From NCBI RefSeq assembly GCF_900172345.1, contig NZ_FWFY01000001.1, positions 124,001 to 188,000 on the forward strand: a DNA stretch of 64,000 nt, in the 5' to 3' direction. The stretch comes from Limimaricola soesokkakensis (GTDB lineage Bacteria; Pseudomonadota; Alphaproteobacteria; Rhodobacterales; Rhodobacteraceae). A program made the translations under genes and the position numbers. Shown here piece after piece: positions 1-64,000 of this stretch. The notes beneath the pieces were generated by a model that was given only the letters and a program-made list of their open reading frames with translations, was not told the DNA's origin and made no database searches. How positions within the stretch are numbered: position 1 is the first letter of the stretch; every line of letters starts with the position of its first letter.

Positions 1-48
1 CGAATGCAGGTTGCCGCTTTCGTAGTCGATCAGCGCGGTAAGGCTCAT
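1..48 (-). CDS. hisH: HisH, imidazole glycerol phosphate synthase glutaminase subunit (5' fragment)
   Basis: Only the first 16 codons are inside the window; the gene runs off the left edge. They read [16 protein letters not shown], the usual beginning of HisH, which releases ammonia from glutamine for HisF in histidine biosynthesis. The ATG overlaps the hisB TGA by two bases (ATGA), so the two are translationally coupled, and a hisB-hisH order is common in alphaproteobacteria. The glutaminase Cys-His-Glu residues lie outside the window, so the call rests on the N-terminus and the context. Confidence 0.8.
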
Positions 49-632
49 AGCGCCCCCTTGGTCGAAGGAATCGCGTCCGAGCGGCGAGGGTCAGGCTCTA
101 CCGCCTCGCGCAGAGCGCGGGCGACGGCCTTGAATGCGGCCTCGGCGACGTGATGCGCGTTGTGGCCATGCAGGCGGTCAATGTGCAGCGTGATGCCGCC
201 ATGCGTCGCCAGCGCTTGAAAGAATTCCTGCACTAGCTCGGTGTCGAAGCTGCCGATCTTGGAGGCGCGGAAGTCGAGGTTGCAGATCAGGAAGGGCCGC
301 GCCGACAGGTCGAGCGCGCAGCGCACCTGCGCGTCATCCATCGCGAGATGGCACGAGCCGTAGCGGCGGATGCCGGTCTTGTCGCCTAGCGCCTGCTTCA
401 GCGCTTGGCCCAGCGCGATGCCGGTATCCTCGACCGTGTGGTGGTCGTCGATATGTAGGTCACCTTCTGCGCGCACCTTTATGTCGATGAGCGCGTGGCG
501 CGACAGCTGGTCGAGCATGTGATCGAAGAAGCCGACGCCGGTCTTGTTGTCGTAGGCGCCGGTGCCGTCGAGATCGATCTCGACCTCGATCGACGTCTCG
601 GCGGTGGCGCGGGTGATCTTGGCGGTCCGCAT
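45..632 (-). CDS. hisB: Imidazoleglycerol-phosphate dehydratase
   Basis: A 195-residue monofunctional HisB that removes water from imidazole glycerol phosphate in histidine biosynthesis. The Mn-binding signatures are visible: [16 protein letters not shown] near the N-terminus, [17 protein letters not shown] in the middle and [15 protein letters not shown] near the C-terminus. An in-frame ATG nine codons upstream (659) exists, but the conserved [10 protein letters not shown] start fits the family better, so I used 632. It lacks the phosphatase domain of enteric HisB, as expected in alphaproteobacteria. It overlaps hisH by ATGA. Confidence 0.95.
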
Positions 633-707
633 GGCATCCCTCGTCTGGTTTCGCCGCACCTATAGGCGGCGAGCGAGGCCGGGCCAAGAGCGCGTTCGGC
701 GATGTTC

Positions 708-822
708 GGGAGGATCGAAACTGGAGCGGGTGATGAGATTCGAACTCACGACCCTTACCTTGGCAAGGTAATGCTCTACCCCTGAGCTACACCCGCTTCC
801 GTTTCGTGGGGCGGATGTAGCC
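708..822. repeat. 115-bp direct repeat, copy 1 (contains tRNA-Gly)
   Basis: Bases 708-822 are identical to 1128-1242, an offset of 420 bp. The identity includes the tRNA-Gly gene plus about 14 bases beyond its 3' end and 26 beyond its 5' end. Beyond position 822 the copies still resemble each other for about 20 bases (both reach GGGTGCAAG) but carry substitutions, which points to a duplication with partial decay or to gene conversion. Confidence 0.9.
722..796 (-). tRNA. tRNA-Gly (GCC), copy 1
   Basis: Read on the minus strand from 796 to 722 the sequence folds as a tRNA: acceptor GCGGGTG pairs with CACCCGC followed by the discriminator T and an encoded CCA, the D-arm is GCTCAGGGGTAGAGC, the anticodon arm is TTACC-TTGCCAA-GGTAA with anticodon GCC, and the T-arm contains GTTCGAATC. 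It is 75 nt with CCA and should read GGC and GGU codons. Confidence 0.96.
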
Positions 823-1127
823 GGAGCCGCGGTAGGGTGCAAGAGGAGAAGATGAGAAAATCCGGGCGACTTCGCGGAAGTCCCCGACGGCAGGATCCGT
901 GCTTCGATGGGCCATGACCGCAAACATGATCGGACTGTTCCAGACCCTGTCTCTCGGGGGTGCAACTGGCACTACGTAAAGGGCAGTGCAGGCAGGACGA
1001 CGCGCGCCCAGTACAGGACCCGGTCGCCATGGCATGTGGCAGCCTCGAACGGCATGCCGGGACCCGTTGGCTGCGGGACATGCAAAATGCAGCGCGCCCG
1101 GGCGGGTCGATCTGCCGTCTGCAATTA
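823..1127. other. Spacer between the two tRNA-Gly genes, no gene seen
   Basis: About 305 bases separate the two repeat copies. Short ORFs occur on both strands, but none has a recognisable product, a good ribosome site or consistent codon use; several are simply read-through of the tRNA sequence. The minus-strand promoter for the left tRNA copy should lie here. I see no third tRNA and no mobile element. Confidence 0.55.
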
Positions 1128-1242
1128 GGGAGGATCGAAACTGGAGCGGGTGATGAGATTCGAACTCACGACCCTTACCTTGGCAAGGTAATGCTCTACC
1201 CCTGAGCTACACCCGCTTCCGTTTCGTGGGGCGGATGTAGCC
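1128..1242. repeat. 115-bp direct repeat, copy 2 (contains tRNA-Gly)
   Basis: Second copy of the repeat at 708-822, identical over 115 bases and in the same orientation. The spacer between the copies is unrelated to the flanks, so this is a tandem duplication of one tRNA gene with its immediate flanks. Confidence 0.9.
1142..1216 (-). tRNA. tRNA-Gly (GCC), copy 2
   Basis: Base-for-base identical to the tRNA at 722-796, with the same cloverleaf, anticodon GCC and encoded CCA. It lies 420 bp from the first copy on the same strand, so the two may be co-transcribed or each may carry its own short promoter. Confidence 0.96.
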
Positions 1243-1378
1243 AAGGCAGCGGGGGGGTGCAAGCGGAAAAACGAACGCCCGGCGCGGAAATCTCCGGCAG
1301 GACGTCGCGGTTTCGAAACCCGAGCGTCGGCACGGGCGACCGAAACGGTGGGTCGGGTCGATGCCGGAGGTGTCCGCC

Positions 1379-1771
1379 CTAGCCGGCGAGCCTCGGCTCG
1401 ATCAGGTCCCAACGGTTACCCCACGGGTCCCGAAACACCGCCACCGTGCCGTAGGGCTCGTGGCGCGGCTCCTCCTCGAAGACGATGCCGCCCGCCTTCA
1501 TCCGGGCGGAGTCGCGGGCGAAATCATCGGTTTCGAGAAACAGCCAGACCCTGCCGCCGCCCTGCGCTTCGATCGCGTCCCGCTGTGCGGGTGTCTCAGC
1601 GCGGGCGAGGACGATGCCGGTGCCGCCCGCGGACGGCACCACGCGGACCCAGCGCTTTCCGGCCCCCATCTCCATATCCTCGGCGAGGGTGAAGGCCATG
1701 GGGCCGGTGAAGAAGGCGATCGCCTCGTCGTAATCGGGCACGATGAGGCTGACCGCGCCGAGCCGGGTCAT
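1379..1771 (-). CDS. VOC (glyoxalase/bleomycin resistance-like) family protein
   Basis: 130 residues with one vicinal-oxygen-chelate unit pair: an opening strand VSLIVPDYDEAIAFF, a middle strand RVWLFLETDDF, and the typical ending VAVFRDPWGNRWDLIEP. The VOC fold binds a metal and acts on diverse small molecules; nothing in the sequence identifies the substrate. Its start overlaps the last four bases of the pyruvate carboxylase gene upstream, so it is probably its co-transcribed distal partner. Whether the metal ligands are complete cannot be judged by eye, so an enzymatic role is an inference. Confidence 0.85.
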   Translation of the reverse strand: MTRLGAVSLIVPDYDEAIAFFTGPMAFTLAEDMEMGAGKRWVRVVPSAGGTGIVLARAETPAQRDAIEAQGGGRVWLFLETDDFARDSARMKAGGIVFEEEPRHEPYGTVAVFRDPWGNRWDLIEPRLAG

Positions 1772-4700
1772 TCGATCTCGACCAGCAGGTCCTTTGCGTC
1801 GATCTGCGCGCCGGGGGTCACATGCACCGCCTTGATGGTGCCGTCGCGCTCGGCATGCAGGCCGGTTTCCATCTTCATCGCCTCGATCGTCAGCAGCATG
1901 TCGCCCTGCTTGACCTTCTGCCCCGCTTGCGCGGCGACGGTCGAGACCACCCCCGGCATCGGTGCACCGACATGGGCGGGGTTGCCGATCTCGGCCTTGG
2001 GGCGCTTCTGCGCCTTGGCCGCGACCTTGCGGTTGGGCACCCGCACCGTGCGCGGCTGACCGTTGAGTTCGAAGAAGACCCGCACCTCGCCGTCATCGCC
2101 GGTCTCACCGACCGCCTGCAGACGGATCTCCAGCGTCTTGCCGGGATCGATCTCGGCCGAAATCTCCTCGCCCGGCTCCATGCCATAGAAGAAAGTCCGG
2201 GTCGGCAGTGTGCGGACCGGACCGTATTGCTGGTGCCGGCGGGCATAGTCGGTGAAGACCTTGGGGTACATCAGGTAGGCGTTGAGATCCTCGTCGTCGA
2301 TCTCGGTCTCGCCCGTGGCCTTGATCGCCTCGGCGCGTGCTGCTTCGAAATCCACGGGCTTCAGATGCTTGCCCGCCCGGTCCTTGAGCGGCTTTTCGCC
2401 CTTCAGCACCTTGGCCTGCAGCGCGGTGGGCCAGCCGCCCGGCGGCTGGCCGAGATTGCCCTTCATCATGTCGATGACGCTGTCGGGGAATGACACGTCG
2501 ACATTCGGGTCCTCGACCTGCGCGCGGGTCAGCCCCTGGCTCACCATCATCAGCGCCATGTCGCCAACGACCTTCGACGACGGCGTGACCTTCACGATGT
2601 CGCCGAACATCATGTTCACCTCGGCATAGGTCTTTGCGACCTCGTGCCAGCGCTCTTCGAGACCCAGCGAACGCGCCTGCGCCTTGAGGTTGGTGAACTG
2701 CCCGCCGGGCATCTCGTGCAGATAGACTTCGGAGGCCGGGGCCTGCAGCCCGCTCTCGAAGGCGGCATAATGTGCGCGGACCTGCTCGAAATAGTTCGAG
2801 ATCTCGCGGATCGCCTCGATGTCGAGCCCGGTGTCGCGGTCGGTCTTGTCGAGCGCTTCAACGATCGAGCCCAGCGTCGGCTGCGAGGTATTGCCCGAGA
2901 AGCTGTCCATCGCCGCGTCGATCGCATCGACGCCCGCCGCCGAGGCCGCCAGAACGGTCGAGATCGCCGCGCCGGAGGTGTCGTGCGTGTGGAAGTGGAT
3001 CGGCAGGCCGATCTCCTGCTTCAGCGCGGTAAAGAGCTGGGTCGCCGCCGGCGCCTTCAGAAGGCCCGCCATGTCCTTGACGCCGAGCACATGCGCCCCG
3101 GCCTTCTCAAGCTCCTTGGCCATCTCGACGTAGTATTTCAGATCGTATTTCGATCGCTTCGGGTCGAGCATGTTGCCGGTGTAGCAGATGGTGCCCTCGC
3201 AGACCTTCTCGGCCTCGATCACCGCATCCATCGCGACGCGCATGTTCTCGACCCAGTTCAGGCTGTCGAAGACGCGGAACACATCGACGCCCGAGGTGGC
3301 CGCCTGCTTCACGAAGCCCTGCACCACGTTGTCGGGATAGTTGGTGTAGCCGACCCCGTTCGAGGCGCGCAGCAGCATCTGCGTCATGATGTTGGGCATG
3401 GCCTTGCGGATGTCACGCAGTCGCTGCCAGGGACATTCCTGCAGGAAACGATAGGCCACGTCGAAGGTGGCGCCGCCCCAGCATTCGACCGAGAACAGTT
3501 CGGGCAGGTTGGCGGCATAGGACGGCGCGACGCGGATCATGTCGATCGAACGCATCCGCGTGGCCAGGAGCGACTGGTGCCCGTCGCGCATCGTGGTGTC
3601 GGTGATCAGCAGCTGCTTTTGCGCCTTCATCCACTCGGCCACGGCCTTGGGGCCCTGCTCGTCGAGGATCTGCCGCGTGCCGGGGCGGATCGCCTCGCCC
3701 TTGGGCACAGGGGCGCGCGGCGTCTTGGCGTCGCGCGGGGGCAGGGCGCGGCCTTCGGTCTCAGGGTGACCGTTGACGGTGATGTCGGCCACGTAGGTCA
3801 GGAGCCGCGTCGCACGGTCGCGCCGCGTGTCGAACTTGAACAGCTCCGGCGTCGTGTCGATGAACTTGGTGGTGTACTGGTTCGACAGGAAGGTCGGGTG
3901 CTTCAGCAGGTTGATGACGAAGTCGATATTGGTGCTGACACCACGAATCCGGAACTCGCGCAGGGCCCGGTCCATGCGCGCGATCGCCATCTCGGGGGTG
4001 GGCGCGCGCGCCGTCACCTTGGTCAGCAGCGAATCGTAGAAGCGGGTGATGACGGCGCCGGAATAGGCGGTGCCGCCGTCGAGACGGATGCCGGGGCCGG
4101 TGGCCGAACGGTATGTCTGGATTCGGCCGTAATCGGGGATGAAGCTGTTGTGCGGATCCTCGGTGGTGACCCGGCATTGCAGCGCGTGACCGTCGAGCTT
4201 CACGTCGTACTGGCTGGCGCAGCCGGTGGCCTCGACGATCGACTTGCCCTCGGCGATCAGGATCTGCGCGCGCACGATGTCGATGCCGGTGACCTCTTCG
4301 GTCACCGTGTGCTCGACCTGTACGCGGGGGTTCACCTCGATGAAGTAGAATTCGCCCGAATCCATGTCCATCAGGAACTCGACCGTGCCGGCGCATTCGT
4401 AGTTCACATGGGCGCAGATCTGGCGGCCGAGATTGCACAGCTTCTCGCGCTGGGTCTCGGAGAGATAGGGGGCGGGGGCCCGCTCGACGACCTTCTGGTT
4501 GCGACGCTGAACCGAGCAGTCGCGCTCCCACAGGTGGTAGATCTGGCCGTGCTGGTCGCCGAGGATCTGCACCTCGACATGACGGGCGCGCAGGATCATC
4601 TTCTCGAGATAGCCCTCGCCGTTGCCGAAGGCGGCCTCGGCCTCGCGGCGGCCCTCGCGCACCTTCTCCTCGAGCTCGCTCTCGTCCATGATCGGGCGCA

Positions 4701-5211
4701 TGCCGCGACCGCCGCCGCCCCAGCTTGCCTTCAGCATCAGGGGATAGCCGACCTCGGCGGCCTCCTTGCGGATCGCGGCCATGTCGTCGCCGAGCACCTC
4801 GGTGGCGGGGATCACCGGCACGCCCGCCTCGATCGCCACGCGCCGCGCCGAGGCCTTGTCACCCAGCTCGCGCATGGTCTGGGCCTTGGGGCCGATGAAG
4901 GTGATGCCGGCCGCGGTGCAGGCATCGACGAATTCCGGGTTCTCTGACAACAGACCATAGCCGGGGTGGATCGCGTCGGCGCCCGACATCTTGGCGACGC
5001 GGATGATCTCGGGGATCGAGAGATAGGCCTGGACCGGGCCCAGACCCTCGCCGATGCGGTAGGCTTCGTCTGCCTTGAAGCGGTGCAGGCCGAGCTTGTC
5101 CTCTTCGGCATAGACCGCGACGGTCTTCTTGCCCATCTCGTTGGCTGCCCGCATCACGCGAATCGCGATTTCGCCGCGGTTGGCTACGAGGATCTTCTCG
5201 AATTCGGCCAT
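1768..5211 (-). CDS. pyc: Pyruvate carboxylase
   Basis: A full-length 1147-residue enzyme that makes oxaloacetate from pyruvate, bicarbonate and ATP. The order is biotin carboxylase (about 1-450; starts FEKILVANRGEIAIR, with the glycine-rich ATP loop KASWGGGGRGMR), carboxyltransferase (about 530-800; TTMRDGHQSLLATRMR with metal-binding residues), a PYC/OADA domain, and a biotinyl domain ending the protein. The biotin attachment motif is EAMKMET with lysine near residue 1113. An in-frame GTG at 5217 precedes the ATG at 5211; I chose the ATG, which has GGAAGGGG upstream. The gene stands alone apart from the overlapping VOC gene. Confidence 0.97.
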   Translation of the reverse strand: MAEFEKILVANRGEIAIRVMRAANEMGKKTVAVYAEEDKLGLHRFKADEAYRIGEGLGPVQAYLSIPEIIRVAKMSGADAIHPGYGLLSENPEFVDACTAAGITFIGPKAQTMRELGDKASARRVAIEAGVPVIPATEVLGDDMAAIRKEAAEVGYPLMLKASWGGGGRGMRPIMDESELEEKVREGRREAEAAFGNGEGYLEKMILRARHVEVQILGDQHGQIYHLWERDCSVQRRNQKVVERAPAPYLSETQREKLCNLGRQICAHVNYECAGTVEFLMDMDSGEFYFIEVNPRVQVEHTVTEEVTGIDIVRAQILIAEGKSIVEATGCASQYDVKLDGHALQCRVTTEDPHNSFIPDYGRIQTYRSATGPGIRLDGGTAYSGAVITRFYDSLLTKVTARAPTPEMAIARMDRALREFRIRGVSTNIDFVINLLKHPTFLSNQYTTKFIDTTPELFKFDTRRDRATRLLTYVADITVNGHPETEGRALPPRDAKTPRAPVPKGEAIRPGTRQILDEQGPKAVAEWMKAQKQLLITDTTMRDGHQSLLATRMRSIDMIRVAPSYAANLPELFSVECWGGATFDVAYRFLQECPWQRLRDIRKAMPNIMTQMLLRASNGVGYTNYPDNVVQGFVKQAATSGVDVFRVFDSLNWVENMRVAMDAVIEAEKVCEGTICYTGNMLDPKRSKYDLKYYVEMAKELEKAGAHVLGVKDMAGLLKAPAATQLFTALKQEIGLPIHFHTHDTSGAAISTVLAASAAGVDAIDAAMDSFSGNTSQPTLGSIVEALDKTDRDTGLDIEAIREISNYFEQVRAHYAAFESGLQAPASEVYLHEMPGGQFTNLKAQARSLGLEERWHEVAKTYAEVNMMFGDIVKVTPSSKVVGDMALMMVSQGLTRAQVEDPNVDVSFPDSVIDMMKGNLGQPPGGWPTALQAKVLKGEKPLKDRAGKHLKPVDFEAARAEAIKATGETEIDDEDLNAYLMYPKVFTDYARRHQQYGPVRTLPTRTFFYGMEPGEEISAEIDPGKTLEIRLQAVGETGDDGEVRVFFELNGQPRTVRVPNRKVAAKAQKRPKAEIGNPAHVGAPMPGVVSTVAAQAGQKVKQGDMLLTIEAMKMETGLHAERDGTIKAVHVTPGAQIDAKDLLVEIE

Positions 5212-5429
5212 GTCCACCCCTTCCGTTTGGTCGCCGGCAGTCTAGGGGTTTCTGCGGTGCAGTATAGCCCCGAGATACTGTGCCAAGGGGGGTGGCACTT
5301 ACTACTGATAGCGCTAACGGCGTGGCGGGGTGTTATCGCGTCTTCCGCCATGGCGATGATGGCAGCTTCTCGCTGCTACTGGGGGCCAAGGGCGGTCTGG
5401 GTGAGCAGAGCGATAGCCTGATCGCGATC

Positions 5430-7220
5430 TCAGCCAGCACGATCGAGGGCCTCCGCTTGCTGCACTTTCGCGAATAGGGTCGGGGCATCGTCCTTGGCGG
5501 GGTCCGCCTCGCCCGCGATCGCCACCTGGTTCCGGCCGCGCCCCTTGGCATCATAGAGCGCGTCGTCGGCAGCCTTCATCAATTGCTGCGGCATCGCGCC
5601 GTCATCGGGATGCGCGGCCACGCCGATCGAGACGGTGATGCGGGGCAGGTTCTTTTCGCCATAGCGAACGGAGATCCGCTCCACGGCGCCGCGCAGCGCT
5701 TCTGCCCGCAGCGCCGCTGCCTCCAGCCGCAGATCGGGCAGCAGCAGCATGAATTCCTCTCCGCCGATGCGACAGGCGGTCTCGTCGCCATCGCAGAACT
5801 GTTCAAGCGCCGAGCCGACAGCGCGCAGCACCATGTCGCCCGCGTCGTGACCGTGATTGTCGTTGAAGCGTTTGAAGTGATCCACGTCGAGCGACAGCAG
5901 CGATAGCGGCCGATCCTCGCGCTGGGCGCGGTCGAGATGGCGGCGCAGCGTCTCGGTCAGATGGCGCCGGTTGTAGAGCCCGGTGAGCGGGTCGCGGATC
6001 GAGCGGTCGTGCAGCTGGTCACGCATCTGCACATTGGCGATGGCGAGGCTGATCTGTTCGGCGCACATCTGGGCGCGCTTCTGGCTGGCGCGAAAGTCGA
6101 GAAGGTTTGTCTTGGGCCGCGCCTTGAGATGCAGCAGGCCGATCGTCTCGCCATGTGCCAGCACCGGAAAGCAGTAGGCCGGGCGCGTATCCTGCGTTTC
6201 GGTATGGCCGCAGGGGAAATCGACCTCGGCGGCGCCATAGCTGTAGGTGCGGCCGCGGCGCAGCCCCCAGCAATCTTCGGCCCGGATATGGTCGCAGTGA
6301 TGACCGCCGTTCCAGCTCGTGGCACCGACCAGCACGTCGCGCGAGTTGGAGTAGACGTAGATACTGCCTTCGCAGTGGGGCAGGATGTGGGTCATGAAGC
6401 GCCCGACCATCTGGAACAGCTCGTCGAGCGAGCGCGAGGATTGCAGCCACTCGTTGAGTTCGCCCAAGAGCTGCACCTCGCGGGTCAGCCGCATTTGGTC
6501 CTGCATCATCTCGCGTTCGTCCTCGGCACGCTCGCGCATCGCGGCGACCTGTATGCGCCCGGCGCGGCGGATCACCACGGTGGTCAGAACCAGAAGGATC
6601 AGCGAGATGCCGGACAACCCGATGAAGATGTTGCGCAGCCTTATGGTAAAGGTGTGCCCCATGGCGGTCACGTCGGTGTAGAATTCGATCGCGCCGACGA
6701 AGCGGCCGTCGCGCATCACGGGCGTATATATCTCGGCCACGCAGAGCATGTCGCCGGGCAGGTGGTGGTCGGCAGCCCCGTGCAGGTGGCCGTCGACCTC
6801 TCCCATGGGCTTCATCTCGGCCTTGTAGTATTTCTCGCCCTGCGCCACGACGCTTTGAAAATAGGGCTTGTCGTTGATCGTGCCGATGTCGGAGGCCCGC
6901 GACGACCAGAACACACGGCCATCGGCGGTGAAGAGCTTGAAGCGGTAGATGTCCGACAGCGTCGTGACCTCTTCGAGCCAGGCGATGTCGACCTCGCTTA
7001 GGCGGCCACGCTCGAAGGCGAGGCTGCCATCCTCGAGCGTGTGCAGCACTCGAAAGCGCCAGTTCTCGGCCTCGCGGCTGATATCCTCGCGCATCATTCG
7101 GTTGACCAGCGGCGTCGGCAGATAGACCACCGACAGCCAAGCCACGGCGGTGGCTAGCCCGAGAAACAGCATCAGCAGCATGTTGAGCCGGGGGCGTCCG
7201 AGAAAGCGGATTCTGGTCAT
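5430..7220 (-). CDS. Membrane-bound GAF-GGDEF diguanylate cyclase
   Basis: 596 residues. A membrane helix (about 12-34) is followed by a periplasmic sensor region (about 40-190), a second helix (about 198-217), a GAF-like cytoplasmic domain (about 255-405) and a C-terminal GGDEF domain. The active-site motif is GGEEF at about 486-490, so cyclic-di-GMP synthesis from two GTP is expected. The RxxD inhibitory site normally five residues before the motif is absent (DGDETACRI occupies that stretch), suggesting no product feedback through that site. No EAL domain is present. The ligand cannot be predicted. It is divergent from uvrD and upstream of pyc with a 218-bp gap. Confidence 0.92.
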   Translation of the reverse strand: MTRIRFLGRPRLNMLLMLFLGLATAVAWLSVVYLPTPLVNRMMREDISREAENWRFRVLHTLEDGSLAFERGRLSEVDIAWLEEVTTLSDIYRFKLFTADGRVFWSSRASDIGTINDKPYFQSVVAQGEKYYKAEMKPMGEVDGHLHGAADHHLPGDMLCVAEIYTPVMRDGRFVGAIEFYTDVTAMGHTFTIRLRNIFIGLSGISLILLVLTTVVIRRAGRIQVAAMRERAEDEREMMQDQMRLTREVQLLGELNEWLQSSRSLDELFQMVGRFMTHILPHCEGSIYVYSNSRDVLVGATSWNGGHHCDHIRAEDCWGLRRGRTYSYGAAEVDFPCGHTETQDTRPAYCFPVLAHGETIGLLHLKARPKTNLLDFRASQKRAQMCAEQISLAIANVQMRDQLHDRSIRDPLTGLYNRRHLTETLRRHLDRAQREDRPLSLLSLDVDHFKRFNDNHGHDAGDMVLRAVGSALEQFCDGDETACRIGGEEFMLLLPDLRLEAAALRAEALRGAVERISVRYGEKNLPRITVSIGVAAHPDDGAMPQQLMKAADDALYDAKGRGRNQVAIAGEADPAKDDAPTLFAKVQQAEALDRAG

Positions 7221-7356
7221 GGGGACCTTCCTGTGATTGCCATCGCAATCTGGCAGGCTCCGGCTTCGGGGGCGTTAACAAGTCAGGGGAGCACCGTCGC
7301 GGACGGGAGAAAGATGCCGCGCTTTCAAAGCAATCGCCCGGCGGTTGCCGCATTGC

Positions 7357-7371
7357 GAACATATATGGAAC
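7357..7371. promoter_or_regulatory. Predicted LexA (SOS) box upstream of uvrD
   Basis: The sequence is GAAC-ATATATG-GAAC, an exact match to the alphaproteobacterial LexA site GAAC-N7-GAAC (GTTC-N7-GTTC on the other strand). It lies 41 bp before the uvrD start codon and about 137 bp from the divergent GGDEF gene. uvrD is a classic DNA-damage gene, so LexA repression of uvrD is the simplest reading. Confidence 0.8.
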
Positions 7372-7411
7372 GCTGCTTTTCATCGGGGGGCATGGGCGCT
7401 AGATTGGCGCC

Positions 7412-9808
7412 ATGAGCAGCTTTTCCGATGACGAGGCCTTCGAGGCCGCTTCCATTCCTTTGTCGCGCCGCGCCATGGCGCAGCCGGGCGGCGCCCCCTA
7501 TCTCGACGGGCTGAACCCGGCGCAGCGGCTCGCGGTCGAGACGATGGACGGCCCCGTGCTGATGCTGGCGGGGGCTGGAACCGGCAAGACGCGGGCTCTC
7601 ACGGCGCGGATCGTCCACCTGATGCGCACGGGACGCGCGCGGCCCAACGAGATCCTCGCCGTGACCTTCACCAACAAGGCCGCGCGCGAAATGAAGGAAC
7701 GCATCGGCAGGATGCTCGGCGAGACGGTCGAGGGGCTGCCGTGGCTCGGGACCTTCCACGCGATCTGCGTCAAGCTCTTGCGCCGGCATGCCGAGCTGGT
7801 CGGGTTGAAATCGAACTTCACTATCCTCGACACCGACGACCAGATCCGGCTTTTGAAGCAACTCGTCGCGGCCGACAACATCGACGACAAGCGCTGGCCC
7901 GCGCGGATGCTGGCGGGGATCATCGACGATTGGAAGAACAGGGCGCTGACGCCCGAGAACGTGCCGACCGCTGACGCCTCGGCCTACGACGGCAAGGGGC
8001 GCAAGCTCTACGCCGCCTATCAGGCGCGGCTCAAAGAGCTGAACGCCGTCGATTTCGGCGACCTGCTGCTGCACATGGTCACCATCTTTCAGAAACGCGA
8101 CGACGTGCTCGACCAGTATCGCCGCTGGTTCCGCTACATCCTCGTGGACGAGTATCAGGATACCAACGCAGCGCAGTATCTGTGGCTGCGGCTCCTCGCG
8201 GGAGGACACAAGAACATCTGCTGCGTCGGTGATGACGACCAGTCGATTTATGGCTGGCGCGGCGCCGAGGTGGGCAACATCCTGCGTTTCGAAAAGGATT
8301 TCGAGGGCGCCGAGGTGATCCGGCTGGAGCAGAACTACCGCTCGACGCCGCATATTCTCGGCGCGGCGTCGGGCCTCATCATCGCCAACAAGGGACGGCT
8401 GGGCAAGACGCTCTGGACCGAGGAGCAGGAGGGCGAGAAGGTCCGGCTGATCGGCCACTGGGACGGCGACGAGGAAGCACGTTGGGTCGGCGAGGAGATC
8501 GAGGCGGCGCAGCGCGGCACCCGGGGGATGGACCCGGTGGGTCTCGATTCCATGGCGATCCTCGTGCGCGCCTCGCACCAGATGCGTGCCTTCGAGGACC
8601 GGTTCCTGACCATCGGCCTGCCATACCGGGTGATCGGCGGCCCGCGCTTCTACGAGCGGCTCGAGATCCGCGACGCGATGGCCTATTTCCGCCTCGCCGT
8701 CTCGCTCGACGACGATCTCGCCTTCGAGCGGATCGTCAACACGCCCAAGCGGGGCTTGGGCAACAAGGCGGTTCAGACGATCCAGCGCGCCGGCCGCTCG
8801 AACGGGGTGAGCCTCGTCGAGGGGGCTCGAATCGTGGTGCAGACCAAGCTTCTGGGCGGCAAGGGGCTCAAGGAGCTGTCGATCCTCGTCGACGCGCTCG
8901 ACCGCTGGCACGGGCAGGTGGTGAACGAGAGCGACACCCATGTCGAACTGGCCGAGATGATCCTCGACGAGAGCGGCTATACCGGCATGTGGCAGAACGA
9001 CAAGACGCCGGAGGCGCCGGGGCGGCTCGAAAACCTCAAGGAACTCGTGAAGGCGCTGGAAGGCTTCGACAGCCTGCAGGGGTTCCTCGAACACGTGGCG
9101 CTCATCATGGACAACGAACAGGCCGAGGAGGGCGAGAAGGTATCGATCATGACGCTGCACGCCGCCAAGGGTCTCGAATTTCCGATGGTGTTCCTGCCGG
9201 GCTGGGAGGACGGGCTGTTTCCGTCGCAGCGCTCGATGGACGAGAGCGGGCTGCGCGGCCTCGAGGAAGAGCGGCGATTGGCCTATGTCGGCATCACCCG
9301 CGCTGAGGCGGTCTGCACAATCTCCTTCGCCGCCAATCGGCGGGTCTATGGCCAGTGGCAGAGCCAGCTGCCCTCGCGTTTCATCGACGAACTGCCGGAG
9401 GACCATGTCGAGGTGCTGACGCCGCCGGGCCTCTATGGCGGCGGTTACGGCGCGGCGGGGATGTCGTCTTCGGCGTCGCCGGCGATCAACGCGGCGCAGG
9501 GGTCGCGGCTCCACGACAACGCGGCCAAGGCAGATGTGTACAACTCCCCGGGCTGGAAGCGGCTGCAGGCGCGCGGCCAGCAGCGGCAGATGCGTCAGCC
9601 GGCCGAGGCCAAGAACATTACCATCGACATGACGGCGGTGTCCTCCTTCACCACCGGTGACCGCGTGTTTCATCAGAAATTCGGCTACGGCGAGGTGGTG
9701 GGGGTCGAGGGCGACAAGCTCGACATCGCTTTCGACAAGGCGGGGCAGAAAAAGGTGGTGGCGCGCTTCGTCGTGGCCTCGGATCAGGCCGACGACGTGC
9801 CGTTCTGA
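7412..9808 (+). CDS. uvrD: UvrD/PcrA-type ATP-dependent DNA helicase
   Basis: A 798-residue superfamily 1A 3'-5' helicase for nucleotide excision and mismatch repair. Visible motifs are Walker A AGAGTGKTR (about 53-61), motif Ia VTFTNKAAREMKERI, Walker B VDEYQDTN, motif III GDDDQSIYGWRGA, motif IV EQNYRSTPHIL, motif V TLHAAKGLEFPMVFLPG and motif VI RRLAYVGITRA. The last 50 residues (DRVFHQKFGYGEVVGVEGD) resemble the tudor-like tail of UvrD/PcrA that contacts RNA polymerase. It is monocistronic or read with the lysE-type gene 37 bp downstream. The LexA-type site at 7357-7371 suggests SOS control. Confidence 0.95.
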   Translation: MSSFSDDEAFEAASIPLSRRAMAQPGGAPYLDGLNPAQRLAVETMDGPVLMLAGAGTGKTRALTARIVHLMRTGRARPNEILAVTFTNKAAREMKERIGRMLGETVEGLPWLGTFHAICVKLLRRHAELVGLKSNFTILDTDDQIRLLKQLVAADNIDDKRWPARMLAGIIDDWKNRALTPENVPTADASAYDGKGRKLYAAYQARLKELNAVDFGDLLLHMVTIFQKRDDVLDQYRRWFRYILVDEYQDTNAAQYLWLRLLAGGHKNICCVGDDDQSIYGWRGAEVGNILRFEKDFEGAEVIRLEQNYRSTPHILGAASGLIIANKGRLGKTLWTEEQEGEKVRLIGHWDGDEEARWVGEEIEAAQRGTRGMDPVGLDSMAILVRASHQMRAFEDRFLTIGLPYRVIGGPRFYERLEIRDAMAYFRLAVSLDDDLAFERIVNTPKRGLGNKAVQTIQRAGRSNGVSLVEGARIVVQTKLLGGKGLKELSILVDALDRWHGQVVNESDTHVELAEMILDESGYTGMWQNDKTPEAPGRLENLKELVKALEGFDSLQGFLEHVALIMDNEQAEEGEKVSIMTLHAAKGLEFPMVFLPGWEDGLFPSQRSMDESGLRGLEEERRLAYVGITRAEAVCTISFAANRRVYGQWQSQLPSRFIDELPEDHVEVLTPPGLYGGGYGAAGMSSSASPAINAAQGSRLHDNAAKADVYNSPGWKRLQARGQQRQMRQPAEAKNITIDMTAVSSFTTGDRVFHQKFGYGEVVGVEGDKLDIAFDKAGQKKVVARFVVASDQADDVPF

Positions 9809-9823
9809 TATTGCGAGGGCAGG

Positions 9824-9844
9824 GGGCGGCGGCTAAGCCGCCCC
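9824..9844 (+). terminator. Possible stem-loop after uvrD
   Basis: GGCGGC and GCCGCC pair around the short loop TAA (GGCGGCTAAGCCGCC) with GC extensions. The stem ends just before the next start codon at 9846 and has no T-run, so it may weaken read-through or simply cover that gene's start rather than end transcription. Confidence 0.35.
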
Positions 9845-9845
9845 T

Positions 9846-10463
9846 ATGGATGCCGCTTTGCTCTCCGCCTTCGCTGCCGGGCTCGCGCTCGGGCTGTCGC
9901 TGATCCTCGCCATCGGGGCGCAGAACGCCTTCGTGCTGCGCCAGGGGCTCAGGGGCGATCACGTGCTGGCGGTGGTGCTGACCTGCGCGCTGTCGGATGC
10001 GGTGCTGATCACCGCCGGTGTTTCGGGCTTCGCGGCGCTGGCCGAGGCCGCGCCCTGGATCGCGCCGCTGCTGCGCTGGGGCGGCGCGGCTTTCCTGCTG
10101 GTCTATGGCGCCAAGGCGGCCTTGGCCGCGTGGAGGGGCGGGGCCGCGCTTCGGGCCGCGGAGGAGGGCACGGCGGGGCTGCGCCGCGCGGTGCTGACCT
10201 GTCTCGCGCTGACTTGGCTCAACCCCCATGTCTATCTCGACACTCTGGTGCTGCTGGGATCGATCGCCTCGCGCTTCGAAGGGCGGGTCTGGGCCTTCGG
10301 AAGCGGTGCCGTCACCGCGTCCTTCCTGTTCTTCTTCGCCTTGGGCTATGGCGCGCGGCTATTGCGCCCCGTCTTCGCGAAGCCCACCGCATGGCGCCTG
10401 CTCGATGCGGGCATCGCGCTGGTGATGTGGAGCATTGCCGCCGGCTTGGTGCTGGGCGGCTGA
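9846..10463 (+). CDS. LysE/ArgO family amino-acid exporter
   Basis: 205 residues with about six hydrophobic helices. The N-terminal LGLSLILAIGAQNAFVLRQGL is the conserved first segment of LysE/ArgO exporters, and TWLNPHVYLDTLVLLG is the family's second signature. These inner-membrane proteins export basic amino acids such as arginine or lysine; the true substrate is not visible. It starts 37 bp after uvrD. No LysR-type ArgP neighbour is present, which would have strengthened an ArgO assignment. Confidence 0.9.
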   Translation: MDAALLSAFAAGLALGLSLILAIGAQNAFVLRQGLRGDHVLAVVLTCALSDAVLITAGVSGFAALAEAAPWIAPLLRWGGAAFLLVYGAKAALAAWRGGAALRAAEEGTAGLRRAVLTCLALTWLNPHVYLDTLVLLGSIASRFEGRVWAFGSGAVTASFLFFFALGYGARLLRPVFAKPTAWRLLDAGIALVMWSIAAGLVLGG

Positions 10464-10567
10464 AGGCTACTTTGTTCCGCAAATACGCATGATCCGGCCC
10501 CGCCATGCCCGGCGGCTGGGCTTGCATCCCCATCCGCTTTGCCATCAGGTGGCGCGAGGAGATTTGC

Positions 10568-11527
10568 ATGACGACAGCATCCATCATGCGCAGCGAGGGC
10601 TCGCCCATCGCCGGAATCGGCTGGATGGTGGCCGCCGGGCTGTGTTTCGTCGGCATGACGGTGCTGATCAAATCGGTGGGCACGGCGCTGCCTGCGGCAC
10701 AGACGGCGCTGCTGCGCTTCGCGCTGGGCTTGCCCTTCCTGCTGCCCATGCTGCCCGCCTTGCGACGGGCACGGATCACGGCGCGGCACTGGCGACTGCT
10801 CAGCCTGCGCGCGGTGCTGCATAGCTGCGGGGTCGGGCTGTGGTTCTACGCCATCGCCCGCATTCCGCTGGGCGACGTGACGGCGATCAACTACCTCAAT
10901 CCGATCTGGGTGACGGTCGGCGCAGCTCTTCTGATGGGCGAGGCGCTGCCGCCGCGCCGTCTCGCGGCGGTGGGCGCGGCCTTCATCGGGGCCTTCGTGG
11001 TGCTGCGGCCCGGCCTGCGCGAGATCGATCCCGGTCACGTGGCGATGATGGGCACGGCGATGCTGATCGCCTCGGGCTATCTGGTGGTCAAGCGCCTGTC
11101 GGAGGACCTGTCTCCGGAGGTGATCGTGGCGATGCTGTCGCTGATGGTGCCGCTGGGGCTTCTGCCATTCGCGCTGCCGGTTTGGGAGGCGCCCGGCGCC
11201 GACGATCTGGTGTTTTTGTTCCTTGCCGCGGGGCTCGGCACCGGCGGGCATTACGCGATGACGCGGGCTTTCGCCTCGGCGCCGCTCACGGTCACGCAGC
11301 CGGTGACCTTTCTGCAGCTGGTCTGGGCTGTGCTGCTCGGGGCGCTGCTGTTCGGCGAGCCGGTGGATCCCTTCACGGTCTTGGGTGGCGCGATCATCAT
11401 GGGATCGGTGCTGTTCATCAGCTGGCGCGAAACCCGGGCGCGGCGGGCGGCGACCGCCGCCACGCCCGAGGCGGTGCTCAGTCGGCAGGCATCTGGCCTA
11501 GACGCTCGAGGATCGAGCCGGGGCTGA
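10568..11527 (+). CDS. DMT superfamily (EamA) transporter
   Basis: 319 residues with about ten hydrophobic helices arranged as two EamA repeats (about 12-145 and 155-295), the layout of drug/metabolite exporters of the RhaT/EamA type. An in-frame ATG lies 21 codons upstream, but the one at 10568 has GAGGAG with good spacing and starts just before the first helix. The substrate is unknown. Its 3' end overlaps the 3' end of the convergent choV gene by 50 bp. Confidence 0.88.
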   Translation: MTTASIMRSEGSPIAGIGWMVAAGLCFVGMTVLIKSVGTALPAAQTALLRFALGLPFLLPMLPALRRARITARHWRLLSLRAVLHSCGVGLWFYAIARIPLGDVTAINYLNPIWVTVGAALLMGEALPPRRLAAVGAAFIGAFVVLRPGLREIDPGHVAMMGTAMLIASGYLVVKRLSEDLSPEVIVAMLSLMVPLGLLPFALPVWEAPGADDLVFLFLAAGLGTGGHYAMTRAFASAPLTVTQPVTFLQLVWAVLLGALLFGEPVDPFTVLGGAIIMGSVLFISWRETRARRAATAATPEAVLSRQASGLDARGSSRG

Positions 11528-12539
11528 CTTGACCGATCACCCGGCCATCCTCGGTCACGTCGAGCGGCGCGGGCGTGGCGTGGATCAGCGCCATCACTTC
11601 GAGGATCGGCGTGTCTGCCGTGACCCGGCCCTCGGCGGCGAGCTTGGCGCCCGGGTCCATCACGTCGCGGGCGCAGAGCACGCCGAGCGGGTTCATATGC
11701 GCCACGAAATCGCGCACGTAGCCGTTCGCGGGCCGCGTGAAGATCTCGCGCGGGGTGCCGGCCTGCACGATACGCCCGCCCTCCATGATGGCGATGCGGT
11801 TGCCGAGCTTGAACGCCTCGTCGAGATCGTGGCTGACGAAGATGATGGTGCGCTGCTTGCGCGCCTGCAGATCCAGAAGCTCGTCCTGCAGCCGCGAGCG
11901 GATCAGCGGGTCGAGCGCCGAGAAGGGCTCGTCCATCAGGAGGATCGGCGCGTCGGTCGCAAAGGCGCGGGCGAGGCCGACGCGCTGCTGCATGCCGCCC
12001 GAAAGCTCGCCGACCAGCGCGTCGGCACGGTCGGCGAGACCGACCATTTCCAGCTCGGTCTCGACCCGGTCGCGGCGCTCGGCGCGGCTCATGCCGCCTA
12101 GCTCCAGCCCGAGGCCCACATTGTCGCGCACGCTGCGCCACGGCAGTAGACCGAATTGCTGGAACACCATGGCGACGTGATGCAGGCGGATCTCGCGCAG
12201 CGTCTTCTTGTTGGCCTGCGTGACCGAGGTCATCTCGCCGTTCATGCGCACGCGGACGTCGCCGCGCACCACGGGGTTGAGCCCGTTGACGGCGCGCAGG
12301 AGCGTCGACTTGCCCGAACCCGAAAGGCCCATGAGCACGAGGATCTCGGCCTCGGGCACGTCGAGCGTGCAGTCGTGAACGCCGAGAACCTGATCGGTCT
12401 TCTCGGCGATCTCCGGGCGCTCGAGCCCTTCGTCCATTAGCGGCAGCGCCGCCTCGGGACGGTCGCCGAAGACGATATTGACGGCATCGAACTCCACGGC
12501 GTTGCGTTTGCCGGTGCTGCGGGGGGTGTTGTCTGACAT
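11478..12539 (-). CDS. choV: Choline/betaine ABC transporter ATP-binding protein (ChoV/ProV type)
   Basis: A 353-residue ATPase of a type I importer. It shows Walker A GLSGSGKSTLLRAVNG, the Q-loop FQQFGLLPWRSV, signature LSGGMQQRVGLARA, Walker B ILLMDEPFSALDP and the switch histidine FVSHDLDEA. The long N-terminal part before Walker A and a C-terminal CBS-like segment (VTADTPILEVMALIHAT) are typical of the ProV/OpuAA group that imports quaternary ammonium compounds. It is the last gene of choX-choW-choV and starts 7 bp after choW; next to betICBA, choline is the likely substrate. Confidence 0.92.
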   Translation of the reverse strand: MSDNTPRSTGKRNAVEFDAVNIVFGDRPEAALPLMDEGLERPEIAEKTDQVLGVHDCTLDVPEAEILVLMGLSGSGKSTLLRAVNGLNPVVRGDVRVRMNGEMTSVTQANKKTLREIRLHHVAMVFQQFGLLPWRSVRDNVGLGLELGGMSRAERRDRVETELEMVGLADRADALVGELSGGMQQRVGLARAFATDAPILLMDEPFSALDPLIRSRLQDELLDLQARKQRTIIFVSHDLDEAFKLGNRIAIMEGGRIVQAGTPREIFTRPANGYVRDFVAHMNPLGVLCARDVMDPGAKLAAEGRVTADTPILEVMALIHATPAPLDVTEDGRVIGQVSPGSILERLGQMPAD

Positions 12540-12546
12540 GTGTTTG

Positions 12547-13377
12547 TTACCCTCGCTTCACGCGCAGCGCGCGGTCGAGCATGATGGCGACCACGACGAT
12601 CACGAAGCCGCTCTCGAAGCCAAGCGCGGTGTTCACCGAGTTGAGCGCCCGCACCACCGGCACGCCGAGCCCGTCGGCGCCGACGAGCGCGGCGATGACG
12701 ACCATCGACAGCGACAGCATGATGGTCTGGTTCAGCCCGGTCATGATCTGCGGAAACGCCGAGGGCAGTTCGACCTTCCACAGCAGCTGGCGCGGCGTCG
12801 CGCCAAAGGCCTGCGCCGCCTCGACCAGCGCGGTCGGCGTGTTGGAGATGCCGAGCTGGGTCAGGCGGATCGGCGCGGGCAACACGAAGATCACCGTGGC
12901 GATCAGGCCGGGCACCATGCCGATGCCGAAGAAGACGATCGCCGGGATCAGGTAGACGAAGGTCGGCAGCGTCTGCATCAGGTCGAGCACGGGCGCGACC
13001 CAGGCGTAGAGCTTGGGACGGTGCGCCACGGCGATGCCGATCGGCACACCGACGCCCATGCACACGACGCAGGCAGAAAGCACCAGCGTCAGGCTCTCGG
13101 TCGTCTCCTCCCAGTAGCCCTGGTTGAGCACGAAGAGAAAGCCCAGCGCCACGAGCAGCGCGGGCTGCCAGCGGCGCTGCAGCGCGTAGGTGAGACCCAC
13201 GAAGACGGCGATGACGAGCAGCTCGGGCGGCGTCTGCAGCAGCCACAGGATGCCGTCGATCATGCCTTCGAGCAGCCACGACAGCGTATCGAAGACGATG
13301 GCGAGATTGGTCTCCAGCCAGTCGAAGCCGTCGGCGGCCCATGCGCCCACGGGAATCTTGGGAATGGTCATCTCCAT
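12547..13377 (-). CDS. choW: Choline/betaine ABC transporter permease (ChoW/ProW type)
   Basis: 276 residues with about six membrane helices. The permease coupling loop (EAAQAFGATPRQLLWKVELP, about 180-200) is typical of ProW-type proteins. The open frame continues 73 codons upstream through the hairpin region, but those codons read as arginine/proline-rich noise; the ATG at 13377 has GAGG upstream and starts MEMTIPKIPVGAWAADG, as in ChoW relatives. It lies between choX (175-bp gap with hairpins) and choV. It forms the membrane channel for periplasmic substrate delivered by ChoX. Confidence 0.92.
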   Translation of the reverse strand: MEMTIPKIPVGAWAADGFDWLETNLAIVFDTLSWLLEGMIDGILWLLQTPPELLVIAVFVGLTYALQRRWQPALLVALGFLFVLNQGYWEETTESLTLVLSACVVCMGVGVPIGIAVAHRPKLYAWVAPVLDLMQTLPTFVYLIPAIVFFGIGMVPGLIATVIFVLPAPIRLTQLGISNTPTALVEAAQAFGATPRQLLWKVELPSAFPQIMTGLNQTIMLSLSMVVIAALVGADGLGVPVVRALNSVNTALGFESGFVIVVVAIMLDRALRVKRG

Positions 13378-13460
13378 GGGGCCATGCCTCGGTTCGGTCC
13401 GGTCATCGGGGTCTCCGTATCGGGAATGCGGCGTGCGGCACCGCTTGTCGGATGGGCGGG

Positions 13461-13475
13461 GGCCGCCGGGCGGCC
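13461..13475. repeat. Small GC-rich inverted repeat in the choX-choW gap
   Basis: GGCCG and CGGCC flank a five-base CCGGG centre. It is the third potential hairpin in the 175-bp gap and the weakest; it may be chance in such GC-rich sequence. Confidence 0.35.
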
Positions 13476-13487
13476 AGAAATCCGGGT

Positions 13488-13511
13488 CCGGCCCCCTTTC
13501 TCGGGGGCCGG
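13488..13511 (-). terminator. Strong intercistronic hairpin between choX and choW
   Basis: A perfect nine-base-pair stem, CCGGCCCCC with GGGGGCCGG, closes a six-base loop TTTCTC. There is no T-run on the minus strand, so partial termination or protection of the upstream choX message is more likely than full termination. Binding-protein genes are often expressed above their permease and ATPase genes by such hairpins. Confidence 0.6.
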
Positions 13512-13516
13512 AAGGC

Positions 13517-13538
13517 GGCGCGCCCGGCCGGGCGCGCC
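13517..13538. repeat. 22-bp perfect palindrome after choX
   Basis: GGCGCGCCCGG is followed directly by its own complement, giving a perfect 22-bp palindrome 14 bp past the choX stop codon. As RNA it can form a stem with a very small loop. With the hairpin at 13488-13511 it makes a tandem structure at the 3' end of choX. Confidence 0.6.
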
Positions 13539-13552
13539 TCGCGAGAAGGCGT

Positions 13553-14491
13553 TCAGCCCTCGATCGCGGACTTGACAGCGGGCAGCGCCTCGCCACCGTC
13601 GAGCGTGGTCACGCCCTCGAGCCAGGGCTCGATCGCCTCGGGGTTGGCGGCGAGCCACTGCTGCGCGGCGTCGCGCGGGTCCATGCCGTCATCGAGGATC
13701 GAGCTCATGATCTCGTTTTCCATCTCGAGGCTGAATTCGAGGTTCTGCAGGAGCTGGCCGAGGTTCGGGCATTCCTCCACGAGGCCCTTGCGGGTCACGG
13801 TGTAGACCTCGGCGCCGCCCAGGTTCGGGCCGAACCAGTCGTCGCCGCCTTCGAGATAGGTCATGTCGTAATTGGCGTTCATCGGGTGGGGCTCCCAGCC
13901 GAGGAAGATCACCGGCTCGTCGCGCTTGGAGGCACGGTCGACCTGCGCCAGCATGCCCTGCTCGGAGCTTTCCTTGACCTCGAAATCGCCCAGACCGAAA
14001 GCGTCGGTCTCGATCATCTCGAGGATCAGCTTGTTGCCGTCATTGCCCGGCTCGATCCCGTAGATCGTGCTGTCGAGCGCGTCGGCATGCTCGGCGATGT
14101 CGGCGTAGTTCGAGATGCCCAGCGCGGCGCCGGCGGCATTGGTGGCCAGCGTGTACTTCGCGCCGGTCAGGTTCTTGTGCACCGTCTCGATGCTGCCGTC
14201 CTCGGTGTAGGGCGCGATGTCGGAGGACTGGGTCGGCATCCAGTTGCCCAGGAACACGTCGATGTCGCCATCGGCCATCGAGGTGAAGGTCACCGGCACC
14301 GAGAGCACCTTGATCTCGGGCTCGTAGCCCAGCCCCTCGAGCACGATGGAGGTGGCGGCGGTGGTCGCGGTGATGTCGGTCCAGCCGACATCCGACAGCG
14401 TGACCTCGCCGCATTGCGCGGCATCCTGGGCCTGGGCGCCGGTGGCGACCGCGGCGAGCGCCAGCGCGCTGATCGTGGTGCGAAGCATCAT
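13553..14491 (-). CDS. choX: Choline ABC transporter substrate-binding protein
   Basis: About 312 residues. It has a signal peptide (MMLRTTISALALAAVATGAQAQ) and belongs to the OpuAC/ChoX class that captures quaternary amines in an aromatic cage; candidate aromatic residues are in VGWTDITA, FLGNWMPT, GIEPGNDGN and FLGWEPHPM. An ATG three codons upstream (14500) sits directly on the Shine-Dalgarno-like AGAGAGG, so the ATG at 14491, nine bases after it, is the better start. It is the first gene of choXWV and divergent from betI, with a BetI-type operator between them. Confidence 0.93.
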   Translation of the reverse strand: MMLRTTISALALAAVATGAQAQDAAQCGEVTLSDVGWTDITATTAATSIVLEGLGYEPEIKVLSVPVTFTSMADGDIDVFLGNWMPTQSSDIAPYTEDGSIETVHKNLTGAKYTLATNAAGAALGISNYADIAEHADALDSTIYGIEPGNDGNKLILEMIETDAFGLGDFEVKESSEQGMLAQVDRASKRDEPVIFLGWEPHPMNANYDMTYLEGGDDWFGPNLGGAEVYTVTRKGLVEECPNLGQLLQNLEFSLEMENEIMSSILDDGMDPRDAAQQWLAANPEAIEPWLEGVTTLDGGEALPAVKSAIEG

Positions 14492-14521
14492 GAAATTCAT
14501 CCTCTCTGCATGTTCTGGTTC

Positions 14522-14541
14522 TTGATTGACGCGTCAATAAA
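14522..14541. promoter_or_regulatory. Predicted BetI operator between choX and betI
   Basis: The core ATTGACGCGTCAAT (14525-14538) is a perfect 14-bp palindrome inside TTGATTGACGCGTCAATAA, close to the TTGATTG-type BetI operator known from enterobacteria. It is centred about 40 bp from the choX start and about 73 bp from the betI start, and overlaps a possible -35 element (TTGACG) for the bet operon. Choline-relieved repression of both divergent units is the likely outcome. Confidence 0.75.
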
Positions 14542-14604
14542 AAGACTATTAGGGTCGCGGTTGCAACCCGGTCGTGGGTCGGGGCGGGATCGGAGACCTT
14601 TTGA

Positions 14605-15180
14605 ATGCCCAAGCTTGGCATGGAACCTATACGCAGGGCCGCACTGGTCAAAGCGACGATCGAGGAGATCGGCGCGCAGGGTTCGCTCGACGTGACGGTG
14701 GCCCAGATCGCCCGGCGCGCGGGTATGTCATCGGCGCTGGCGCATCACTATTTCGGCAACAAGGAGAGGATATTCCTCGCCGCGATGCGCCATCTGCTGA
14801 CCGAGTATTCCGTCGAGGTGCGCGAGGCTCTGATCGCGGCGAAGGGCGATCCGCGCGCCCGCGTCGCGGCGATCCTGCGAGCCAATTTCGGCCCCTCCAA
14901 CTTCCGGTCCGAGGTGATCGCGGCATGGCTCAATTTCTACGTGCTGGCGCGCACCTCGGAGGCCGCGGCACGGCTGCTGCGGATCTATCACCGGCGGCTG
15001 CGGTCGAATCTCGCGCATGACCTTCGGCCCCTGCTCGGGGCGGGGGCGATGGACGCTGCGGAGCGTCTCGCCGCGCTGATCGACGGGATGTATCTCAAGC
15101 AGGGCCTCGCGGGCGGCCCGGCCGACGGCCCCGCCGCGACGAGGCAATTGCTCGCCGCGCTCGAACTGGAGCTGAAATGA
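14605..15180 (+). CDS. betI: Choline-responsive TetR-family repressor BetI
   Basis: A 191-residue TetR-family protein. The N-terminal helix-turn-helix covers about 31-52 (VTVAQIARRAGMSSALAHHYFGNKE in the genome frame, key residues SSALAHHYFGNK), which matches BetI closely. BetI represses the glycine betaine synthesis genes and is released by choline. It starts the betI-betC-betB-betA operon and overlaps betC by four bases (ATGA). A palindromic operator lies upstream at 14522-14541, so autoregulation is likely. Confidence 0.95.
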   Translation: MPKLGMEPIRRAALVKATIEEIGAQGSLDVTVAQIARRAGMSSALAHHYFGNKERIFLAAMRHLLTEYSVEVREALIAAKGDPRARVAAILRANFGPSNFRSEVIAAWLNFYVLARTSEAAARLLRIYHRRLRSNLAHDLRPLLGAGAMDAAERLAALIDGMYLKQGLAGGPADGPAATRQLLAALELELK

Positions 15181-16688
15181 CCCCGAACCGCAACATCCTC
15201 ATCGTCATGGCCGATCAGCTCAACGGCACGCTGTTTCCCGACGGTCCGGCAGACTGGCTGCACGCGCCCAACCTAAAGAAGCTGGCCGCGCGCTCGACCC
15301 GCTTCGCCAATGCCTATACCGGCAGCCCGCTCTGCGCGCCGGGGCGGGCATCCTTCATGTCGGGCCAGCTGCCGTTCCGCACCGGCGTCTACGACAACGC
15401 CGCCGAGTTTCCCTCGGACATCCCGACATTTGCGCATCACCTGCGCCGCGCCGGCTGGCAGACCTGCCTGTCGGGCAAGATGCATTTCGTCGGCCCCGAC
15501 CAGCTGCACGGCTTCGAGGAGCGGCTCACCACCGACATCTACCCCGCCGATTTCGGCTGGACCCCGGACTGGCGCAAGCCGGGCGAGCGGATCGACTGGT
15601 GGTATCACAACCTCGGATCGGTCACCGGTGCCGGGGTGGCCGAGATCACCAACCAGCTCGAATATGACGACGACGTGGCGCATCAGGCCAAGGCCAAGCT
15701 CTATGATCTCGCGCGTGGCCACGACGCGCGGCCTTGGTGTCTCACCGTGAGCTTCACCCACCCGCACGACCCCTATGTCGCGCGGCGCAAGTACTGGGAC
15801 CTCTACAACGATTGTGACCATCTCGACGCGCCGGGTGAGGCGATCCCCTACGAGCAGATGGATCCGCATTCGAAGCGGCTCTGGGACGCCTGCGACGCGG
15901 ACAGCTTCGAGATCACGCAAGAGCAGGTCCGCCGGGCCCGGCAGGGCTATTTCGCCAATATCAGCTATGTCGACGACAAGCTGGGCGAGCTTCTGCAGGT
16001 GCTTGAGGATACTCGGCAGGAGGCGATCGTGGTCTTCGTCTCGGACCATGGCGACATGCTCGGGGACCGCGGGCTGTGGTTCAAGATGAGCTTCTTCGAG
16101 GGCTCGGCGCGGGTGCCGCTGATGATCACGGCCGCCGGCATGGAGCCTGCTCTCGTCACCGACCCGGTCTCGGCCATCGACGTGACCCCGACGCTGTGCG
16201 ACCTCGCGGGCGTCGACATGTCCGAAGTCACGCCCTGGACCGATGGCGAAAGCCTCGTGCCGCTCGGGCAGGGCGCAAAACGCCAGACGCCCGTTGCGAT
16301 GGAATACGCCGCAGAAGGTTCGATCGCGCCGATGATCGCCCTGCGCGAGGGGCGCTTCAAATACACCGCCTGCCCGGTCGATCCCGAACAGCTCTTCGAT
16401 CTCGAAGCCGATCCGGCCGAGCGATCCAACCTTGCCGCCGATCCCGCCCATGCCGAGACGCTCGAGCGGTTTCGGGCCATGGCCGCAGAGCGCTGGAACC
16501 TCGATCTCGCCGATGCCCAGGTCCGTCAGAGCCAAGCTCGCCGCTGGGTGGTCTACGAGGCGCTGCGCCAGGGCGGCTACTACCCGTGGGACTACCAGCC
16601 GCTGCGCGCCGCTTCCGAGCGATACATGCGCAACCACATGGACCTGAACATTCTCGAGGAGAGCCAGCGCTATCCACGCGGCGAGTGA
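15177..16688 (+). CDS. betC: Choline-sulfatase
   Basis: A 503-residue type I sulfatase that hydrolyses choline-O-sulfate to choline and sulfate. The formylglycine-site motif is CAPGR (Cys53 to Arg57, in [14 protein letters not shown]), which matches CxPxR, and metal-site residues are seen in MADQLNG and [13 protein letters not shown]. The C-terminal region ([23 protein letters not shown]) is typical of BetC rather than arylsulfatases. No signal peptide is visible, so the enzyme is cytoplasmic. Placement between betI and betB lets the cell feed choline-O-sulfate into betaine synthesis. Confidence 0.95.
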
Positions 16689-16722
16689 GCGCTCCCTTAC
16701 ACCCTTCCGAAAGCACGCAGTC

Positions 16723-18180
16723 ATGACCTATCCCACCCAACCCGAGGCCAGCCACTTCATCGACGGCGCCTATGTCGAGGACGACAGCGGCGTGGCCATT
16801 CCCGTGATCTACCCGGCCACCGGGGAGACCATCGCCACGCTGCATTCGGCGACGCCCGCTCTCGTCGATCGGGCGCTGGCGGCAGCCAGGCGGGCGCAAC
16901 CGGCTTGGGCCGCGATGACCGGTACCGAGCGCGGCCGCATCCTGCGCCGCGCCGCCGACATCATGCGCGCCCGCAACCGCGAACTGTCGGAGCTGGAGAC
17001 GAAGGACACCGGTAAGCCGCTACAGGAGACGCTGGTGGCCGACGCCACCTCGGGCGCGGACGCGCTGGAATATTTCGGCGGTCTGGCCGCGACGCTGTCG
17101 GGCGAGCACATCCAGATGGGCGAGGACTTCGTCTATACCCGTCGCGAGGCGCTGGGCGTGGCGGTGGGGATCGGCGCGTGGAACTATCCCACGCAGATCG
17201 CCTGCTGGAAGGCCGCGCCCGCGCTCGCCTGCGGCAACACCATGGTGTTCAAGCCGTCCGAGACCACGCCGCTCTCGGCGCTCAAGGTGGCCGAGATCCT
17301 GATGGAAGCAGGCGCGCCGCCGGGCGTGTTCAACGTGGTGCAGGGCTATGGCGAGGTGGGCGCACAACTCGTTGAGGACGAGCGCGTGGCCAAGGTCTCG
17401 CTCACCGGGTCGGTGCCGACGGGGCGCAAGGTCTACTCGGCCGCCGCTTCAGGCATGAAGTCGGTGACAATGGAGCTTGGGGGCAAGTCGCCGCTCGTCA
17501 TCTTCGACGATGCCAGCCTCGAGGATGCGGTCTCCGCGGCGATCAACGCGAACTTCTACTCGACGGGTCAGGTCTGCTCCAACGGCACCCGCGTCTTCGT
17601 ACAGGACGGCATCCGGGAGGCTTTCCTCAAGCGGCTGAGCGAACGGCTGAAGGGGGTGAAAGCGGGCGATCCGCTCGATGAGGAAACCAATTTCGGGCCG
17701 ATGGTCTCCGAGCGCCAGCGCGAGATCGTCGAGGGGTTTATCGCCAAGGGGAGCGAGGAAGGCGCGCGCCTCGTCGCCGGCGGCGGTCGCCCCGAGGGCG
17801 CCGGCTTCTGGATCGAGCCCACGGTCTTCGCCGATGTGGAGGATGACATGACCATCGCGCGCGAAGAGATCTTCGGCCCGGTCATGTCGGTGTTCGGTTT
17901 CGCGACCGAAGAAGAGGTGCTCGAGCGCGCCAATGCCACGATCTATGGCCTCTCGGCCGGTGTCTTCACCCGCGATCTCGCTCGCGCGCACCGGATGGTG
18001 GCGGGGCTTCAGGCGGGGTCGTGCTGGATCAACACCTATAACCTGACACCGGTCGAGGCGCCCTTCGGCGGCATGAAGATGTCCGGCGTGGGTCGCGAGA
18101 ACGGACAGGTGGCGATCGAGCACTGGAGCCAGCTCAAGACCGTCTACGTGGCGATGGGTGCGGTCGAAGCGCCCTTCTGA
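16723..18180 (+). CDS. betB: Betaine-aldehyde dehydrogenase
   Basis: A 485-residue NAD(P)-dependent aldehyde dehydrogenase making glycine betaine from betaine aldehyde. The catalytic glutamate is in MELGGKSP (Glu251) and the nucleophile in GQVCSNGTR (Cys285); the cofactor segment is [10 protein letters not shown]. The binding region [22 protein letters not shown] includes the tryptophan-rich stretch typical of BetB. It starts 34 bp after betC and is followed by two strong palindromes before betA. Confidence 0.95.
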
Positions 18181-18191
18181 GCGGCCGAGAG

Positions 18192-18213
18192 CCGGATTAT
18201 TGCAATAATCCGG
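18192..18213. repeat. 22-bp perfect palindrome between betB and betA
   Basis: CCGGATTATTG is followed at once by its complement, 12 bp after the betB stop codon. It abuts and overlaps by two bases a second hairpin (18212-18239). Its AT-rich centre stands out against the local GC content. Confidence 0.7.
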
Positions 18214-18239
18214 ACCGGACATTTCCAAATGTCCGGTCC
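18212..18239 (+). terminator. Second intercistronic hairpin between betB and betA
   Basis: GGACCGGACATTT pairs with AAATGTCCGGTCC, a 13-bp perfect stem around CC (a four-base loop if one pair opens). It ends 12 bp before betA and contains no T-run, so partial termination, mRNA protection, or control of the betA ribosome site are the likely roles. With 18192-18213 it forms a tandem hairpin pair. Confidence 0.65.
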
Positions 18240-18251
18240 GGCAGGACATGG

Positions 18252-19916
18252 ATGACCAGCATGGAAGCGGATTACGTGATCGTCGGAGCCGGCAGCGCCG
18301 GCTGTACCATGGCCTATCGCCTGTCCGAGGCGGGGCGCAGCGTCATCGTCATCGAGCATGGCGGTACCGATGCCGGGCCGTTCATCCAGATGCCCGGCGC
18401 GCTGAGCTACCCGATGAACATGTCGCGCTACGATTGGGGCTACCGCTCCGAGCCCGAACCTCATTTGGGTGGCCGGCGCCTGGCGACCCCGCGCGGCAAG
18501 GTGATCGGTGGGTCGTCCTCGATCAACGGCATGGTCTATGTGCGTGGCCATGCGCGCGATTTCGATACCTGGTCCGAGATGGGAGCCACGGGCTGGGACT
18601 ACGCCTCGGTCCTTCCCTATTTCAAGCGGATGGAGAACTGGCATGACGGCGGCCATGGGGGTGATCCTGCCCGCCGGGGGCATGACGGACCGCTCCATGT
18701 CACGCGCGGACCGCGCGACAACCCGCTGACCCGCGCCTTCGTCGAGGCCGGCGGGCAGGCGGGCTACCCGCTTACCGACGATTACAACGGCGAGAAGCAG
18801 GAAGGCTTCGGACCCATGGAGGCGACGATCTGGCAGGGGACCCGTTGGTCCGCCGCCAACGCCTATCTGCGCCCTGCGCTCAAGCGCGACAACTGCACGC
18901 TTCTGCGTGGTCTCGCGCATCGCGTGGTGATCGAGGAAGGCCGCGCGACGGGCGTGGAGATCAGTCGCGGATCGAAGATCGAAGTGATCCGGGCGCGTGC
19001 CGAGGTGATCATCGCGGCCTCGTCGATCAACTCACCCAAGCTGCTGATGCTGTCGGGCATCGGCCCGGCCGCGCATCTGTCCGAGCACGGCATCGAGGTC
19101 GTGGCCGATCGCCCGGGCGTCGGCCGTAACCTGCAGGACCATCTTGAGATGTATATCCAGATGGCCGCGACGCAGCCTGTCTCGCTGTTCAGCCACTGGA
19201 ACCTCTGGGGCAAGGGCAAGGTTGGCACGCAATGGATGCTGACGCGCTCGGGTCTCGGCGCCTCGAACCAGTTCGAGAGCGCGGGCTTCATCCGCTCGCG
19301 CGCGGGCGTCGAATATCCCGACATCCAGTATCACTTCCTGCCCATGGCGGTGCGCTACGACGGGCAGGCGGCCGCCGAAGGGCATGGATTTCAGGCCCAT
19401 GTCGGCCCGATGCGTTCGGATTCGCGTGGGCAGGTGACCTTGGCATCCGCCGATCCCGCCGAGGCGCCGAAGATCCTGTTCAACTACATGTCGACCGAGA
19501 AGGACTGGGAGGACTTCAGGATCTGCATCCGCCTGACCCGCGAGATCTTCGGTCAGCGCGCCTTCGCACCCTATCGCGGTCACGAGATCCTGCCGGGGGA
19601 AGATGTCCAGACCGACGAGCAGCTGAACGACGCGATCCGCGAACATGTCGAAAGCGCCTATCACCCCTGCGGCACCTGCCGGATGGGCGCGGCAGAGGAT
19701 GCGAATGCGGTGGTCGACCCCGAATGCCGGGTGATCGGGGTCGAGGGCCTGCGCGTAGCCGACAGTTCGATCTTTCCGCGTATCACGAACGGCAACCTCA
19801 ACGCCCCTTCGATCATGGTGGGAGAAAAGGCATCGGACCACATCCTCGGCCGTAGCCTCGCCGCTTTGGACGAAAAGCCGTGGATCCACCCCGCATGGCG
19901 TGTGGCGCAACGGTGA
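18252..19916 (+). CDS. betA: Choline dehydrogenase
   Basis: A 554-residue GMC-family flavoprotein oxidising choline to betaine aldehyde at the membrane. The FAD-binding motif is [10 protein letters not shown] near the N-terminus, the second GMC signature appears in [16 protein letters not shown], and the active-site histidine is His471 in [10 protein letters not shown] with Asn513 in [11 protein letters not shown]. The ATG at 18252 has AGGA five bases before it; ATG at 18261 (MEADYVIVG) is an alternative. It closes the bet operon and works with betB. Confidence 0.95.
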
Positions 19917-19997
19917 GTCTCGCCTGAAGTACGAAGATCCTAAATTAAAGTTAACGAAACACTTGCCGGAGGCCTCGAAAGCGCCGAGATCTCCGGT

Positions 19998-20678
19998 ATG
20001 GCCTGTTTCGCGATCCTCGCCCTGCTCGGGCTGTGCTCGATCGAGCCTGCTCCTTCTACCGGTCCTGCGGGACGCGTCGCCGTAATTGACGGCGACACGA
20101 TTGATGTGGGCGACGCGCGGGTGCGGCTGCACGGCGTCGATGCGCCAGAGAACGCGCAGAGCTGCGGCACCGGGACAGGGGCGCAATGGGCTTGCGGTGA
20201 TTGGGTCACGCAGGAAGCCTCGCTGCGCTTTGCAGGCCGCGAGGCGGTCTGCGAGACAGTCGATATAGATCGGTACGAGCGCATCGTCGCGCGCTGCGTG
20301 GTGGATGGCGCCGATATCGGCGAAACGCTGGTCTCAGAGGGACTGGCCCTCGCCTATGTCGAATATTCCGACGCCTATGTGCAAAGCGAGGCCGCCGCGC
20401 GGCAGGCAGGGCGGGGCATCTGGCGCGGTGAGGTCGAAGCGCCATGGGACTGGCGGCGTGCCAAGCGCGAGGGCCAAGCGGCCTCCGTGCCTGCGCAGGA
20501 GCGTGTCGAGGCCGGCGGATGCGCCATTAAGGGCAACGTCTCAAGCCGGGGCCGCATCTACCACATGCCGGGCGATCCGCTTTATGGACGTACCAGGATC
20601 GACACCAGCGCGGGCGAGCGCTGGTTCTGCGACGAGAGCGAGGCCCGCCGCGCAGGCTGGCGTCCTGCTGGAAGCTAA
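19998..20678 (+). CDS. Secreted thermonuclease-like (SNase) protein
   Basis: 226 residues. A hydrophobic N-terminus (ACFAILALLGLC) suggests export. The staphylococcal-nuclease domain runs about 27-150, with VIDGDTIDVGDARVRLHGVDAPE containing the family's Asp and Arg, and DRYERIVARCVVDG carrying the second conserved arginine region. A C-terminal module of about 50 residues with two cysteines (GGCAIKGN and GERWFCDESEARRAGW) is found in other alphaproteobacterial SNase-like proteins. Ca-dependent cleavage of DNA or RNA outside the cytoplasm is likely, but substrate and activity are unproven. Confidence 0.85.
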   Translation: MACFAILALLGLCSIEPAPSTGPAGRVAVIDGDTIDVGDARVRLHGVDAPENAQSCGTGTGAQWACGDWVTQEASLRFAGREAVCETVDIDRYERIVARCVVDGADIGETLVSEGLALAYVEYSDAYVQSEAAARQAGRGIWRGEVEAPWDWRRAKREGQAASVPAQERVEAGGCAIKGNVSSRGRIYHMPGDPLYGRTRIDTSAGERWFCDESEARRAGWRPAGS

Positions 20679-20912
20679 CCGGTCTTGGCCTTAAGCCGGC
20701 TCGCCACTCGTGACTGGAGCCCGATTAGTTTGGAGCAGGAGCGAGAAGCGTTGTCCGGGATGATGCAGGGCAGGGACCATCCGGCCATGCCGCCTCTCAT
20801 CTCGCGCCACTGGGCCGCGGGAATGCGCTGCACGGGATGGCGCGGCGGCGCGTGGCGGGCTATCAGCCGGTCTGCCGCACCCGACGCGGCGCAGCCCGAG
20901 GACTTGACTGAC

Positions 20913-21296
20913 ATGGAAAAGCATCGCGGATTTCCCGGCCGGCTGCCCGGCACCGATTTCCAGTTCACCATCCGCCGCGCCGCCAAGGAGGGTCCGACCA
21001 AGATCATCCGCCGCGAGCGCTTTCGCGACCGCCGTCCGCCCGATCGCCGCGCCGACGAGGGCTTCATGGCTGCGCTTTGGGCGCATTTCGGCGAGGAGCC
21101 TTTCGTGCGTGGCAATCTTGACGCCGGGCGGCTGAGCTGGCTCTTCGGCCGCGAGGTGGTACCCGCCGAGGACCCCTTCGACCCGCAGGATTACGACGCG
21201 CTGCTGCGCATCGACGTGGCGCAGGCGCGGCGCTCCTTTCCGGACGTGTTCGGCGAGAGCGGTGACGAGGACGAGGTCGAAGACGAGGATTGGTAG
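20913..21296 (+). CDS. Conserved hypothetical protein with acidic tail
   Basis: About 127 residues from MEKHRGFPG, with a basic middle (KIIRRERFRDRRPPDRRAD) and a strongly acidic end (SGDEDEVEDEDW). I do not recognise a domain. The frame stays open upstream to an ATG at 20685 (203 residues), but that part is tryptophan/arginine-rich and unlike the rest, so I prefer the shorter form; the start is uncertain and the Shine-Dalgarno match is poor. Long minus-strand ORFs through the region look like shadows. Confidence 0.55.
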   Translation: MEKHRGFPGRLPGTDFQFTIRRAAKEGPTKIIRRERFRDRRPPDRRADEGFMAALWAHFGEEPFVRGNLDAGRLSWLFGREVVPAEDPFDPQDYDALLRIDVAQARRSFPDVFGESGDEDEVEDEDW

Positions 21297-21474
21297 AGGC
21301 CCAGCAAACGGGGCCCCGAAGAAAATCTCCCCACGAGGTGGCGGGTTGTCGCCCATGCCTTGGCTCAGGACCCGAACGCACCCCGAGCCGCGTCGGTCTC
21401 ACTTGCACAGGCCTCTGCGAAGTGGCAGTGACGTCTTCATCTGGGGCACAACCATTCATTTTCGGAGACCAAGA

Positions 21475-21693
21475 ATGGCATCCATGTTCAAACTCTTCGG
21501 CGCGCTCGGCGTCGCCGCTACCCTCGCTGCCTGTGGCGCGACCCCCGGCGAGCGTGCCGCCACCGGTGCGCTGGCTGGCGCTGCCGCTGCCGAACTGACC
21601 GGCGAAGACGCCGTGACCGGCGCGCTGGTCGGCGGTGCGATCGGCGGCATCGCGCCGTGCGTGACCAACCCGAACGCGGCCGGCTGCTACTAA
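21475..21693 (+). CDS. Small glycine-zipper lipoprotein
   Basis: 72 residues. The N-terminus MASMFKLFGALGVAATLAAC is a lipoprotein signal with lipobox TLAAC, and the mature part is rich in small residues with repeated GALAGAAAAE and GALVGGAIGGI glycine-zipper motifs, ending with two cysteines. Such proteins anchor in a membrane; the function is unknown. GGAG lies eight bases before the ATG, and a strong terminator follows at 21739-21770. The longer in-frame ORF from 21262 is unlikely to be translated. Confidence 0.85.
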   Translation: MASMFKLFGALGVAATLAACGATPGERAATGALAGAAAAELTGEDAVTGALVGGAIGGIAPCVTNPNAAGCY

Positions 21694-21738
21694 GCGGACC
21701 GCGCCTTCCGGCCTTGGCCGGGGGCGAATGATCTTCAG

Positions 21739-21770
21739 GGCCGCCGGGGGAAACCTCGGCGGTTCTTTTT
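21739..21770 (+). terminator. Rho-independent terminator of the glycine-zipper lipoprotein gene
   Basis: CCGCCG and CGGCGG form the main stem around an inner GGGGAAACC segment, followed by TTCTTTTT. It is the clearest intrinsic terminator in the window and lies about 45 bp past the stop codon. Confidence 0.85.
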
Positions 21771-21981
21771 CATCTTGGGATCGAGAAAATGCCGGTGGGC
21801 ATTCCGCGCCGCTGATATCTATCACGATGCCGACAAAAGGCTATCTTACCGGCTTCCACGTCCATACGAAGGAAAGCCGAGGCCGCGGCTCGAGCATTCC
21901 GCTTCGAATCGGGTATGGTTCGGGTGAACCGCCATTGCCCCGTAAGAGCCTAGGCAACTGGCTGGTCTTGTCCCAGTGATA
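21771..21981. other. Noncoding gap between terminator and DUF4174 gene
   Basis: No supported gene. Short ORFs occur on both strands without plausible starts. The sequence is less GC-rich than the flanks and may be a decayed or regulatory tract. Confidence 0.4.
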
Positions 21982-22485
21982 CTACCGCGTCTCCAGTACC
22001 TGAGCGCCCGCCCCGCCCACGGGGCGGTTGGCGTCGCGGATCTCCTGCTGGCGCAGCGGCAGCTTGTCGATCGCATGGATCAACTCGCGTCCCGTGAAAG
22101 GGGCGGGCTTGCGTTGCGCGATGCGCCCGTCCTTGCCGATCAGGATCACCGCAAAGCCACGCGGGCGCAGCGCTCGGCGGATCGGGCTGCGCGCCTCGGG
22201 AGCAGTGTCGATCAGGACGATCACGTCGCGCGCCGCCAGTTCGTCGATCCGCTCCGCCAGAAAGCCCATCTGCCGCTCGAACTGCGGATCGCCCGGCCCG
22301 TCGGCGAAGACGATGATGGGGCGGGCGCGAAATTCGAAATCCTCCAGCTCCGCTTCGCCCACCGGGTAGGCCGCGCGCGGCTCTTCCTGCCAGCGCTCCA
22401 GAAGCTCCGGCGCCTCCTGCGCTGCGGCGAGGGGGGCGGCCCAAAGTAGGGCGAGGAGCGCGAGCAGGGAATGAAACTGTGTCAT
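21982..22485 (-). CDS. Exported DUF4174 family protein
   Basis: About 167 residues. The start MTQFHSLLALLALLWAAPLAAAQ at 22485 is a signal peptide; the longer form from 22515 adds a non-hydrophobic lead and is less likely. The body resembles DUF4174, a thioredoxin-like fold seen in secreted proteins: FRARPIIVFADGPGDPQFERQ and GFAVILIGKDGRIAQRKPAPF. The usual CxxC motif is absent, so redox activity is doubtful. No functional partner is evident next to it. Confidence 0.82.
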   Translation of the reverse strand: MTQFHSLLALLALLWAAPLAAAQEAPELLERWQEEPRAAYPVGEAELEDFEFRARPIIVFADGPGDPQFERQMGFLAERIDELAARDVIVLIDTAPEARSPIRRALRPRGFAVILIGKDGRIAQRKPAPFTGRELIHAIDKLPLRQQEIRDANRPVGGAGAQVLETR

Positions 22486-22919
22486 GCTCTCAACATAGGC
22501 GCGAATGTCGCTCACGCGAAGGGTGCTGCGACAAACGGTGCGGGGTGGGGCGCAACGTCTCGTTTCGGGATCGGAAAGAAAGACCGTGTCCCATCGAGAT
22601 TGCCGTACCGCAGGGGGCGCGTACTCGGCCGAGAAGAAGGAAGATCGCCCGCTTCAGCGTTAGGCATGACCCGCTGGTGCACTTTCGACATAGCGGCCAT
22701 AGCACCGAACGTTTCCGTGTGGCGAGCAAGGTTGGCCATGTTGGAACTGGGCTGGCTTGATCAGGGAGGCGGCACCTCCCCATGCAGCACCATGTCCATC
22801 GGTTGGCATCCCCGGTCGGGAGGCAAGACACGCGCCTGCGACCCAGAGGTCCCTTGCGGCGCCCGGCGGGACGCGACATCACAGGGTCCGACGTCACCCG
22901 CCCTTCGGAGCCCTGCGAG
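22486..22919. other. 434-bp region without a supported gene
   Basis: Several short ORFs cross this stretch on both strands, but none has a convincing ribosome site or family pattern, and frames with wording such as HDPLVHFRHSGHS look like noncoding sequence or degraded remnants. The GNAT gene could be extended upstream into it to 22782, but that segment lacks the family N-terminus. Confidence 0.5.
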
Positions 22920-23390
22920 ATGATCCGCCCCGCCACGCCAGACGATGCGCCCGCCCTTTCCGCCATCTGGAATCGGGTGATCCGCGAAACCACTTCGATC
23001 TTCAACGCGACCGAGCGCAGCGAGGCCGAGATCGCCGAAATTACCCTGTCCGGCGATCCCTTCTTCGTCTGGGACGAGAGTGGGGTGAAAGGCATGGCCC
23101 GCTGGTTTCCGTTTCGCGGCACGGACGGCTACCGTCATACCGTCGAGCACACGATCCTGCTCGCCCCGGGCCTGCAGGGGCGCGGCGTCGGTCAGGCGAT
23201 GATGCAGCGGCTGTTCGAGACCGCCCGGGAGGCGGACAAGCATGTCATGGTGGCCTGCGTCACGGCGGAAAACACGGCCGGCATCGCCTTCCACGAACGC
23301 ATGGGCTTCGTGCGCACCGGCACCATGCCCGAGGTAGGGCGCAAGTTCGGCCGCTGGCTCGATCTAGCGATCCTGCAAAAACGACTCTGA
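22920..23390 (+). CDS. GNAT family N-acetyltransferase
   Basis: 156 residues from MIRPATPDDAPALSAIWNRVI, the usual start of phosphinothricin-acetyltransferase-like GNATs. The acetyl-CoA loop is seen in LAPGLQGRGVGQAMMQRL (Q/R-x-x-G-x-G pattern) and the conserved ENTAGIAFHERMGFVRTG near the end. It acetylates an unknown small amine. It lies before the J-domain gene with a short gap. The substrate cannot be told from the sequence. Confidence 0.9.
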   Translation: MIRPATPDDAPALSAIWNRVIRETTSIFNATERSEAEIAEITLSGDPFFVWDESGVKGMARWFPFRGTDGYRHTVEHTILLAPGLQGRGVGQAMMQRLFETAREADKHVMVACVTAENTAGIAFHERMGFVRTGTMPEVGRKFGRWLDLAILQKRL

Positions 23391-23421
23391 CAATGCCGCA
23401 ACGCGGCGCTAAGGTGGCCTA

Positions 23422-24138
23422 ATGTCGATCTGGACCCGCATAGCCGAGATCATCGCCGCGTTGAGGCAGGGCGAGAGCCTCGCCTCGATCTTCGACCGGC
23501 TGCGCACGCCACCCGAACGCTCGGTGGCCTTTGCCATCGCGGTGATCGCTCTGGGCGCGAAGATGGCCAAAGCCGACGGTCAGGTGACTCGCGGCGAGGT
23601 CGCGGCTTTCCGCGAGGTCTTTACGATCCCCCCCGAGGAGGAAGCCAATGCCGCGCGGGTGTTCAACATGGCGCGCACCGACGTGGCGGGATTCGAGGAT
23701 TACGCCCGCAAGATCGCCGCGATGTTCGGGGGCGAGAAGGGGCCGCTTTGCGACCTGATGGAGGGACTGTTCCACATCGCGCTCGCGGATGGTGACTACC
23801 ACCCGGCGGAGAACGCCTTCCTCAAACGCGTCGCCGAGATCTTCGAGATCGATGCGCGGGCCTTCGCGCGGCTGCGCGCGCGATTCGTGCCGGATTGCGA
23901 GCCCGATCCGTGGGACGTTCTCGGCGTGACGCCCGACGAAGGGCGCGACGCCGCCCGCAGCGCCTGGCGGGCCATCGTGCGCGAGACCCATCCCGACCGG
24001 CTCGCCGCGCGGGGCTTGCCAGAGGAGGCGATGAAGCTGGCCGAAAGCCGGCTGATCGCCGCCAACCGCGCTTGGGAACGGATCGAGGCGGGGCAGGGCC
24101 ATGCCATGGCGCCGGGCGGCGAGGGGAACCGCGCCTGA
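23422..24138 (+). CDS. TerB-like/J-domain co-chaperone (DjlA-like)
   Basis: 238 residues. The N-terminal two thirds (about 30-145) resemble the TerB/DjlA helical metal-binding domain, with AKADGQVTRGEVAAFREVF and LADGDYHPAENAFLKRV carrying acidic repeats. The last 65 residues form a J domain with the HPD motif in RETHPDRLAARG, which should stimulate DnaK ATPase. No membrane helix is visible, unlike E. coli DjlA. Its stop codon overlaps the next gene's start (TGATG), so the pair is translationally coupled. Confidence 0.88.
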   Translation: MSIWTRIAEIIAALRQGESLASIFDRLRTPPERSVAFAIAVIALGAKMAKADGQVTRGEVAAFREVFTIPPEEEANAARVFNMARTDVAGFEDYARKIAAMFGGEKGPLCDLMEGLFHIALADGDYHPAENAFLKRVAEIFEIDARAFARLRARFVPDCEPDPWDVLGVTPDEGRDAARSAWRAIVRETHPDRLAARGLPEEAMKLAESRLIAANRAWERIEAGQGHAMAPGGEGNRA

Positions 24139-25151
24139 TGCGATTGGCGACGTGGAACGTCGCCTGGTTCGACCGGCTGTTCGATGATGCGGGCGTGATG
24201 CTGCATGACGAGGGCGACTCGGCCCGTCACGGCATCACCCGGGCGCAGCAACTCGACGGAATCGCCGTCGTGATGCAGGCGCTCGATGCCGATGGGATCG
24301 TGGTGGTCGAGGCTCCCGATACAGGCGGCAAGCGCAGCGGCGTCCGTGCCCTCGAAGGATTTGCGGCCAGGGCGGGGCTCAGGGCGCGGGAAGCGCTAAT
24401 CGGCTTTCACAGCCATACCCAGCAGGAGATCGCCTTTCTCCACGATCCCGAACGCATTCGGGCCCGTCACGATCCCCGGGAGAGTGCCCGCGCGCCGCGC
24501 TTCGACCTCAAGGCAGGCCATGCCGAAACGCGGATCAGCTGGTCGAAACCGCCGCTCGAGTTGGCGATCGAGGCCGAGGGCGTCGCGCTACGCCTTATCG
24601 GGGTACATGCCAAGTCCAAGGCCCCCCATGGCGCGCAGAACCCCGGCGACCTGCGGCGCATCGCCATCGAAAACCGCCGCAAGCAACTCGCCCAATGCGG
24701 CTGGTTGAGGGCGCGCGTCGAAGATCACCTCGAGGCGGGCGACAGCCTCGTGGTGATGGGGGATTTCAATGACGGTCCCGGTCTCGATGCGCAAGAGCGG
24801 CTATTCGGACGCTCCGGGGTCGAGATCGTGCTGGGGGAGGGCGAACCACCCGAGCGGCGGCTCCACGATCCGCATGCCCAGCTGGCCCTGTCGCAGCCCA
24901 TCGCGGCGCAGCCCGCCACCGCACGTTTCGCCGTGCCGCCCGACTGGCGCATCCTCTCGGCGCTTCTCGACTACGCGATGGTGTCACCCGACCTGATGGG
25001 CTGGGCGCCGCGCTGGCGCATATGGCACCCTTTCGACGACCCGGCGATCTATGCCGATACCGAATTGCGTGAGGCGCTGCTCGCGGCCTCGGACCATTTT
25101 CCCGTCACGCTCGACCTCGATCCGACTGGAAACACCCCGGCCGCCGACTAG
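24138..25151 (+). CDS. Endonuclease/exonuclease/phosphatase (EEP) family protein
   Basis: 337 residues from MRLATWNVAWFDRLF, the usual first strand of the EEP fold. Family catalytic patches are VVVEAPD near the start, VVMGDFNDGPG in the middle (Asp and Asn of the GDFN motif) and AASDHFPV at the end. The fold includes nucleases, sphingomyelinases and inositol phosphatases; I cannot tell the substrate. No signal peptide is visible. It overlaps the J-domain gene by one base. Confidence 0.88.
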   Translation: MRLATWNVAWFDRLFDDAGVMLHDEGDSARHGITRAQQLDGIAVVMQALDADGIVVVEAPDTGGKRSGVRALEGFAARAGLRAREALIGFHSHTQQEIAFLHDPERIRARHDPRESARAPRFDLKAGHAETRISWSKPPLELAIEAEGVALRLIGVHAKSKAPHGAQNPGDLRRIAIENRRKQLAQCGWLRARVEDHLEAGDSLVVMGDFNDGPGLDAQERLFGRSGVEIVLGEGEPPERRLHDPHAQLALSQPIAAQPATARFAVPPDWRILSALLDYAMVSPDLMGWAPRWRIWHPFDDPAIYADTELREALLAASDHFPVTLDLDPTGNTPAAD

Positions 25152-25161
25152 CTTCAGCGAC

Positions 25162-25539
25162 ATGAAACACGCATTCCATGCCGCCCTCGTCGCCGCGCTG
25201 TTCGCCGGTCCCGTCTCCGCGCAGGTGGAGGAAGCCCCCGCCGAGGATGAGGGCTTCAGCCTGATGCAGGAAGGCGCGGAGTTGTTCTTTCGCGGAATCA
25301 TGGGCGAGATGGAGCCCGCCATCGAGGATTTCCGGGCCTTCGCGGAGATGGCCGAGCCGCATCTCAGGTCGCTGCTGTCGGAGATGGGCCCGGCCCTGAT
25401 GCAGGTGCTCGACCGGATCGACGACATCGCCAATTACGAGGCACCCGAAATCCTCGAGAACGGCGACATCATCATCCGCCGCAAGCGCGAGGCGCCCGAG
25501 TTCACCCCAGATCCCGATGCACCGGAAATTGAGATCTGA
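25162..25539 (+). CDS. Exported acidic hypothetical protein
   Basis: 125 residues. MKHAFHAALVAALFAGPVSAQ is a clean signal peptide; the rest is short, acidic and helical (EDEGFSLMQEGAELFFRGIM, then GEMEPAIEDFRAFAEMAEPHL), ending EFTPDPDAPEIEI. Similar small proteins in Rhodobacteraceae are sometimes mislabelled AAA+ ATPase; no P-loop is present here, so no ATPase role can be supported. It starts 11 bp after the EEP gene. Confidence 0.8.
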   Translation: MKHAFHAALVAALFAGPVSAQVEEAPAEDEGFSLMQEGAELFFRGIMGEMEPAIEDFRAFAEMAEPHLRSLLSEMGPALMQVLDRIDDIANYEAPEILENGDIIIRRKREAPEFTPDPDAPEIEI

Positions 25540-25598
25540 GCTCTCGCCTCCGGGTGACATCGCCGCTTAACCTCTCTCGAAGCATCGAGGAGAGGCCC

Positions 25599-26249
25599 AT
25601 GAACCAGAAGGAGGGCGGCCCCTGCGCCGCCGTTTTTGATCTTGATGGCACGCTGATCGACAGCGCGCCGGACATGGCCTCCGCCGTGAACCGTGCCTTC
25701 GTGACGCATGGGCTGGACGCGACCGATCCAGCGGTCGTGGCCGGCCTCATCGGCAATGGTGCGCACCGCTTGGTGGCGGACCTGCTGGCAAGACAGCGGA
25801 TTCCTGCGGCGCCTTCGGATATCGAGGCTCTCACCGATGCCTATCTGCGTTGCTATGCCGAAGCGCCCGTGGTCTCGACCACGATCTACCCGTATGTGGC
25901 ACAGGATCTGGCAGCGCTGAAGGCGGCGGGTTGGCGCCTTGGCATCTGTACCAACAAGCCGCAGGCCCTGACGCATGCCGTGCTCGCCGGGCTCGGGATC
26001 GACCACCTATTCGACGCCGTGCGGGGCGCCGATGCCGTGCCGACGCGCAAGCCCGATCCCGGCCATCTGCGCGCGGTGATCGAGGCGCTGGGCGTCCATC
26101 GGGCGGTCTATGTCGGTGATACGGAGGTTGACGAAGCGACGGCCCGGGCCGCGGGTGTGCCGTTTCGTGGCGTCGGCTGGGCCGCGCCGGGGCGGCTTTC
26201 GATGCCCGAAGCCGAGCGGCTCGCCCGGCTCTCTGAGCTTCTGACCTAG
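25599..26249 (+). CDS. gph: Phosphoglycolate phosphatase-like HAD hydrolase
   Basis: 216 residues of HAD subfamily IA. Motif I is VFDLDGTLIDSAPD (nucleophile Asp in the first DxD), motif II is GICTNKPQAL, the lysine of motif III is in PTRKPDPGHL, and motif IV is VGDTEVDEATARAAG. This layout fits Gph, which removes phosphate from 2-phosphoglycolate formed by oxidative DNA repair or Rubisco. A strong GAGGAGAGG precedes the ATG. It is convergent with ppx, overlapping it by four bases. Confidence 0.88.
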   Translation: MNQKEGGPCAAVFDLDGTLIDSAPDMASAVNRAFVTHGLDATDPAVVAGLIGNGAHRLVADLLARQRIPAAPSDIEALTDAYLRCYAEAPVVSTTIYPYVAQDLAALKAAGWRLGICTNKPQALTHAVLAGLGIDHLFDAVRGADAVPTRKPDPGHLRAVIEALGVHRAVYVGDTEVDEATARAAGVPFRGVGWAAPGRLSMPEAERLARLSELLT

Positions 26250-27793
26250 TCGCGGATACGGACCTCGCCAGTGGCGTCGAGCGCCGAGGCGAGCGATTTG
26301 AACCGTTGCTCGGCCACCTCGCCGAAGAGAGACTTCGCGCGCGGATCGAGATCGAGCGTCAGCGTTCGGTCCACCGCGTTCCAGGCGAGATTGCCCGGCA
26401 CCGTTTCGGCGCCGAGCCAGAGCATCGCACCCAGCCGCATGGCACGACCCAGCACCTCGGCCTCGCGCTGATCCTCGTCAGGGACGAGCGTGAACATCTG
26501 GCTGTAATGCACGCCCTCGCGCTTGTTGGAATAGCGGTGCATCAGGGCGAGACCCAAGAATACGCGTTCGGAATGCTTGAGCCCGCCGAGATTGGCCCGG
26601 GTCGCGTTGTCGAAGCAGACCTGCGGCCGGTAATCCGGATGCGCGCGCCAGCTCACGTCATGCAACAGGCAGGCGGCCTTGATGATCCGCTTGCGCTGCC
26701 AGTCGGCATGCGGAAACAGCGGCCGGACGAAGTCGAACAGGATCGGCCCGAAGCCCGGCATTCGCGCATCCTTGGCCTCGGCGAAGCGGCAGGCCTCGAT
26801 CAAGGGATCGCGGTCGCGCAGGGCAGGGGGCATCTGCTCGTAGAGCATGCCTTCGCGAATGCCATAGGAAGAGATCGTGATGTCCTTGGGCTGGAACACC
26901 TGCACCAGCCGGTCAAGCACCCGGATCGCCAGCGGCACCAACGCCATCCGGTCGGAAGAGACACCGGCGCGACCACGCAGGTCGTCGGGGTCTTCCTTCT
27001 CGATGTATTTGCGGGTCTCGGCCACGGACTCGGTGCTCATGCGGTATTCATGCAGCACGGTGAGCGGGTAATCGCGCCGCGTCATGTCGCAGCGCGCGAT
27101 GGCGCGCCAAGAGCCGCCGACGAGGAACAGCCGCATGCCGGTCTCGCCGTCCATCTCCTCGTGGATCTGCTCGATCGTGCTCTTGATATAGGCTTCGAGG
27201 CCCTTCTCGCCGCCCTTGACCTCCTTGAGCTTCAAAGGACCCAGCGCCGAGGTGAGACGGCGGCCAACCTTGCCCTCCGCGATATCGGCAAGCTCCATGG
27301 ACGAGCCGCCGATGTCGCAGACCATGCCGTAGGAACCGGGCCAGCCCAGAAGCACACCCTGCGCCGACAGACGAGCTTCCTCGTCACCCTCGATCACGTG
27401 GATCTCGATTCCGGTTTCGCGCAGCACCTGCTCGCAGAATTCCGGACCGTCCTCGGCCTCGCGGACCGCGGCGGTGGCGACGGCAGTGAGCGGCGTGATG
27501 TTCATGCCCTCGGCGAGGGTGGCAAAGCGCTTGAGCGCGTTCAGCGCGCGCTCGCGGCCGCGCGGGCTCAACTTGCCGGTCTCCGAGAGGCCCTCGCCCA
27601 GGGCGCACATGATCTTCTCGTTGTAGAAATAGGCGGGGCTGCGCGCCGCGCCGTCGAACACCACGAGCCGGACCGAGTTCGACCCTACATCGACCACGCC
27701 GACCCGGCTCAGCGCGCGGCTTTCGGGATCATCGAAAAGCGGTCGACCGAAAGGCCCCCAGTCGCCGCGCTGCGCGTCGCTCTGTTCGTTCAT
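26246..27793 (-). CDS. ppx: Exopolyphosphatase (Ppx/GppA family)
   Basis: About 515 residues. The ASKHA phosphatase signature is VGVVDVGSNSVRLVVFD at the start, followed by GDEEARLSAQGVLLGWPGSYGMVCDIGGSSMEL, and a C-terminal HD-like half (ACLLHDVSWRAHPDYRP). It releases phosphate from polyphosphate or converts pppGpp to ppGpp; the two roles cannot be separated by sequence alone. The ATG at 27793 has a GGGGGC stretch upstream; an ATG nine codons earlier is less likely. It follows ppk1 by about 150 bp in the same direction. Confidence 0.93.
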   Translation of the reverse strand: MNEQSDAQRGDWGPFGRPLFDDPESRALSRVGVVDVGSNSVRLVVFDGAARSPAYFYNEKIMCALGEGLSETGKLSPRGRERALNALKRFATLAEGMNITPLTAVATAAVREAEDGPEFCEQVLRETGIEIHVIEGDEEARLSAQGVLLGWPGSYGMVCDIGGSSMELADIAEGKVGRRLTSALGPLKLKEVKGGEKGLEAYIKSTIEQIHEEMDGETGMRLFLVGGSWRAIARCDMTRRDYPLTVLHEYRMSTESVAETRKYIEKEDPDDLRGRAGVSSDRMALVPLAIRVLDRLVQVFQPKDITISSYGIREGMLYEQMPPALRDRDPLIEACRFAEAKDARMPGFGPILFDFVRPLFPHADWQRKRIIKAACLLHDVSWRAHPDYRPQVCFDNATRANLGGLKHSERVFLGLALMHRYSNKREGVHYSQMFTLVPDEDQREAEVLGRAMRLGAMLWLGAETVPGNLAWNAVDRTLTLDLDPRAKSLFGEVAEQRFKSLASALDATGEVRIRD

Positions 27794-27943
27794 GAAGCCC
27801 CCATGATCCTGCCGCAGCATGTGGCCCGGCCTTGCGCGGTGTCAACGTTCCGCATCGGGCGCGGTCTTAACCGCATGACCGGCCGGGGCAAAGGAAAAAT
27901 GCCCGGGTCATTGAATCCTCTACAAAAGAGAAGGCCGCGAGGC

Positions 27944-30112
27944 TCAATCGTGGGCGTGGGTCAGCTGCGGCACGTCGCCCGCGCCCGCGGTGCCGCGGCC
28001 CGACAGGGACGGGTTCTCCATGAAGAAGCGGTGGCAGGAAAAGGCGCGCCCATCCTCGGGCCAGTCGGCGCGGGAAAACCGTCCGTCGGACCCCATGACC
28101 CAGCTTTGCGCCACGTCGGCGAGATTGGCGGCCATGATCTGGTCGGTGATCTGTGCCTTCACGGTCGCGTTGGTAATTTCGACCAGGGTCTCGACCCGGC
28201 GATTGAGGTTGCGCCCCATCCAATCGGCCGAGGAGATGAAGACCCGCGCCTTCTTGGAGGGCAGGCCGCGGCCATTGCCGAAGCAGACGATGCGGCTGTG
28301 CTCGAGGAAGCGGCCGACGATGGATTTCACCCGGATGTTCTCGGACAGCCCCTCGATGCCCGGGCGCAGGCCGCAGATGCCACGGATGACCAGAGAGATC
28401 TTCACGCCCGCCCGGCTCGCCTCGTAAAGCGCGTCGATCACCTCGGCTTCGACAAGCGAGTTCATCTTGGCCCAGATCTCGGCCGGACGCCCCGCGCGGG
28501 CATGCTCGGCCTCCGCCGCGATCATCTCCAAGAGACGGGATTTCAGCGTCAGCGGCGAGATGGCGAGGTTTTCGAGGCCCAGCGGCTCGGCCGAACCGCC
28601 GATGAAATTGAAGACCTTGGTCGCGTCGCGGCCCAGCGCCGCGTCGCAGGTGAAAAAGGACAGGTCGGTGTAGATCCGCGCCGTGATCGGGTGGTAGTTG
28701 CCGGTGCCGAAATGCGTGTAGGTGACGAGGCTGTCGCCCTCGCGCCGGACCACCGTGCTGATCTTGGCATGGGTCTTGTACTGGGTGAAGCCGTAGACGA
28801 CATGGGCGCCCGCCCGTTCCAGCCGGCGCGACTGGCGGATGTTGGCAGCCTCGTCGAAGCGGGCCTTCAGCTCGACCAGCGCGGTCACCGATTTGCCCTC
28901 CTCGGCCGCCTCGCACAGCGCCTCAACGATCGGGGAGTTGCGCGAGGTGCGGTAGAGCGTCTGCTTGATCGCCACCACGTCCGGATCGGTCGCCGCCTGC
29001 TGAAGGAAGCGGTTGACCATGTCGAAGGTCTCGTAGGGGTGGTGCAGCAGCATGTCCTTCTGGCGGATCGCCGCGAACATGTCGCCGTCATGATCCTGCA
29101 CCCGCTCGGGCACGCGCGGGGTGAAGGGGGGCCACAGAAGGTCGGGGCGGGCGTCGGTGACAAGCTCCTTGAGATTGCCGATGCCGATCAGCCCCTCGAC
29201 CTCCATCACCTCGGCGTCGCGGATATGCAGCTCTTCCATGATGGTGGCCTTGAGCGCGGGCGGCGCCCCGGCGGAGAGCTTCATCCGCACCACCTCGCCG
29301 CGGCGGCGGCGCTTGAGCGCCACCTCGAATTCGCGCACGAGATCCTCGGCCTCCTCCTCGACCTCGAGATCGCTGTCGCGCAGCACCCGGAAGGTGCAGT
29401 GCCCCTTCATCCGGTAGCCCGGGAACAGCTGGTCGAGATTGAGTAGCAGCAGTTCCTCCAGCGGCAGAAAGCGCTGGCCTTCTTCCGAGGGCAGCTGCAC
29501 GAAGCGATCGATCTGGCCCGGAACCGGCAAGAGCGCGCGCAGCGGCTTCTTGTCGGAGGCCCGCTCCAGTGCCAGCGCCAGCGCGAGGCCTTCGTTCGGG
29601 ATGAAGGGGAACGGATGCGCCGGGTCGATCGCCAGCGGCGAGAGCACCGGGAAGACACGGTTGAGGAAGGCGTCGGAGAGGTAGGCGAGGTCCTTCTTGG
29701 TGACGTCGGCGCGGCCCAGGATCGCGATGCCCTCGCGCGCCATCTCGTCGCAGAGCGTCTTGAAGATCTCCTGCTGGCGCGCCATCAGCGCCCGCGCCTC
29801 GCGGTCGATCTGCCGCAGCTGCTCGGCCGGGGTCAGACCGTCCATCGCCGGGGTGGTATTGCCCGCTTGCGCCAGCTCGCGCAGGCCGGCGACCCGCACG
29901 GTATAGAACTCGTCGAGATTGGTGGCCGAGATCGACAGGAAGCGCAGCCGCTCGAGCAGCGGCACGCGCGGATTCTCGGCCTCCTCCAGCACCCGGAAGT
30001 TGAAGCCAAGCCAGCTCAGCTCGCGATTGACGAAGCGCGGGGGCCCGGACAGGTCAGCGTCGAGCGCGATCGGTTCGGGGAACGCCGCGGCGAGGAAATC
30101 GGCCTGTGTCAT
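27944..30112 (-). CDS. ppk: Polyphosphate kinase 1
   Basis: About 722 residues, matching Ppk1 length. It makes polyphosphate from ATP. The N-terminal domain starts [20 protein letters not shown]; the phospholipase D-like catalytic half contains the conserved histidine patch [20 protein letters not shown] and a second patch in [16 protein letters not shown]. An ATG six codons upstream (30130) is a possible start; neither has a strong Shine-Dalgarno. It precedes ppx and follows hda, so polyphosphate synthesis and breakdown genes sit together. Confidence 0.95.
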
Positions 30113-30200
30113 GGGTGCTGTCTGGCGCATCTTCGCAACGTTGAGGTGAGGATCGCCCCCACTATCGCGCCCGCCCGCCCGGATTGTCCAGCGGCCCGCC

Positions 30201-30860
30201 TCAACCCCTGTCGAGGGCCCGGCGCGCGAGCGCCCGGCTCACCGGGCGGGCCTCGGCCAGCGCCATCCGGTCGAGCCGTGCCACCACCGCCGCGGCGCTG
30301 GCAAAGCTGCGCTCGATGCGGGCGGCGAGATAGGGGATCACATCGGCCATGGGCACCAGCTGCCTGTCGGCGAAGTGCTTGGCCAGCACCGCGCGCAGCA
30401 GCCGGTCGTCGGGGTCGTGGATCCGGGCGACCGCGGTGGCCTGCAGCCGCGACGCGAGATCGGGCAGGGCGATGCCGAGCCGCGCCGGCGGGCGGTCGGC
30501 CGTCAGGAGCAGACGCCCGCCCGAAGCCGCGAGCCGGTTGTGCAGGTGAAACAGCGTGACCTCGGCGGCGCGCGGCAGGCGTTGGATGTCCTCGACCACG
30601 ATGGCTGCCCCGGGGGCTGGCGGCGGCAGGCTCGGGCCAAGATCCTGCGCCAGAAGGATCATCGCCTCGCTGGAGGCTTGCCAGACCCGCGCGAGGTGGC
30701 TCTTGCCCGATCCGGGCGGGCCGATCAGCGCCAGCTTGTCCTCGGGCCAGCCCATCGCGGTGACCATCTCATGCGCGGCGCGGTTCGCCTCGGACAGGAT
30801 GAAGTCGTCAGGCCCCAGCGCCACCGCGAGCGGCAGGTCGAGACTCAGTTGCCACGCCAT
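30201..30860 (-). CDS. DnaA-like (Hda family) regulatory ATPase
   Basis: 219 residues from [20 protein letters not shown]. It carries an AAA+ core without the DnaA DNA-binding domain: Walker [15 protein letters not shown] and Walker [13 protein letters not shown]. The N-terminal QLSLDLP resembles the clamp-binding motif of Hda, which stimulates DnaA-ATP hydrolysis to limit replication initiation. Its start overlaps the AI-2E gene by 16 bp. The frame continues far upstream, but that part is an antisense-type shadow of the transporter gene, so the start at 30860 is preferred. Confidence 0.85.
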
Positions 30861-31990
30861 GCGCTCTCCGGCGGGGTCTGCTCGAGACGGGGCGGGGTGC
30901 CATGCGGCTCGGGGGGCGCGGCTGGCGGCGGCATCGCGGTGGGGCTGCCGCGATAGAGCGCGCTTTGCTGGTAGCGGGTGATGGCGAAGCGGGCGAAGAC
31001 GCCGAGGCTTGCCGCGAAGGGGACGGCGACCAGCATGCCGACAAAGCCGAACAGCGCGCCGAACACGGCCAAGGCGAACAGCAGCCAGACCGGATGCAGC
31101 CCGACCGAACCGCCGACGAGGCGCGGCGTCAAGATGTTGCCCTCGATCATCTGGCCGGCGACGAAGATCCCCGCCACGGCGCCGATCCAGACCCAGTCGC
31201 CCCAGAACTGGAACAATGCGAGGCCGATGGCCAAGGCCCCGCCCAAGAGCGCGCCGACATAGGGAATGAAGGTGACGAGCCCGGCCAGCGCGCCCACCAC
31301 GAGCCCGAAATTGAGCCCCACCAGCGCCAATGCCACAGCGTAATAGGTGCCGAGGATCAGGCACACCAGGCCCTGGCCACGTACGAAGGAGGCCAGCGTA
31401 CGGTCGACCTCGCGGGCCAGCTGGCGGATCGTCGGCGCGTGCTCGCGCGGCAGAAGCTCGTCGATCCGCGCCACCATGCGGTCCCAGTCGACCAGCAGGT
31501 AGACCGCGACCACGGGCACCACGACGAACAGAACCAGCAAGTTGATGACGCCCATGGCCGAGGACAGCACGCTGTTGAGGATCTCGCCGCCGCGCGCCTG
31601 TACCGCCGCCCCGATGGCGTCGAGCTGGGTACGGATGGTCGAGCTTTCGTCCATCAACTCGGGAAACCGCGCGGCGAGCCCGTCGCGCAGGCCCGAGAAC
31701 AGCTCGGGCGCGGTCTGCACGAGCTGCGTCGTCTGCCGGATCAGCGTCGGGATCAGCAGCAGCACGGCGGCCACGAAGATCAGCACCACGCCCAGCGCGA
31801 TCACCGCCACCGCCATCGCCCTGCTGAGCCCCAGGCGCTCCAGCCGGTCGGCGACCGGGTCGAGCAGATAGGCCAGTGCGCCGCCAACGAGGAAGGGCAG
31901 GATGACGTCGCCGAGCAGCCAGAGCAGCGCGAAGGTCACGATCGCGATGACGGCCCAGATGCGCGCCTGCTGCTGGATCGGAAGTGCCAC
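30845..31990 (-). CDS. AI-2E family transporter (PerM-like)
   Basis: 381 residues with about eight helices. The N-terminal pair (WAVIAIVTFALLWLL, then VILPFLVGGALAYLLDPV) and the C-terminal PYVGALLGGALAIGLALFQF region are typical of the AI-2 exporter/PerM family. Substrate claims for this family vary and are not settled by sequence. It overlaps hda, and the order perM-hda-ppk-ppx recurs in alphaproteobacteria. The C-terminal tail is proline-rich and probably disordered. Confidence 0.9.
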   Translation of the reverse strand: MALPIQQQARIWAVIAIVTFALLWLLGDVILPFLVGGALAYLLDPVADRLERLGLSRAMAVAVIALGVVLIFVAAVLLLIPTLIRQTTQLVQTAPELFSGLRDGLAARFPELMDESSTIRTQLDAIGAAVQARGGEILNSVLSSAMGVINLLVLFVVVPVVAVYLLVDWDRMVARIDELLPREHAPTIRQLAREVDRTLASFVRGQGLVCLILGTYYAVALALVGLNFGLVVGALAGLVTFIPYVGALLGGALAIGLALFQFWGDWVWIGAVAGIFVAGQMIEGNILTPRLVGGSVGLHPVWLLFALAVFGALFGFVGMLVAVPFAASLGVFARFAITRYQQSALYRGSPTAMPPPAAPPEPHGTPPRLEQTPPESAWRGN

Positions 31991-32175
31991 GGTATCGCTC
32001 CTTGCGCGGATGTCGCACCTATGTCGCCGCCGGGGCGCGGGCGCGCAAGCCTTTTGGACCGGTCCGATGGGCGCGCGGGCAGGGCGGGACTGCGCTTGTC
32101 AGGTGCCCGGCTCTCCCCTACAGGGGGATTCGTCCGCCCCGCCGCCGACCCGGCCCCTGAAAATAGGATCTCCCG

Positions 32176-33513
32176 ATGCGCCTGACCCGCTATTTCCTGC
32201 CCGTGCTCAAGGAAACGCCCGCCGAGGCGCAGATCGTCAGCCATCGCTACATGCTGCGCGCGGGCCTGATCAAGCAGGCTGCCGTCGGCATCTATTCCTG
32301 GTTGCCGCTGGGTCTGAAGGTGCTGCGCAACATCGAGCGCATCGTCGACGAGGAACAGCAGAAGGCCGGGCATATCCCGCTGCTGATGCCGACCCTGCAA
32401 TCGGCGGATCTATGGCGGGAATCCGGGCGCTACGAGGCCTATGGCGAGGAAATGCTGCGGATCAAGGATCGGCATGGCCGCGACCTGCTTTACGGCCCCA
32501 CCAACGAGGAGATGATCACCGACATCTTCCGCAGCTACGTCTCGTCCTACCGCGACCTGCCCAAGACGCTGTACCACATCCAGTGGAAGTTCCGCGACGA
32601 GATGCGCCCGCGCTTCGGCGTGATGCGCGGCCGCGAGTTCCTGATGAAGGACGGCTACAATTTCGACGTCGACCGCGAGAGCGCTCTGGAGGCTTACGAC
32701 CGCCACATGGTGAGCTACCTGCGCACCTATGAGAGGATGGGCCTGAAGGCGATCCCGATGCGCGCCGACAGCGGCCCGATCGGCGGCGAGAACACGCATG
32801 AGTTCCTAGTGCTGGCCGAGACCGGCGAGAGCGAGGTGTTCTACGACAGCGCGATCCTCGACCTGCAGCTCGCCGACCGCGTGGTGAACTACGAGGACCC
32901 GAACCAGCTCAAGGAGATCGTCTCCGAGTGGACGGCCCCCTATGCGCGCACCGACGAGACCCATGACCCGGCGCTGTTCAATGAGGTGCCCGAAGAGCGC
33001 CGTCGCTCCTCGCGCGGGATCGAGGTCGGCCAGATCTTCTATTTCGGCACCAAGTACTCCGAGGCGATGGGCGCGACCGTGACCAATGCCGAAGGTCAGC
33101 GTGTGCCGGTCGAAATGGGCTCTCACGGCATCGGCGTCAGCCGCCTGGTGGGTGCGATCATCGAAGCGAGCCATGACGAGAAGGGCATCATCTGGCCCGA
33201 AGGGGTGACCCCATTCCATGTCGGCATCGTCAACCTGCGTCAGGGCGACGCCGAGACCGACGCGGCCTGCGCGGGCATCTATGCCGGCCTGCAGGCGCTG
33301 GGCCTCGACCCGCTCTATGACGACCGCAACGAGCGCGCCGGTGCCAAGTTCGCCACGATGGACCTGATCGGCCTGCCATGGCGGATCACCGTCGGCCCGA
33401 AGGGGCTGAAGAACGGCGTGGTCGAACTGGTCTCGCGCCGTACCGGCGAAAGCGAGGAGCTGCCGCCCGAGCAAGCGGTGGAGAAGATCGCCCGGATCTA
33501 CGCCTATATCTGA
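32176..33513 (+). CDS. proS: Prolyl-tRNA synthetase
   Basis: A 445-residue class II synthetase of the short alphaproteobacterial type, without the editing insertion domain. Class II motifs are seen in [40 protein letters not shown] and [17 protein letters not shown]. The anticodon-binding domain is C-terminal ([12 protein letters not shown] onward). It charges tRNA-Pro. It is convergent with the MDR gene (3-bp gap); proS-lolC-lolD clustering is common, with an extra gene inserted here. Confidence 0.96.
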
Positions 33514-33516
33514 GGT

Positions 33517-34497
33517 TCAGCCCTCGTCCGGGTCGAGCACCACGGCGCCGCGCTTGCGGCCCGTGGCGACCCGGTCATAGGCCCGCGCGATATCCGACAG
33601 GGCATAGCGGCTGTCGATGACGGCGCGCAGATCGCCCGCCTCGACCAGCCGGGCGATCTCTTCCATGTCGGCGCGGCTTTCCTGCGCGACGCCGCCCTTT
33701 ACGCGCCGGCCGCCGGCCCGGGGCAGGGGCGCGCGAAGCGCGTCCGACATGCCGCCACTGACCACCAGCAGCCGCCCCTTCGGCGCCAGCGCCCGGATCC
33801 GGTCCCGCATCGGCGCCCGGCCGATGGTGTCGAGGATCACGTCGAAGCGGTCCGGAATCGCAAAGGGCTCTTCGTCCTCGTCATGGGCGATCACCTCCCG
33901 CGCGCCGAGATCGCGCACGAGATCGGCATTGGCCGTCGAGCACACCGCCGTCACATGCGCGCCCATCGCGCGGCCGATCTGCACCGCCGCCGTGCCCACC
34001 GCGCCCGCGGCGCCGACGACGCAGAGCCGTTCGCCGGATCGCAGCCGCCCCTTGTCGCGCAGGAACTGCAACGCGGTGCTGGCGCCGAAGGGAAGGGCGG
34101 CCGCCTGCGCGTGGCTCAGCACATGCGGCTTGTGGACCACCGCCCCCGTTTCGGACAGCACCACCGCCTCGGCATGGGCGCCCATCTTCATGCCGGTGGA
34201 GCCGAACACCTCGTCATGCGGGGCGAAGCGGGTCACGCCTTCGCCCACAGCCTCGACGATGCCGGAAAATGCGGTGCCCAGCACCGGCTGGCGCGGGCCG
34301 CTCCAGCCGAAGGCCAGCCGCACCACGAGGCCGTAGCCCGCCGGCACGCTGAGCGAGCGGATGCGCCAGTCACCGGCGCTGACCGAGCCGGCGCAGAGCC
34401 TGACGCGGATTTCGCCCGGCCCCGGTTCGGGCAGCGCGCGTTCGACGATCTCAAGGTGTTCCGTGCCGCCATAGGCGCGGCAGATCACGGCGCGCAT
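33517..34497 (-). CDS. NAD(P)-dependent MDR oxidoreductase (zinc-type/quinone-type)
   Basis: 326 residues from MRAVICRAYGGTEHLEIVERA. It has the GroES-like N-terminal domain and a Rossmann domain with LCVVGAAGAVGTAAVQIGRAMG for cofactor binding. Structural-zinc cysteines are absent, so a quinone-reductase-like or other zinc-free reductase is likely. GGGAGGAG lies six bases before the ATG. It sits on the opposite strand between proS and lolC. The substrate is not apparent. Confidence 0.88.
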   Translation of the reverse strand: MRAVICRAYGGTEHLEIVERALPEPGPGEIRVRLCAGSVSAGDWRIRSLSVPAGYGLVVRLAFGWSGPRQPVLGTAFSGIVEAVGEGVTRFAPHDEVFGSTGMKMGAHAEAVVLSETGAVVHKPHVLSHAQAAALPFGASTALQFLRDKGRLRSGERLCVVGAAGAVGTAAVQIGRAMGAHVTAVCSTANADLVRDLGAREVIAHDEDEEPFAIPDRFDVILDTIGRAPMRDRIRALAPKGRLLVVSGGMSDALRAPLPRAGGRRVKGGVAQESRADMEEIARLVEAGDLRAVIDSRYALSDIARAYDRVATGRKRGAVVLDPDEG

Positions 34498-34687
34498 CGA
34501 CGCTCCTCCCCAAATGCGGCCATGCTGCGCGGCGTCTGCGTCACGCCCATGACATCCCCCGGACCAAGCTGACCCGGCGCCGGCTCTCGCGTCAAGCGCC
34601 GACACCGTGGCGTGAGGCGGCAGCGTCGCGGCTTGACCCCGATCGCGCTCGCCCCCAAGGTCCGCGCGCATTTGACAGGACCCGCCC

Positions 34688-35974
34688 ATGGCCAACCGCA
34701 CCGCCCCGTTTTCCGCCTTCGAGTGGATGATCGCCTGGCGTTATATCCGCGCCCGCCGCGCCGAGGGCGGGGTCAGCGTCATGACCTGGATCAGCCTTGT
34801 CGGCATCACGCTGGCAGTCTTCGCGCTGATCGCGACGCTGTCGGTGCGCGCGGGCTTCCGCGAGGAGTTCATCGACACGATCCTCGGCGCCAACGCCCAT
34901 GTCACCGTCTATCAGGACAGCGTCATCGAGGGCACCGACATTACCCGCCGGGTAATCGAGGATTACGAGGACCTTTCGGAGCGGCTCATGCAGATCGACG
35001 GCGTCACCCGCGCCGCCCCGGTGGTGCGCGGGCAGGTGATGGCGAGCTTCGAGGCGAGCAATGCGGGCGTCGAGGTCTACGGCATCCGGGCCGAGGACCT
35101 CGCCTCGCTGCCGCGCATCGCCGATCCCGAGACCGGCATCGGCGACATCGCCCGCTTCGGGGAGGGGATCGCGCTGGGCTCGGGCGTGGCGCGCGAGCTT
35201 GGCGTGGTGATCGGCGACAAGGTGCGGATCATCTCGCCCAACGGTGCGCAGACCCCGATGGGACAGAGCCCGCGCGTCTCGGCCTACGAGGTGACCTACA
35301 TCTTCACCGCCGGGCGCTACGACATCGACCGCACACGGGCCTACCTGCCACTGTCGGAGGCGCAGCTCTTCTTCAACCGCGACGGCGTGGCGGGCGAGAT
35401 CGAGGTAATGGTCGAGGATCCCGACAACGTGCAGGAGCTTCTGCCCGAGATCCTCGATGTGGCGGGACCGACCGCGTTCCTGTGGACCTGGCGCGACAGC
35501 GCGGGCGCGTTCCTGCGCGCGCTTACGGTCGAGGACAACGTGATGTTCGTGATCCTGTCGATCCTCGTGCTGATCGCGTCGATGAACATCATCTCCGGCC
35601 TGATCATGCTGGTGAAGAACAAGGGCCGCGATATCGGCATCCTGCGCACCATGGGGCTGACCGAGGGCTCGGTGCTGCGGGTGTTCTTCATCTGCGGTGC
35701 GGGCATCGGCACCATCGGCACGCTGCTGGGCGTGATCCTCGGTTGCGCCTTCGCGATCTGGATCGACCCGATCTTCGCGGCGGTGAACTACTTCTCCGGC
35801 GGCGGCGTCTGGGACCCGTCGATCCGCGGCATCTATGCATTGCCCGCCAAGTTGGAGTTGGGCGACGTGATCTCCGCGGTGGCCCTTTCGCTGACCCTGT
35901 CATGGGTCATCACGCTGTTTCCCGCCCGCCGCGCGGCGCGGATGAACCCGGTCGAGGCGCTGCGCTATGAGTGA
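34688..35974 (+). CDS. lolC: Lipoprotein-releasing ABC transporter permease LolC/LolE
   Basis: 428 residues. One N-terminal helix ([20 protein letters not shown]) anchors a large periplasmic MacB-type domain (about 50-265), followed by three more helices. The conserved membrane signature is [38 protein letters not shown]. LolCDE moves lipoproteins from the inner membrane to LolA. As usual in alphaproteobacteria a single LolC/E-type permease is present here. It overlaps lolD by eight bases. Confidence 0.94.
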
Positions 35975-36644
35975 ACCGATCCTGAAGCTCTCGGGGCTCA
36001 CCAAGACCTACAACAAGGGCAAGCCCTCGGAGGTGCAGGTGCTGCGCGGCGCGGATCTGGAAATCCGGCCCGGCGAGGTGGTGGCGCTGGTCGCGCCTTC
36101 GGGCGCGGGCAAGTCGACGCTGTTGCACATCGCGGGGCTTCTCGACACGCCCGATGCGGGCCATGTCGCCATCGGCGGGCAGGAGATGGCCAAGCTGTCG
36201 GATCGCCGCCGCACGCAGGTACGCCGCGCCGATGTCGGCTTCATCTACCAGTTCCACCACCTGCTGCCCGAGTTCTCAGCGCTGGAGAACATCACCCTGC
36301 CGCAGCTGGCCGCCGGCACGCCGCGCCGCGAGGCCGAGACCCGGGCGCGTGAGCTTCTGGAGCAGGTCGGCGTCGGCCCCCGCGCCGATCACCGTCCGGC
36401 GGCGCTGTCGGGGGGAGAGCAGCAGCGGGTGGCCTTCTGCCGCGCGCTCGCCAACGCGCCGCGGCTGCTGCTGGCTGACGAGCCCACTGGCAACCTGGAC
36501 CCCGACACGTCCGACCGGGTGTTCGATGCGCTGATGGCGCTGGTCCGGGGAACGGGACTTTCGGCGCTGATCGCGACGCACAATCTGGAGCTGGCCGCGC
36601 GGATGGATCGGGTGGTCCGGATGGATCACGGGGTGGTGGCGTAG
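35967..36644 (+). CDS. lolD: Lipoprotein-releasing ABC transporter ATPase LolD
   Basis: 225 residues. Walker [17 protein letters not shown]-loop [17 protein letters not shown] (the [10 protein letters not shown] pattern is typical of LolD), signature [14 protein letters not shown], Walker [14 protein letters not shown] and switch histidine ATHNLELA are all intact. It powers lipoprotein release with the preceding permease and overlaps it, so they form an operon. Confidence 0.95.
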
Positions 36645-36740
36645 CCTTATTTTGACATGGCATTCGGCTACAGAGCCAGCAACCTTGACGATAGCGTCGT
36701 CGATGGGTGATCTATTTCTGGAGGTAAATAGGAACTATCC

Positions 36741-37004
36741 ATGATCATAAATGACGATGCCTATCAGCGCGCCCAGCGGGCTATTGCTGACCTTAAATCC
36801 GCGGTCTGGTCAGTGCTTGTCAACGGTCCAACAGAGGGCCTTCGAAACTCTGATATCGGTCGCGCCTTGGGCATCTATTTCGGGCATGTCGAGCATCAGG
36901 GACACGTATCTCGTTCTGTGCTTGCTCTCATGCAGGCGGATGGGACCGTAAAGCAGGATCCGGCAACCAAGAGATGGCAGATCCGGTCCCATCCGGAGAG
37001 TTGA
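36741..37004 (+). CDS. Small winged-helix-like hypothetical protein
   Basis: 87 residues, MIINDDAYQRAQRAIADLKSA onward, with helix-rich first half and a possible winged-helix end (GLRNSDIGRALGIYFGHVEH, then ALMQADGTVKQDPATKRWQI). I do not recognise a named family. GGAGG and AGGA lie upstream, the latter six bases from the ATG. GC is lower than in the neighbours (33 of 60 bases in 36781-36840 are G or C). It sits alone between lolD and parE, pointing to acquisition. Confidence 0.7.
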   Translation: MIINDDAYQRAQRAIADLKSAVWSVLVNGPTEGLRNSDIGRALGIYFGHVEHQGHVSRSVLALMQADGTVKQDPATKRWQIRSHPES

Positions 37005-37007
37005 TCC

Positions 37008-38963
37008 CTAGACGTCCAGCTCTTCTACGAACCGCGCATTCTCTTGGATGTACTGGAACCGTAGCTCCGGCTTCTTGCCCATCAGCCGCTCCACGAGGTC
37101 GGCTGTCTCGCCCGGCTCCTCGTCGTTGATCGACACCCGGATCAGCTTGCGCGAGCCGGGGTCCATGGTCGTCTCCTTGAGGTCCTTGGCGTCCATCTCG
37201 CCCAGACCCTTGAAGCGCTGCACGTCGATCTTGCCTTTGCCGCCAAGGCCCTTCTGCATCATCCGCTCCTTCTCCGCGTCGTCGGCGACGTAGAGGCGCT
37301 TGGCCCCTTGGGTCAGCCGATAGAGGGGCGGACAGGCGAGATACAGGTGGCCGTGGTCGATCATCGGCCGCATCTGGCTGAAGAAGAAGGTCATCAGGAG
37401 CGCCGCGATATGCGCGCCGTCGACATCGGCGTCGGTCATGATGATGACCTTCTCATAGCGCAGATCGTCGACGTTGAACTTGGTGCCGAGGCCGACGCCC
37501 AGCGCTTGGGTCAGGTCGTTGATCTCCTGGTTCGAGCCAAGCTTCGAGGAGGCCGCGCCGAGCACGTTGAGGATCTTGCCCCGAAGCGGCAGCAGCGCCT
37601 GCGTCTTGCGGTCGCGGGCCATCTTGGCGGAGCCGCCCGCCGAGTCCCCCTCGACGATGAAGAGCTCGGTCCCCTCGCGCGCATTGGTCGAGCAGTCGAC
37701 CAGCTTGCCCGGCAGCCGCAGTTTCTTGGTCGCGGTCTTGCGGGCGGTCTCCTTTTCCTGCTTGCGCCGGAGCCGTTCCTCGGCGCGCAGCACAAGGAAG
37801 TCGAGGATCGCGCCCGCCGACTTGGTGTCCGAGGCGAGCCAGTTGTCGAAATGGTCGCGGACCGAGTTCTCGACGAGGCGCTGCGCCTCGGTGGTGGCGA
37901 GACGGTCCTTGGTCTGGCCCACGAATTCCGGCTCGCGGATGAAGCACGAGACAAGCGCGCAGCCGCCCGTGGTCAGGTCCTCGCGGGTAATCTGGCCGGC
38001 CTTCTTGTTGTTGACGAGCTCGCCATAGGCGCGGATGCCCTTGAGGATCGCGGCCCAGAAGCCGGACTCATGTGTGCCGCCCTCGGGGGTCGGCACGGTG
38101 TTGCAGTAGGACTGGGTGAAGCCGTCGCGCGACGGCGTCCAGTTCACCGCCCATTCGACCTTTCCGGGCACGTTGAATTTCTCGGAAAACTCGACCGTGC
38201 CTGCGAAGGGCTTGTCGGCATAGGTCGAGGACTTGCCCAGCGTTTCGGCGAGGTAGTCGGCGAGGCCGCCGGGGAAGTGGAAGCTGGCCTCGCGCGGGGT
38301 TTCGCCGTCGTCGATCTCGCTTTTCCAGCGGATCTCGACGCCGGAGAAGAGATAGGCCTTAGAGCGTACCATCTTCAGCAGCCGCGCCGGCTTGAAGCGG
38401 TGGTGGCCGAAGATCTCCTCGTCGGCGTGGAAGGTCACGGTGGTGCCGCGCCGGTTCGGGGCGGCGCCGATCTTGGCTACCGGCCCCTGCGGCACGCCGC
38501 GCGAGAAGCTCTGCTCGTAGAGCTCGCGGTTGCGCGCGACCTGCACGACCATGCTGTCGGACAGCGCGTTGACCACCGAGGCCCCGACGCCGTGCAGACC
38601 GCCGGAGGTCTGGTAGGCCTTGCCCGAGAACTTGCCGCCCGCGTGCAGCGTGCAGAGGATCACTTCCAGCGCCGATTTGCCCGGGAACTTGGGGTGCGGG
38701 TCGATCGGGATGCCGCGACCGTTGTCGCGGATGACGACGGAGTAGTCGGCCAGAAGCTCGACCTCGATCCGGTTGGCGTAGCCGGCGACGGCCTCGTCCA
38801 TGGAGTTGTCGAGCACCTCGGCCACGAGGTGGTGCAGCGCCCGTTCGTCGGTGCCGCCGATATACATGCCGGGCCGCTTGCGGACCGGCTCCAGCCCCTC
38901 GAGGACTTCGATGGAGGAGGCGTCGTAGGCGGGCTCGGCGCCGGAGAGGAGATCGTCGGGCAT
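37008..38963 (-). CDS. parE: DNA topoisomerase IV subunit B
   Basis: A 651-residue GHKL ATPase subunit of topoisomerase IV, which unlinks daughter chromosomes. ATP-binding patches are EVLDNSMDEAVAGY, IRDNGRGIPIDPHPKFPGKS and TSGGLHGVGASVVNALS; the TOPRIM region has FIVEGDSAGGSAK and MTDADVDGAHIAALLMTFFF. The length and the ParE-type RKRPGMYIGGTDERALHHL start fit ParE rather than GyrB. The ATG at 38963 was chosen over GTG at 38969. Confidence 0.95.
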   Translation of the reverse strand: MPDDLLSGAEPAYDASSIEVLEGLEPVRKRPGMYIGGTDERALHHLVAEVLDNSMDEAVAGYANRIEVELLADYSVVIRDNGRGIPIDPHPKFPGKSALEVILCTLHAGGKFSGKAYQTSGGLHGVGASVVNALSDSMVVQVARNRELYEQSFSRGVPQGPVAKIGAAPNRRGTTVTFHADEEIFGHHRFKPARLLKMVRSKAYLFSGVEIRWKSEIDDGETPREASFHFPGGLADYLAETLGKSSTYADKPFAGTVEFSEKFNVPGKVEWAVNWTPSRDGFTQSYCNTVPTPEGGTHESGFWAAILKGIRAYGELVNNKKAGQITREDLTTGGCALVSCFIREPEFVGQTKDRLATTEAQRLVENSVRDHFDNWLASDTKSAGAILDFLVLRAEERLRRKQEKETARKTATKKLRLPGKLVDCSTNAREGTELFIVEGDSAGGSAKMARDRKTQALLPLRGKILNVLGAASSKLGSNQEINDLTQALGVGLGTKFNVDDLRYEKVIIMTDADVDGAHIAALLMTFFFSQMRPMIDHGHLYLACPPLYRLTQGAKRLYVADDAEKERMMQKGLGGKGKIDVQRFKGLGEMDAKDLKETTMDPGSRKLIRVSINDEEPGETADLVERLMGKKPELRFQYIQENARFVEELDV

Positions 38964-39120
38964 GGGCACTGCTCTTGTTCTGGGGTGCCGGCCATATAAC
39001 CCGGAGGCGGGGCCGGGGGCAACGGTACGGCGCAGCCGGCAGGTTCACATTTTGTCCCGTGGCGCGACGAAGCCACGCCTGCGGCGGCTTTGCCCATCGA
39101 ATACGCGTTGCCCGCTGGGA

Positions 39121-39145
39121 GGCCGCCCGCCAGGGGCGGGCGGCC
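39121..39145 (-). terminator. Hairpin after the exported hydrolase gene
   Basis: GGCCGCCCGCC pairs perfectly with GGCGGGCGGCC around a three-base loop, starting five bases past the stop codon of the hydrolase gene at 39151. There is no T-run, so the stem alone or a Rho-assisted process would end transcription. Confidence 0.6.
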
Positions 39146-39150
39146 GTCGC

Positions 39151-40434
39151 TCATTCGCCTTGGGCGAGGGTTTCAAAGCGCAGGCCCCTAGCCGTGCGCT
39201 CGGGAAAGCCCGCCCAGTAGCTGTCGGCCTCGTTCGGCGTGCCGTCTTCGGCCCGATCCCAGACCGCGTCGGCGCTGTCGGGCACGAGGTCGAGATACCG
39301 GGCCTTTTCCGCCTCGCCCTTGAGGTGCAGGTCGAGGAAGGCGGTCACGAAATGCTGGGTCACGTTGTTCATCCGCACCGTGTCCCAGACCGGATCGGCG
39401 TAATGGTCGAAGGGGGCGTAGCCGAGGCTTTCCGAGACGGCCCAGCTTTCCTCCGGCGCGGGCATCGGTGCGGCGGCGTTGTGGTTGGCGTTGTCGAAGG
39501 TCAGCAGATGCCGCTCGGTGCCGACCGTCTCATCGAAGATCGAACGGATCGCGTCATAGCCCGACACGTCGTCCACCCCGCCCGCGATGAGCATCAGCGG
39601 CGTCTCGATCGCCCCGAGCCCCTCCGCGTTCCAAGCGTCGCGGTTGCGGCCCCAAGGGCCGATGGCGACCACGGCCTTGACCCGGTCGTCGGGTAGATCG
39701 GCCATGGTGTCAGCGCCCATCGCGTTGATTTCCAAAAGCTCCTGCGGCGGTGCATAGCGCGAGGCCCGGAAATCCTCGGTGAGCCCAGCGCCGGAGAAGA
39801 TCAGCGCGCCGTAGCCTCCCATCGAGTAGCCGATGACCGCCGCGGTGTCGCCGTCGGTGATGGCGCCGATCGGATCGTCGAGCTCGGCCATGCGCGCCAG
39901 CACGAAGGCTTGGTCGCGGGGCCGGTTCACCAGCGTCGAGCCGAAGGCCCCCATGTCGTCATAGGTCGAATCCGGATGGTCGATCGAGGCTACGACATAG
40001 CCCTTGGTGGCGATGTTCTCGGCGAGGTGGCTCATGAGAAAGCGGTTGCCGGGATAGCCATGCGAGACGAGGACCAGCGGGAAATCGCCCTCCATCGCCG
40101 GATCGGCATCGCGCGCGGCGCGGCCCGCCAGCTGCACCTCGGTCATGCCATCGCGCAGCAGCGCCGTGTAGCTGCCGCCCGGCTCGGTGCCCTCGGCCGC
40201 CGGGTACCAGATCTCGACGGTGATTTCGCGGTCATAGGTTTCGACGCCGTCTTCGGTCGCACGCGCCACGTCAGGCACGCCCTCTCTCGTGAAGCTCATC
40301 GTGGTGACGCCGACGACATGATCGCCATGGGCGGCGAGTTCGGGCGCATCGGGCCGCACGAGGTCGATGCGGTTCTGCGCCGTCGCGGGCACAGCCAGCA
40401 GCGCCGCCGAGGCGGCCAGCAGGAACTTGGTCAT
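39151..40434 (-). CDS. Exported alpha/beta hydrolase (PAF-acetylhydrolase/dienelactone hydrolase-like)
   Basis: 427 residues. MTKFLLAASAALLAVPATAQ is a signal peptide. The nucleophile elbow is GYSMGGYGA, an oxyanion region is VLVSHGYPGNR, and late DDVSGYD plus NANHNAAAP may supply the catalytic Asp and His. The layout resembles bacterial platelet-activating-factor acetylhydrolase-like and polymer-degrading hydrolases; the substrate is unknown. It is divergent from the epimerase gene with a 72-bp gap. Confidence 0.85.
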   Translation of the reverse strand: MTKFLLAASAALLAVPATAQNRIDLVRPDAPELAAHGDHVVGVTTMSFTREGVPDVARATEDGVETYDREITVEIWYPAAEGTEPGGSYTALLRDGMTEVQLAGRAARDADPAMEGDFPLVLVSHGYPGNRFLMSHLAENIATKGYVVASIDHPDSTYDDMGAFGSTLVNRPRDQAFVLARMAELDDPIGAITDGDTAAVIGYSMGGYGALIFSGAGLTEDFRASRYAPPQELLEINAMGADTMADLPDDRVKAVVAIGPWGRNRDAWNAEGLGAIETPLMLIAGGVDDVSGYDAIRSIFDETVGTERHLLTFDNANHNAAAPMPAPEESWAVSESLGYAPFDHYADPVWDTVRMNNVTQHFVTAFLDLHLKGEAEKARYLDLVPDSADAVWDRAEDGTPNEADSYWAGFPERTARGLRFETLAQGE

Positions 40435-40506
40435 TCTCTCTCCTCCGGGTTGCGCCGGAATGGGGCCATACTATGAACAGAGGAGCAAGACGCGAGGGAG
40501 GACACC

Positions 40507-41397
40507 ATGCGCATCCTGTTCACCGGCGGCGCCGGCAAGGCCGGCCGCCACGCCATTCCCTATCTGCTGGAGCGCGGCCACCGCGTCACCAATCTCGATC
40601 TCGTGCCGCTCGATCATCCGGGCGTCGACAACCTGATCTGCGACCTTACCGATGCCGGGCAGGTCTTCAATGCGGCCCATGCCTATGCCGGCTTCGACGA
40701 GTTGGAGCCGGGGACGGGCGTGCCGCGCTACGACGCGATCGTGCATTTCGCCGCCGTGCCGCGGATCCTGCTCAGACCCGACAACGAGACCTACCGCGTA
40801 AACGTGATGAGCACCTACAACGTGCTGGATGCGGCAGCGAAGCTCGGCATCCGCAAAGTGGTCTTCGCCTCGTCCGAGACGACCTACGGCGTCTGCTTCC
40901 ACGACGGCGAGGTGAAGCCCGCCTATCTGCCGGTGGACGAGGAGCACCCAACCGTGCCGCAGGACAGCTACGCCATGTCGAAGGTGGTGAACGAGGCGAC
41001 GGCAAGGAGCTTTCAGGCCCGCACCGGTTTCGACATCTATGGGCTGCGGATCAACAACGTGATCGAGCCGCATGAATATGCAGAGAAGTTCCCGGCCTAC
41101 ATGCAGGAGCCCGCACTCCGTCGGCGCAATATCTTCGCCTATATCGACGCTCGCGATCTCGGCCAGATGGTCGAGCGCTGCCTGAGGACCGATGGGCTCG
41201 GCTTCGAGGTCTTCAACGTCTCGAACGACGATCTGTCGGTGGGCTTGAGCAATGCCGAGGTGCGGGCGCAATTCTATGAGGGCGTGGAGGTTAGACGCGA
41301 CATGGGCGAGACCGAGACCTTCTATGCCAACGACAAGGCCAAGCGGATGCTGGGCTTCGCGCCTGTCCATTCGTGGCGCGAGGTGCTCGGGGGCTGA
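40507..41397 (+). CDS. NAD-dependent epimerase/dehydratase family protein
   Basis: 296 residues of the extended short-chain dehydrogenase type. The cofactor motif is RILFTGGAGKAGRHAIPYLL and the active-site motif is SYAMSKVV (YxxxK). It probably acts on a nucleotide-sugar or related compound, but the substrate is not evident. GGGAGGACACC gives a strong ribosome site. It is followed by the MATE gene with a 70-bp gap and may be co-transcribed. Confidence 0.88.
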   Translation: MRILFTGGAGKAGRHAIPYLLERGHRVTNLDLVPLDHPGVDNLICDLTDAGQVFNAAHAYAGFDELEPGTGVPRYDAIVHFAAVPRILLRPDNETYRVNVMSTYNVLDAAAKLGIRKVVFASSETTYGVCFHDGEVKPAYLPVDEEHPTVPQDSYAMSKVVNEATARSFQARTGFDIYGLRINNVIEPHEYAEKFPAYMQEPALRRRNIFAYIDARDLGQMVERCLRTDGLGFEVFNVSNDDLSVGLSNAEVRAQFYEGVEVRRDMGETETFYANDKAKRMLGFAPVHSWREVLGG

Positions 41398-41467
41398 ACC
41401 CGCCCGAGGCGTCACCGGTACAATCCCGAACTGGACGCGAACGGCGGGGGCGACGTAGGGAACATGC

Positions 41468-42859
41468 ATGACCCAAGCTGACCTCACCGCTTCCACCGAC
41501 AGGCCTTTCGAGGCGCTCACCCGCACCCAGCACGGGCGTCGCCTGCTCGTGCTGGCGCTGCCGTTGATCGGCTCGAACCTCGCGCAGATGGCGATGAACG
41601 TCACCGACACGGTGATGCTCGGCTGGTACGATGTTACCGCGCTGGCCGCGGCAACGCTGGCGACCTCGCTCTATTTCCTCATCTTCATCGTCGGCGCGGG
41701 CTTTGCTTGGGCGGTGATGCCGGTGGTGGCGACCGCCGCGGAGGCCGGTGATCCGGTGCGGGTGCGGCGCGTGACGCGCATGGGGATCTGGGTCGGGATG
41801 ATCTATGCCGCCGTCTTCGTGCCGCCATTGATGTGGGCCGAGGATCTGTTCCTAGCGCTGGGACAGGAGCCCGAGGTTGCGGCGGCGGGCGAGGCCTATC
41901 TGCGGATCGCCGCCTGGGCCATGGTGCCGGGGCTGGTGGCGATGGTGATGCGCTCCTTCCTTTCGGCGCTCGAGCACACGGCGGTGCTGTTGTGGAGCAC
42001 GTTGGGAATGGCGGTCTGCAACGCGCTTCTCAACTACGCGCTGATCTTCGGCAATTGGGGCGCCCCCGAGCTGGGCATCCGCGGCGCGGCCATCGCCTCG
42101 CTGTCGATGGCGATGCTGCAGGCGCTGGTGCTCCTGGCCTACGCGCTGCGGCGCCTGCCGGAATATGACCTCGTGCGGCGCCTGTGGCGGCCCGATCTAG
42201 ACGTGCTGGGGCAGGTGGTACGGCTGGGCGTGCCGATCGGCCTGACCAGCCTCGCAGAGGGCGGTCTCTTCGTCGCCACCGGCGTGATGGTCGGCTGGAT
42301 CGGTGAGGTGCCGCTGGCGGCGCATGGCATCGCGCTGCAGATCACCTCGGTTGCCTTCATGATACAGGTCGGGCTGAGCCAAGCCGCCACGGTGCGGGCC
42401 GGCCGGGCACTGGGACGGCGCGACGAGGCGGCGCTCCGGATGATCGGCCAGTCGGGCGTGGCGCTATCGGTGGTCTCTGCCGGTCTCGTCGGTCTGATTT
42501 TCGTGACGATGCCGGAGCCCTTTGTTGCGGCCTTCGTCGATCCGGGCGATCCGGCGCGTGACGCGGTCGTGGCGACCGGCATCACGCTCTTGTCGCTGGC
42601 GGCACTGTTCCAGATCGTCGATGCGTTGCAGGTGATGGCGCTGGGCCTGTTGCGCGGGGTGCAGGATACCGGCGTGCCGATGGTGTTCGCCGCGATCAGC
42701 TACTGGCTCATCGGCATGCCGGCTGGCTATTTGCTGGGCTTTCCGCTCGGTCTTGGCGCGGCCGGGGTCTGGCTCGGTCTGGTCGTCGGTCTGGGTCTGG
42801 CGGCATCGACGCTGCTGTGGCGGTTCTGGTCGCGGTCGGTACGGATCGGGTCCGCCTAG
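41468..42859 (+). CDS. MATE family efflux transporter
   Basis: 463 residues with about twelve helices in two homologous halves. The first half starts LLVLALPLIGSNLAQMAMNVTDTVMLG, and the second half repeats the pattern at VVRLGVPIGLTSLAEGGLFVATGVMVG. MATE proteins export cationic drugs or metabolites using Na+ or H+ gradients. The substrate is not visible. It lies between the epimerase and the DedA gene on the same strand. Confidence 0.92.
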   Translation: MTQADLTASTDRPFEALTRTQHGRRLLVLALPLIGSNLAQMAMNVTDTVMLGWYDVTALAAATLATSLYFLIFIVGAGFAWAVMPVVATAAEAGDPVRVRRVTRMGIWVGMIYAAVFVPPLMWAEDLFLALGQEPEVAAAGEAYLRIAAWAMVPGLVAMVMRSFLSALEHTAVLLWSTLGMAVCNALLNYALIFGNWGAPELGIRGAAIASLSMAMLQALVLLAYALRRLPEYDLVRRLWRPDLDVLGQVVRLGVPIGLTSLAEGGLFVATGVMVGWIGEVPLAAHGIALQITSVAFMIQVGLSQAATVRAGRALGRRDEAALRMIGQSGVALSVVSAGLVGLIFVTMPEPFVAAFVDPGDPARDAVVATGITLLSLAALFQIVDALQVMALGLLRGVQDTGVPMVFAAISYWLIGMPAGYLLGFPLGLGAAGVWLGLVVGLGLAASTLLWRFWSRSVRIGSA

Positions 42860-42892
42860 GAACCACCCGGCGGGCCCGCTGGTTGGCGGGGC

Positions 42893-43501
42893 ATGTTCGA
42901 TTTCATTACCAGCTGGATCGCCGCCGGAGGCGCTTTCGCCGTTGCTGCGCTCATGTTCCTCGAAAACGTGTTCCCGCCGATCCCTTCCGAGCTGGTGATG
43001 CCGCTCGCGGGTTACAACGCCGCAACCGGTGAGGCGCGGCCGGTGCTCACCCTCATCGCCGGGCTGATCGGCTCGGTGGCCGGAGCATGGATCTGGTACG
43101 AGATCGGCCGCAGGCTCGGGCGCGACCGGTTGATGCGCCTCGTCGACCGTTATGGCCGCTGGCTGACCTTGTCCTGCGACGACGTTGAACGGGCGCTGGG
43201 CTGGTTCGAGCGTCACGGCGCGGCGGCGATCTTCTTCGGGCGGATGATCCCGACGGTACGGACTCTGATCTCGGTGCCCGCCGGGCTCCAGCACATGGGG
43301 CTGATCAAGTTCCTGACCTATACCACCGCCGGGTCGCTGATCTGGGTCGGCGGGCTGTTCGGTGCGGGCTACCTGCTCGAGGCGCAATACGAGCGCGTGC
43401 AGGTGTGGCTGAACCCGGTGACCAATGGCGTCATCGCGGTGATCGTCGCGCTCTATCTGTGGCGCGTGTTCCGTGGCAAGGGCCGCAGGCAGCGCGACTG
43501 A
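42893..43501 (+). CDS. DedA family membrane protein
   Basis: 202 residues. The DedA/VTT signature is MFLENVFPPIPSELVMPLAG near the N-terminus and FFGRMIPTVRTLISVPAGL in the middle, with a conserved GAWIWYEIGRRLGRDRL between. DedA proteins act in membrane integrity and lipid (undecaprenyl-phosphate or phospholipid) movement. It starts 33 bp after the MATE gene and ends three bases from the convergent hypothetical gene. Confidence 0.92.
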   Translation: MFDFITSWIAAGGAFAVAALMFLENVFPPIPSELVMPLAGYNAATGEARPVLTLIAGLIGSVAGAWIWYEIGRRLGRDRLMRLVDRYGRWLTLSCDDVERALGWFERHGAAAIFFGRMIPTVRTLISVPAGLQHMGLIKFLTYTTAGSLIWVGGLFGAGYLLEAQYERVQVWLNPVTNGVIAVIVALYLWRVFRGKGRRQRD

Positions 43502-43504
43502 GGC

Positions 43505-43927
43505 TCAACCGGTCTCCGTGGGCCGCGTCCGCGCTGCCTCGACCCTTTCAGCCTTCTTGCGCACGAGGATCATGCGCAGATCGTGCATGGCCAAGAGCAG
43601 CGGCTCCGTCACCGCTTCCAACTCGGCCTCGCTGGCCTGGCTCTGGGCCCAATGCGCGGTAAGGTTCAGGTGATCGATGGCGCGGCGGATATCGTCGATC
43701 TGCCGCGCCGCGAGGACCTCCCGGCGCTGTTCGAGCCAAGCCTCGGCGGCGGCCCGATCTTCCGGTGCAAGTTCGCGATTGCCCTGAGAGCGGATTTCGC
43801 CATTGCGCGTGTTGATCGTGGCCAGCTGTTCGAGCTCGACCCGACGGTGCCGCGTCTCGTCGCCGATGCGGAACATGATGCCGCCCGAGTCCTTGACCCG
43901 GAAATAATAGCCGGACAGGTCCGTCAT
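43505..43927 (-). CDS. Hypothetical protein downstream of aspartate aminotransferase
   Basis: 140 residues, MTDLSGYYFRVKDSGGIMFR onward. It begins with a short beta-rich part and continues as long charged helices (EDRAAAEAWLEQRREVLAAR, then later LLLAMHDLRMILVRKKAERV), possibly coiled coil. I recognise no domain. It starts 15 bp after the aatA stop codon in the same direction, so it is likely the second gene of that unit. Confidence 0.75.
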   Translation of the reverse strand: MTDLSGYYFRVKDSGGIMFRIGDETRHRRVELEQLATINTRNGEIRSQGNRELAPEDRAAAEAWLEQRREVLAARQIDDIRRAIDHLNLTAHWAQSQASEAELEAVTEPLLLAMHDLRMILVRKKAERVEAARTRPTETG

Positions 43928-43942
43928 GGCGCCCCCTTCGGG

Positions 43943-45214
<1,272 letters not shown>

Positions 45215-45268
45215 TCATATGGCGGGGGCGGGCCGCCATCAAGCGGTCGCTGGGCAGGAGGATGCGCG

Positions 45269-45658
45269 ATGCAGGAAGAGGGCTATTACAGCGAGACGGC
45301 CGCCACCTTCGGCGACCGGCTGGCAGGCGCGCGCGAGGGGGCCGGGCTTAGCCAGGAGGCGCTGGCGACGCAGCTCGGCGTCGAGGTCGGGACGCTGCAG
45401 GCCTGGGAAGACGACATGGACGAGCCACGCGCCAACCGGCTGCAGATGCTGGCAGGGATGCTCAACGTGTCGCTGAGTTGGCTGCTGACTGGGCGTGGTG
45501 ACGGGCCCGAGGCGCCGGCCGCGACCGAAGCCACGCCGCCGGCGGTGTCGGAGATCCTCTCGGAAATGCGGGTGCTGCGCGCTGAAATGATGCGGGCGGC
45601 CGAGCGCATGGCGACGCTGGAGAAGCGTTTGAAGCGCGTGGGCGAGGCAACCTCGTGA
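45269..45658 (+). CDS. Small HTH (XRE-like) regulator
   Basis: 129 residues from MQEEGYYSETAATFGDRL. An XRE helix-turn-helix covers about 15-75 (GLSQEALATQLGVEVGTLQAWE and RLQMLAGMLNVSLSWLLTG), followed by a low-complexity linker and a coiled-coil-like tail with repeated M/E residues. AGGAGG lies seven bases before the ATG. Its TGA overlaps the GTG start of sdhE. It may repress its own operon; targets are unknown. Confidence 0.88.
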   Translation: MQEEGYYSETAATFGDRLAGAREGAGLSQEALATQLGVEVGTLQAWEDDMDEPRANRLQMLAGMLNVSLSWLLTGRGDGPEAPAATEATPPAVSEILSEMRVLRAEMMRAAERMATLEKRLKRVGEATS

Positions 45659-45960
45659 CCGGGTTGCCGATCGAACCCGCCGCACCGTTGGACGAGCCGC
45701 GCGAGACCCGCGAACGGCGGCTGCGGATGCGCTCGATGCGGCGCGGAATCAAGGAAATGGACCTGATCCTTCAGGATTTCGCCACGCGTCGCCTCTCGGG
45801 GATGTCGGATGAGGGGCTTGCGCTCTACGACCGGCTGCTTTCGGAGAACGATCACGACATCTATGGCTGGGTCGCCGGTTCCCTGCCGGTGCCCGAGCGC
45901 TACGCGGCGCTCGTGGCCGAGATCGCAGAAGGCGCGCGCGGAGTGACCCGGCCGCGCTGA
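45655..45960 (+). CDS. sdhE: FAD assembly factor SdhE
   Basis: 101 residues with a GTG start overlapping the HTH gene by four bases. The SdhE/SdhAF2 signature is RMRSMRRGIKEMDLILQDFATRRLSGMSDE (key residues RRGxKEMD), which covalently flavinylates succinate dehydrogenase. A C-terminal patch NDHDIYGWVAG completes the family. It acts in the cytoplasm on SdhA. Sdh genes are not in the window. Confidence 0.93.
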   Translation: MTGLPIEPAAPLDEPRETRERRLRMRSMRRGIKEMDLILQDFATRRLSGMSDEGLALYDRLLSENDHDIYGWVAGSLPVPERYAALVAEIAEGARGVTRPR

Positions 45961-46056
45961 GGCAGGGCCGGGCAGGTGCAAGGTCGCGCAATTTAACCGT
46001 TTCTTCGTCATTCTCCGACATTCCTGCCTTCGGGCGGGCAGAACGGAGAGTTGACG

Positions 46057-46566
46057 ATGAGCGTGCATTCCTCCCTGGAACCGGCGCTGCGCGGGGCGCG
46101 CGACACGGCCTTCATGGCGAGCTATCTCGATAGCCTGACATTGGTGGAGCGGCTGCACCGGCTGCTGCTCGACGTCATCAAGGATGAATTCGAACGCATA
46201 GGCGTGATCGAGATCAACGCGGTGCAGGCGCTGCTGCTCTTCAATGTGGGCGATAACGAGGTCACGGCGGGCGAGTTGAAATCGCGCGGCTACTACCAAG
46301 GCAGCAATGTCAGCTACAACCTCAAGAAGCTGGTCGAGGCGGGATACATGCATCACCAGCGATGCCAGATCGACCGGCGCTCGGTCCGCGTGCGGCTGAC
46401 CGAACAGGGGCGGCGCATCCGCGACATCGTCGACAAGCTGTTTGCGAGCCACGCCGCGGGTATGCTGTCTCGCGGCGTGCTCGACCAGTCCGGTATAGAC
46501 GACATCACCATGTCGCTGCGGCGGATCGAACGCTACTGGACCGAGCAGATCCGCTATATCTACTGA
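46057..46566 (+). CDS. ldtR: MarR-family regulator LdtR
   Basis: 169 residues. A winged-helix core (about 45-140) has INAVQALLLFNVGDNEVTAG, then YYQGSNVSYNLKKLVEAGYM and RRSVRVRLTEQG. The sequence closely resembles LdtR of alphaproteobacteria, which controls LD-transpeptidase and stress genes. GGAGAG lies upstream of the ATG; a TTG two codons earlier is an unlikely start. The only close neighbours are sdhE upstream and a convergent gloA, so it is probably monocistronic. Confidence 0.9.
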   Translation: MSVHSSLEPALRGARDTAFMASYLDSLTLVERLHRLLLDVIKDEFERIGVIEINAVQALLLFNVGDNEVTAGELKSRGYYQGSNVSYNLKKLVEAGYMHHQRCQIDRRSVRVRLTEQGRRIRDIVDKLFASHAAGMLSRGVLDQSGIDDITMSLRRIERYWTEQIRYIY

Positions 46567-46592
46567 CCCCCGCGCCAATCCGGCGCGAGGGG
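46567..46592. terminator. Bidirectional hairpin between ldtR and gloA
   Basis: CGCGCC pairs with GGCGCG around AATCC, extended by CCCC with GGGG past one unpaired A. It sits directly after the ldtR stop codon and eight bases from the gloA stop codon and can serve both strands. There is no T-run. Confidence 0.55.
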
Positions 46593-46599
46593 AACGGGC

Positions 46600-47028
46600 C
46601 TACCAGTGGCCCGTGTTCTCCATGCTCGCCCATGGCTCCTGCGGCGCCAGCGCGTCGCCGGCCTGCAGAAGCTCGATCGAGATGTTATCGGGCGAACGGA
46701 CGAAGGCCATGTGCCCGTCGCGCGGGGGGCGGTTGATGGTTACCCCGTTCTCTTGCAAGTGGCGGCAGGTCTCGTAGATGTCGTCCACGCGATAGGCGAG
46801 ATGCCCGAAATGACGGCTGTCGGAAGGCAGCCCGTCGTCGCCATCCCAGTTCCAGGTCAGCTCGACGGGGCATTCCTCCTGTCCGGGGGGCGCCATGAAC
46901 ACGAGGGTAAAGCGACCGCCCTCGCTCTCCTTGCGGCTGGTCTCCCTGAGCCCGAGAAGCTCGTAGAAGGCCATGCTCTTCTCGAGATCCTTCACCCGGA
47001 CCATGGTGTGCAGATATTTCAATGCCAT
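46600..47028 (-). CDS. gloA: Lactoylglutathione lyase
   Basis: 142 residues of the VOC superfamily. Metal-site and substrate motifs typical of glyoxalase I are LHTMVRVKDLEKSMAFYELLGL, VELTWNWDG, FGHLAYRVDDIYETC and FVRSPDNISIELLQ. It converts the glutathione hemithioacetal of methylglyoxal to lactoylglutathione. The open frame continues upstream (to 47319) but the ATG at 47028 gives the family N-terminus. It is convergent with ldtR. Confidence 0.93.
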   Translation of the reverse strand: MALKYLHTMVRVKDLEKSMAFYELLGLRETSRKESEGGRFTLVFMAPPGQEECPVELTWNWDGDDGLPSDSRHFGHLAYRVDDIYETCRHLQENGVTINRPPRDGHMAFVRSPDNISIELLQAGDALAPQEPWASMENTGHW

Positions 47029-47111
47029 CGCGGCGGTCTCCCTCTCATGCGCGGTCTTGCGCGACGCGGCGGAGCCTAGCACGCGACACGTGCGCTGCCA
47101 GTGCGGCAGGC

Positions 47112-48464
47112 TCAGAAGGCGGAGCGCAGCCCGAGGCTGAGGGTCGCTGCCTCTTCGTCGAAGAGATCGACATCCGACCAGCTGCGCCGCGTCTCGATAC
47201 CGATCTCGGGGTAGAAGCCATAGCGCTCCTGGCCGGGCAGGGCGACCCGGCCCTCGAGCCGCAACTCCGCGTCTTGGCGGCCGTCCAAGCTGTAGCGGCT
47301 TTCGGGATAATCGCGCCATTCGGCCTCGACGCCGAAGCCGAGCCGTGCGGGACCCAGCGGTCTGGCGACGTCGTAATCGATCCCGAGTGTCAGCCCGTCA
47401 TGCGCCAGATCGGGCGCATCGCCGGTCTGGCGGCGCAGCCGCGCGCTTAGCCCGAGGCCGTCGGCATTGTCGAGGCGTTGCGACCAGGCCAGCCTCAGGG
47501 TGGGCGTCCACCAATCGGTCCCGGTGTCTAGCCGGTTGCTGTATTGCGCGGCGAGCGCCAGATCGAGCCGCGCGCGTGGCTGGCGCAGCAACGGCCGGGC
47601 CAGCCCGAAGCGCAGCGTGTCGACATAGGGGTCACCGCCGTACCAGTGGCGCGCCACCTCGACCGAAAGATCGATCGGCATCTCTGGGCGCTCGAACCGC
47701 TGCGTCAGCCCGAGCAGCAACGCAGCCTGGGCGAAATCCGCGCCGCGCGCCTCCGGGGCCTGCCGCCGTGCGCTGTCGCTCAGCAGGTAGCCGCGCCCTT
47801 CCGCTTGCAGGTCGATCCAGGCCGGGCCGGGCAGGGCGGGGGCGGCGATTCCGTAGCGCGCCCCGGCCGACCCGGTCACCGCCGTGCCCGACAGCGCCCG
47901 CGCCGCGCCGGACAGCTCCAGCTCCACCGGCAGGCCCGGCAGGCTCAGCGTTTCGGAACGGCTGCCGCCATTGACGTTCGAGGAGGGCGCCACGCCGAAG
48001 CCGAGCCGCAGCGCCAGAGGGTTGCGCGCCGCCACGGCGCGGTAATCCGCAGCCAGCCCGGTGCGGGCGGCGGCGTCGGGCGCGTCCGGGCTGGCGCGGC
48101 GCAGCCAGATCTGGGCGCGGGTGAAGCGACCCTGCTGCGTCAGCGCGAAGGCCGCGAGACGCGCCGCGCGGAACCGCGCCGGCCCCTCGACCCGACCATG
48201 CGCTGCGGCGGCGAGCCGCGCCGCGCCGGCCCAGTCCTCGGCCCGCACCGCCGCCTCGGCCGCGAGGATCAGCGCCGTGGCGTCTTCGGGATCGCGCGTC
48301 AGCAGCGCCCGTGTCAGGGCCTGCGCGGTCTCGACCTGACCCGCCGCCAGCGCCTCGGCCGCGAGGCGGCGCATCGCGTCCGGGCCGATCTCCACCGGCG
48401 CGGCCATGGCCGAAGCGCCGAGCCAGAGCGCGGCCGCGAGGCAGAGCGATCCGAGGCGCATCAC
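47112..48464 (-). CDS. Slam-like outer-membrane protein (surface lipoprotein assembly modifier)
   Basis: 450 residues. A signal peptide (about 1-21) precedes a helical repeat region of TPR type (about 25-150; ALAAGQVETAQALTRALL, WAGAARLAAAAHGRVEG) and then a long beta-rich C-terminal half ending in ...LRSAF, a typical outer-membrane terminal signal. This TPR-plus-barrel layout is that of Slam proteins (DUF560), which move lipoproteins to the cell surface. It overlaps the upstream lipoprotein gene by four bases (ATGA), strongly suggesting a Slam/cargo pair. Identity of the barrel as Slam is by layout and context. Confidence 0.72.
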   Translation of the reverse strand: MMRLGSLCLAAALWLGASAMAAPVEIGPDAMRRLAAEALAAGQVETAQALTRALLTRDPEDATALILAAEAAVRAEDWAGAARLAAAAHGRVEGPARFRAARLAAFALTQQGRFTRAQIWLRRASPDAPDAAARTGLAADYRAVAARNPLALRLGFGVAPSSNVNGGSRSETLSLPGLPVELELSGAARALSGTAVTGSAGARYGIAAPALPGPAWIDLQAEGRGYLLSDSARRQAPEARGADFAQAALLLGLTQRFERPEMPIDLSVEVARHWYGGDPYVDTLRFGLARPLLRQPRARLDLALAAQYSNRLDTGTDWWTPTLRLAWSQRLDNADGLGLSARLRRQTGDAPDLAHDGLTLGIDYDVARPLGPARLGFGVEAEWRDYPESRYSLDGRQDAELRLEGRVALPGQERYGFYPEIGIETRRSWSDVDLFDEEAATLSLGLRSAF

Positions 48465-49513
48465 CGGTAGACGATGAAGCCGCCGGTCTCGCGCGCGGTG
48501 ACGTCGTCGAAGCGCGGGTCGTCCGAGTCGATCACCACGATGCCGACGATCTCTTCGGCCTCACCGCCGATGATCCCCAGATAGGTGCCGGATTCATAGA
48601 TCTCGACCTTGCCGTCCTCGAGCACCCGCCGACTCGACAGCGTGCCGCCGATCTCGCCATTGTCGCGCAGCGCGCCGGGGCCGACATCGAAGATCAGCGT
48701 CGGCGCGACCAGCGCCTCGTCGCCGCCGCCCAGCGTCAGAGGGTTGCCGTTCGAATCGAAGACCTGGCGGTTGTCGATCACGCCGCGGACCCCTTCGCCC
48801 GAATTGAAATCCTCGAAATCCACCGCGATCTCGATGTCGCCGGTGGTGTATTCGAGGCCGCCGGCACCGGCGAAGACGCGCATCCCCGCATAGTCGCCCG
48901 CGAACACCGCCTGGCCGTTCTGCGGCAGCTCGACGCCGCCATTGCGCTCGTAGAGAAAGCCGCCGAAGCCGTAGCTGCGATAGCTGCCGGTGCGCACGAT
49001 GGCAAAGCGCGAGCGCGGCTCCAGCTTGCCGTCGACCCGGACCTGGTCGCGGCTGACGCCGTAGATCGCGCGGTAGTCGAATTGATCGACCGTCTCGCCG
49101 GTGCGCGGGTCGATCACCGGGTCGCGCACGACGAGATCGTCGTCGGGCGTGCCGACACTGGCATAGAGTGCATAGCCCGCGAGGCTGTCGAAACCGTCCT
49201 GCCGCTGATAGGGTCGATCGCCGTCGAAGGCGATGTTGTCGACGGTGAAGCTGTCGCTCGCGGCGTTGTAGATCACCTCGGTGACGAAACCGCCGCCCTC
49301 GCCATCCTCGGCCTCGGTGCGGAAGATCGACTCGTCGGGCCCGGCCGTGGGACCTTCGGTGCCCTCGGGCGGCGTGCCGTCGCCGTCGAAGCCGCCGGTC
49401 TCTTCCTCTTCCTCGTCTTCCTCCGTCACTTCCTCTTCGGAGAACTCGAAGGGCTGGCCGTCGCCACAGGCGGTCAGCAGCAGCAATGCGGCAATGGAAA
49501 GTGGTCGGATCAT
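48461..49513 (-). CDS. TbpB-like surface lipoprotein (putative Slam cargo)
   Basis: 350 residues. The start MIRPLSIAALLLLTACGDG carries a lipobox LTAC with Cys16. An acidic linker (about 24-38, EEE and EEEEE runs) is followed by beta-rich sequence with strands such as GFGGFLYERNGG and a C-terminal barrel-like end (GTYLGIIGGEAEEIVGIVVI) that resembles transferrin-binding-protein B-type barrels. Its ligand is not clear; iron or heme capture is an inference from the family. It is upstream of the Slam-like gene and overlaps it. Confidence 0.72.
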   Translation of the reverse strand: MIRPLSIAALLLLTACGDGQPFEFSEEEVTEEDEEEEETGGFDGDGTPPEGTEGPTAGPDESIFRTEAEDGEGGGFVTEVIYNAASDSFTVDNIAFDGDRPYQRQDGFDSLAGYALYASVGTPDDDLVVRDPVIDPRTGETVDQFDYRAIYGVSRDQVRVDGKLEPRSRFAIVRTGSYRSYGFGGFLYERNGGVELPQNGQAVFAGDYAGMRVFAGAGGLEYTTGDIEIAVDFEDFNSGEGVRGVIDNRQVFDSNGNPLTLGGGDEALVAPTLIFDVGPGALRDNGEIGGTLSSRRVLEDGKVEIYESGTYLGIIGGEAEEIVGIVVIDSDDPRFDDVTARETGGFIVYR

Positions 49514-49673
49514 CGGGGCTGCCCTTCGGCCTGAGGCTCTTTGACCCCGACCATCCGGGGCCGGGTGGGAGCTGTCAACGCATGGGCCGGCGGCGCGGGC
49601 AGGCGGCTCGGCGATTGTTCCAATCCGGCCACGGGGCTATGCAGGCGCAAGCCACGAGTTACAGGAGACGACA

Positions 49674-50579
49674 ATGCCGCTGACGCCCGAGCAGAGCGCC
49701 GAGATCGAGGATCTTCGCGCCACCCCCCGACAGACGCTGCGCGCCGTTTCCGAAGGCGCCGAAAAGCATCTCTACAAGGCCCATCCGGTGCTCGACCACG
49801 GCTTCGTGCGGATGATCGACTACATGGGCGACGACGCCGCGATCTGCCAGGCCGCTAGGGTCAGCTACGGGCGCGGCACCAAGAGCGTGCAGAACGACGA
49901 GGGGCTGATCCGCTACCTGATGCGGCACTGGCACTCGACGCCGTTCGAGATGTGCGAGCTGAAGCTGCACGTGAAGCTGCCCGTTTTCGTCGCGCGCCAG
50001 TGGATCCGCCACCGCACCGCCAACGTCAACGAATACTCCGCCCGCTACTCGATCCTCGACCGGGAGTTCTACATTCCCCGCGCCGAAGACCTCGCCGCTC
50101 AGTCGGCGCAGAACAACCAGGGCCGGGGCGACGTGCTGGGCGAGGAGGAATCGGCCCGCGTGCTCGACTGGCTGCGCGAGGACGCGCACCGCGCCTATGA
50201 CCACTACGAGCAGATGATCTCGGACGACGGCCAGCAGGGCCTCGCGCGCGAGCTGGCGCGGATGAACCTGCCCGCCAACATCTACACGCAGTGGTACTGG
50301 AAGGTGGACCTGCACAACCTGTTCCACTTCCTGCGGCTCAGGGCCGACAGCCACGCGCAATACGAGATCCGGGTCTATGCGGATGCGATCTGCGAGATGG
50401 TCAGGGACTGGGTGCCCGCCGCCTACCGCGCCTTCGAGGAGTATCGCCTCGGAGGGGTGACGCTTTCAGCTTCAGGTGTAGAGTGCCTGCGTCGGATGCT
50501 CGCTGGGGAGGAGGTGACTCAGGAGACATCGGGGATGAGTGCGAGGGAATGGCGGGAGTTTAAGGGGGAGTGGCAGTAA
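49674..50579 (+). CDS. thyX: FAD-dependent thymidylate synthase
   Basis: 301 residues. The ThyX motif is [14 protein letters not shown] (Arg112 onward). It makes dTMP from dUMP using FAD and methylene-tetrahydrofolate, replacing ThyA. Other conserved stretches are LVFVARQ-like [29 protein letters not shown] and [20 protein letters not shown]. The last about 120 bases have codons ending in A or T more often than the rest, perhaps exchanged together with the AT-rich gene that starts directly after the stop codon. Confidence 0.95.
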
Positions 50580-51467
50580 ATGCTGTTACTATCTAAGCCG
50601 TTGGCCCAGGAATTGAAACGAGTATCCCAAAGTCTCCCGGACTTTGGCCGTAATATTGAGGCGCCTCATCTGCTCACCTACGATGACGTTTTGGAGGCGC
50701 ATTTCTGTATTGCTGACTACTTTATGGAGCAAGACTATGGAATTGGCGGGATTGGTCCGAAATCTGTTAATGGACTGGTATCTACTGTCGAGAGGCAGTG
50801 GATGGGATTTCAAGGCGTAACTGTTTACAAGAGTGAATACGAGCGGATAGCATCTTTGCTTTATGGGTTGATTAAGAATCATCCATTCCATGACGCAAAC
50901 AAGCGTACGGCGTTTCTTTGCGCGCTGCTTCAACTGCATAGGATGGGGCGTACCATAACAGTTGGGCAAAAGGATTTTGAAGATTTGATGGTGTCAATCG
51001 CCGACAACTCCATCAAGAGCAAGGCTGCAGTTAGAAAAATGGACAAGCAAGGCCATCCGCGTCCGGAGATAGCCTACCTTGGTAGATACTTGGAAAAAAA
51101 TTCTCGACGTTCTGCGCGACTGAGTAGGACAATCAAGTTTAGAGAGTTGAGGTACATCATAAGCAAGCACGGCTTTGACTTTGACAATCCATTTAAGGGT
51201 TCAATAGATATTGTTGTTAGGGAGGAAAAGACTGTTAGGGGATTCTTCCGCACAACGGTCGTAAAGAATAAGCGAAAAGTCGGCGCAATAGCTTATCATG
51301 GCGAAGGTGTTGATGTGCCTGACAACACACTGAAACACGTCAGGCAGATATGTGGGCTGACTGACCAAGATGGATTCGATGGTGAGGTTTTGCTCCGCGA
51401 TGCGCAGCCGACATTTCAACTCATCAACAGTTACCGAGAGGCTCTGCAGCGGTTGGCCTATCGCTAA
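50580..51467 (+). CDS. Doc/Fic-domain protein with C-terminal HicA-like region (novel single-gene toxin candidate)
   Basis: 295 residues. Residues about 30-140 form a death-on-curing (Doc/Fic) domain: YGIGGIGPKSVNGL resembles the Doc N-terminal helix pattern, and the catalytic motif is HPFHDANKR (His101-Arg109) followed by TAFLCALLQLHRMG. Doc and Fic enzymes phosphorylate or AMPylate proteins. Residues about 185-262 (KFRELRYIISKHGFDF, KGSIDIV, YHGEGVDVPDNTLKHVRQICGL) resemble HicA, but the HicA catalytic His position after GS is Ile. It is very AT-rich: 25 and 22 of 60 bases are G or C in 51121-51180 and 51181-51240. The start is immediately after the thyX stop, and the stop overlaps the cspA stop; no antitoxin gene fits. 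Confidence 0.75.
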   Translation: MLLLSKPLAQELKRVSQSLPDFGRNIEAPHLLTYDDVLEAHFCIADYFMEQDYGIGGIGPKSVNGLVSTVERQWMGFQGVTVYKSEYERIASLLYGLIKNHPFHDANKRTAFLCALLQLHRMGRTITVGQKDFEDLMVSIADNSIKSKAAVRKMDKQGHPRPEIAYLGRYLEKNSRRSARLSRTIKFRELRYIISKHGFDFDNPFKGSIDIVVREEKTVRGFFRTTVVKNKRKVGAIAYHGEGVDVPDNTLKHVRQICGLTDQDGFDGEVLLRDAQPTFQLINSYREALQRLAYR

Positions 51468-51670
51468 ACCTTCCGCAAATTCCCCGCCATCTCGCGCCCA
51501 TCCCGGCCCTCGATCAGCTCGAATTCCACCGGCTCGTCATCGGCGAGGCCGGTAAGGCCGGAGCGCTCGACCGCCGAGATGTGGACGAAGATGTCCTTGC
51601 CGCCATCCTCCGGCGCGATGAACCCATAACCCTTGGTGGTGTTGAACCATTTCACGGTGCCCTTCGGCAT
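51464..51670 (-). CDS. cspA: Cold-shock protein (CspA family)
   Basis: 68 residues. RNP motifs KGYGFIAPEDG and DIFVHISAV are intact in MPKGTVKWFNTTKGYGFI. It binds single-stranded RNA and DNA as a chaperone. The ATG at 51670 has GGGAG upstream; the in-frame ATG at 51721 would add an unneeded tail. The 3' end meets the Fic gene's 3' end with a four-base overlap. The 5' UTR spans about 100 bp up to the ArsC-like gene. Confidence 0.95.
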   Translation of the reverse strand: MPKGTVKWFNTTKGYGFIAPEDGGKDIFVHISAVERSGLTGLADDEPVEFELIEGRDGREMAGNLRKV

Positions 51671-51769
51671 GGCACTTACTCCCGTCACTTGAAGTCCGAC
51701 CGCACGCCTTGCGGTTGCCAAGGACAGTAGGTCGCGTGCAGGAAAGGCAAATCACAAGTGGAGGGAAAG

Positions 51770-52066
51770 ATGCGGGTTCTCGGGCTGAAGAACTGCGATC
51801 GTACGCGCGCCGCGATGAAGGCGCTGAAAGAGCAAGGGCATGAGCCGGTTCTGGTCGACGTGCGCGCCGAACCGCTGGCGGCAGAAGAACGCGCGGCGAT
51901 CGTCGCCACCTTCGGCGACAAGGCGATCAACCGGTCCTCGACCACGTGGCGCGCGCTCTCCGAGGACGAAAAAGCCCGGCCTGTGGCCGGGCTTCTGGAG
52001 GATCACCCGGCGCTGTTGAAACGCCCGGTGATCGAAGAAGGCGGCAACTACCGCCAAGGGCTCTAG
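51770..52066 (+). CDS. ArsC/Spx-like thioredoxin-fold protein
   Basis: 98 residues from [19 protein letters not shown], with the single-cysteine N-terminal motif NCDRTR of the YffB/Spx-like ArsC family. The C-terminal [14 protein letters not shown] matches the family ending. True arsenate reductase activity is doubtful because only one cysteine motif residue is seen; such proteins may act with glutathione. GGAGGG precedes the ATG; a GTG four codons earlier is an alternative start. It is convergent with thrS, four bases overlapping. Confidence 0.85.
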
Positions 52067-54015
52067 CCCCGGCGCAGGTCCGGGGGCGTCGCCTCGCCCT
52101 TGAGCCGCGCCAGCACCTCGTCGAGGGCCAGCACCTCGGAGCGGTTCTCGCCGAGGCGGCGCAGGCTGACGGTGCGCTCCTCGACCTCGCGGCCGCCGAT
52201 GGCGAGGATCACCGGCACCTTGCCGACCGAGTGCTCGCGCACCTTGTAGTTGATCTTCTCGTTGCGGGTGTCGGCCTCGGCGCGGATGCCCGCCTTCTTC
52301 AGCGCGGCGACCACCTCGTGCACGTAGTCGTCGGCATCCGAGATGATCGAGGCCACGACGACCTGGCGCGGCGCGAGCCAGAGCGGCAGGCGGCCGGCGT
52401 GGTTTTCGATCAGGATGCCGAGGAACCGCTCGAACGAGCCGAGGATCGCGCGGTGCAGCATAACGGGCCGCGCCTTGTCGCCCTTCTCGTTGACGAACTC
52501 CGCGTCCAGCCGGTCGGGCAGGTTGAAGTCGGCCTGGAAGGTGCCGCACTGCCACTCGCGCCCGATCGCGTCGGTGAGCTTGAAGTCGAGCTTGGGCCCG
52601 TAGAACGCGCCTTCGCCCGGATCGACGGTGTACTCGGCCCCGGCCTTCTGGATCGCCTTTTCCAGAGCGGTCTCGGCCTTGTCCCAGATCTCGTCCGAAC
52701 CCACGCGGGTTTCAGGTCGGGTCGAGAGCTTGATGTCGAACTTCTCGAAGCCGAGGTCGTGGTAGACCGAGGCGAGGAGCGCGATGAAATCCGCGCATTC
52801 CTGCTCGAGCTGGTCCTCGGTGCAGAAGATATGCGCGTCGTCCTGCACGAAGCCGCGCACCCGCATCAGCCCGTGCATGGAGCCCGAGGATTCGTAGCGG
52901 TGGCAGGAGCCGAATTCCGCGAGCCGCAGCGGCAGGTCGCGGTAGGACTTCAGCCCTTGGTTATACACCTGCACGTGGCAGGGGCAGTTCATCGGCTTGA
53001 GCGCGTTGGTGCGCTTTTCCTTCGCACCTTCCTCGTCGACCTCCACGATGAACATGTTTTCGCGGTAGGCCTCCCAATGGCCCGAGCGCTCCCACAGCAC
53101 CCGGTCGACGACCTGCGGGGTGCGGATCTCGCGGTAGCCGGCGGCGTTCTGGCGGCGGCGCATGTAGTCCTCGAGCGCGCGGTAGACGGTCCAGCCATTG
53201 GGGTGCCAGAACACCATGCCGGGCGCTTCCTCCTGCAGGTGATACAGGTCCATCTCGCGGCCCAGCTTGCGGTGGTCGCGCTTGGCGGCCTCCTCCAGCA
53301 TGGTCAGATGCGCCTTGAGCTCGTCGCGGTTGCGGAAGCCCACGCCCGAGATCCGCTGCAGCTGCGGGCGGCTCACATCGCCGAACCAGTAAGCGCCGGA
53401 GACGCCCATCAGCTTGAAGGCGTCGGCGGGCAGCTGGCCCAGATGCTGGAGATGCGGGCCGCGGCAGAGATCCTGCCAGTCGCCATGCCAGTACATGCGG
53501 ATCGGCGCGTCCTCGGGAATGCGGTCCAGAAGCTCGATCTTGAAGGTCTCGCCGCGCTCCTGGTAGTAGGCGCGCGCCTGCGCCCGGTCCCACACCTCGT
53601 TGCGGATCGGCTCGGACTTGGCGATGATTTCCTTCATCTTCTTCTCGATCGCACCGAGATCTTCGGGGGTGAAGGGCTCCGAGCGGTCGAAATCGTAGAA
53701 CCAACCGTTCTCGGTGACCGGGCCGATGGTGACCTTCACGTCGGGCCAGATTTCCTGCACCGCGCGGGCCATGACATGCGCGAAGGCGTGGCGGATCAGT
53801 TCCAGCGACGGCTCGGTATCCTTGGTCGAGTGGATCGCGATCTTGCTGTCATGCTGGATCGGCCAGCTCAGATCCCAGTGGTCGCCATTCACATTCGCAG
53901 AGATGGCCTTCTTGGCGAGGCTGGGCGAGATCGACTGCGCCACTTCGGCGGCGGTCACCCCGGCGGGGTAGTCGCGGCTGTTGCCATCGGGAAAGGTGAG
54001 GGAGATCTGGGCCAT
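52063..54015 (-). CDS. thrS: Threonyl-tRNA synthetase
   Basis: 650 residues. Domains in order are TGS (about 1-60), editing SAD (about 70-225, with [15 protein letters not shown] and [19 protein letters not shown]), catalytic class II core ([32 protein letters not shown] with its zinc cysteine, [23 protein letters not shown]) and the C-terminal anticodon domain. The ATG at 54015 ([11 protein letters not shown]) is the family start; an ATG ten codons upstream is less likely. It is divergent from the alpha/beta hydrolase gene. Confidence 0.96.
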
Positions 54016-54173
54016 GTTCGGCCTCCTCGTCGGTTTGGCGCCCACGGAACGCCCGGTTGCGGGTTATGTGTGTCGGGGCTTGATGATCGGGCCGGACCGG
54101 CGTGTCAAGCGCGGGGCTTGTCATTGCAGCCGCGCGCTTCGATGCTGCGCCCCGACCAAGGACGGAGACGACC

Positions 54174-54911
54174 ATGCCCGACTTCACCAGCCCGCAGGGC
54201 CGCCGCATCGCTTATGACCTCACGCCGGGGGAGGGGCCGGGCGTGGTGTTCCTGGGTGGATTCCGCTCCGACAAGGAGGGGACCAAGGCGGTCTTTCTGG
54301 AGGACTGGGCAAAGAGGAATGGTCGCGCCTTCCTGCGCTTCGACTATTCCGGCCATGGCAGCAGCGGCGGCAGCTTCGAGGAGGGGGCGATCGGCGATTG
54401 GGCCGAGGACGCCGCAGCGGCGCTTTCGCTGACGACGGGCCCCCAGATCCTCGTCGGCTCCTCGATGGGCGGTTGGATATCGCTGTTGCTGGCGCGCGCC
54501 GTGCCCGAGAAGGTCGCGGGCCTCGTCACCATCGCCGCCGCGCCGGATTTCACCGAAGACGGGTTCTGGGCGGACATGACCGGTGACATGCGCAACCGTT
54601 TCGAGACGGAGGGCTTTCTCGACTACCCGTCGGATTACGGAGATCCGCTGCGGATCACCCGGCGCCTGATCGAGGAGGGGCGCGGTCACCTGGTGCTGCG
54701 CACGCCGCTGTCACTGCCTTTCCCGGTGCGGTTCCTGCAAGGCACGGCGGATGAGGATGTCTCTATCACTACGGCCATGCGGCTCATGGAGCATGCGGAT
54801 GGGCCCGACATGCGGCTGACTCTGGTCGACGGGGCCGATCACCGCTTTTCGACGCCTGACTGCCTCGATCTGATCGCGGCAAGCGTGGCCGAGGTTTCGG
54901 CCCGGGCCTAG
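54174..54911 (+). CDS. Alpha/beta hydrolase
   Basis: 245 residues. VVFLGGFRSDKEGTKAVFLE and RFDYSGHGSSGG are seen near the start, the nucleophile elbow is VGSSMGGWIS, and a catalytic Asp/His pair is likely in DEDVSI and GADHRFS. It resembles small carboxylesterases or palmitoyl-protein-thioesterase-like ABHD10 proteins. GGAG lies seven bases before the ATG at 54174. The substrate is unknown. Its end overlaps the small membrane-protein gene on the other strand. Confidence 0.87.
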   Translation: MPDFTSPQGRRIAYDLTPGEGPGVVFLGGFRSDKEGTKAVFLEDWAKRNGRAFLRFDYSGHGSSGGSFEEGAIGDWAEDAAAALSLTTGPQILVGSSMGGWISLLLARAVPEKVAGLVTIAAAPDFTEDGFWADMTGDMRNRFETEGFLDYPSDYGDPLRITRRLIEEGRGHLVLRTPLSLPFPVRFLQGTADEDVSITTAMRLMEHADGPDMRLTLVDGADHRFSTPDCLDLIAASVAEVSARA

Positions 54912-55078
54912 CGCCGGACGCGGCGGGCGAGAGGCTGCGCGAGGCGGTCGAAGCCCAGCGCGCCGAAAACCACCCCGGCCCAGCCCCAAATCGCCGCGAC
55001 GGTCAGCAGCCCCATGAAAAGCAGCACGCCGAGGGTGGCGAGAAACGCATTGGTGAAGTCCGGGGCGGGCTGGCGCAT
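54908..55078 (-). CDS. Small single-pass membrane protein
   Basis: 56 residues. The predicted peptide starts MRQPAPDFTNAFLATLGVLL and contains one long hydrophobic stretch (FLATLGVLLFMGLLTVAAIW), then GWAGVVFGALGFDRLAQPL and an arginine-rich end. Its ATG is 25 bp after the hisC-type gene stop codon on the same strand, so it may be the downstream cistron of that unit. The function is unknown. Confidence 0.6.
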   Translation of the reverse strand: MRQPAPDFTNAFLATLGVLLFMGLLTVAAIWGWAGVVFGALGFDRLAQPLARRVRR

Positions 55079-55103
55079 GGCGACCTCCTTGGCCCCTCGC
55101 GAG

Positions 55104-56216
55104 CTAGGGCGCGATACGGGCCCCTTCCAGCGCCTGCGGTAAAGCTTTCGCGAAGGCGTCCAGATCGGCCTCGCGCCCGGCGGTCACCCGGATGCAGCGG
55201 TTCAGCGGCGCGACGCCCGGCATCCGGACGAAGACACCGCGCGCCGCCAGCCCCTCCATCACCCGGCGCGCGAAGGCACCATCGCCGCCGCAATCCACGG
55301 CGACGAAGTTGGTGGCCGAGGGCAGCGGCATGAGGCCGTTGTCATGCGCGATCGCTGCGATGCGGGCTCGCGCCGCCGCCACTTCCGTCAGCACGTGGTC
55401 GAGATGCTCGCGAGCCGAGAGCGCCGCCAGCGCTCCTTCCTGCGAGATCCGGCTCAGGCCGAAATGATTGCGCACACGGTCGAAAGCCGCGATCAGCGGC
55501 GCCGGACCGATCGCGTAGCCGACGCGCGCGCCCGCAAGCCCATGCGCCTTGGAAAAGGTCCGAAAGCGGATCACACGGTCGTCGGCGGGATCGATCTCGG
55601 GGCGCTCCGCCTCGGGAGCGAATTCGACATAGGCCTCGTCCAGCACCAGCAGCGCATCGGCGGGCAGCGCCTCAATCATCTCGCGGATCGTCGCGGCGTC
55701 GTGCAGCCCGCCCATCGGGTTGTCGGGATTGGCGATGTAGACGAGCTTGGCTCCGGTCCAGCCGGCGCGCTCCACCAAACCCTTGGTATCGACGCGGTCG
55801 CCGTCATAGGGCACCTGTTCGATCCGTCCGCCGAAACCGGTGACGTGGAAGTCGAATGTCGGGTAACCGCCCTCCGAGGTGACGACCCAATCGCCGGGCC
55901 CGACGGTGAGCCTCACCAAGAGGCCAAGCAGCCCGTCGATGCCCTCGCCGACCCGGATATGCGCCGGATCCACCCCATGATGCGCGGCGATGGCTTGGCG
56001 CAGCTCATGCGCCTCCGGATCGCCATACATCCAGACCTCCTCGGCGGCCTTTTGCATCGCCGCGATCGCGGCGGGCGCGGGGCCGAAGGCGTTCTCGTTC
56101 GCGCCCAGCCGGGCGGCAAAGGAACGGCCCATGCGCCGCTCCTGCGTTTCCGGGCCCACGAAGGGCACGCTATCGGGGAGCGAGGCGGCGAGCGGGGTAA
56201 GGCGCGGATCGGTCAT
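55104..56216 (-). CDS. hisC: Histidinol-phosphate aminotransferase-like PLP enzyme
   Basis: 370 residues of class I/II PLP aminotransferases. The PLP lysine is in RTFSKAHGLAGARVGYAIG, the acidic cofactor patch is LVLDEAYVEFAPEAE, and IANPDNPMGG matches the NPxNPxG signature. HisC-type proteins act on histidinol phosphate or aromatic amino acids. It is far from the his operon at the left end, so a role in aromatic amino-acid metabolism is equally possible. Confidence 0.85.
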   Translation of the reverse strand: MTDPRLTPLAASLPDSVPFVGPETQERRMGRSFAARLGANENAFGPAPAAIAAMQKAAEEVWMYGDPEAHELRQAIAAHHGVDPAHIRVGEGIDGLLGLLVRLTVGPGDWVVTSEGGYPTFDFHVTGFGGRIEQVPYDGDRVDTKGLVERAGWTGAKLVYIANPDNPMGGLHDAATIREMIEALPADALLVLDEAYVEFAPEAERPEIDPADDRVIRFRTFSKAHGLAGARVGYAIGPAPLIAAFDRVRNHFGLSRISQEGALAALSAREHLDHVLTEVAAARARIAAIAHDNGLMPLPSATNFVAVDCGGDGAFARRVMEGLAARGVFVRMPGVAPLNRCIRVTAGREADLDAFAKALPQALEGARIAP

Positions 56217-56327
56217 GCGCCAGAGGATGCCGCGCGCCCGACGCCGCTACAAGCAGCAAACGCTTGCACGATGCACGTGCGTCACCTAGCGTGCGGTGAC
56301 AACCTGTAGGTGATAGTGGTTCAAGTG

Positions 56328-56483
56328 ATGCGTGATATTTTACGAACGCTCATATCGGCTTTTGCAGCCAGCGAAGGCGAAGAGCGGACCGGTTTCGAGT
56401 TCGTATGGGTGATTCTGTTGCTGTCGGGCGGCGGCATCGTCCTGACGCTGGCCGTCCGGCTGTTGTTCATCGAAACCATCTGA
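56328..56483 (+). CDS. Small hydrophobic hypothetical protein
   Basis: 51 residues, starting MRDILRTLISAFAASEGEER and with one transmembrane-like stretch (FVWVILLLSGGGIVLTLAV). The Shine-Dalgarno is weak, but the frame is intact and its codons differ from the flanking shadows. It lies in the 380-bp gap between hisC and valS. GTG at 56325 is an alternative start. The function is unknown. Confidence 0.5.
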   Translation: MRDILRTLISAFAASEGEERTGFEFVWVILLLSGGGIVLTLAVRLLFIETI

Positions 56484-56537
56484 CCACGCGGCGCGCTCGC
56501 GCTGCGGGAGAGCATGACGACGTCGTCCCGAGCCAAG

Positions 56538-56566
56538 GGGGGCGGCATCAACCGATTCCCGCCCCC
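56538..56566 (-). terminator. Hairpin after valS
   Basis: GGGGGCGG pairs with CCGCCCCC around a 13-base loop, about 25 bp past the valS stop codon and 55 bp past the small ORF's stop. There is no T-run; it could end transcription from either side. Confidence 0.5.
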
Positions 56567-56592
56567 TGTGATTGTCTGCGGCTTGTCGCGTC

Positions 56593-59500
56593 TCAGGCGA
56601 TCTCGGCCAGCCGGTCGAGCGCGGCGGCGAGTTGCGCGGCCTCGGCTTCGCGGGCTGCGAGGTTCTGCTGGGTTTCCTCGACCACTTCCTCGGGCGCGCT
56701 CTGGGCGAATTTGGGGTTGTTCAGCCGCCCCTTAAGCCCGCCGATCTCCTTGGCCAGCTTGCCCATCACCTTTTCCAGCCGCGCCTTTTCGGCACCCACG
56801 TCGATGATGTCGGCCAGCGGTAGTGCCAGCGTCGCGCCGGGCAGGGGCACAGTGATCGCCCCCTTGGGCGCGGCCTCAGCCTCGACCAGCGAATCGATCC
56901 GCGCCAGCCGCGACACCATCGCGGCGTTGCGGTCCCAAGCGGTGCGCACGGCGTCGTCGGCCCCAACCAGTACCACCGGCACCTGAAGGCCCGCGGGCAC
57001 GTTCATCTGCGCCCGCGCCGAGCGCACGCCCTCGACCATCGCGATGGCGAGCGACATTTCGGCTTCGGCCTCGGGGTCGGCCAGTTCGGCTGCGGTGTAT
57101 TCCGGCCATTCGGCATGGACCAGCATCGTGTCGCGCTGCGCGGTATTGCCCCACAGCTCCTCGGTGATGAAGGGCATGATCGGATGGAGCAGGATCATGC
57201 ACTGGTCGAGCACCCAGGCCATGACCGCCTGCGTCTCGGCCTTGGCCGCGTCGTCGTCGCCCTGCAGCAGCGGCTTGGAGAACTCGACATACCAGTCGCA
57301 GACCTTGCCCCAGACGAAGGCGTAGAGCCCGTTCGCGGCGTCGTTGAAACGGTAGGCGGTGAGCGCCGCGTCGGTCTCCTCGCGGATTTTCGCGGTCTCG
57401 GCGACGATCCAGCGGTTGACGGTCGCGTTCGCCTTGGGCGGCACCGCGGGGGCAGCGTGGCGCTCGGGCGCCAGCGCGCCGTTCATCTCTGCAAAGCGGC
57501 AGGCGTTCCACAGCTTGGTAGTGAAGTTGCGATAGCCTTGGATGCGCTGCGTCGAGAGCTTCAGGTCGCGGCCCATCGCCGCCATCGCGGTGAGTGTGAA
57601 GCGCACCGCGTCGGCGCCGAACTCGTCGATCAGGTCGAGCGGGTCCATGACGTTGCCCAAGCTCTTCGACATCTTCTTGCCCTTCTCGTCGCGCACCAGC
57701 GCGTGGACATAAACGGTGTCGAAGGGCTTCTGGCCGACCACGGCGTATTGCATCATCATCATCCGGGCGACCCAGAAAAAGATGATGTCGAAGCCGGTAA
57801 CCAGCGTGCTGGTCGGGAAGTACTTCTTCAGCTCCGGCGTCTGCTCGGGCCAGCCCAGCGTGCCGATCGGCCAGAGGCCGGAGGAGAACCAGGTGTCGAG
57901 CACGTCGGGGTCGCGCCAGACCGGGATCGCGGTCGGGGCCTGAGGCGAGCGGATCGCGCCCTCGTCGGTGGTGTTGCCCACCGCCGCCTCGAACAGCGCC
58001 ATCGCCTCTTGGCGATCCTCGACGAAGCGGATCTCGTCATGGCCGTAATAGGCGGCCATCTTGGCGAGCGCCTCCTCGCGGGTGGCGGCGCAGAACGGCG
58101 TCCACTCGGCCTCAAGATCGACATGGCCGTCGGTCAGGGTCGGCCCGTACCAGACCGGGATCTGGTGGCCCCACCAAAGCTGGCGCGAGATGCACCAGGG
58201 TTCGATGTTCTCAAGCCAGTGGAAATAGACCTTGGCGTCGCGCTCGGGCAGGATCTTCGTCTCGCCCGATCGCACCGCGTCGAGCGCCGGGCCGACGATC
58301 TTGGAGGTGTCGACGAACCACTGGTCGGTGAGCATAGGCTCGATCACCACCTTCGAGCGGTCGCCAAAGGGCTGCATGATCGGCTTGTGCTCGACAAGCG
58401 GCACCAGCCGGGTCTCGGGCGGGGTACCGCCTTCCTCGGCGGCCTCGCGCTTGGCGGCCTTGGGGCCGAGGCGCGGGTCCCATTCGGGCACCATCACGGC
58501 GAGGCCCTGCTCGGTGATGTCAGCGATCACGCGCTCGCGCGCCTCGAAGCGGTCGAGCCCGCGATATTCGTCCGGCACCAAGTTGAGGGCGTCGGCTTCC
58601 ATCACGGAAATCTCGGCGCCGCGGGCCACTTCCTGTGCCCGGGCGGCCGCCTCGGCATAGGGGGCGCCGTCGGCGCGCATCGCGCCCTTAGTGTCCATCA
58701 ACCGATACATCGGGATGCCGCCGCGCTTGGCGACCTCGTAGTCGTTGAAGTCGTGCGCGCCGGTGATCTTCACCGCGCCCGAGCCGAAATCCATCTCCGG
58801 ATACTCATCGGTGATGATCGGGATCAGGCGACGATGCTCCTTGGGCCCGACCGGGATCTCGCAGAGCTTGCCGACGATGGGAGCGTAGCGCTCGTCATCG
58901 GGGTGCACGGCCACCGCGCCGTCGCCCAGCATCGTCTCGGGCCGCGTCGTGGCGATGGAGATGTAGTCGCGCTCTTCCTCGAAAACGATTTTCCCGTCCT
59001 CGTCGCGCTCCACATAGGTATAGGTTTCGCCGCCAGCCAGAGGGTACTTGAAGTGCCACATGTTGCCGGGCTGCTCGATGTTCTCGACCTCGAGATCCGA
59101 GATCGCCGTCTCGAAATGCGGGTCCCAGTTCACCAGCCGCTTGCCGCGGTAGATCAGGCCCTTCTCGTACATGTCGACGAAGACCTTGATCACCGCGTCA
59201 TGGAAGTTGCCCTGCTCGCCCTCGGGCGCGCCCGGCGCGCCGGACATGGTGAAGGCGTTGCGCTCCCAGTCGCAGGAGGCGCCGAGCCGCTTGAGCTGGT
59301 CGATGATGGTACCGCCCGACTGCGCCTTCCACTCCCAGACCTTTTCGAGGAACTTCTCGCGGCCCATTTCGCGGCGGCTCTCATTGCCGGCCTTGGCCAT
59401 TTCGCGCTCCACGACCATCTGCGTGGCGATGCCCGCGTGGTCCTGTCCGGGCTGCCACAGCGTGTCGAAGCCGCGCATCCGGTGCCAGCGAGCGAGGATG

Positions 59501-59688
59501 TCCTGCAGCGTGTTGTTGAACGCATGGCCCATATGCAGCGAGCCGGTGACGTTGGGCGGCGGGATCATCATCGAGAAGGTCTCGGAGCGGCGCGCGCCGG
59601 CACCGGCACGGAACGCGCCCGCCTGTTCCCATGCCGCGTAGAGCCGGGCCTCGGCCTCGGCCGCGTCGAACGTCTTTTCCATCGCCAT
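56593..59688 (-). CDS. valS: Valyl-tRNA synthetase
   Basis: A 1031-residue class I synthetase. The HIGH-type motif is [15 protein letters not shown] and the KMSKS motif is [14 protein letters not shown]. The editing domain lies in the middle ([21 protein letters not shown]), with the anticodon domain and a C-terminal coiled coil ([20 protein letters not shown]) after it. The ATG at 59688 is used; ATG at 59682 is possible. It charges tRNA-Val. The Lrp gene follows 64 bp upstream on the same strand. Confidence 0.97.
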
Positions 59689-59751
59689 GTCCCGGGCTCC
59701 TCGTGCAGATCGGCCTTGTCTCTAGCGCGGCGGGCGGGGGAGGAAAAGGGA

Positions 59752-60186
59752 TCAGCCCCGGTCGATCCGGGTGGAAAGGTGAATGAGCGCCTCGGTCGCC
59801 TTGACGCCATCGAGCGCGCCGATCCGGTCGAGCGCCGCGTCCAACGCCTCGGTGGTCTGCGCCCGCAACCGGCAGGCAAGATCGAAGCGGCCCGAGGTGG
59901 TATGGACGGTCTCGACCTCGGCGATCCGCTTGAGCCCCGCCAGCACGGCGGCCTGCCGCGCGGGGGTCATCTGCACCAGCACCGTGGCGCAGATGCCGCC
60001 GCGCGCCCGATCGGCCAGCCGGACCGTATAGCCCGCGATCACGCCCGCGCGCTCCAGCCGGTCGAGCCGCGCCTGTACCGTGGAGCGGGCGAGGCCCAGC
60101 CGCTGCGCCAGATGCGCCACGGGGGCGCGTGCATTCTCTGTCAGAAGCGCGATGAGGCGGGCATCGGTCGGATCGGGTTCGGTCAT
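59752..60186 (-). CDS. Lrp/AsnC family transcriptional regulator
   Basis: 144 residues. The N-terminal HTH (PTDARLIALLTENARAPVAH and AQRLGLARSTVQARLDRLERAGVI) is followed by a RAM ligand-binding domain (VLVQMTPARQAAVLAGLKRIAEVETVHTTSGRFDL). It is divergent from the PLP decarboxylase gene with a 106-bp gap holding repeated CATATCG half-sites, so it probably controls that gene in response to an amino acid. The frame could extend upstream, but MTEPDPTDARL is the family start. Confidence 0.9.
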   Translation of the reverse strand: MTEPDPTDARLIALLTENARAPVAHLAQRLGLARSTVQARLDRLERAGVIAGYTVRLADRARGGICATVLVQMTPARQAAVLAGLKRIAEVETVHTTSGRFDLACRLRAQTTEALDAALDRIGALDGVKATEALIHLSTRIDRG

Positions 60187-60231
60187 ATCGCCGATCCTGC
60201 CGACGATATGGCGGCAGGTCGAGACATATCG
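60184..60231. promoter_or_regulatory. Repeated CATATCG half-sites (putative Lrp-type operator)
   Basis: CATATCG occurs at 60184-60190 and 60225-60231, and the inverted form CGATATG at 60204-60210. Spacing is 20-21 bp, two turns of the helix, as expected for cooperative binding of an Lrp/AsnC octamer. The first half-site overlaps the regulator's own start codon, which would allow autorepression. Confidence 0.65.
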
Positions 60232-60292
60232 CGCGGAGTGCCGCTTCGTTCCGGCGGTCACCCGGCGCAGCATGGGAGCAAGGAGGACCCAT

Positions 60293-61468
60293 ATGCTGCA
60301 AAGCCCCGTTGCCATTCCACTTCCCACCGTGCCGCCTCGCGCAGAGACGCCGCGTGACTGGCTGCGTCGCCATGGCGGCGATACGCCGGTGTTGCTCAGC
60401 TGCCCCGAAGCCTTGGCTGCCCGTCACGCCAGCTTCCGGCGCGGCTTTCCGGGCGAGGTGACTTATGCCGTGAAGGCCAATCCCGATGCGGCGGTGATCG
60501 CGCAGCTGGCAGCGGAGGGGATGCGCGCTTTCGACGTCGCCTCACCCGCCGAGATGGCTCTGGTGCACGGGCTCTGCCCAGAGGCGGCACTGCATTACCA
60601 CAACCCGGTGCGCTCGCGCGCCGAGATCAGGGCCGGGATCGCCGCGGGGGTGGCGTCTTGGTCGGTCGATGACATGGCCGAGTTCGACAAGCTCATTGCC
60701 GAAGGGGTCGGGCGCGAGGCCGAGATCGCGGTGCGGCTAAAGCTGCCGGTGGCGGGCGCGGCCTATGATTTCGGTGCCAAGTTCGGTGCCGTGCCGGAAC
60801 TGGCGCGGGCGCTTCTGCGGCGCGCGGCAGAGGCGGGTTTCCGGGTCTCGATGACCTTCCATGTCGGCACCCAATGCGCCGATCCGGCGGCCTGGACCAC
60901 CTATATCGGCGCCTGCGCGGATCTGGCCCGGGGGGCGGGGGTGCGGCTGGCGCGGCTCAATGTCGGCGGCGGCTTCGCCTCGGGCCGCGACGGTATCGCC
61001 CCCGATCACGAACCGGTCTTCGCGGCGATCTCCCGAGGTGTCGCGGCATTCGAGGATGCGCCTGCGCTGGTCTGCGAACCGGGCCGGGGCCTCGTGGCAG
61101 ATTCCATGGCCTACGCGGTGCCGATCAAGGCGCGGCGCGGCGCCGCGCTCTACCTGGGCGACGGCATCTATGGCGGGCTGTCCGAATGCCCCTCGATCGG
61201 CGTGCCCAGCGTCGATTTGGTCCCGCATGACGGTCGCAGCCTCGGCCCTGACCAGCCCTTCGTTCTGTTCGGCCCGACCTGCGACAGCCTCGACCGACTG
61301 CCCGGCGAAACCCGCCTGCCGGGCTGCGCGGCCGAAGACGACTGGCTGCTGTTCTGCTCGGCGGGGGCCTACCTGGTCGGGGTAACGACCTGTTTCAACG
61401 GATATGGAACATATGATCGGGCAGAGGTCGCGCGCCTCTGGACAGAGCGGTCTCGTCCCTTAGGGTAA
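60293..61468 (+). CDS. Type III PLP-dependent decarboxylase (ornithine/lysine decarboxylase-like)
   Basis: 391 residues. The PLP lysine is in VTYAVKANPDAAV; the cofactor loop is LNVGGGFASG and EPGRGLVADS; a HVGTQC patch and the substrate/active-site Cys segment FGPTCDSLDR follow. Members decarboxylate ornithine, lysine or diaminopimelate; CDSLDR with a short C-terminal domain fits ornithine/lysine better than diaminopimelate. AAGGAGG precedes the ATG. It is divergent from the Lrp regulator. Confidence 0.88.
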   Translation: MLQSPVAIPLPTVPPRAETPRDWLRRHGGDTPVLLSCPEALAARHASFRRGFPGEVTYAVKANPDAAVIAQLAAEGMRAFDVASPAEMALVHGLCPEAALHYHNPVRSRAEIRAGIAAGVASWSVDDMAEFDKLIAEGVGREAEIAVRLKLPVAGAAYDFGAKFGAVPELARALLRRAAEAGFRVSMTFHVGTQCADPAAWTTYIGACADLARGAGVRLARLNVGGGFASGRDGIAPDHEPVFAAISRGVAAFEDAPALVCEPGRGLVADSMAYAVPIKARRGAALYLGDGIYGGLSECPSIGVPSVDLVPHDGRSLGPDQPFVLFGPTCDSLDRLPGETRLPGCAAEDDWLLFCSAGAYLVGVTTCFNGYGTYDRAEVARLWTERSRPLG

Positions 61469-61534
61469 AGGTTAACGGCGGAAGGGAAATCATGCGGGCG
61501 ACGAGCAGGTCAGTGGCGCAGGGAAGAGGCCCCG

Positions 61535-62632
61535 ATGGGCGTCCGTGACTGGCTGCTCGGGCTGATCGGACGCCGGCCGCGGCAGGCCGAGGGTCAGCCC
61601 CGCGCCCGTGGCGCTGCCACCCATGTGATCATCCTCGACGGCACCATGTCGACGCTCCGGCGCGGCTTCGAAACCAATGCCGGTCTGACCTACAAGCTGC
61701 TGCGCGAGAGCGGCCGCCACGCGAACCTGACGGTGCATTACGAGGCTGGCATTCAGTGGCGCAGCTGGGCCGAAACGCTCGATGTGCTGATGGGACGCGG
61801 CATCAACCGCCTGATCCAGCGTGCCTATGGCGTGCTCGCCTCGCGGTTTCGTCCCGGCGACACGATCATTCTCGTGGGGTATTCGCGCGGTGCCTACGCG
61901 GTGCGGTCGCTGTCGGGGATGATCAGCCGGATCGGGCTGCTGCGCGCTGAGGCCGCCACCGAGCGCAACGTCCGCGACGCCTATCGCCACTACCGTCATC
62001 GCGGCTCCGAGCCGAGCGAGGCGGCGCGGGCCTTCGCGCGACTTTACTGCCATGACCGGGTGGAGATCGAGGCGGTGGCGGTCTGGGACACGGTGGCTTC
62101 GCTGGGCCTGCGCCTGCCGCTCCTGTGGCGCTGGTCCGAGCCCAACCACATGTTCCACGACCACCGGCTTGGCAGCCACGTGCTGCACGGGTTCCATGCG
62201 CTGGCGCTCGACGAGACGCGCCGCGCCTACACCCCCGTGCTCTGGACCACGCCCGAGGGCTTTGGCGGCCATGTGGAGCAGGTCTGGTTCAGGGGCACGC
62301 ATGGCGACATCGGCGGCCAGATCGGCGGCTCTTTGCAGCACCGGCCCCTTGCCAACATCCCGCTGGTCTGGATGCTGGAGCGGCTGGAGCAACGCGGCAT
62401 GACCCTGCCCGAGGACTGGCGATCGCGGTTTCCCTGTGATCCGAAGGCGCCCTCGGTCAGCACGTGGCGCGGCTGGAACAAGCTGTTCCTGTCGCGCCGG
62501 CGGCGCATCGTCGGGCGCGATCCTTCCGAGCGCCTGCATGAGACGGTGGCGGGCGGGCACCCGGCGCGGATGCGTCTGCCCGCGCCGGGCGAGGATCTGC
62601 CGACCGTCGGTCATCTGGGCGCGGCGGAGTAG
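61535..62632 (+). CDS. DUF2235 (Tle1-like phospholipase) family protein
   Basis: 365 residues. The DUF2235 start is HVIILDGTMSTLRRGFETNAG; the nucleophile elbow is LVGYSRGAYAVRSL (GYSRG), the catalytic Asp may lie in VAVWDTVASLG, and the late GTHGDIGGQIGGS is a family signature. Tle1 relatives are type VI secretion lipases, but no secretion genes are nearby, so a cytoplasmic lipase or esterase role is as likely. It lies next to a convergent lysophospholipase-like gene. Confidence 0.85.
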   Translation: MGVRDWLLGLIGRRPRQAEGQPRARGAATHVIILDGTMSTLRRGFETNAGLTYKLLRESGRHANLTVHYEAGIQWRSWAETLDVLMGRGINRLIQRAYGVLASRFRPGDTIILVGYSRGAYAVRSLSGMISRIGLLRAEAATERNVRDAYRHYRHRGSEPSEAARAFARLYCHDRVEIEAVAVWDTVASLGLRLPLLWRWSEPNHMFHDHRLGSHVLHGFHALALDETRRAYTPVLWTTPEGFGGHVEQVWFRGTHGDIGGQIGGSLQHRPLANIPLVWMLERLEQRGMTLPEDWRSRFPCDPKAPSVSTWRGWNKLFLSRRRRIVGRDPSERLHETVAGGHPARMRLPAPGEDLPTVGHLGAAE

Positions 62633-62639
62633 TTCCGCC

Positions 62640-63578
62640 TCAGCCGAAATGATTTGCGATCCGGTCGATCCGCGCGCCCCGCGTCTCCGCGTCCTCGATC
62701 AGGAGTTCGTGGCGGCCGCCCTCGATCATCTCGAATGCGGCGCCGGGCCAGCGTGCCATCCGCTGTCGGATCCGGGCCGAATCGACCACCCATTCCTCGG
62801 TGCCCAGAAGCGTCAGGCAGGTCAGGGCGGGCGAGGGCAGCCGCGACAGCGTCCAGGTCTCGCGCAGTGCTTCGTGCAGCCAGTGCAGCGACGGTGCGGC
62901 GAGGCCCAGCTCGGGATGCAGAGCCACCTGCCGGCGTACCCAATCGAAGCTCTCCTGATCGCGGGTCAGCATGTTGGCCTCGGCCGCCTCCGCCGCTTCT
63001 TCCAGCGTGGCCGAACGTCCCGGCGACGGAAGGTGCGACAGCCCGACGAGACGCGAGGCGCTGCTGAGCCCCCAGGCCGCGACGCGCAGGGTGGGGCGCA
63101 TCAGCACGCCCCACATCGGCGCGGTAAAGCAGGCGCTGTCGAAGCCAACGCCACGGATCAGCGCCCTGAGGCCGATGCAGCCCCCCATGGAATGGGCGAG
63201 CATGTGATAGGGGCGCGGCAGTCCGAGAGACTGGGCATGAGTCAGGAAGGCATCGAGATCGTCCTGGTATTCGGAGAAGCGATCGACATGGCCGCGCATC
63301 GCGTCGTCATGGCCCCGGTGCGACAGCCCCTGACCGCGCCAGTCCAGCGTCGCGCAGCCATAGCCGCGCGCCACGAGGTCGCCCGCGACACGTCCGTATT
63401 TCTCGGCGTATTCGGTGCGCCCGGTGAGGATCAGCACCGTGCCGCGCGGCGCGGCCGCGTCCCAATGCACGGCTCTGAGGCGCACGCCGTCCGCGGCGGC
63501 GATCCATTGCGCCGCCGCCGGGCCATCGGCCACCTCCGCGAAGTAGGGGGCGACCGAGGGCTCGGTGCCGTCAGCCAA
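62640..63578 (-). CDS. Alpha/beta hydrolase of the PldB/lysophospholipase type
   Basis: 312 residues. Family patches are GTVLILTGRTEYAEKYGRVA, LDWRGQGLSHRG, the nucleophile elbow LAHSMGGCIGL and late LLGTEEWVVDSARI with GGRHELLIED. It resembles monoacylglycerol lipase or lysophospholipase L2 (PldB). The substrate is unknown. It overlaps the upstream SCP2-like gene by eight bases, so the two are co-translated and may share a lipid substrate. Confidence 0.88.
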   Translation of the reverse strand: MADGTEPSVAPYFAEVADGPAAAQWIAAADGVRLRAVHWDAAAPRGTVLILTGRTEYAEKYGRVAGDLVARGYGCATLDWRGQGLSHRGHDDAMRGHVDRFSEYQDDLDAFLTHAQSLGLPRPYHMLAHSMGGCIGLRALIRGVGFDSACFTAPMWGVLMRPTLRVAAWGLSSASRLVGLSHLPSPGRSATLEEAAEAAEANMLTRDQESFDWVRRQVALHPELGLAAPSLHWLHEALRETWTLSRLPSPALTCLTLLGTEEWVVDSARIRQRMARWPGAAFEMIEGGRHELLIEDAETRGARIDRIANHFG

Positions 63579-63867
63579 GAACCGCCGCCAGCTTCATGGC
63601 AAGCCCCATGTCGCCATCGACCGACAGCTTGCCCTGCATGAAGGCGGCAGTCGGATCGAGATCGCCCTCGAGGATCGCCTGGAAGGTCTCGGCATCGGCG
63701 GTGAGCGTCACCTCGGCCGGCTCGTCGCCCGCGCGTGCGCCGCTCTCGTCGATCATGATCGCGCCCTCATCCGCGATCATGAACTTGGCCGGGCCGCCCT
63801 CGAGGCCTTGCCCGTCCATCTTGGCGTTGAGCGCCGTCACCGCCTGGCTCACCAGTTCACTCATCAT
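63571..63867 (-). CDS. SCP2 sterol-binding domain protein
   Basis: 98 residues from MMSELVSQAVTALNAKMDGQ. It matches the SCP2 domain: AEVTLTADAETFQAILEG and DPTAAFMQGKLSVDGDMGLAMKL. SCP2 proteins bind lipids or acyl-CoA. The ORF could extend to 63993 but the extra residues have no family match. It is upstream of and overlaps the lysophospholipase-like gene. Confidence 0.85.
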   Translation of the reverse strand: MMSELVSQAVTALNAKMDGQGLEGGPAKFMIADEGAIMIDESGARAGDEPAEVTLTADAETFQAILEGDLDPTAAFMQGKLSVDGDMGLAMKLAAVLG

Positions 63868-63967
63868 GTCGTCCTTCGGGTTCGCGGAAGCCGGGATGGC
63901 CGCCGATCTGGTCCTTGTGATGGGGTGCCTCTGGTCTCGGTCCGGGCGGGCCCCTACACTAGGGACT

Positions 63968-64000
63968 ATGGGTGCAAGCATTCTTCCCTTCAAACCTGTC
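63968..64000 (+). CDS. Start of a CDS running off the right edge (unidentified)
   Basis: Eleven codons, MGASILPFKPV, follow an AGGGA-like site just upstream. It is divergent from the SCP2 gene with a 100-bp gap. Too short to identify; it may be a real gene start or chance. Confidence 0.35.
   Translation, partial: MGASILPFKPV

What the first reader, a model, noticed from the sequence alone, without database searches (positions are those of the whole stretch)
50580..51467. AT-rich Doc/Fic protein with a HicA-like C-terminus and no antitoxin
Seen: catalytic-type motif HPFHDANKR at residues 101-109, a HicA-like pattern at about 185-262 and strikingly low GC (two sampled 60-base lines hold 25 and 22 G/C) in a GC-rich chromosome. 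The gene abuts thyX with no spacer and overlaps the cspA stop codon, so no antitoxin gene is adjacent on either strand. Known: Doc toxins need Phd and HicA needs HicB. Inference: the HicA-like region may serve as built-in control, RNA targeting or antitoxin, making this a possible self-contained toxin or defence module.
Basis: partly seen in the sequence, partly recalled or inferred. Interest (0 to 1): 0.8.

Follow-up and report, generated by a model that had tools for sequence, protein, structure and literature searches.

The report
Lone toxin fusion in gene hotspot
A bacterial gene that fuses two toxin-type parts, and has no antidote gene beside it, turns out to be one of many interchangeable single genes that keep landing directly behind two housekeeping genes, several of the others being anti-virus genes.

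Summary
The gene is as described: 295 aa, 47% GC in a 67% GC window, start codon abutting thyX, 4-nt overlap with csp, intact Fic motif HPFHDANKR. Predicted folds support both halves: residues 30-177 match Doc (Z 9.4), residues 181-268 match HicA (Z 8.2; predicted alone, the top four hits are HicA-type). Seven homologues (56-63% identity) and more distant ones share the layout. The HicA GSHH histidine is absent; the last 33 residues are the most constrained part. I recognised no Phd or HicB beside it.

The larger find is the place. Seven other species of the genus carry other AT-rich inserts behind thyX. Across the family, AT-rich cassettes follow thyX in about half of 56 genera and parE in about 17 of 29, but not their surroundings. 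Cargo at the two sites includes TIR, GmrSD, Mrr, AbiU2, AbiJ and HicAB. parE 3' ends carry a synonymous signature where a cassette is present. I read the gene as a one-gene, probably autoinhibited translation-arrest defence cassette; the mechanism is inferred.

The parts
50580..51467 (+). doc-hicA fusion gene, 295 aa, 47% GC, no spacer to thyX
   Evidence: Pfam Fic 2.6e-10; 7 close homologues
50673..50936 (+). Fic/Doc domain, Pfam-matched part (residues 32-119; fold match residues 30-177)
50880..50906 (+). Fic motif HPFHDANKR (residues 101-109); H-x-F-[HY]-[DN]-[AG]-N-K-R in 16 of 16 aligned members that cover it
51129..51365 (+). HicA-fold domain (about residues 184-262), alpha-beta-beta-beta-alpha; GSHH-type histidine absent (KGSIDIV here)
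51366..51464 (+). C-terminal tail (residues 263-295), most constrained segment (mean pN 0.10 against 0.25 for Doc and 0.26 for HicA part); proposed built-in inhibitor (inference)
49674..50579 (+). thyX; its 3' end is the left edge of the hot spot (similarity to congeners stops at 50560-50567)
51464..51721 (-). csp (cold-shock gene); its stop codon is the right edge of the hot spot in this genus (seen in 6 of 7 congeners)
37011..38957 (-). parE (topoisomerase IV subunit B, named by reading): second hot spot in the family; directly downstream (about 36500-37010) lies the only other GC dip of the window

Best explanation
The protein is a single-chain module: a Doc-type Fic phosphotransferase, a HicA-fold (dsRBD-like) domain that lacks the HicA GSHH histidine, and a nearly invariant C-terminal tail. 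It is one of a large set of AT-rich, mostly single-gene cassettes that replace each other directly behind thyX (and parE) in Rhodobacteraceae and that, at thyX, are mostly read in the direction of thyX. Most likely it is a one-gene anti-phage system. It would be made at a low constant level from the thyX message, held off by its own tail (as the C-terminal peptide of Phd holds off Doc), sense infection through the HicA-fold domain (phage RNA or an RNA-protein complex), and then stop translation by phosphorylating EF-Tu as Doc does. Shown: both folds (predicted models), the intact Doc-type motif, purifying selection, no recognisable antitoxin beside it, the hot spot and its turnover. Inferred: toxicity, EF-Tu as target, the tail as inhibitor, RNA sensing, defence.
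For: Doc match Z 9.4 over 120 residues and HicA match Z 8.2 over 70 of 70 residues; HicA part alone: 1whz Z 7.6, 6g26 6.4, 4p78 6.0, 5yrz 6.0, next chain 3.7. Motif kept in 16 of 16 members that cover it. pN 0.19-0.32 with saturated pS (0.81-1.0) in all 28 pairs of the eight close members. No antitoxin-like gene recognised by reading beside the window gene or beside L002-L005 and L008 (L005's contig ends 32 nt behind the gene). Seven of seven congeners carry other inserts behind thyX. Cargo matches at thyX and parE: TIR-type models, GmrSD_N, Mrr_cat, AbiU2 x2, AbiJ, DUF4062, FRG, HicA and HicB x2 each; 8 of 20 thyX-site cargo proteins match PADLOC at 1e-4. Doc phosphorylates EF-Tu and a C-terminal Phd peptide (residues 52-73) is enough to inhibit it (PMC9207808, passages). 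A fused toxin with a C-terminal inhibitor and phage sensor exists: CapRel (described in PMC10865869, section 11).
Against: No activity was measured. 0 of 10 parE-site cargo proteins matched PADLOC, 1 of 10 neighbouring control genes did (a UvrD-like helicase), and 8 of 20 against 1 of 10 is not significant (p 0.20). The tail has low model confidence (pLDDT 31-40 for residues 271-295), so its docking is unknown, and it does not show the class III Fic inhibitory motif (recalled, read by eye). Distant members keep no GSHH histidine, and only one of seven (L022) keeps H240, so the HicA part may have another role. One distant member, L021, has a 232-aa ORF 20 nt behind it, so a partner is not excluded everywhere. 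The family is rare (0.8-2% of genomes searched).
Confidence: 0.45

Rival explanations
1. An orphan Doc toxin with its antitoxin encoded elsewhere in the genome; the HicA-fold part only adds target or RNA binding.
For: Type II toxins normally come as toxin-antitoxin pairs (PMC2701414, passages); the genome has one PhdYeFM gene.
Against: That PhdYeFM gene is on another contig. No antitoxin-like gene was recognised beside the gene in the close homologous loci read, and the gene is found at several sites without a constant partner (inference). No family search was run on the neighbours.
Confidence: 0.2
2. A regulatory Fic enzyme of ordinary physiology, not a toxin, that modifies a host protein and uses the HicA-fold domain for RNA or ribosome binding.
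For: Fic proteins are not all toxins (general knowledge); constant expression from a housekeeping message fits; the HicA GSHH histidine is absent.
Against: Very patchy distribution (8 of 394 family genomes at E<=1e-10, of which 5 match along the length), AT-rich composition, and presence at an exchange site among defence genes.
Confidence: 0.25
3. A functional partner of ThyX (thymidylate supply), explaining the abutting genes.
For: Same neighbour in six of eight close members.
Against: The other two sit behind parE; distant ones behind an ABC-F gene, uvrB, or between tolA and tolB; seven congeners have unrelated genes behind thyX.
Confidence: 0.03
4. About the site, not the protein: hot-spot turnover is only homologous recombination of conserved flanks (transformation, transduction or gene transfer agents), and the synonymous signature in parE is a ribosome-binding site for the inserted gene, with no special mechanism.
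For: No recombinase family among the Pfam matches of 46 cassette proteins; GAGGAG in the signature looks like a Shine-Dalgarno site; flank recombination was proposed for Pseudomonas hot spots (PMC10250203, passages).
Against: The signature GATGTTT is also in 7 of 7 parE loci with the longest cassette ORF in minus orientation, where a ribosome site is not needed; apart from weak scattered columns it is confined to about the last 25 nt.
Confidence: 0.5

Closest known systems
Doc toxin of phd-doc (phage P1; PDB 3k33, 3dd7)
   Same: Fold (Z 9.4) and the H-x-F-x-[DN]-[AG]-N-K-R motif, with K where AMPylating Fic proteins have G (recalled)
   Different: Twice the length, HicA-fold domain and tail fused behind it, no phd gene recognised beside it
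HicA toxins (TTHA1913 1whz, HicA3 4p78, B. pseudomallei HicA 6g26)
   Same: Alpha-beta-beta-beta-alpha fold over nearly the whole HicA chain
   Different: Below the Pfam cut-off, GSHH histidine absent, no HicB recognised, fused C-terminally to Doc; not mentioned in the main text of the 14-class HicA survey PMC10865869 (Fic and Doc: 0 occurrences). Its class 13 (helical N-terminal part, C-terminal HicA, 340-440 aa; section 11) could not be compared
CapRel-type fused toxin-antitoxins
   Same: One polypeptide with a putative toxin part and a putative sensor/inhibitor part (analogy only)
   Different: Different toxin chemistry and folds
Core defence hot spots of Pseudomonas aeruginosa (cDHS1/2, PMC10250203)
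   Same: Constant core flanks, exchanging defence cargo, often no mobile gene
   Different: Here mostly one gene of about 0.5-1.5 kb directly behind a protein-coding gene's stop codon, in many genera of one family, instead of medians of 26 and 6 kb next to tRNA or tmRNA genes
PADLOC PDC-S23 (candidate defence family)
   Same: Fic region matches (2e-12, residues 27-127)
   Different: Only the Fic part matches; layout differs

Membership tests
Fic/Doc superfamily, Doc subfamily | Fic fold | tested here: met
   3k33_A Z 9.4, 3.5 A, 120 residues; Pfam above cut-off
Fic/Doc superfamily, Doc subfamily | Motif H-x-F-x-[DN]-[AG]-N-K-R with K | tested here: met
   16 of 16 members that cover it; motif meaning recalled
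Fic/Doc superfamily, Doc subfamily | Phosphorylation of EF-Tu | not testable with these tools
   known for Doc (PMC9207808, passages)
phd-doc type II toxin-antitoxin module | Adjacent antitoxin gene | tested here: not met
   ORFs read on both strands in the window and in L002-L005 and L008; by eye, no family search on neighbours other than thyX and csp
HicA toxin | HicA (dsRBD-like) fold | tested here: met
   (predicted models)
HicA toxin | Pfam HicA_toxin above gathering score | tested here: not met
   13.1 bits against 27
HicA toxin | Active-site histidine (GSHH type, recalled) | tested here: not met
   G[ST]ID in the eight close members, other letters without HH in the seven distant ones. 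H240 is invariant in the eight and aligned in one distant member (L022). Two HicA proteins of the same hot spot have GSR instead of GSHH, so the test is for this type only
HicA toxin | Adjacent HicB | tested here: not met
   by reading
Class III Fic protein (C-terminal inhibitory helix) | [ST]xxxE[GN] motif in a C-terminal helix (recalled) | tested here: not met
   not in residues 263-295 by reading; another inhibitory helix is not excluded
Core defence hot spot | Constant core flanks with exchanging cargo | tested here: met
   8 of 8 species of the genus differ; family-wide GC profile
Core defence hot spot | Cargo enriched in defence genes | tested here: inconclusive
   8 of 20 at thyX, 0 of 10 at parE, control 1 of 10; Pfam names
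Integron or transposon cassette | Recombination site or terminal inverted repeats | tested here: inconclusive
   no consistent inverted repeat; synonymous signature at the left edge

The most novel reading that the evidence does not exclude
The 3' ends of thyX and parE in Rhodobacteraceae are sequence-specific docking sites of an undescribed single-gene cassette system: each incoming gene brings, or requires, a particular last 20-30 nt of the host gene (parE ...GTGGAGGAGTTGGATGTT-stop, thyX ...TGGCGGGAGTTT...), lands directly at the stop codon and is expressed with the housekeeping gene, with no recombinase in the cassette. The Doc-HicA protein is one of its self-contained antiviral cargoes, with its antitoxin built into its own tail.
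Probability: 0.25. Interest if true: 0.88.

Novelty: new variant of a known kind. Interest (0 to 1): 0.68.

Why it matters
A Doc kinase fused to a HicA fold without an antitoxin would add a new architecture to single-chain toxin-antitoxin and abortive-infection proteins, with a clear test (delete the tail). The hot spot gives a cheap way to look for new defence genes: read the gene behind thyX and parE in Rhodobacteraceae genomes. It also poses a direct question, how single genes are exchanged precisely behind core stop codons with no visible recombinase.

Tried and rejected
Inverted repeats at the two edges of the cassette: thyX and csp 3' ends looked alike in this genus, but of the loci tested with block-shuffled controls only a few exceeded chance (L042, 0 of 100 shuffles; the window's own locus 9 of 100; most others not), so rejected. 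Integron-like core site: looked for by eye only, no consistent match. ThyX-partner idea: rejected by varied neighbours. A phd or hicB partner: none recognised beside the gene; the genome's only PhdYeFM gene lies elsewhere. Phage and plasmid origin: tblastn gave only partial matches, mainly the Doc region (0 of 249 plasmid and 0 of 3 phage records with 80% coverage); the viral-contig scan gave one ordinary Doc. Sequence search of the C-terminal part against solved structures gave no HicA (best E 0.018, MtrB); only the fold comparison did. Profile comparison of A2 with A1 was uninformative. Literature: 'Fic domain'+HicA+'Doc toxin'+fusion 0 papers; thyX+hotspot+defense 3 papers, listing only, none on this topic by title and abstract start; Rhodobacteraceae/GTA/defence-hotspot terms (15 of 89 listed), Rhodobacterales+hotspots+core genes+thyX+parE (12 of 27 listed) and 'downstream of thyX' (1 paper) gave nothing on this hot spot in the listings. 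These searches cover only an open-licence library without preprints.

Limits of the counts: of 121 family genomes with thyX, downstream DNA was fetched for 60, mostly from the top of the similarity-ranked list and leaving out several at contig ends; 56 of 61 loci (own included) had enough sequence for the profile. parE was read in 30 of 71 genomes, the best-scoring loci; one search counted the own genome twice (window and L147), one search gives the corrected numbers. Cassette carriers and non-carriers leave out intermediate loci (26 against 23 at thyX, 17 against 11 at parE; one genome per genus, shared ancestry not corrected). Cassette status is judged by GC drop, so weakly AT-rich cassettes are missed (for example the GIY-YIG-like one in L082, 'non'). 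Start codons of cassette ORFs were not verified. The tree cannot say how often the gene moved between thyX and parE: the fork holding both is unresolved. PADLOC was run one by one on 20 of 24 thyX-site and 10 of 17 parE-site cassette loci that lack doc-hicA. Names such as parE, tolA, tolB, uvrB and ABC-F are my reading; only thyX and csp were checked by family search.

Full report
What was checked. The ORF at 50580-51467 (+) encodes 295 aa and starts directly after the thyX stop codon; its end overlaps the csp gene on the other strand by 4 nt. GC is 0.470 against 0.655 for thyX and 0.668 for the window; 500-nt windows (step 50) under 0.58 GC occur in only two places of the 64 kb, at this gene and directly downstream of parE. 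Fic/Doc is found by Pfam (2.6e-10, above cut-off), NCBIfam DOC_P1 (8.3e-12) and PHROG 577 Doc-like toxin (9e-17). HicA is only a weak sequence match (E 0.11; PHROG 353 'toxin' E 0.25).

Two folds in one chain. AlphaFold2 with the seven close homologues gave a modest model (mean pLDDT 66, pTM 0.48; residues 191-260 about 72-86; residues 271-295 about 31-40). Structural comparison puts residues 30-177 on Doc (3k33_A, Z 9.4, 3.5 A, 120 residues) and residues 181-268 on the HicA fold (1whz, Z 8.2, 2.5 A, 70 of 70 residues; then 6g26, 4p78, 5yrz). Predicted alone, residues 173-295 give pLDDT 81-89 across most of the HicA part, and the four best chains are the same HicA-type proteins at Z 7.6 to 6.0, with the next at 3.7. 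Z under 8 alone would be weak; the agreement of four HicA-type chains far above the rest is the argument. That 1whz (TTHA1913) is HicA-like is recalled; its title says only hypothetical protein.

The family. Genome contigs gave seven close relatives (residues 1-295 to 16-295 matched), 56-62% identical over the alignment, from Palleronia, Maritimibacter, Ruegeria, Gemmobacter, Pseudorhodobacter, Phaeovulum and an unnamed Rhodobacteraceae MAG. Genome searches found matches in 8 of 394 (family), 3 of 385 (class), 5 of 398 (phylum) and 6 of 390 (order) genomes, own genome included, at the stated cut-offs; some match only the Doc part. Distant members with the same layout (about 245-410 aa) end in a common tail motif. 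The Fic motif is kept in 16 of 16 aligned members that cover it. The GSHH-type histidine is not there in any of 15 C-terminal sequences; H240 is invariant in the eight close ones and kept in one of seven distant ones. Substitutions are strongly constrained: mean pN 0.25 (Doc), 0.26 (HicA part), 0.10 (tail), against pS near 0.9, which is saturated. In distant members the tail still mostly reads GL[TS]...G.D...L..LA.

Where the gene sits. Six of the eight close members (window, L002, L003, L006, L007, L008) lie directly behind thyX; the other two lie behind parE with gaps of 9 and 46 nt. Distant ones lie behind an ABC-F gene (L012), between tolA and tolB (L017, one in-frame stop), behind uvrB (L013) and elsewhere; apart from thyX these neighbours are named by reading. 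So the fusion is not a ThyX partner.

The hot spot. All 8 species of the genus that were searched have thyX. In the seven others, similarity to the window stops 12 to 19 nt before the end of the window's thyX stop codon and, in the six where the fetched DNA reaches that far (not L041), resumes at the csp stop codon; the insert is different each time: a glycosyltransferase-like protein (weak match), a DUF6338 protein, two small putative membrane proteins, a HicA-HicB-DUF6941 trio, a GmrSD_N protein and a DUF4145-like protein (weak match) (the membrane proteins by reading). No two of the eight share a cassette by blastp at 1e-8. The thyX flank is 87-95% identical at DNA level, so cargo turns over faster than the flanks. 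The last five to nine codons of thyX differ with the cargo.

Family-wide test. In 56 genera, 200-nt windows at least 0.08 below the local reference GC occur in 25 at +100 nt and 29 at +500 nt behind thyX, in 0 to 4 from 1.5 kb on (n 56 or 54), and in 4 of 51 inside thyX; 25 of 56 against 2 of 56 at +1.9 kb gives p 2.8e-7. Upstream of thyX it is 1 to 5 of 28. Behind parE it is 17 to 18 of 29 in the first 600 nt, 0 to 1 of 30 inside parE and 1 of 28 beyond 1 kb (correcting; p 2.6e-6). In 25 of 30 thyX carriers and 15 of 19 parE carriers the first AT-rich ORF has its edge within 45 nt of the core gene's stop. At thyX the longest ORF runs with thyX in 27 of 30 (21 of 24 without doc-hicA, p 2.8e-4); at parE in 12 of 19, not significant. 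The same cargo recurs at thyX in different genera: doc-hicA, and HicA-HicB-DUF6941 in L040 and L110, with a further likely copy in L099.

Cargo. Of 46 non-doc-hicA cassette proteins from both sites, Pfam at E<=1e-3 names AbiU2 (2), HicA (2), HicB (2), DUF6941 (2) and one each of Mrr_cat, CAP12-PCTIR TIR, TIR_2, GmrSD_N, AbiJ_NTD4, DUF4062, FRG, NA-iREase1, MTES_1575 REase, DUF3800 and others, 20 models in all. PADLOC at 1e-4 hits 8 of 20 thyX-site proteins (NsnA, PDC-S34, PDC-S35/TIR, PDC-S31, ThsB, PDC-S15, weak PDC-M63B, PDC-S32), 0 of 10 parE-site proteins and 1 of 10 flanking control genes, a UvrD-like helicase. The difference is not significant (p 0.20), so 'defence hot spot' is suggested at thyX and open at parE.

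A signature at the edge. In parE, 17 carriers end mostly in GTG GAG GAG TTG/CTG GAT GTT stop, 11 non-carriers more often in GTC GAA GAA CTG GAC GTG/GTC stop. The last base of the final codon is T in 15 of 17 against 0 of 11 (p 3.6e-6), that of the Asp codon T in 17 of 17 against 4 of 11, and a G at -25 is in 16 of 17 against 3 of 11; third-position identity in the last ten codons is 0.72 in carriers and 0.44 in non-carriers, while the other blocks differ by at most 0.10. Five scattered columns between -282 and -190 also reach p<0.01, which testing 300 columns makes likely. thyX shows a weaker version (G at +19: 20 of 26 against 5 of 23, p 1.7e-4), also with scattered columns. Shared ancestry is not removed. 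Part of the signature could be a ribosome-binding site for the cassette gene, but 7 of 7 parE loci with a minus-strand cassette carry GATGTTT too. An attachment-like or element-borne 3' end is therefore possible, not shown.

How it most likely works. Doc inactivates EF-Tu by phosphorylation, and a C-terminal Phd peptide (residues 52-73, two helices) is enough to inhibit it (PMC9207808, passages). The present protein has no recognisable Phd beside it, yet it would be made whenever thyX is read through; its own tail of about 33 residues, two predicted helices at low confidence, is the most constrained part. I therefore propose that the tail is the built-in inhibitor and the HicA-fold domain the sensor, with release stopping translation during infection, by analogy with CapRel (as described in PMC10865869, section 11). 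Each functional step is inference.

What is known. Gerdes 2024 (PMC10865869; abstract, passages and section 11 read) lists 14 contexts of HicA domains, four of them fused; Fic and Doc occur 0 times in its main text. Its class 13 has a helical N-terminal part before HicA and could not be compared, as its sequences are in supplements. Core defence hot spots are known in Pseudomonas (PMC10250203, abstract and passages). My searches found no report of the thyX or parE sites in their listings. Hence: a new variant of known kinds, in a newly noticed place.

Noticed in passing
window 36500-37010, directly downstream of parE (minus strand, 37011-38957): Only other GC dip of the window (0.53-0.56 in the first 400 nt after parE), perhaps a decayed cassette at the second hot spot; the parE end here is of the non-carrier type (GACGTC).
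   Followed up: partly
L040, L110 and probably L099, thyX site: A three-gene cassette HicA-HicB-DUF6941 recurs behind thyX in different genera; its HicA has GSR[RK] instead of GSHH. DUF6941 may be a new part of this toxin-antitoxin type.
   Followed up: partly
L017 1462-2352: A Doc-HicA homologue lies between tolA and tolB (named by reading) and carries one in-frame stop.
   Followed up: no
L107 39-1615 nt behind the thyX stop: A C5-methyltransferase-like gene followed by a second AT-rich ORF sits behind thyX, perhaps a restriction-modification pair (read from sequence only).
   Followed up: no
L138 and L140; L132 and L136; L142 and L159 (parE site): Three pairs of similar cassette proteins recur behind parE in different genera; 10 parE-site proteins tested, including at least one of each pair, have no PADLOC match, so their functions are open.
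   Followed up: partly
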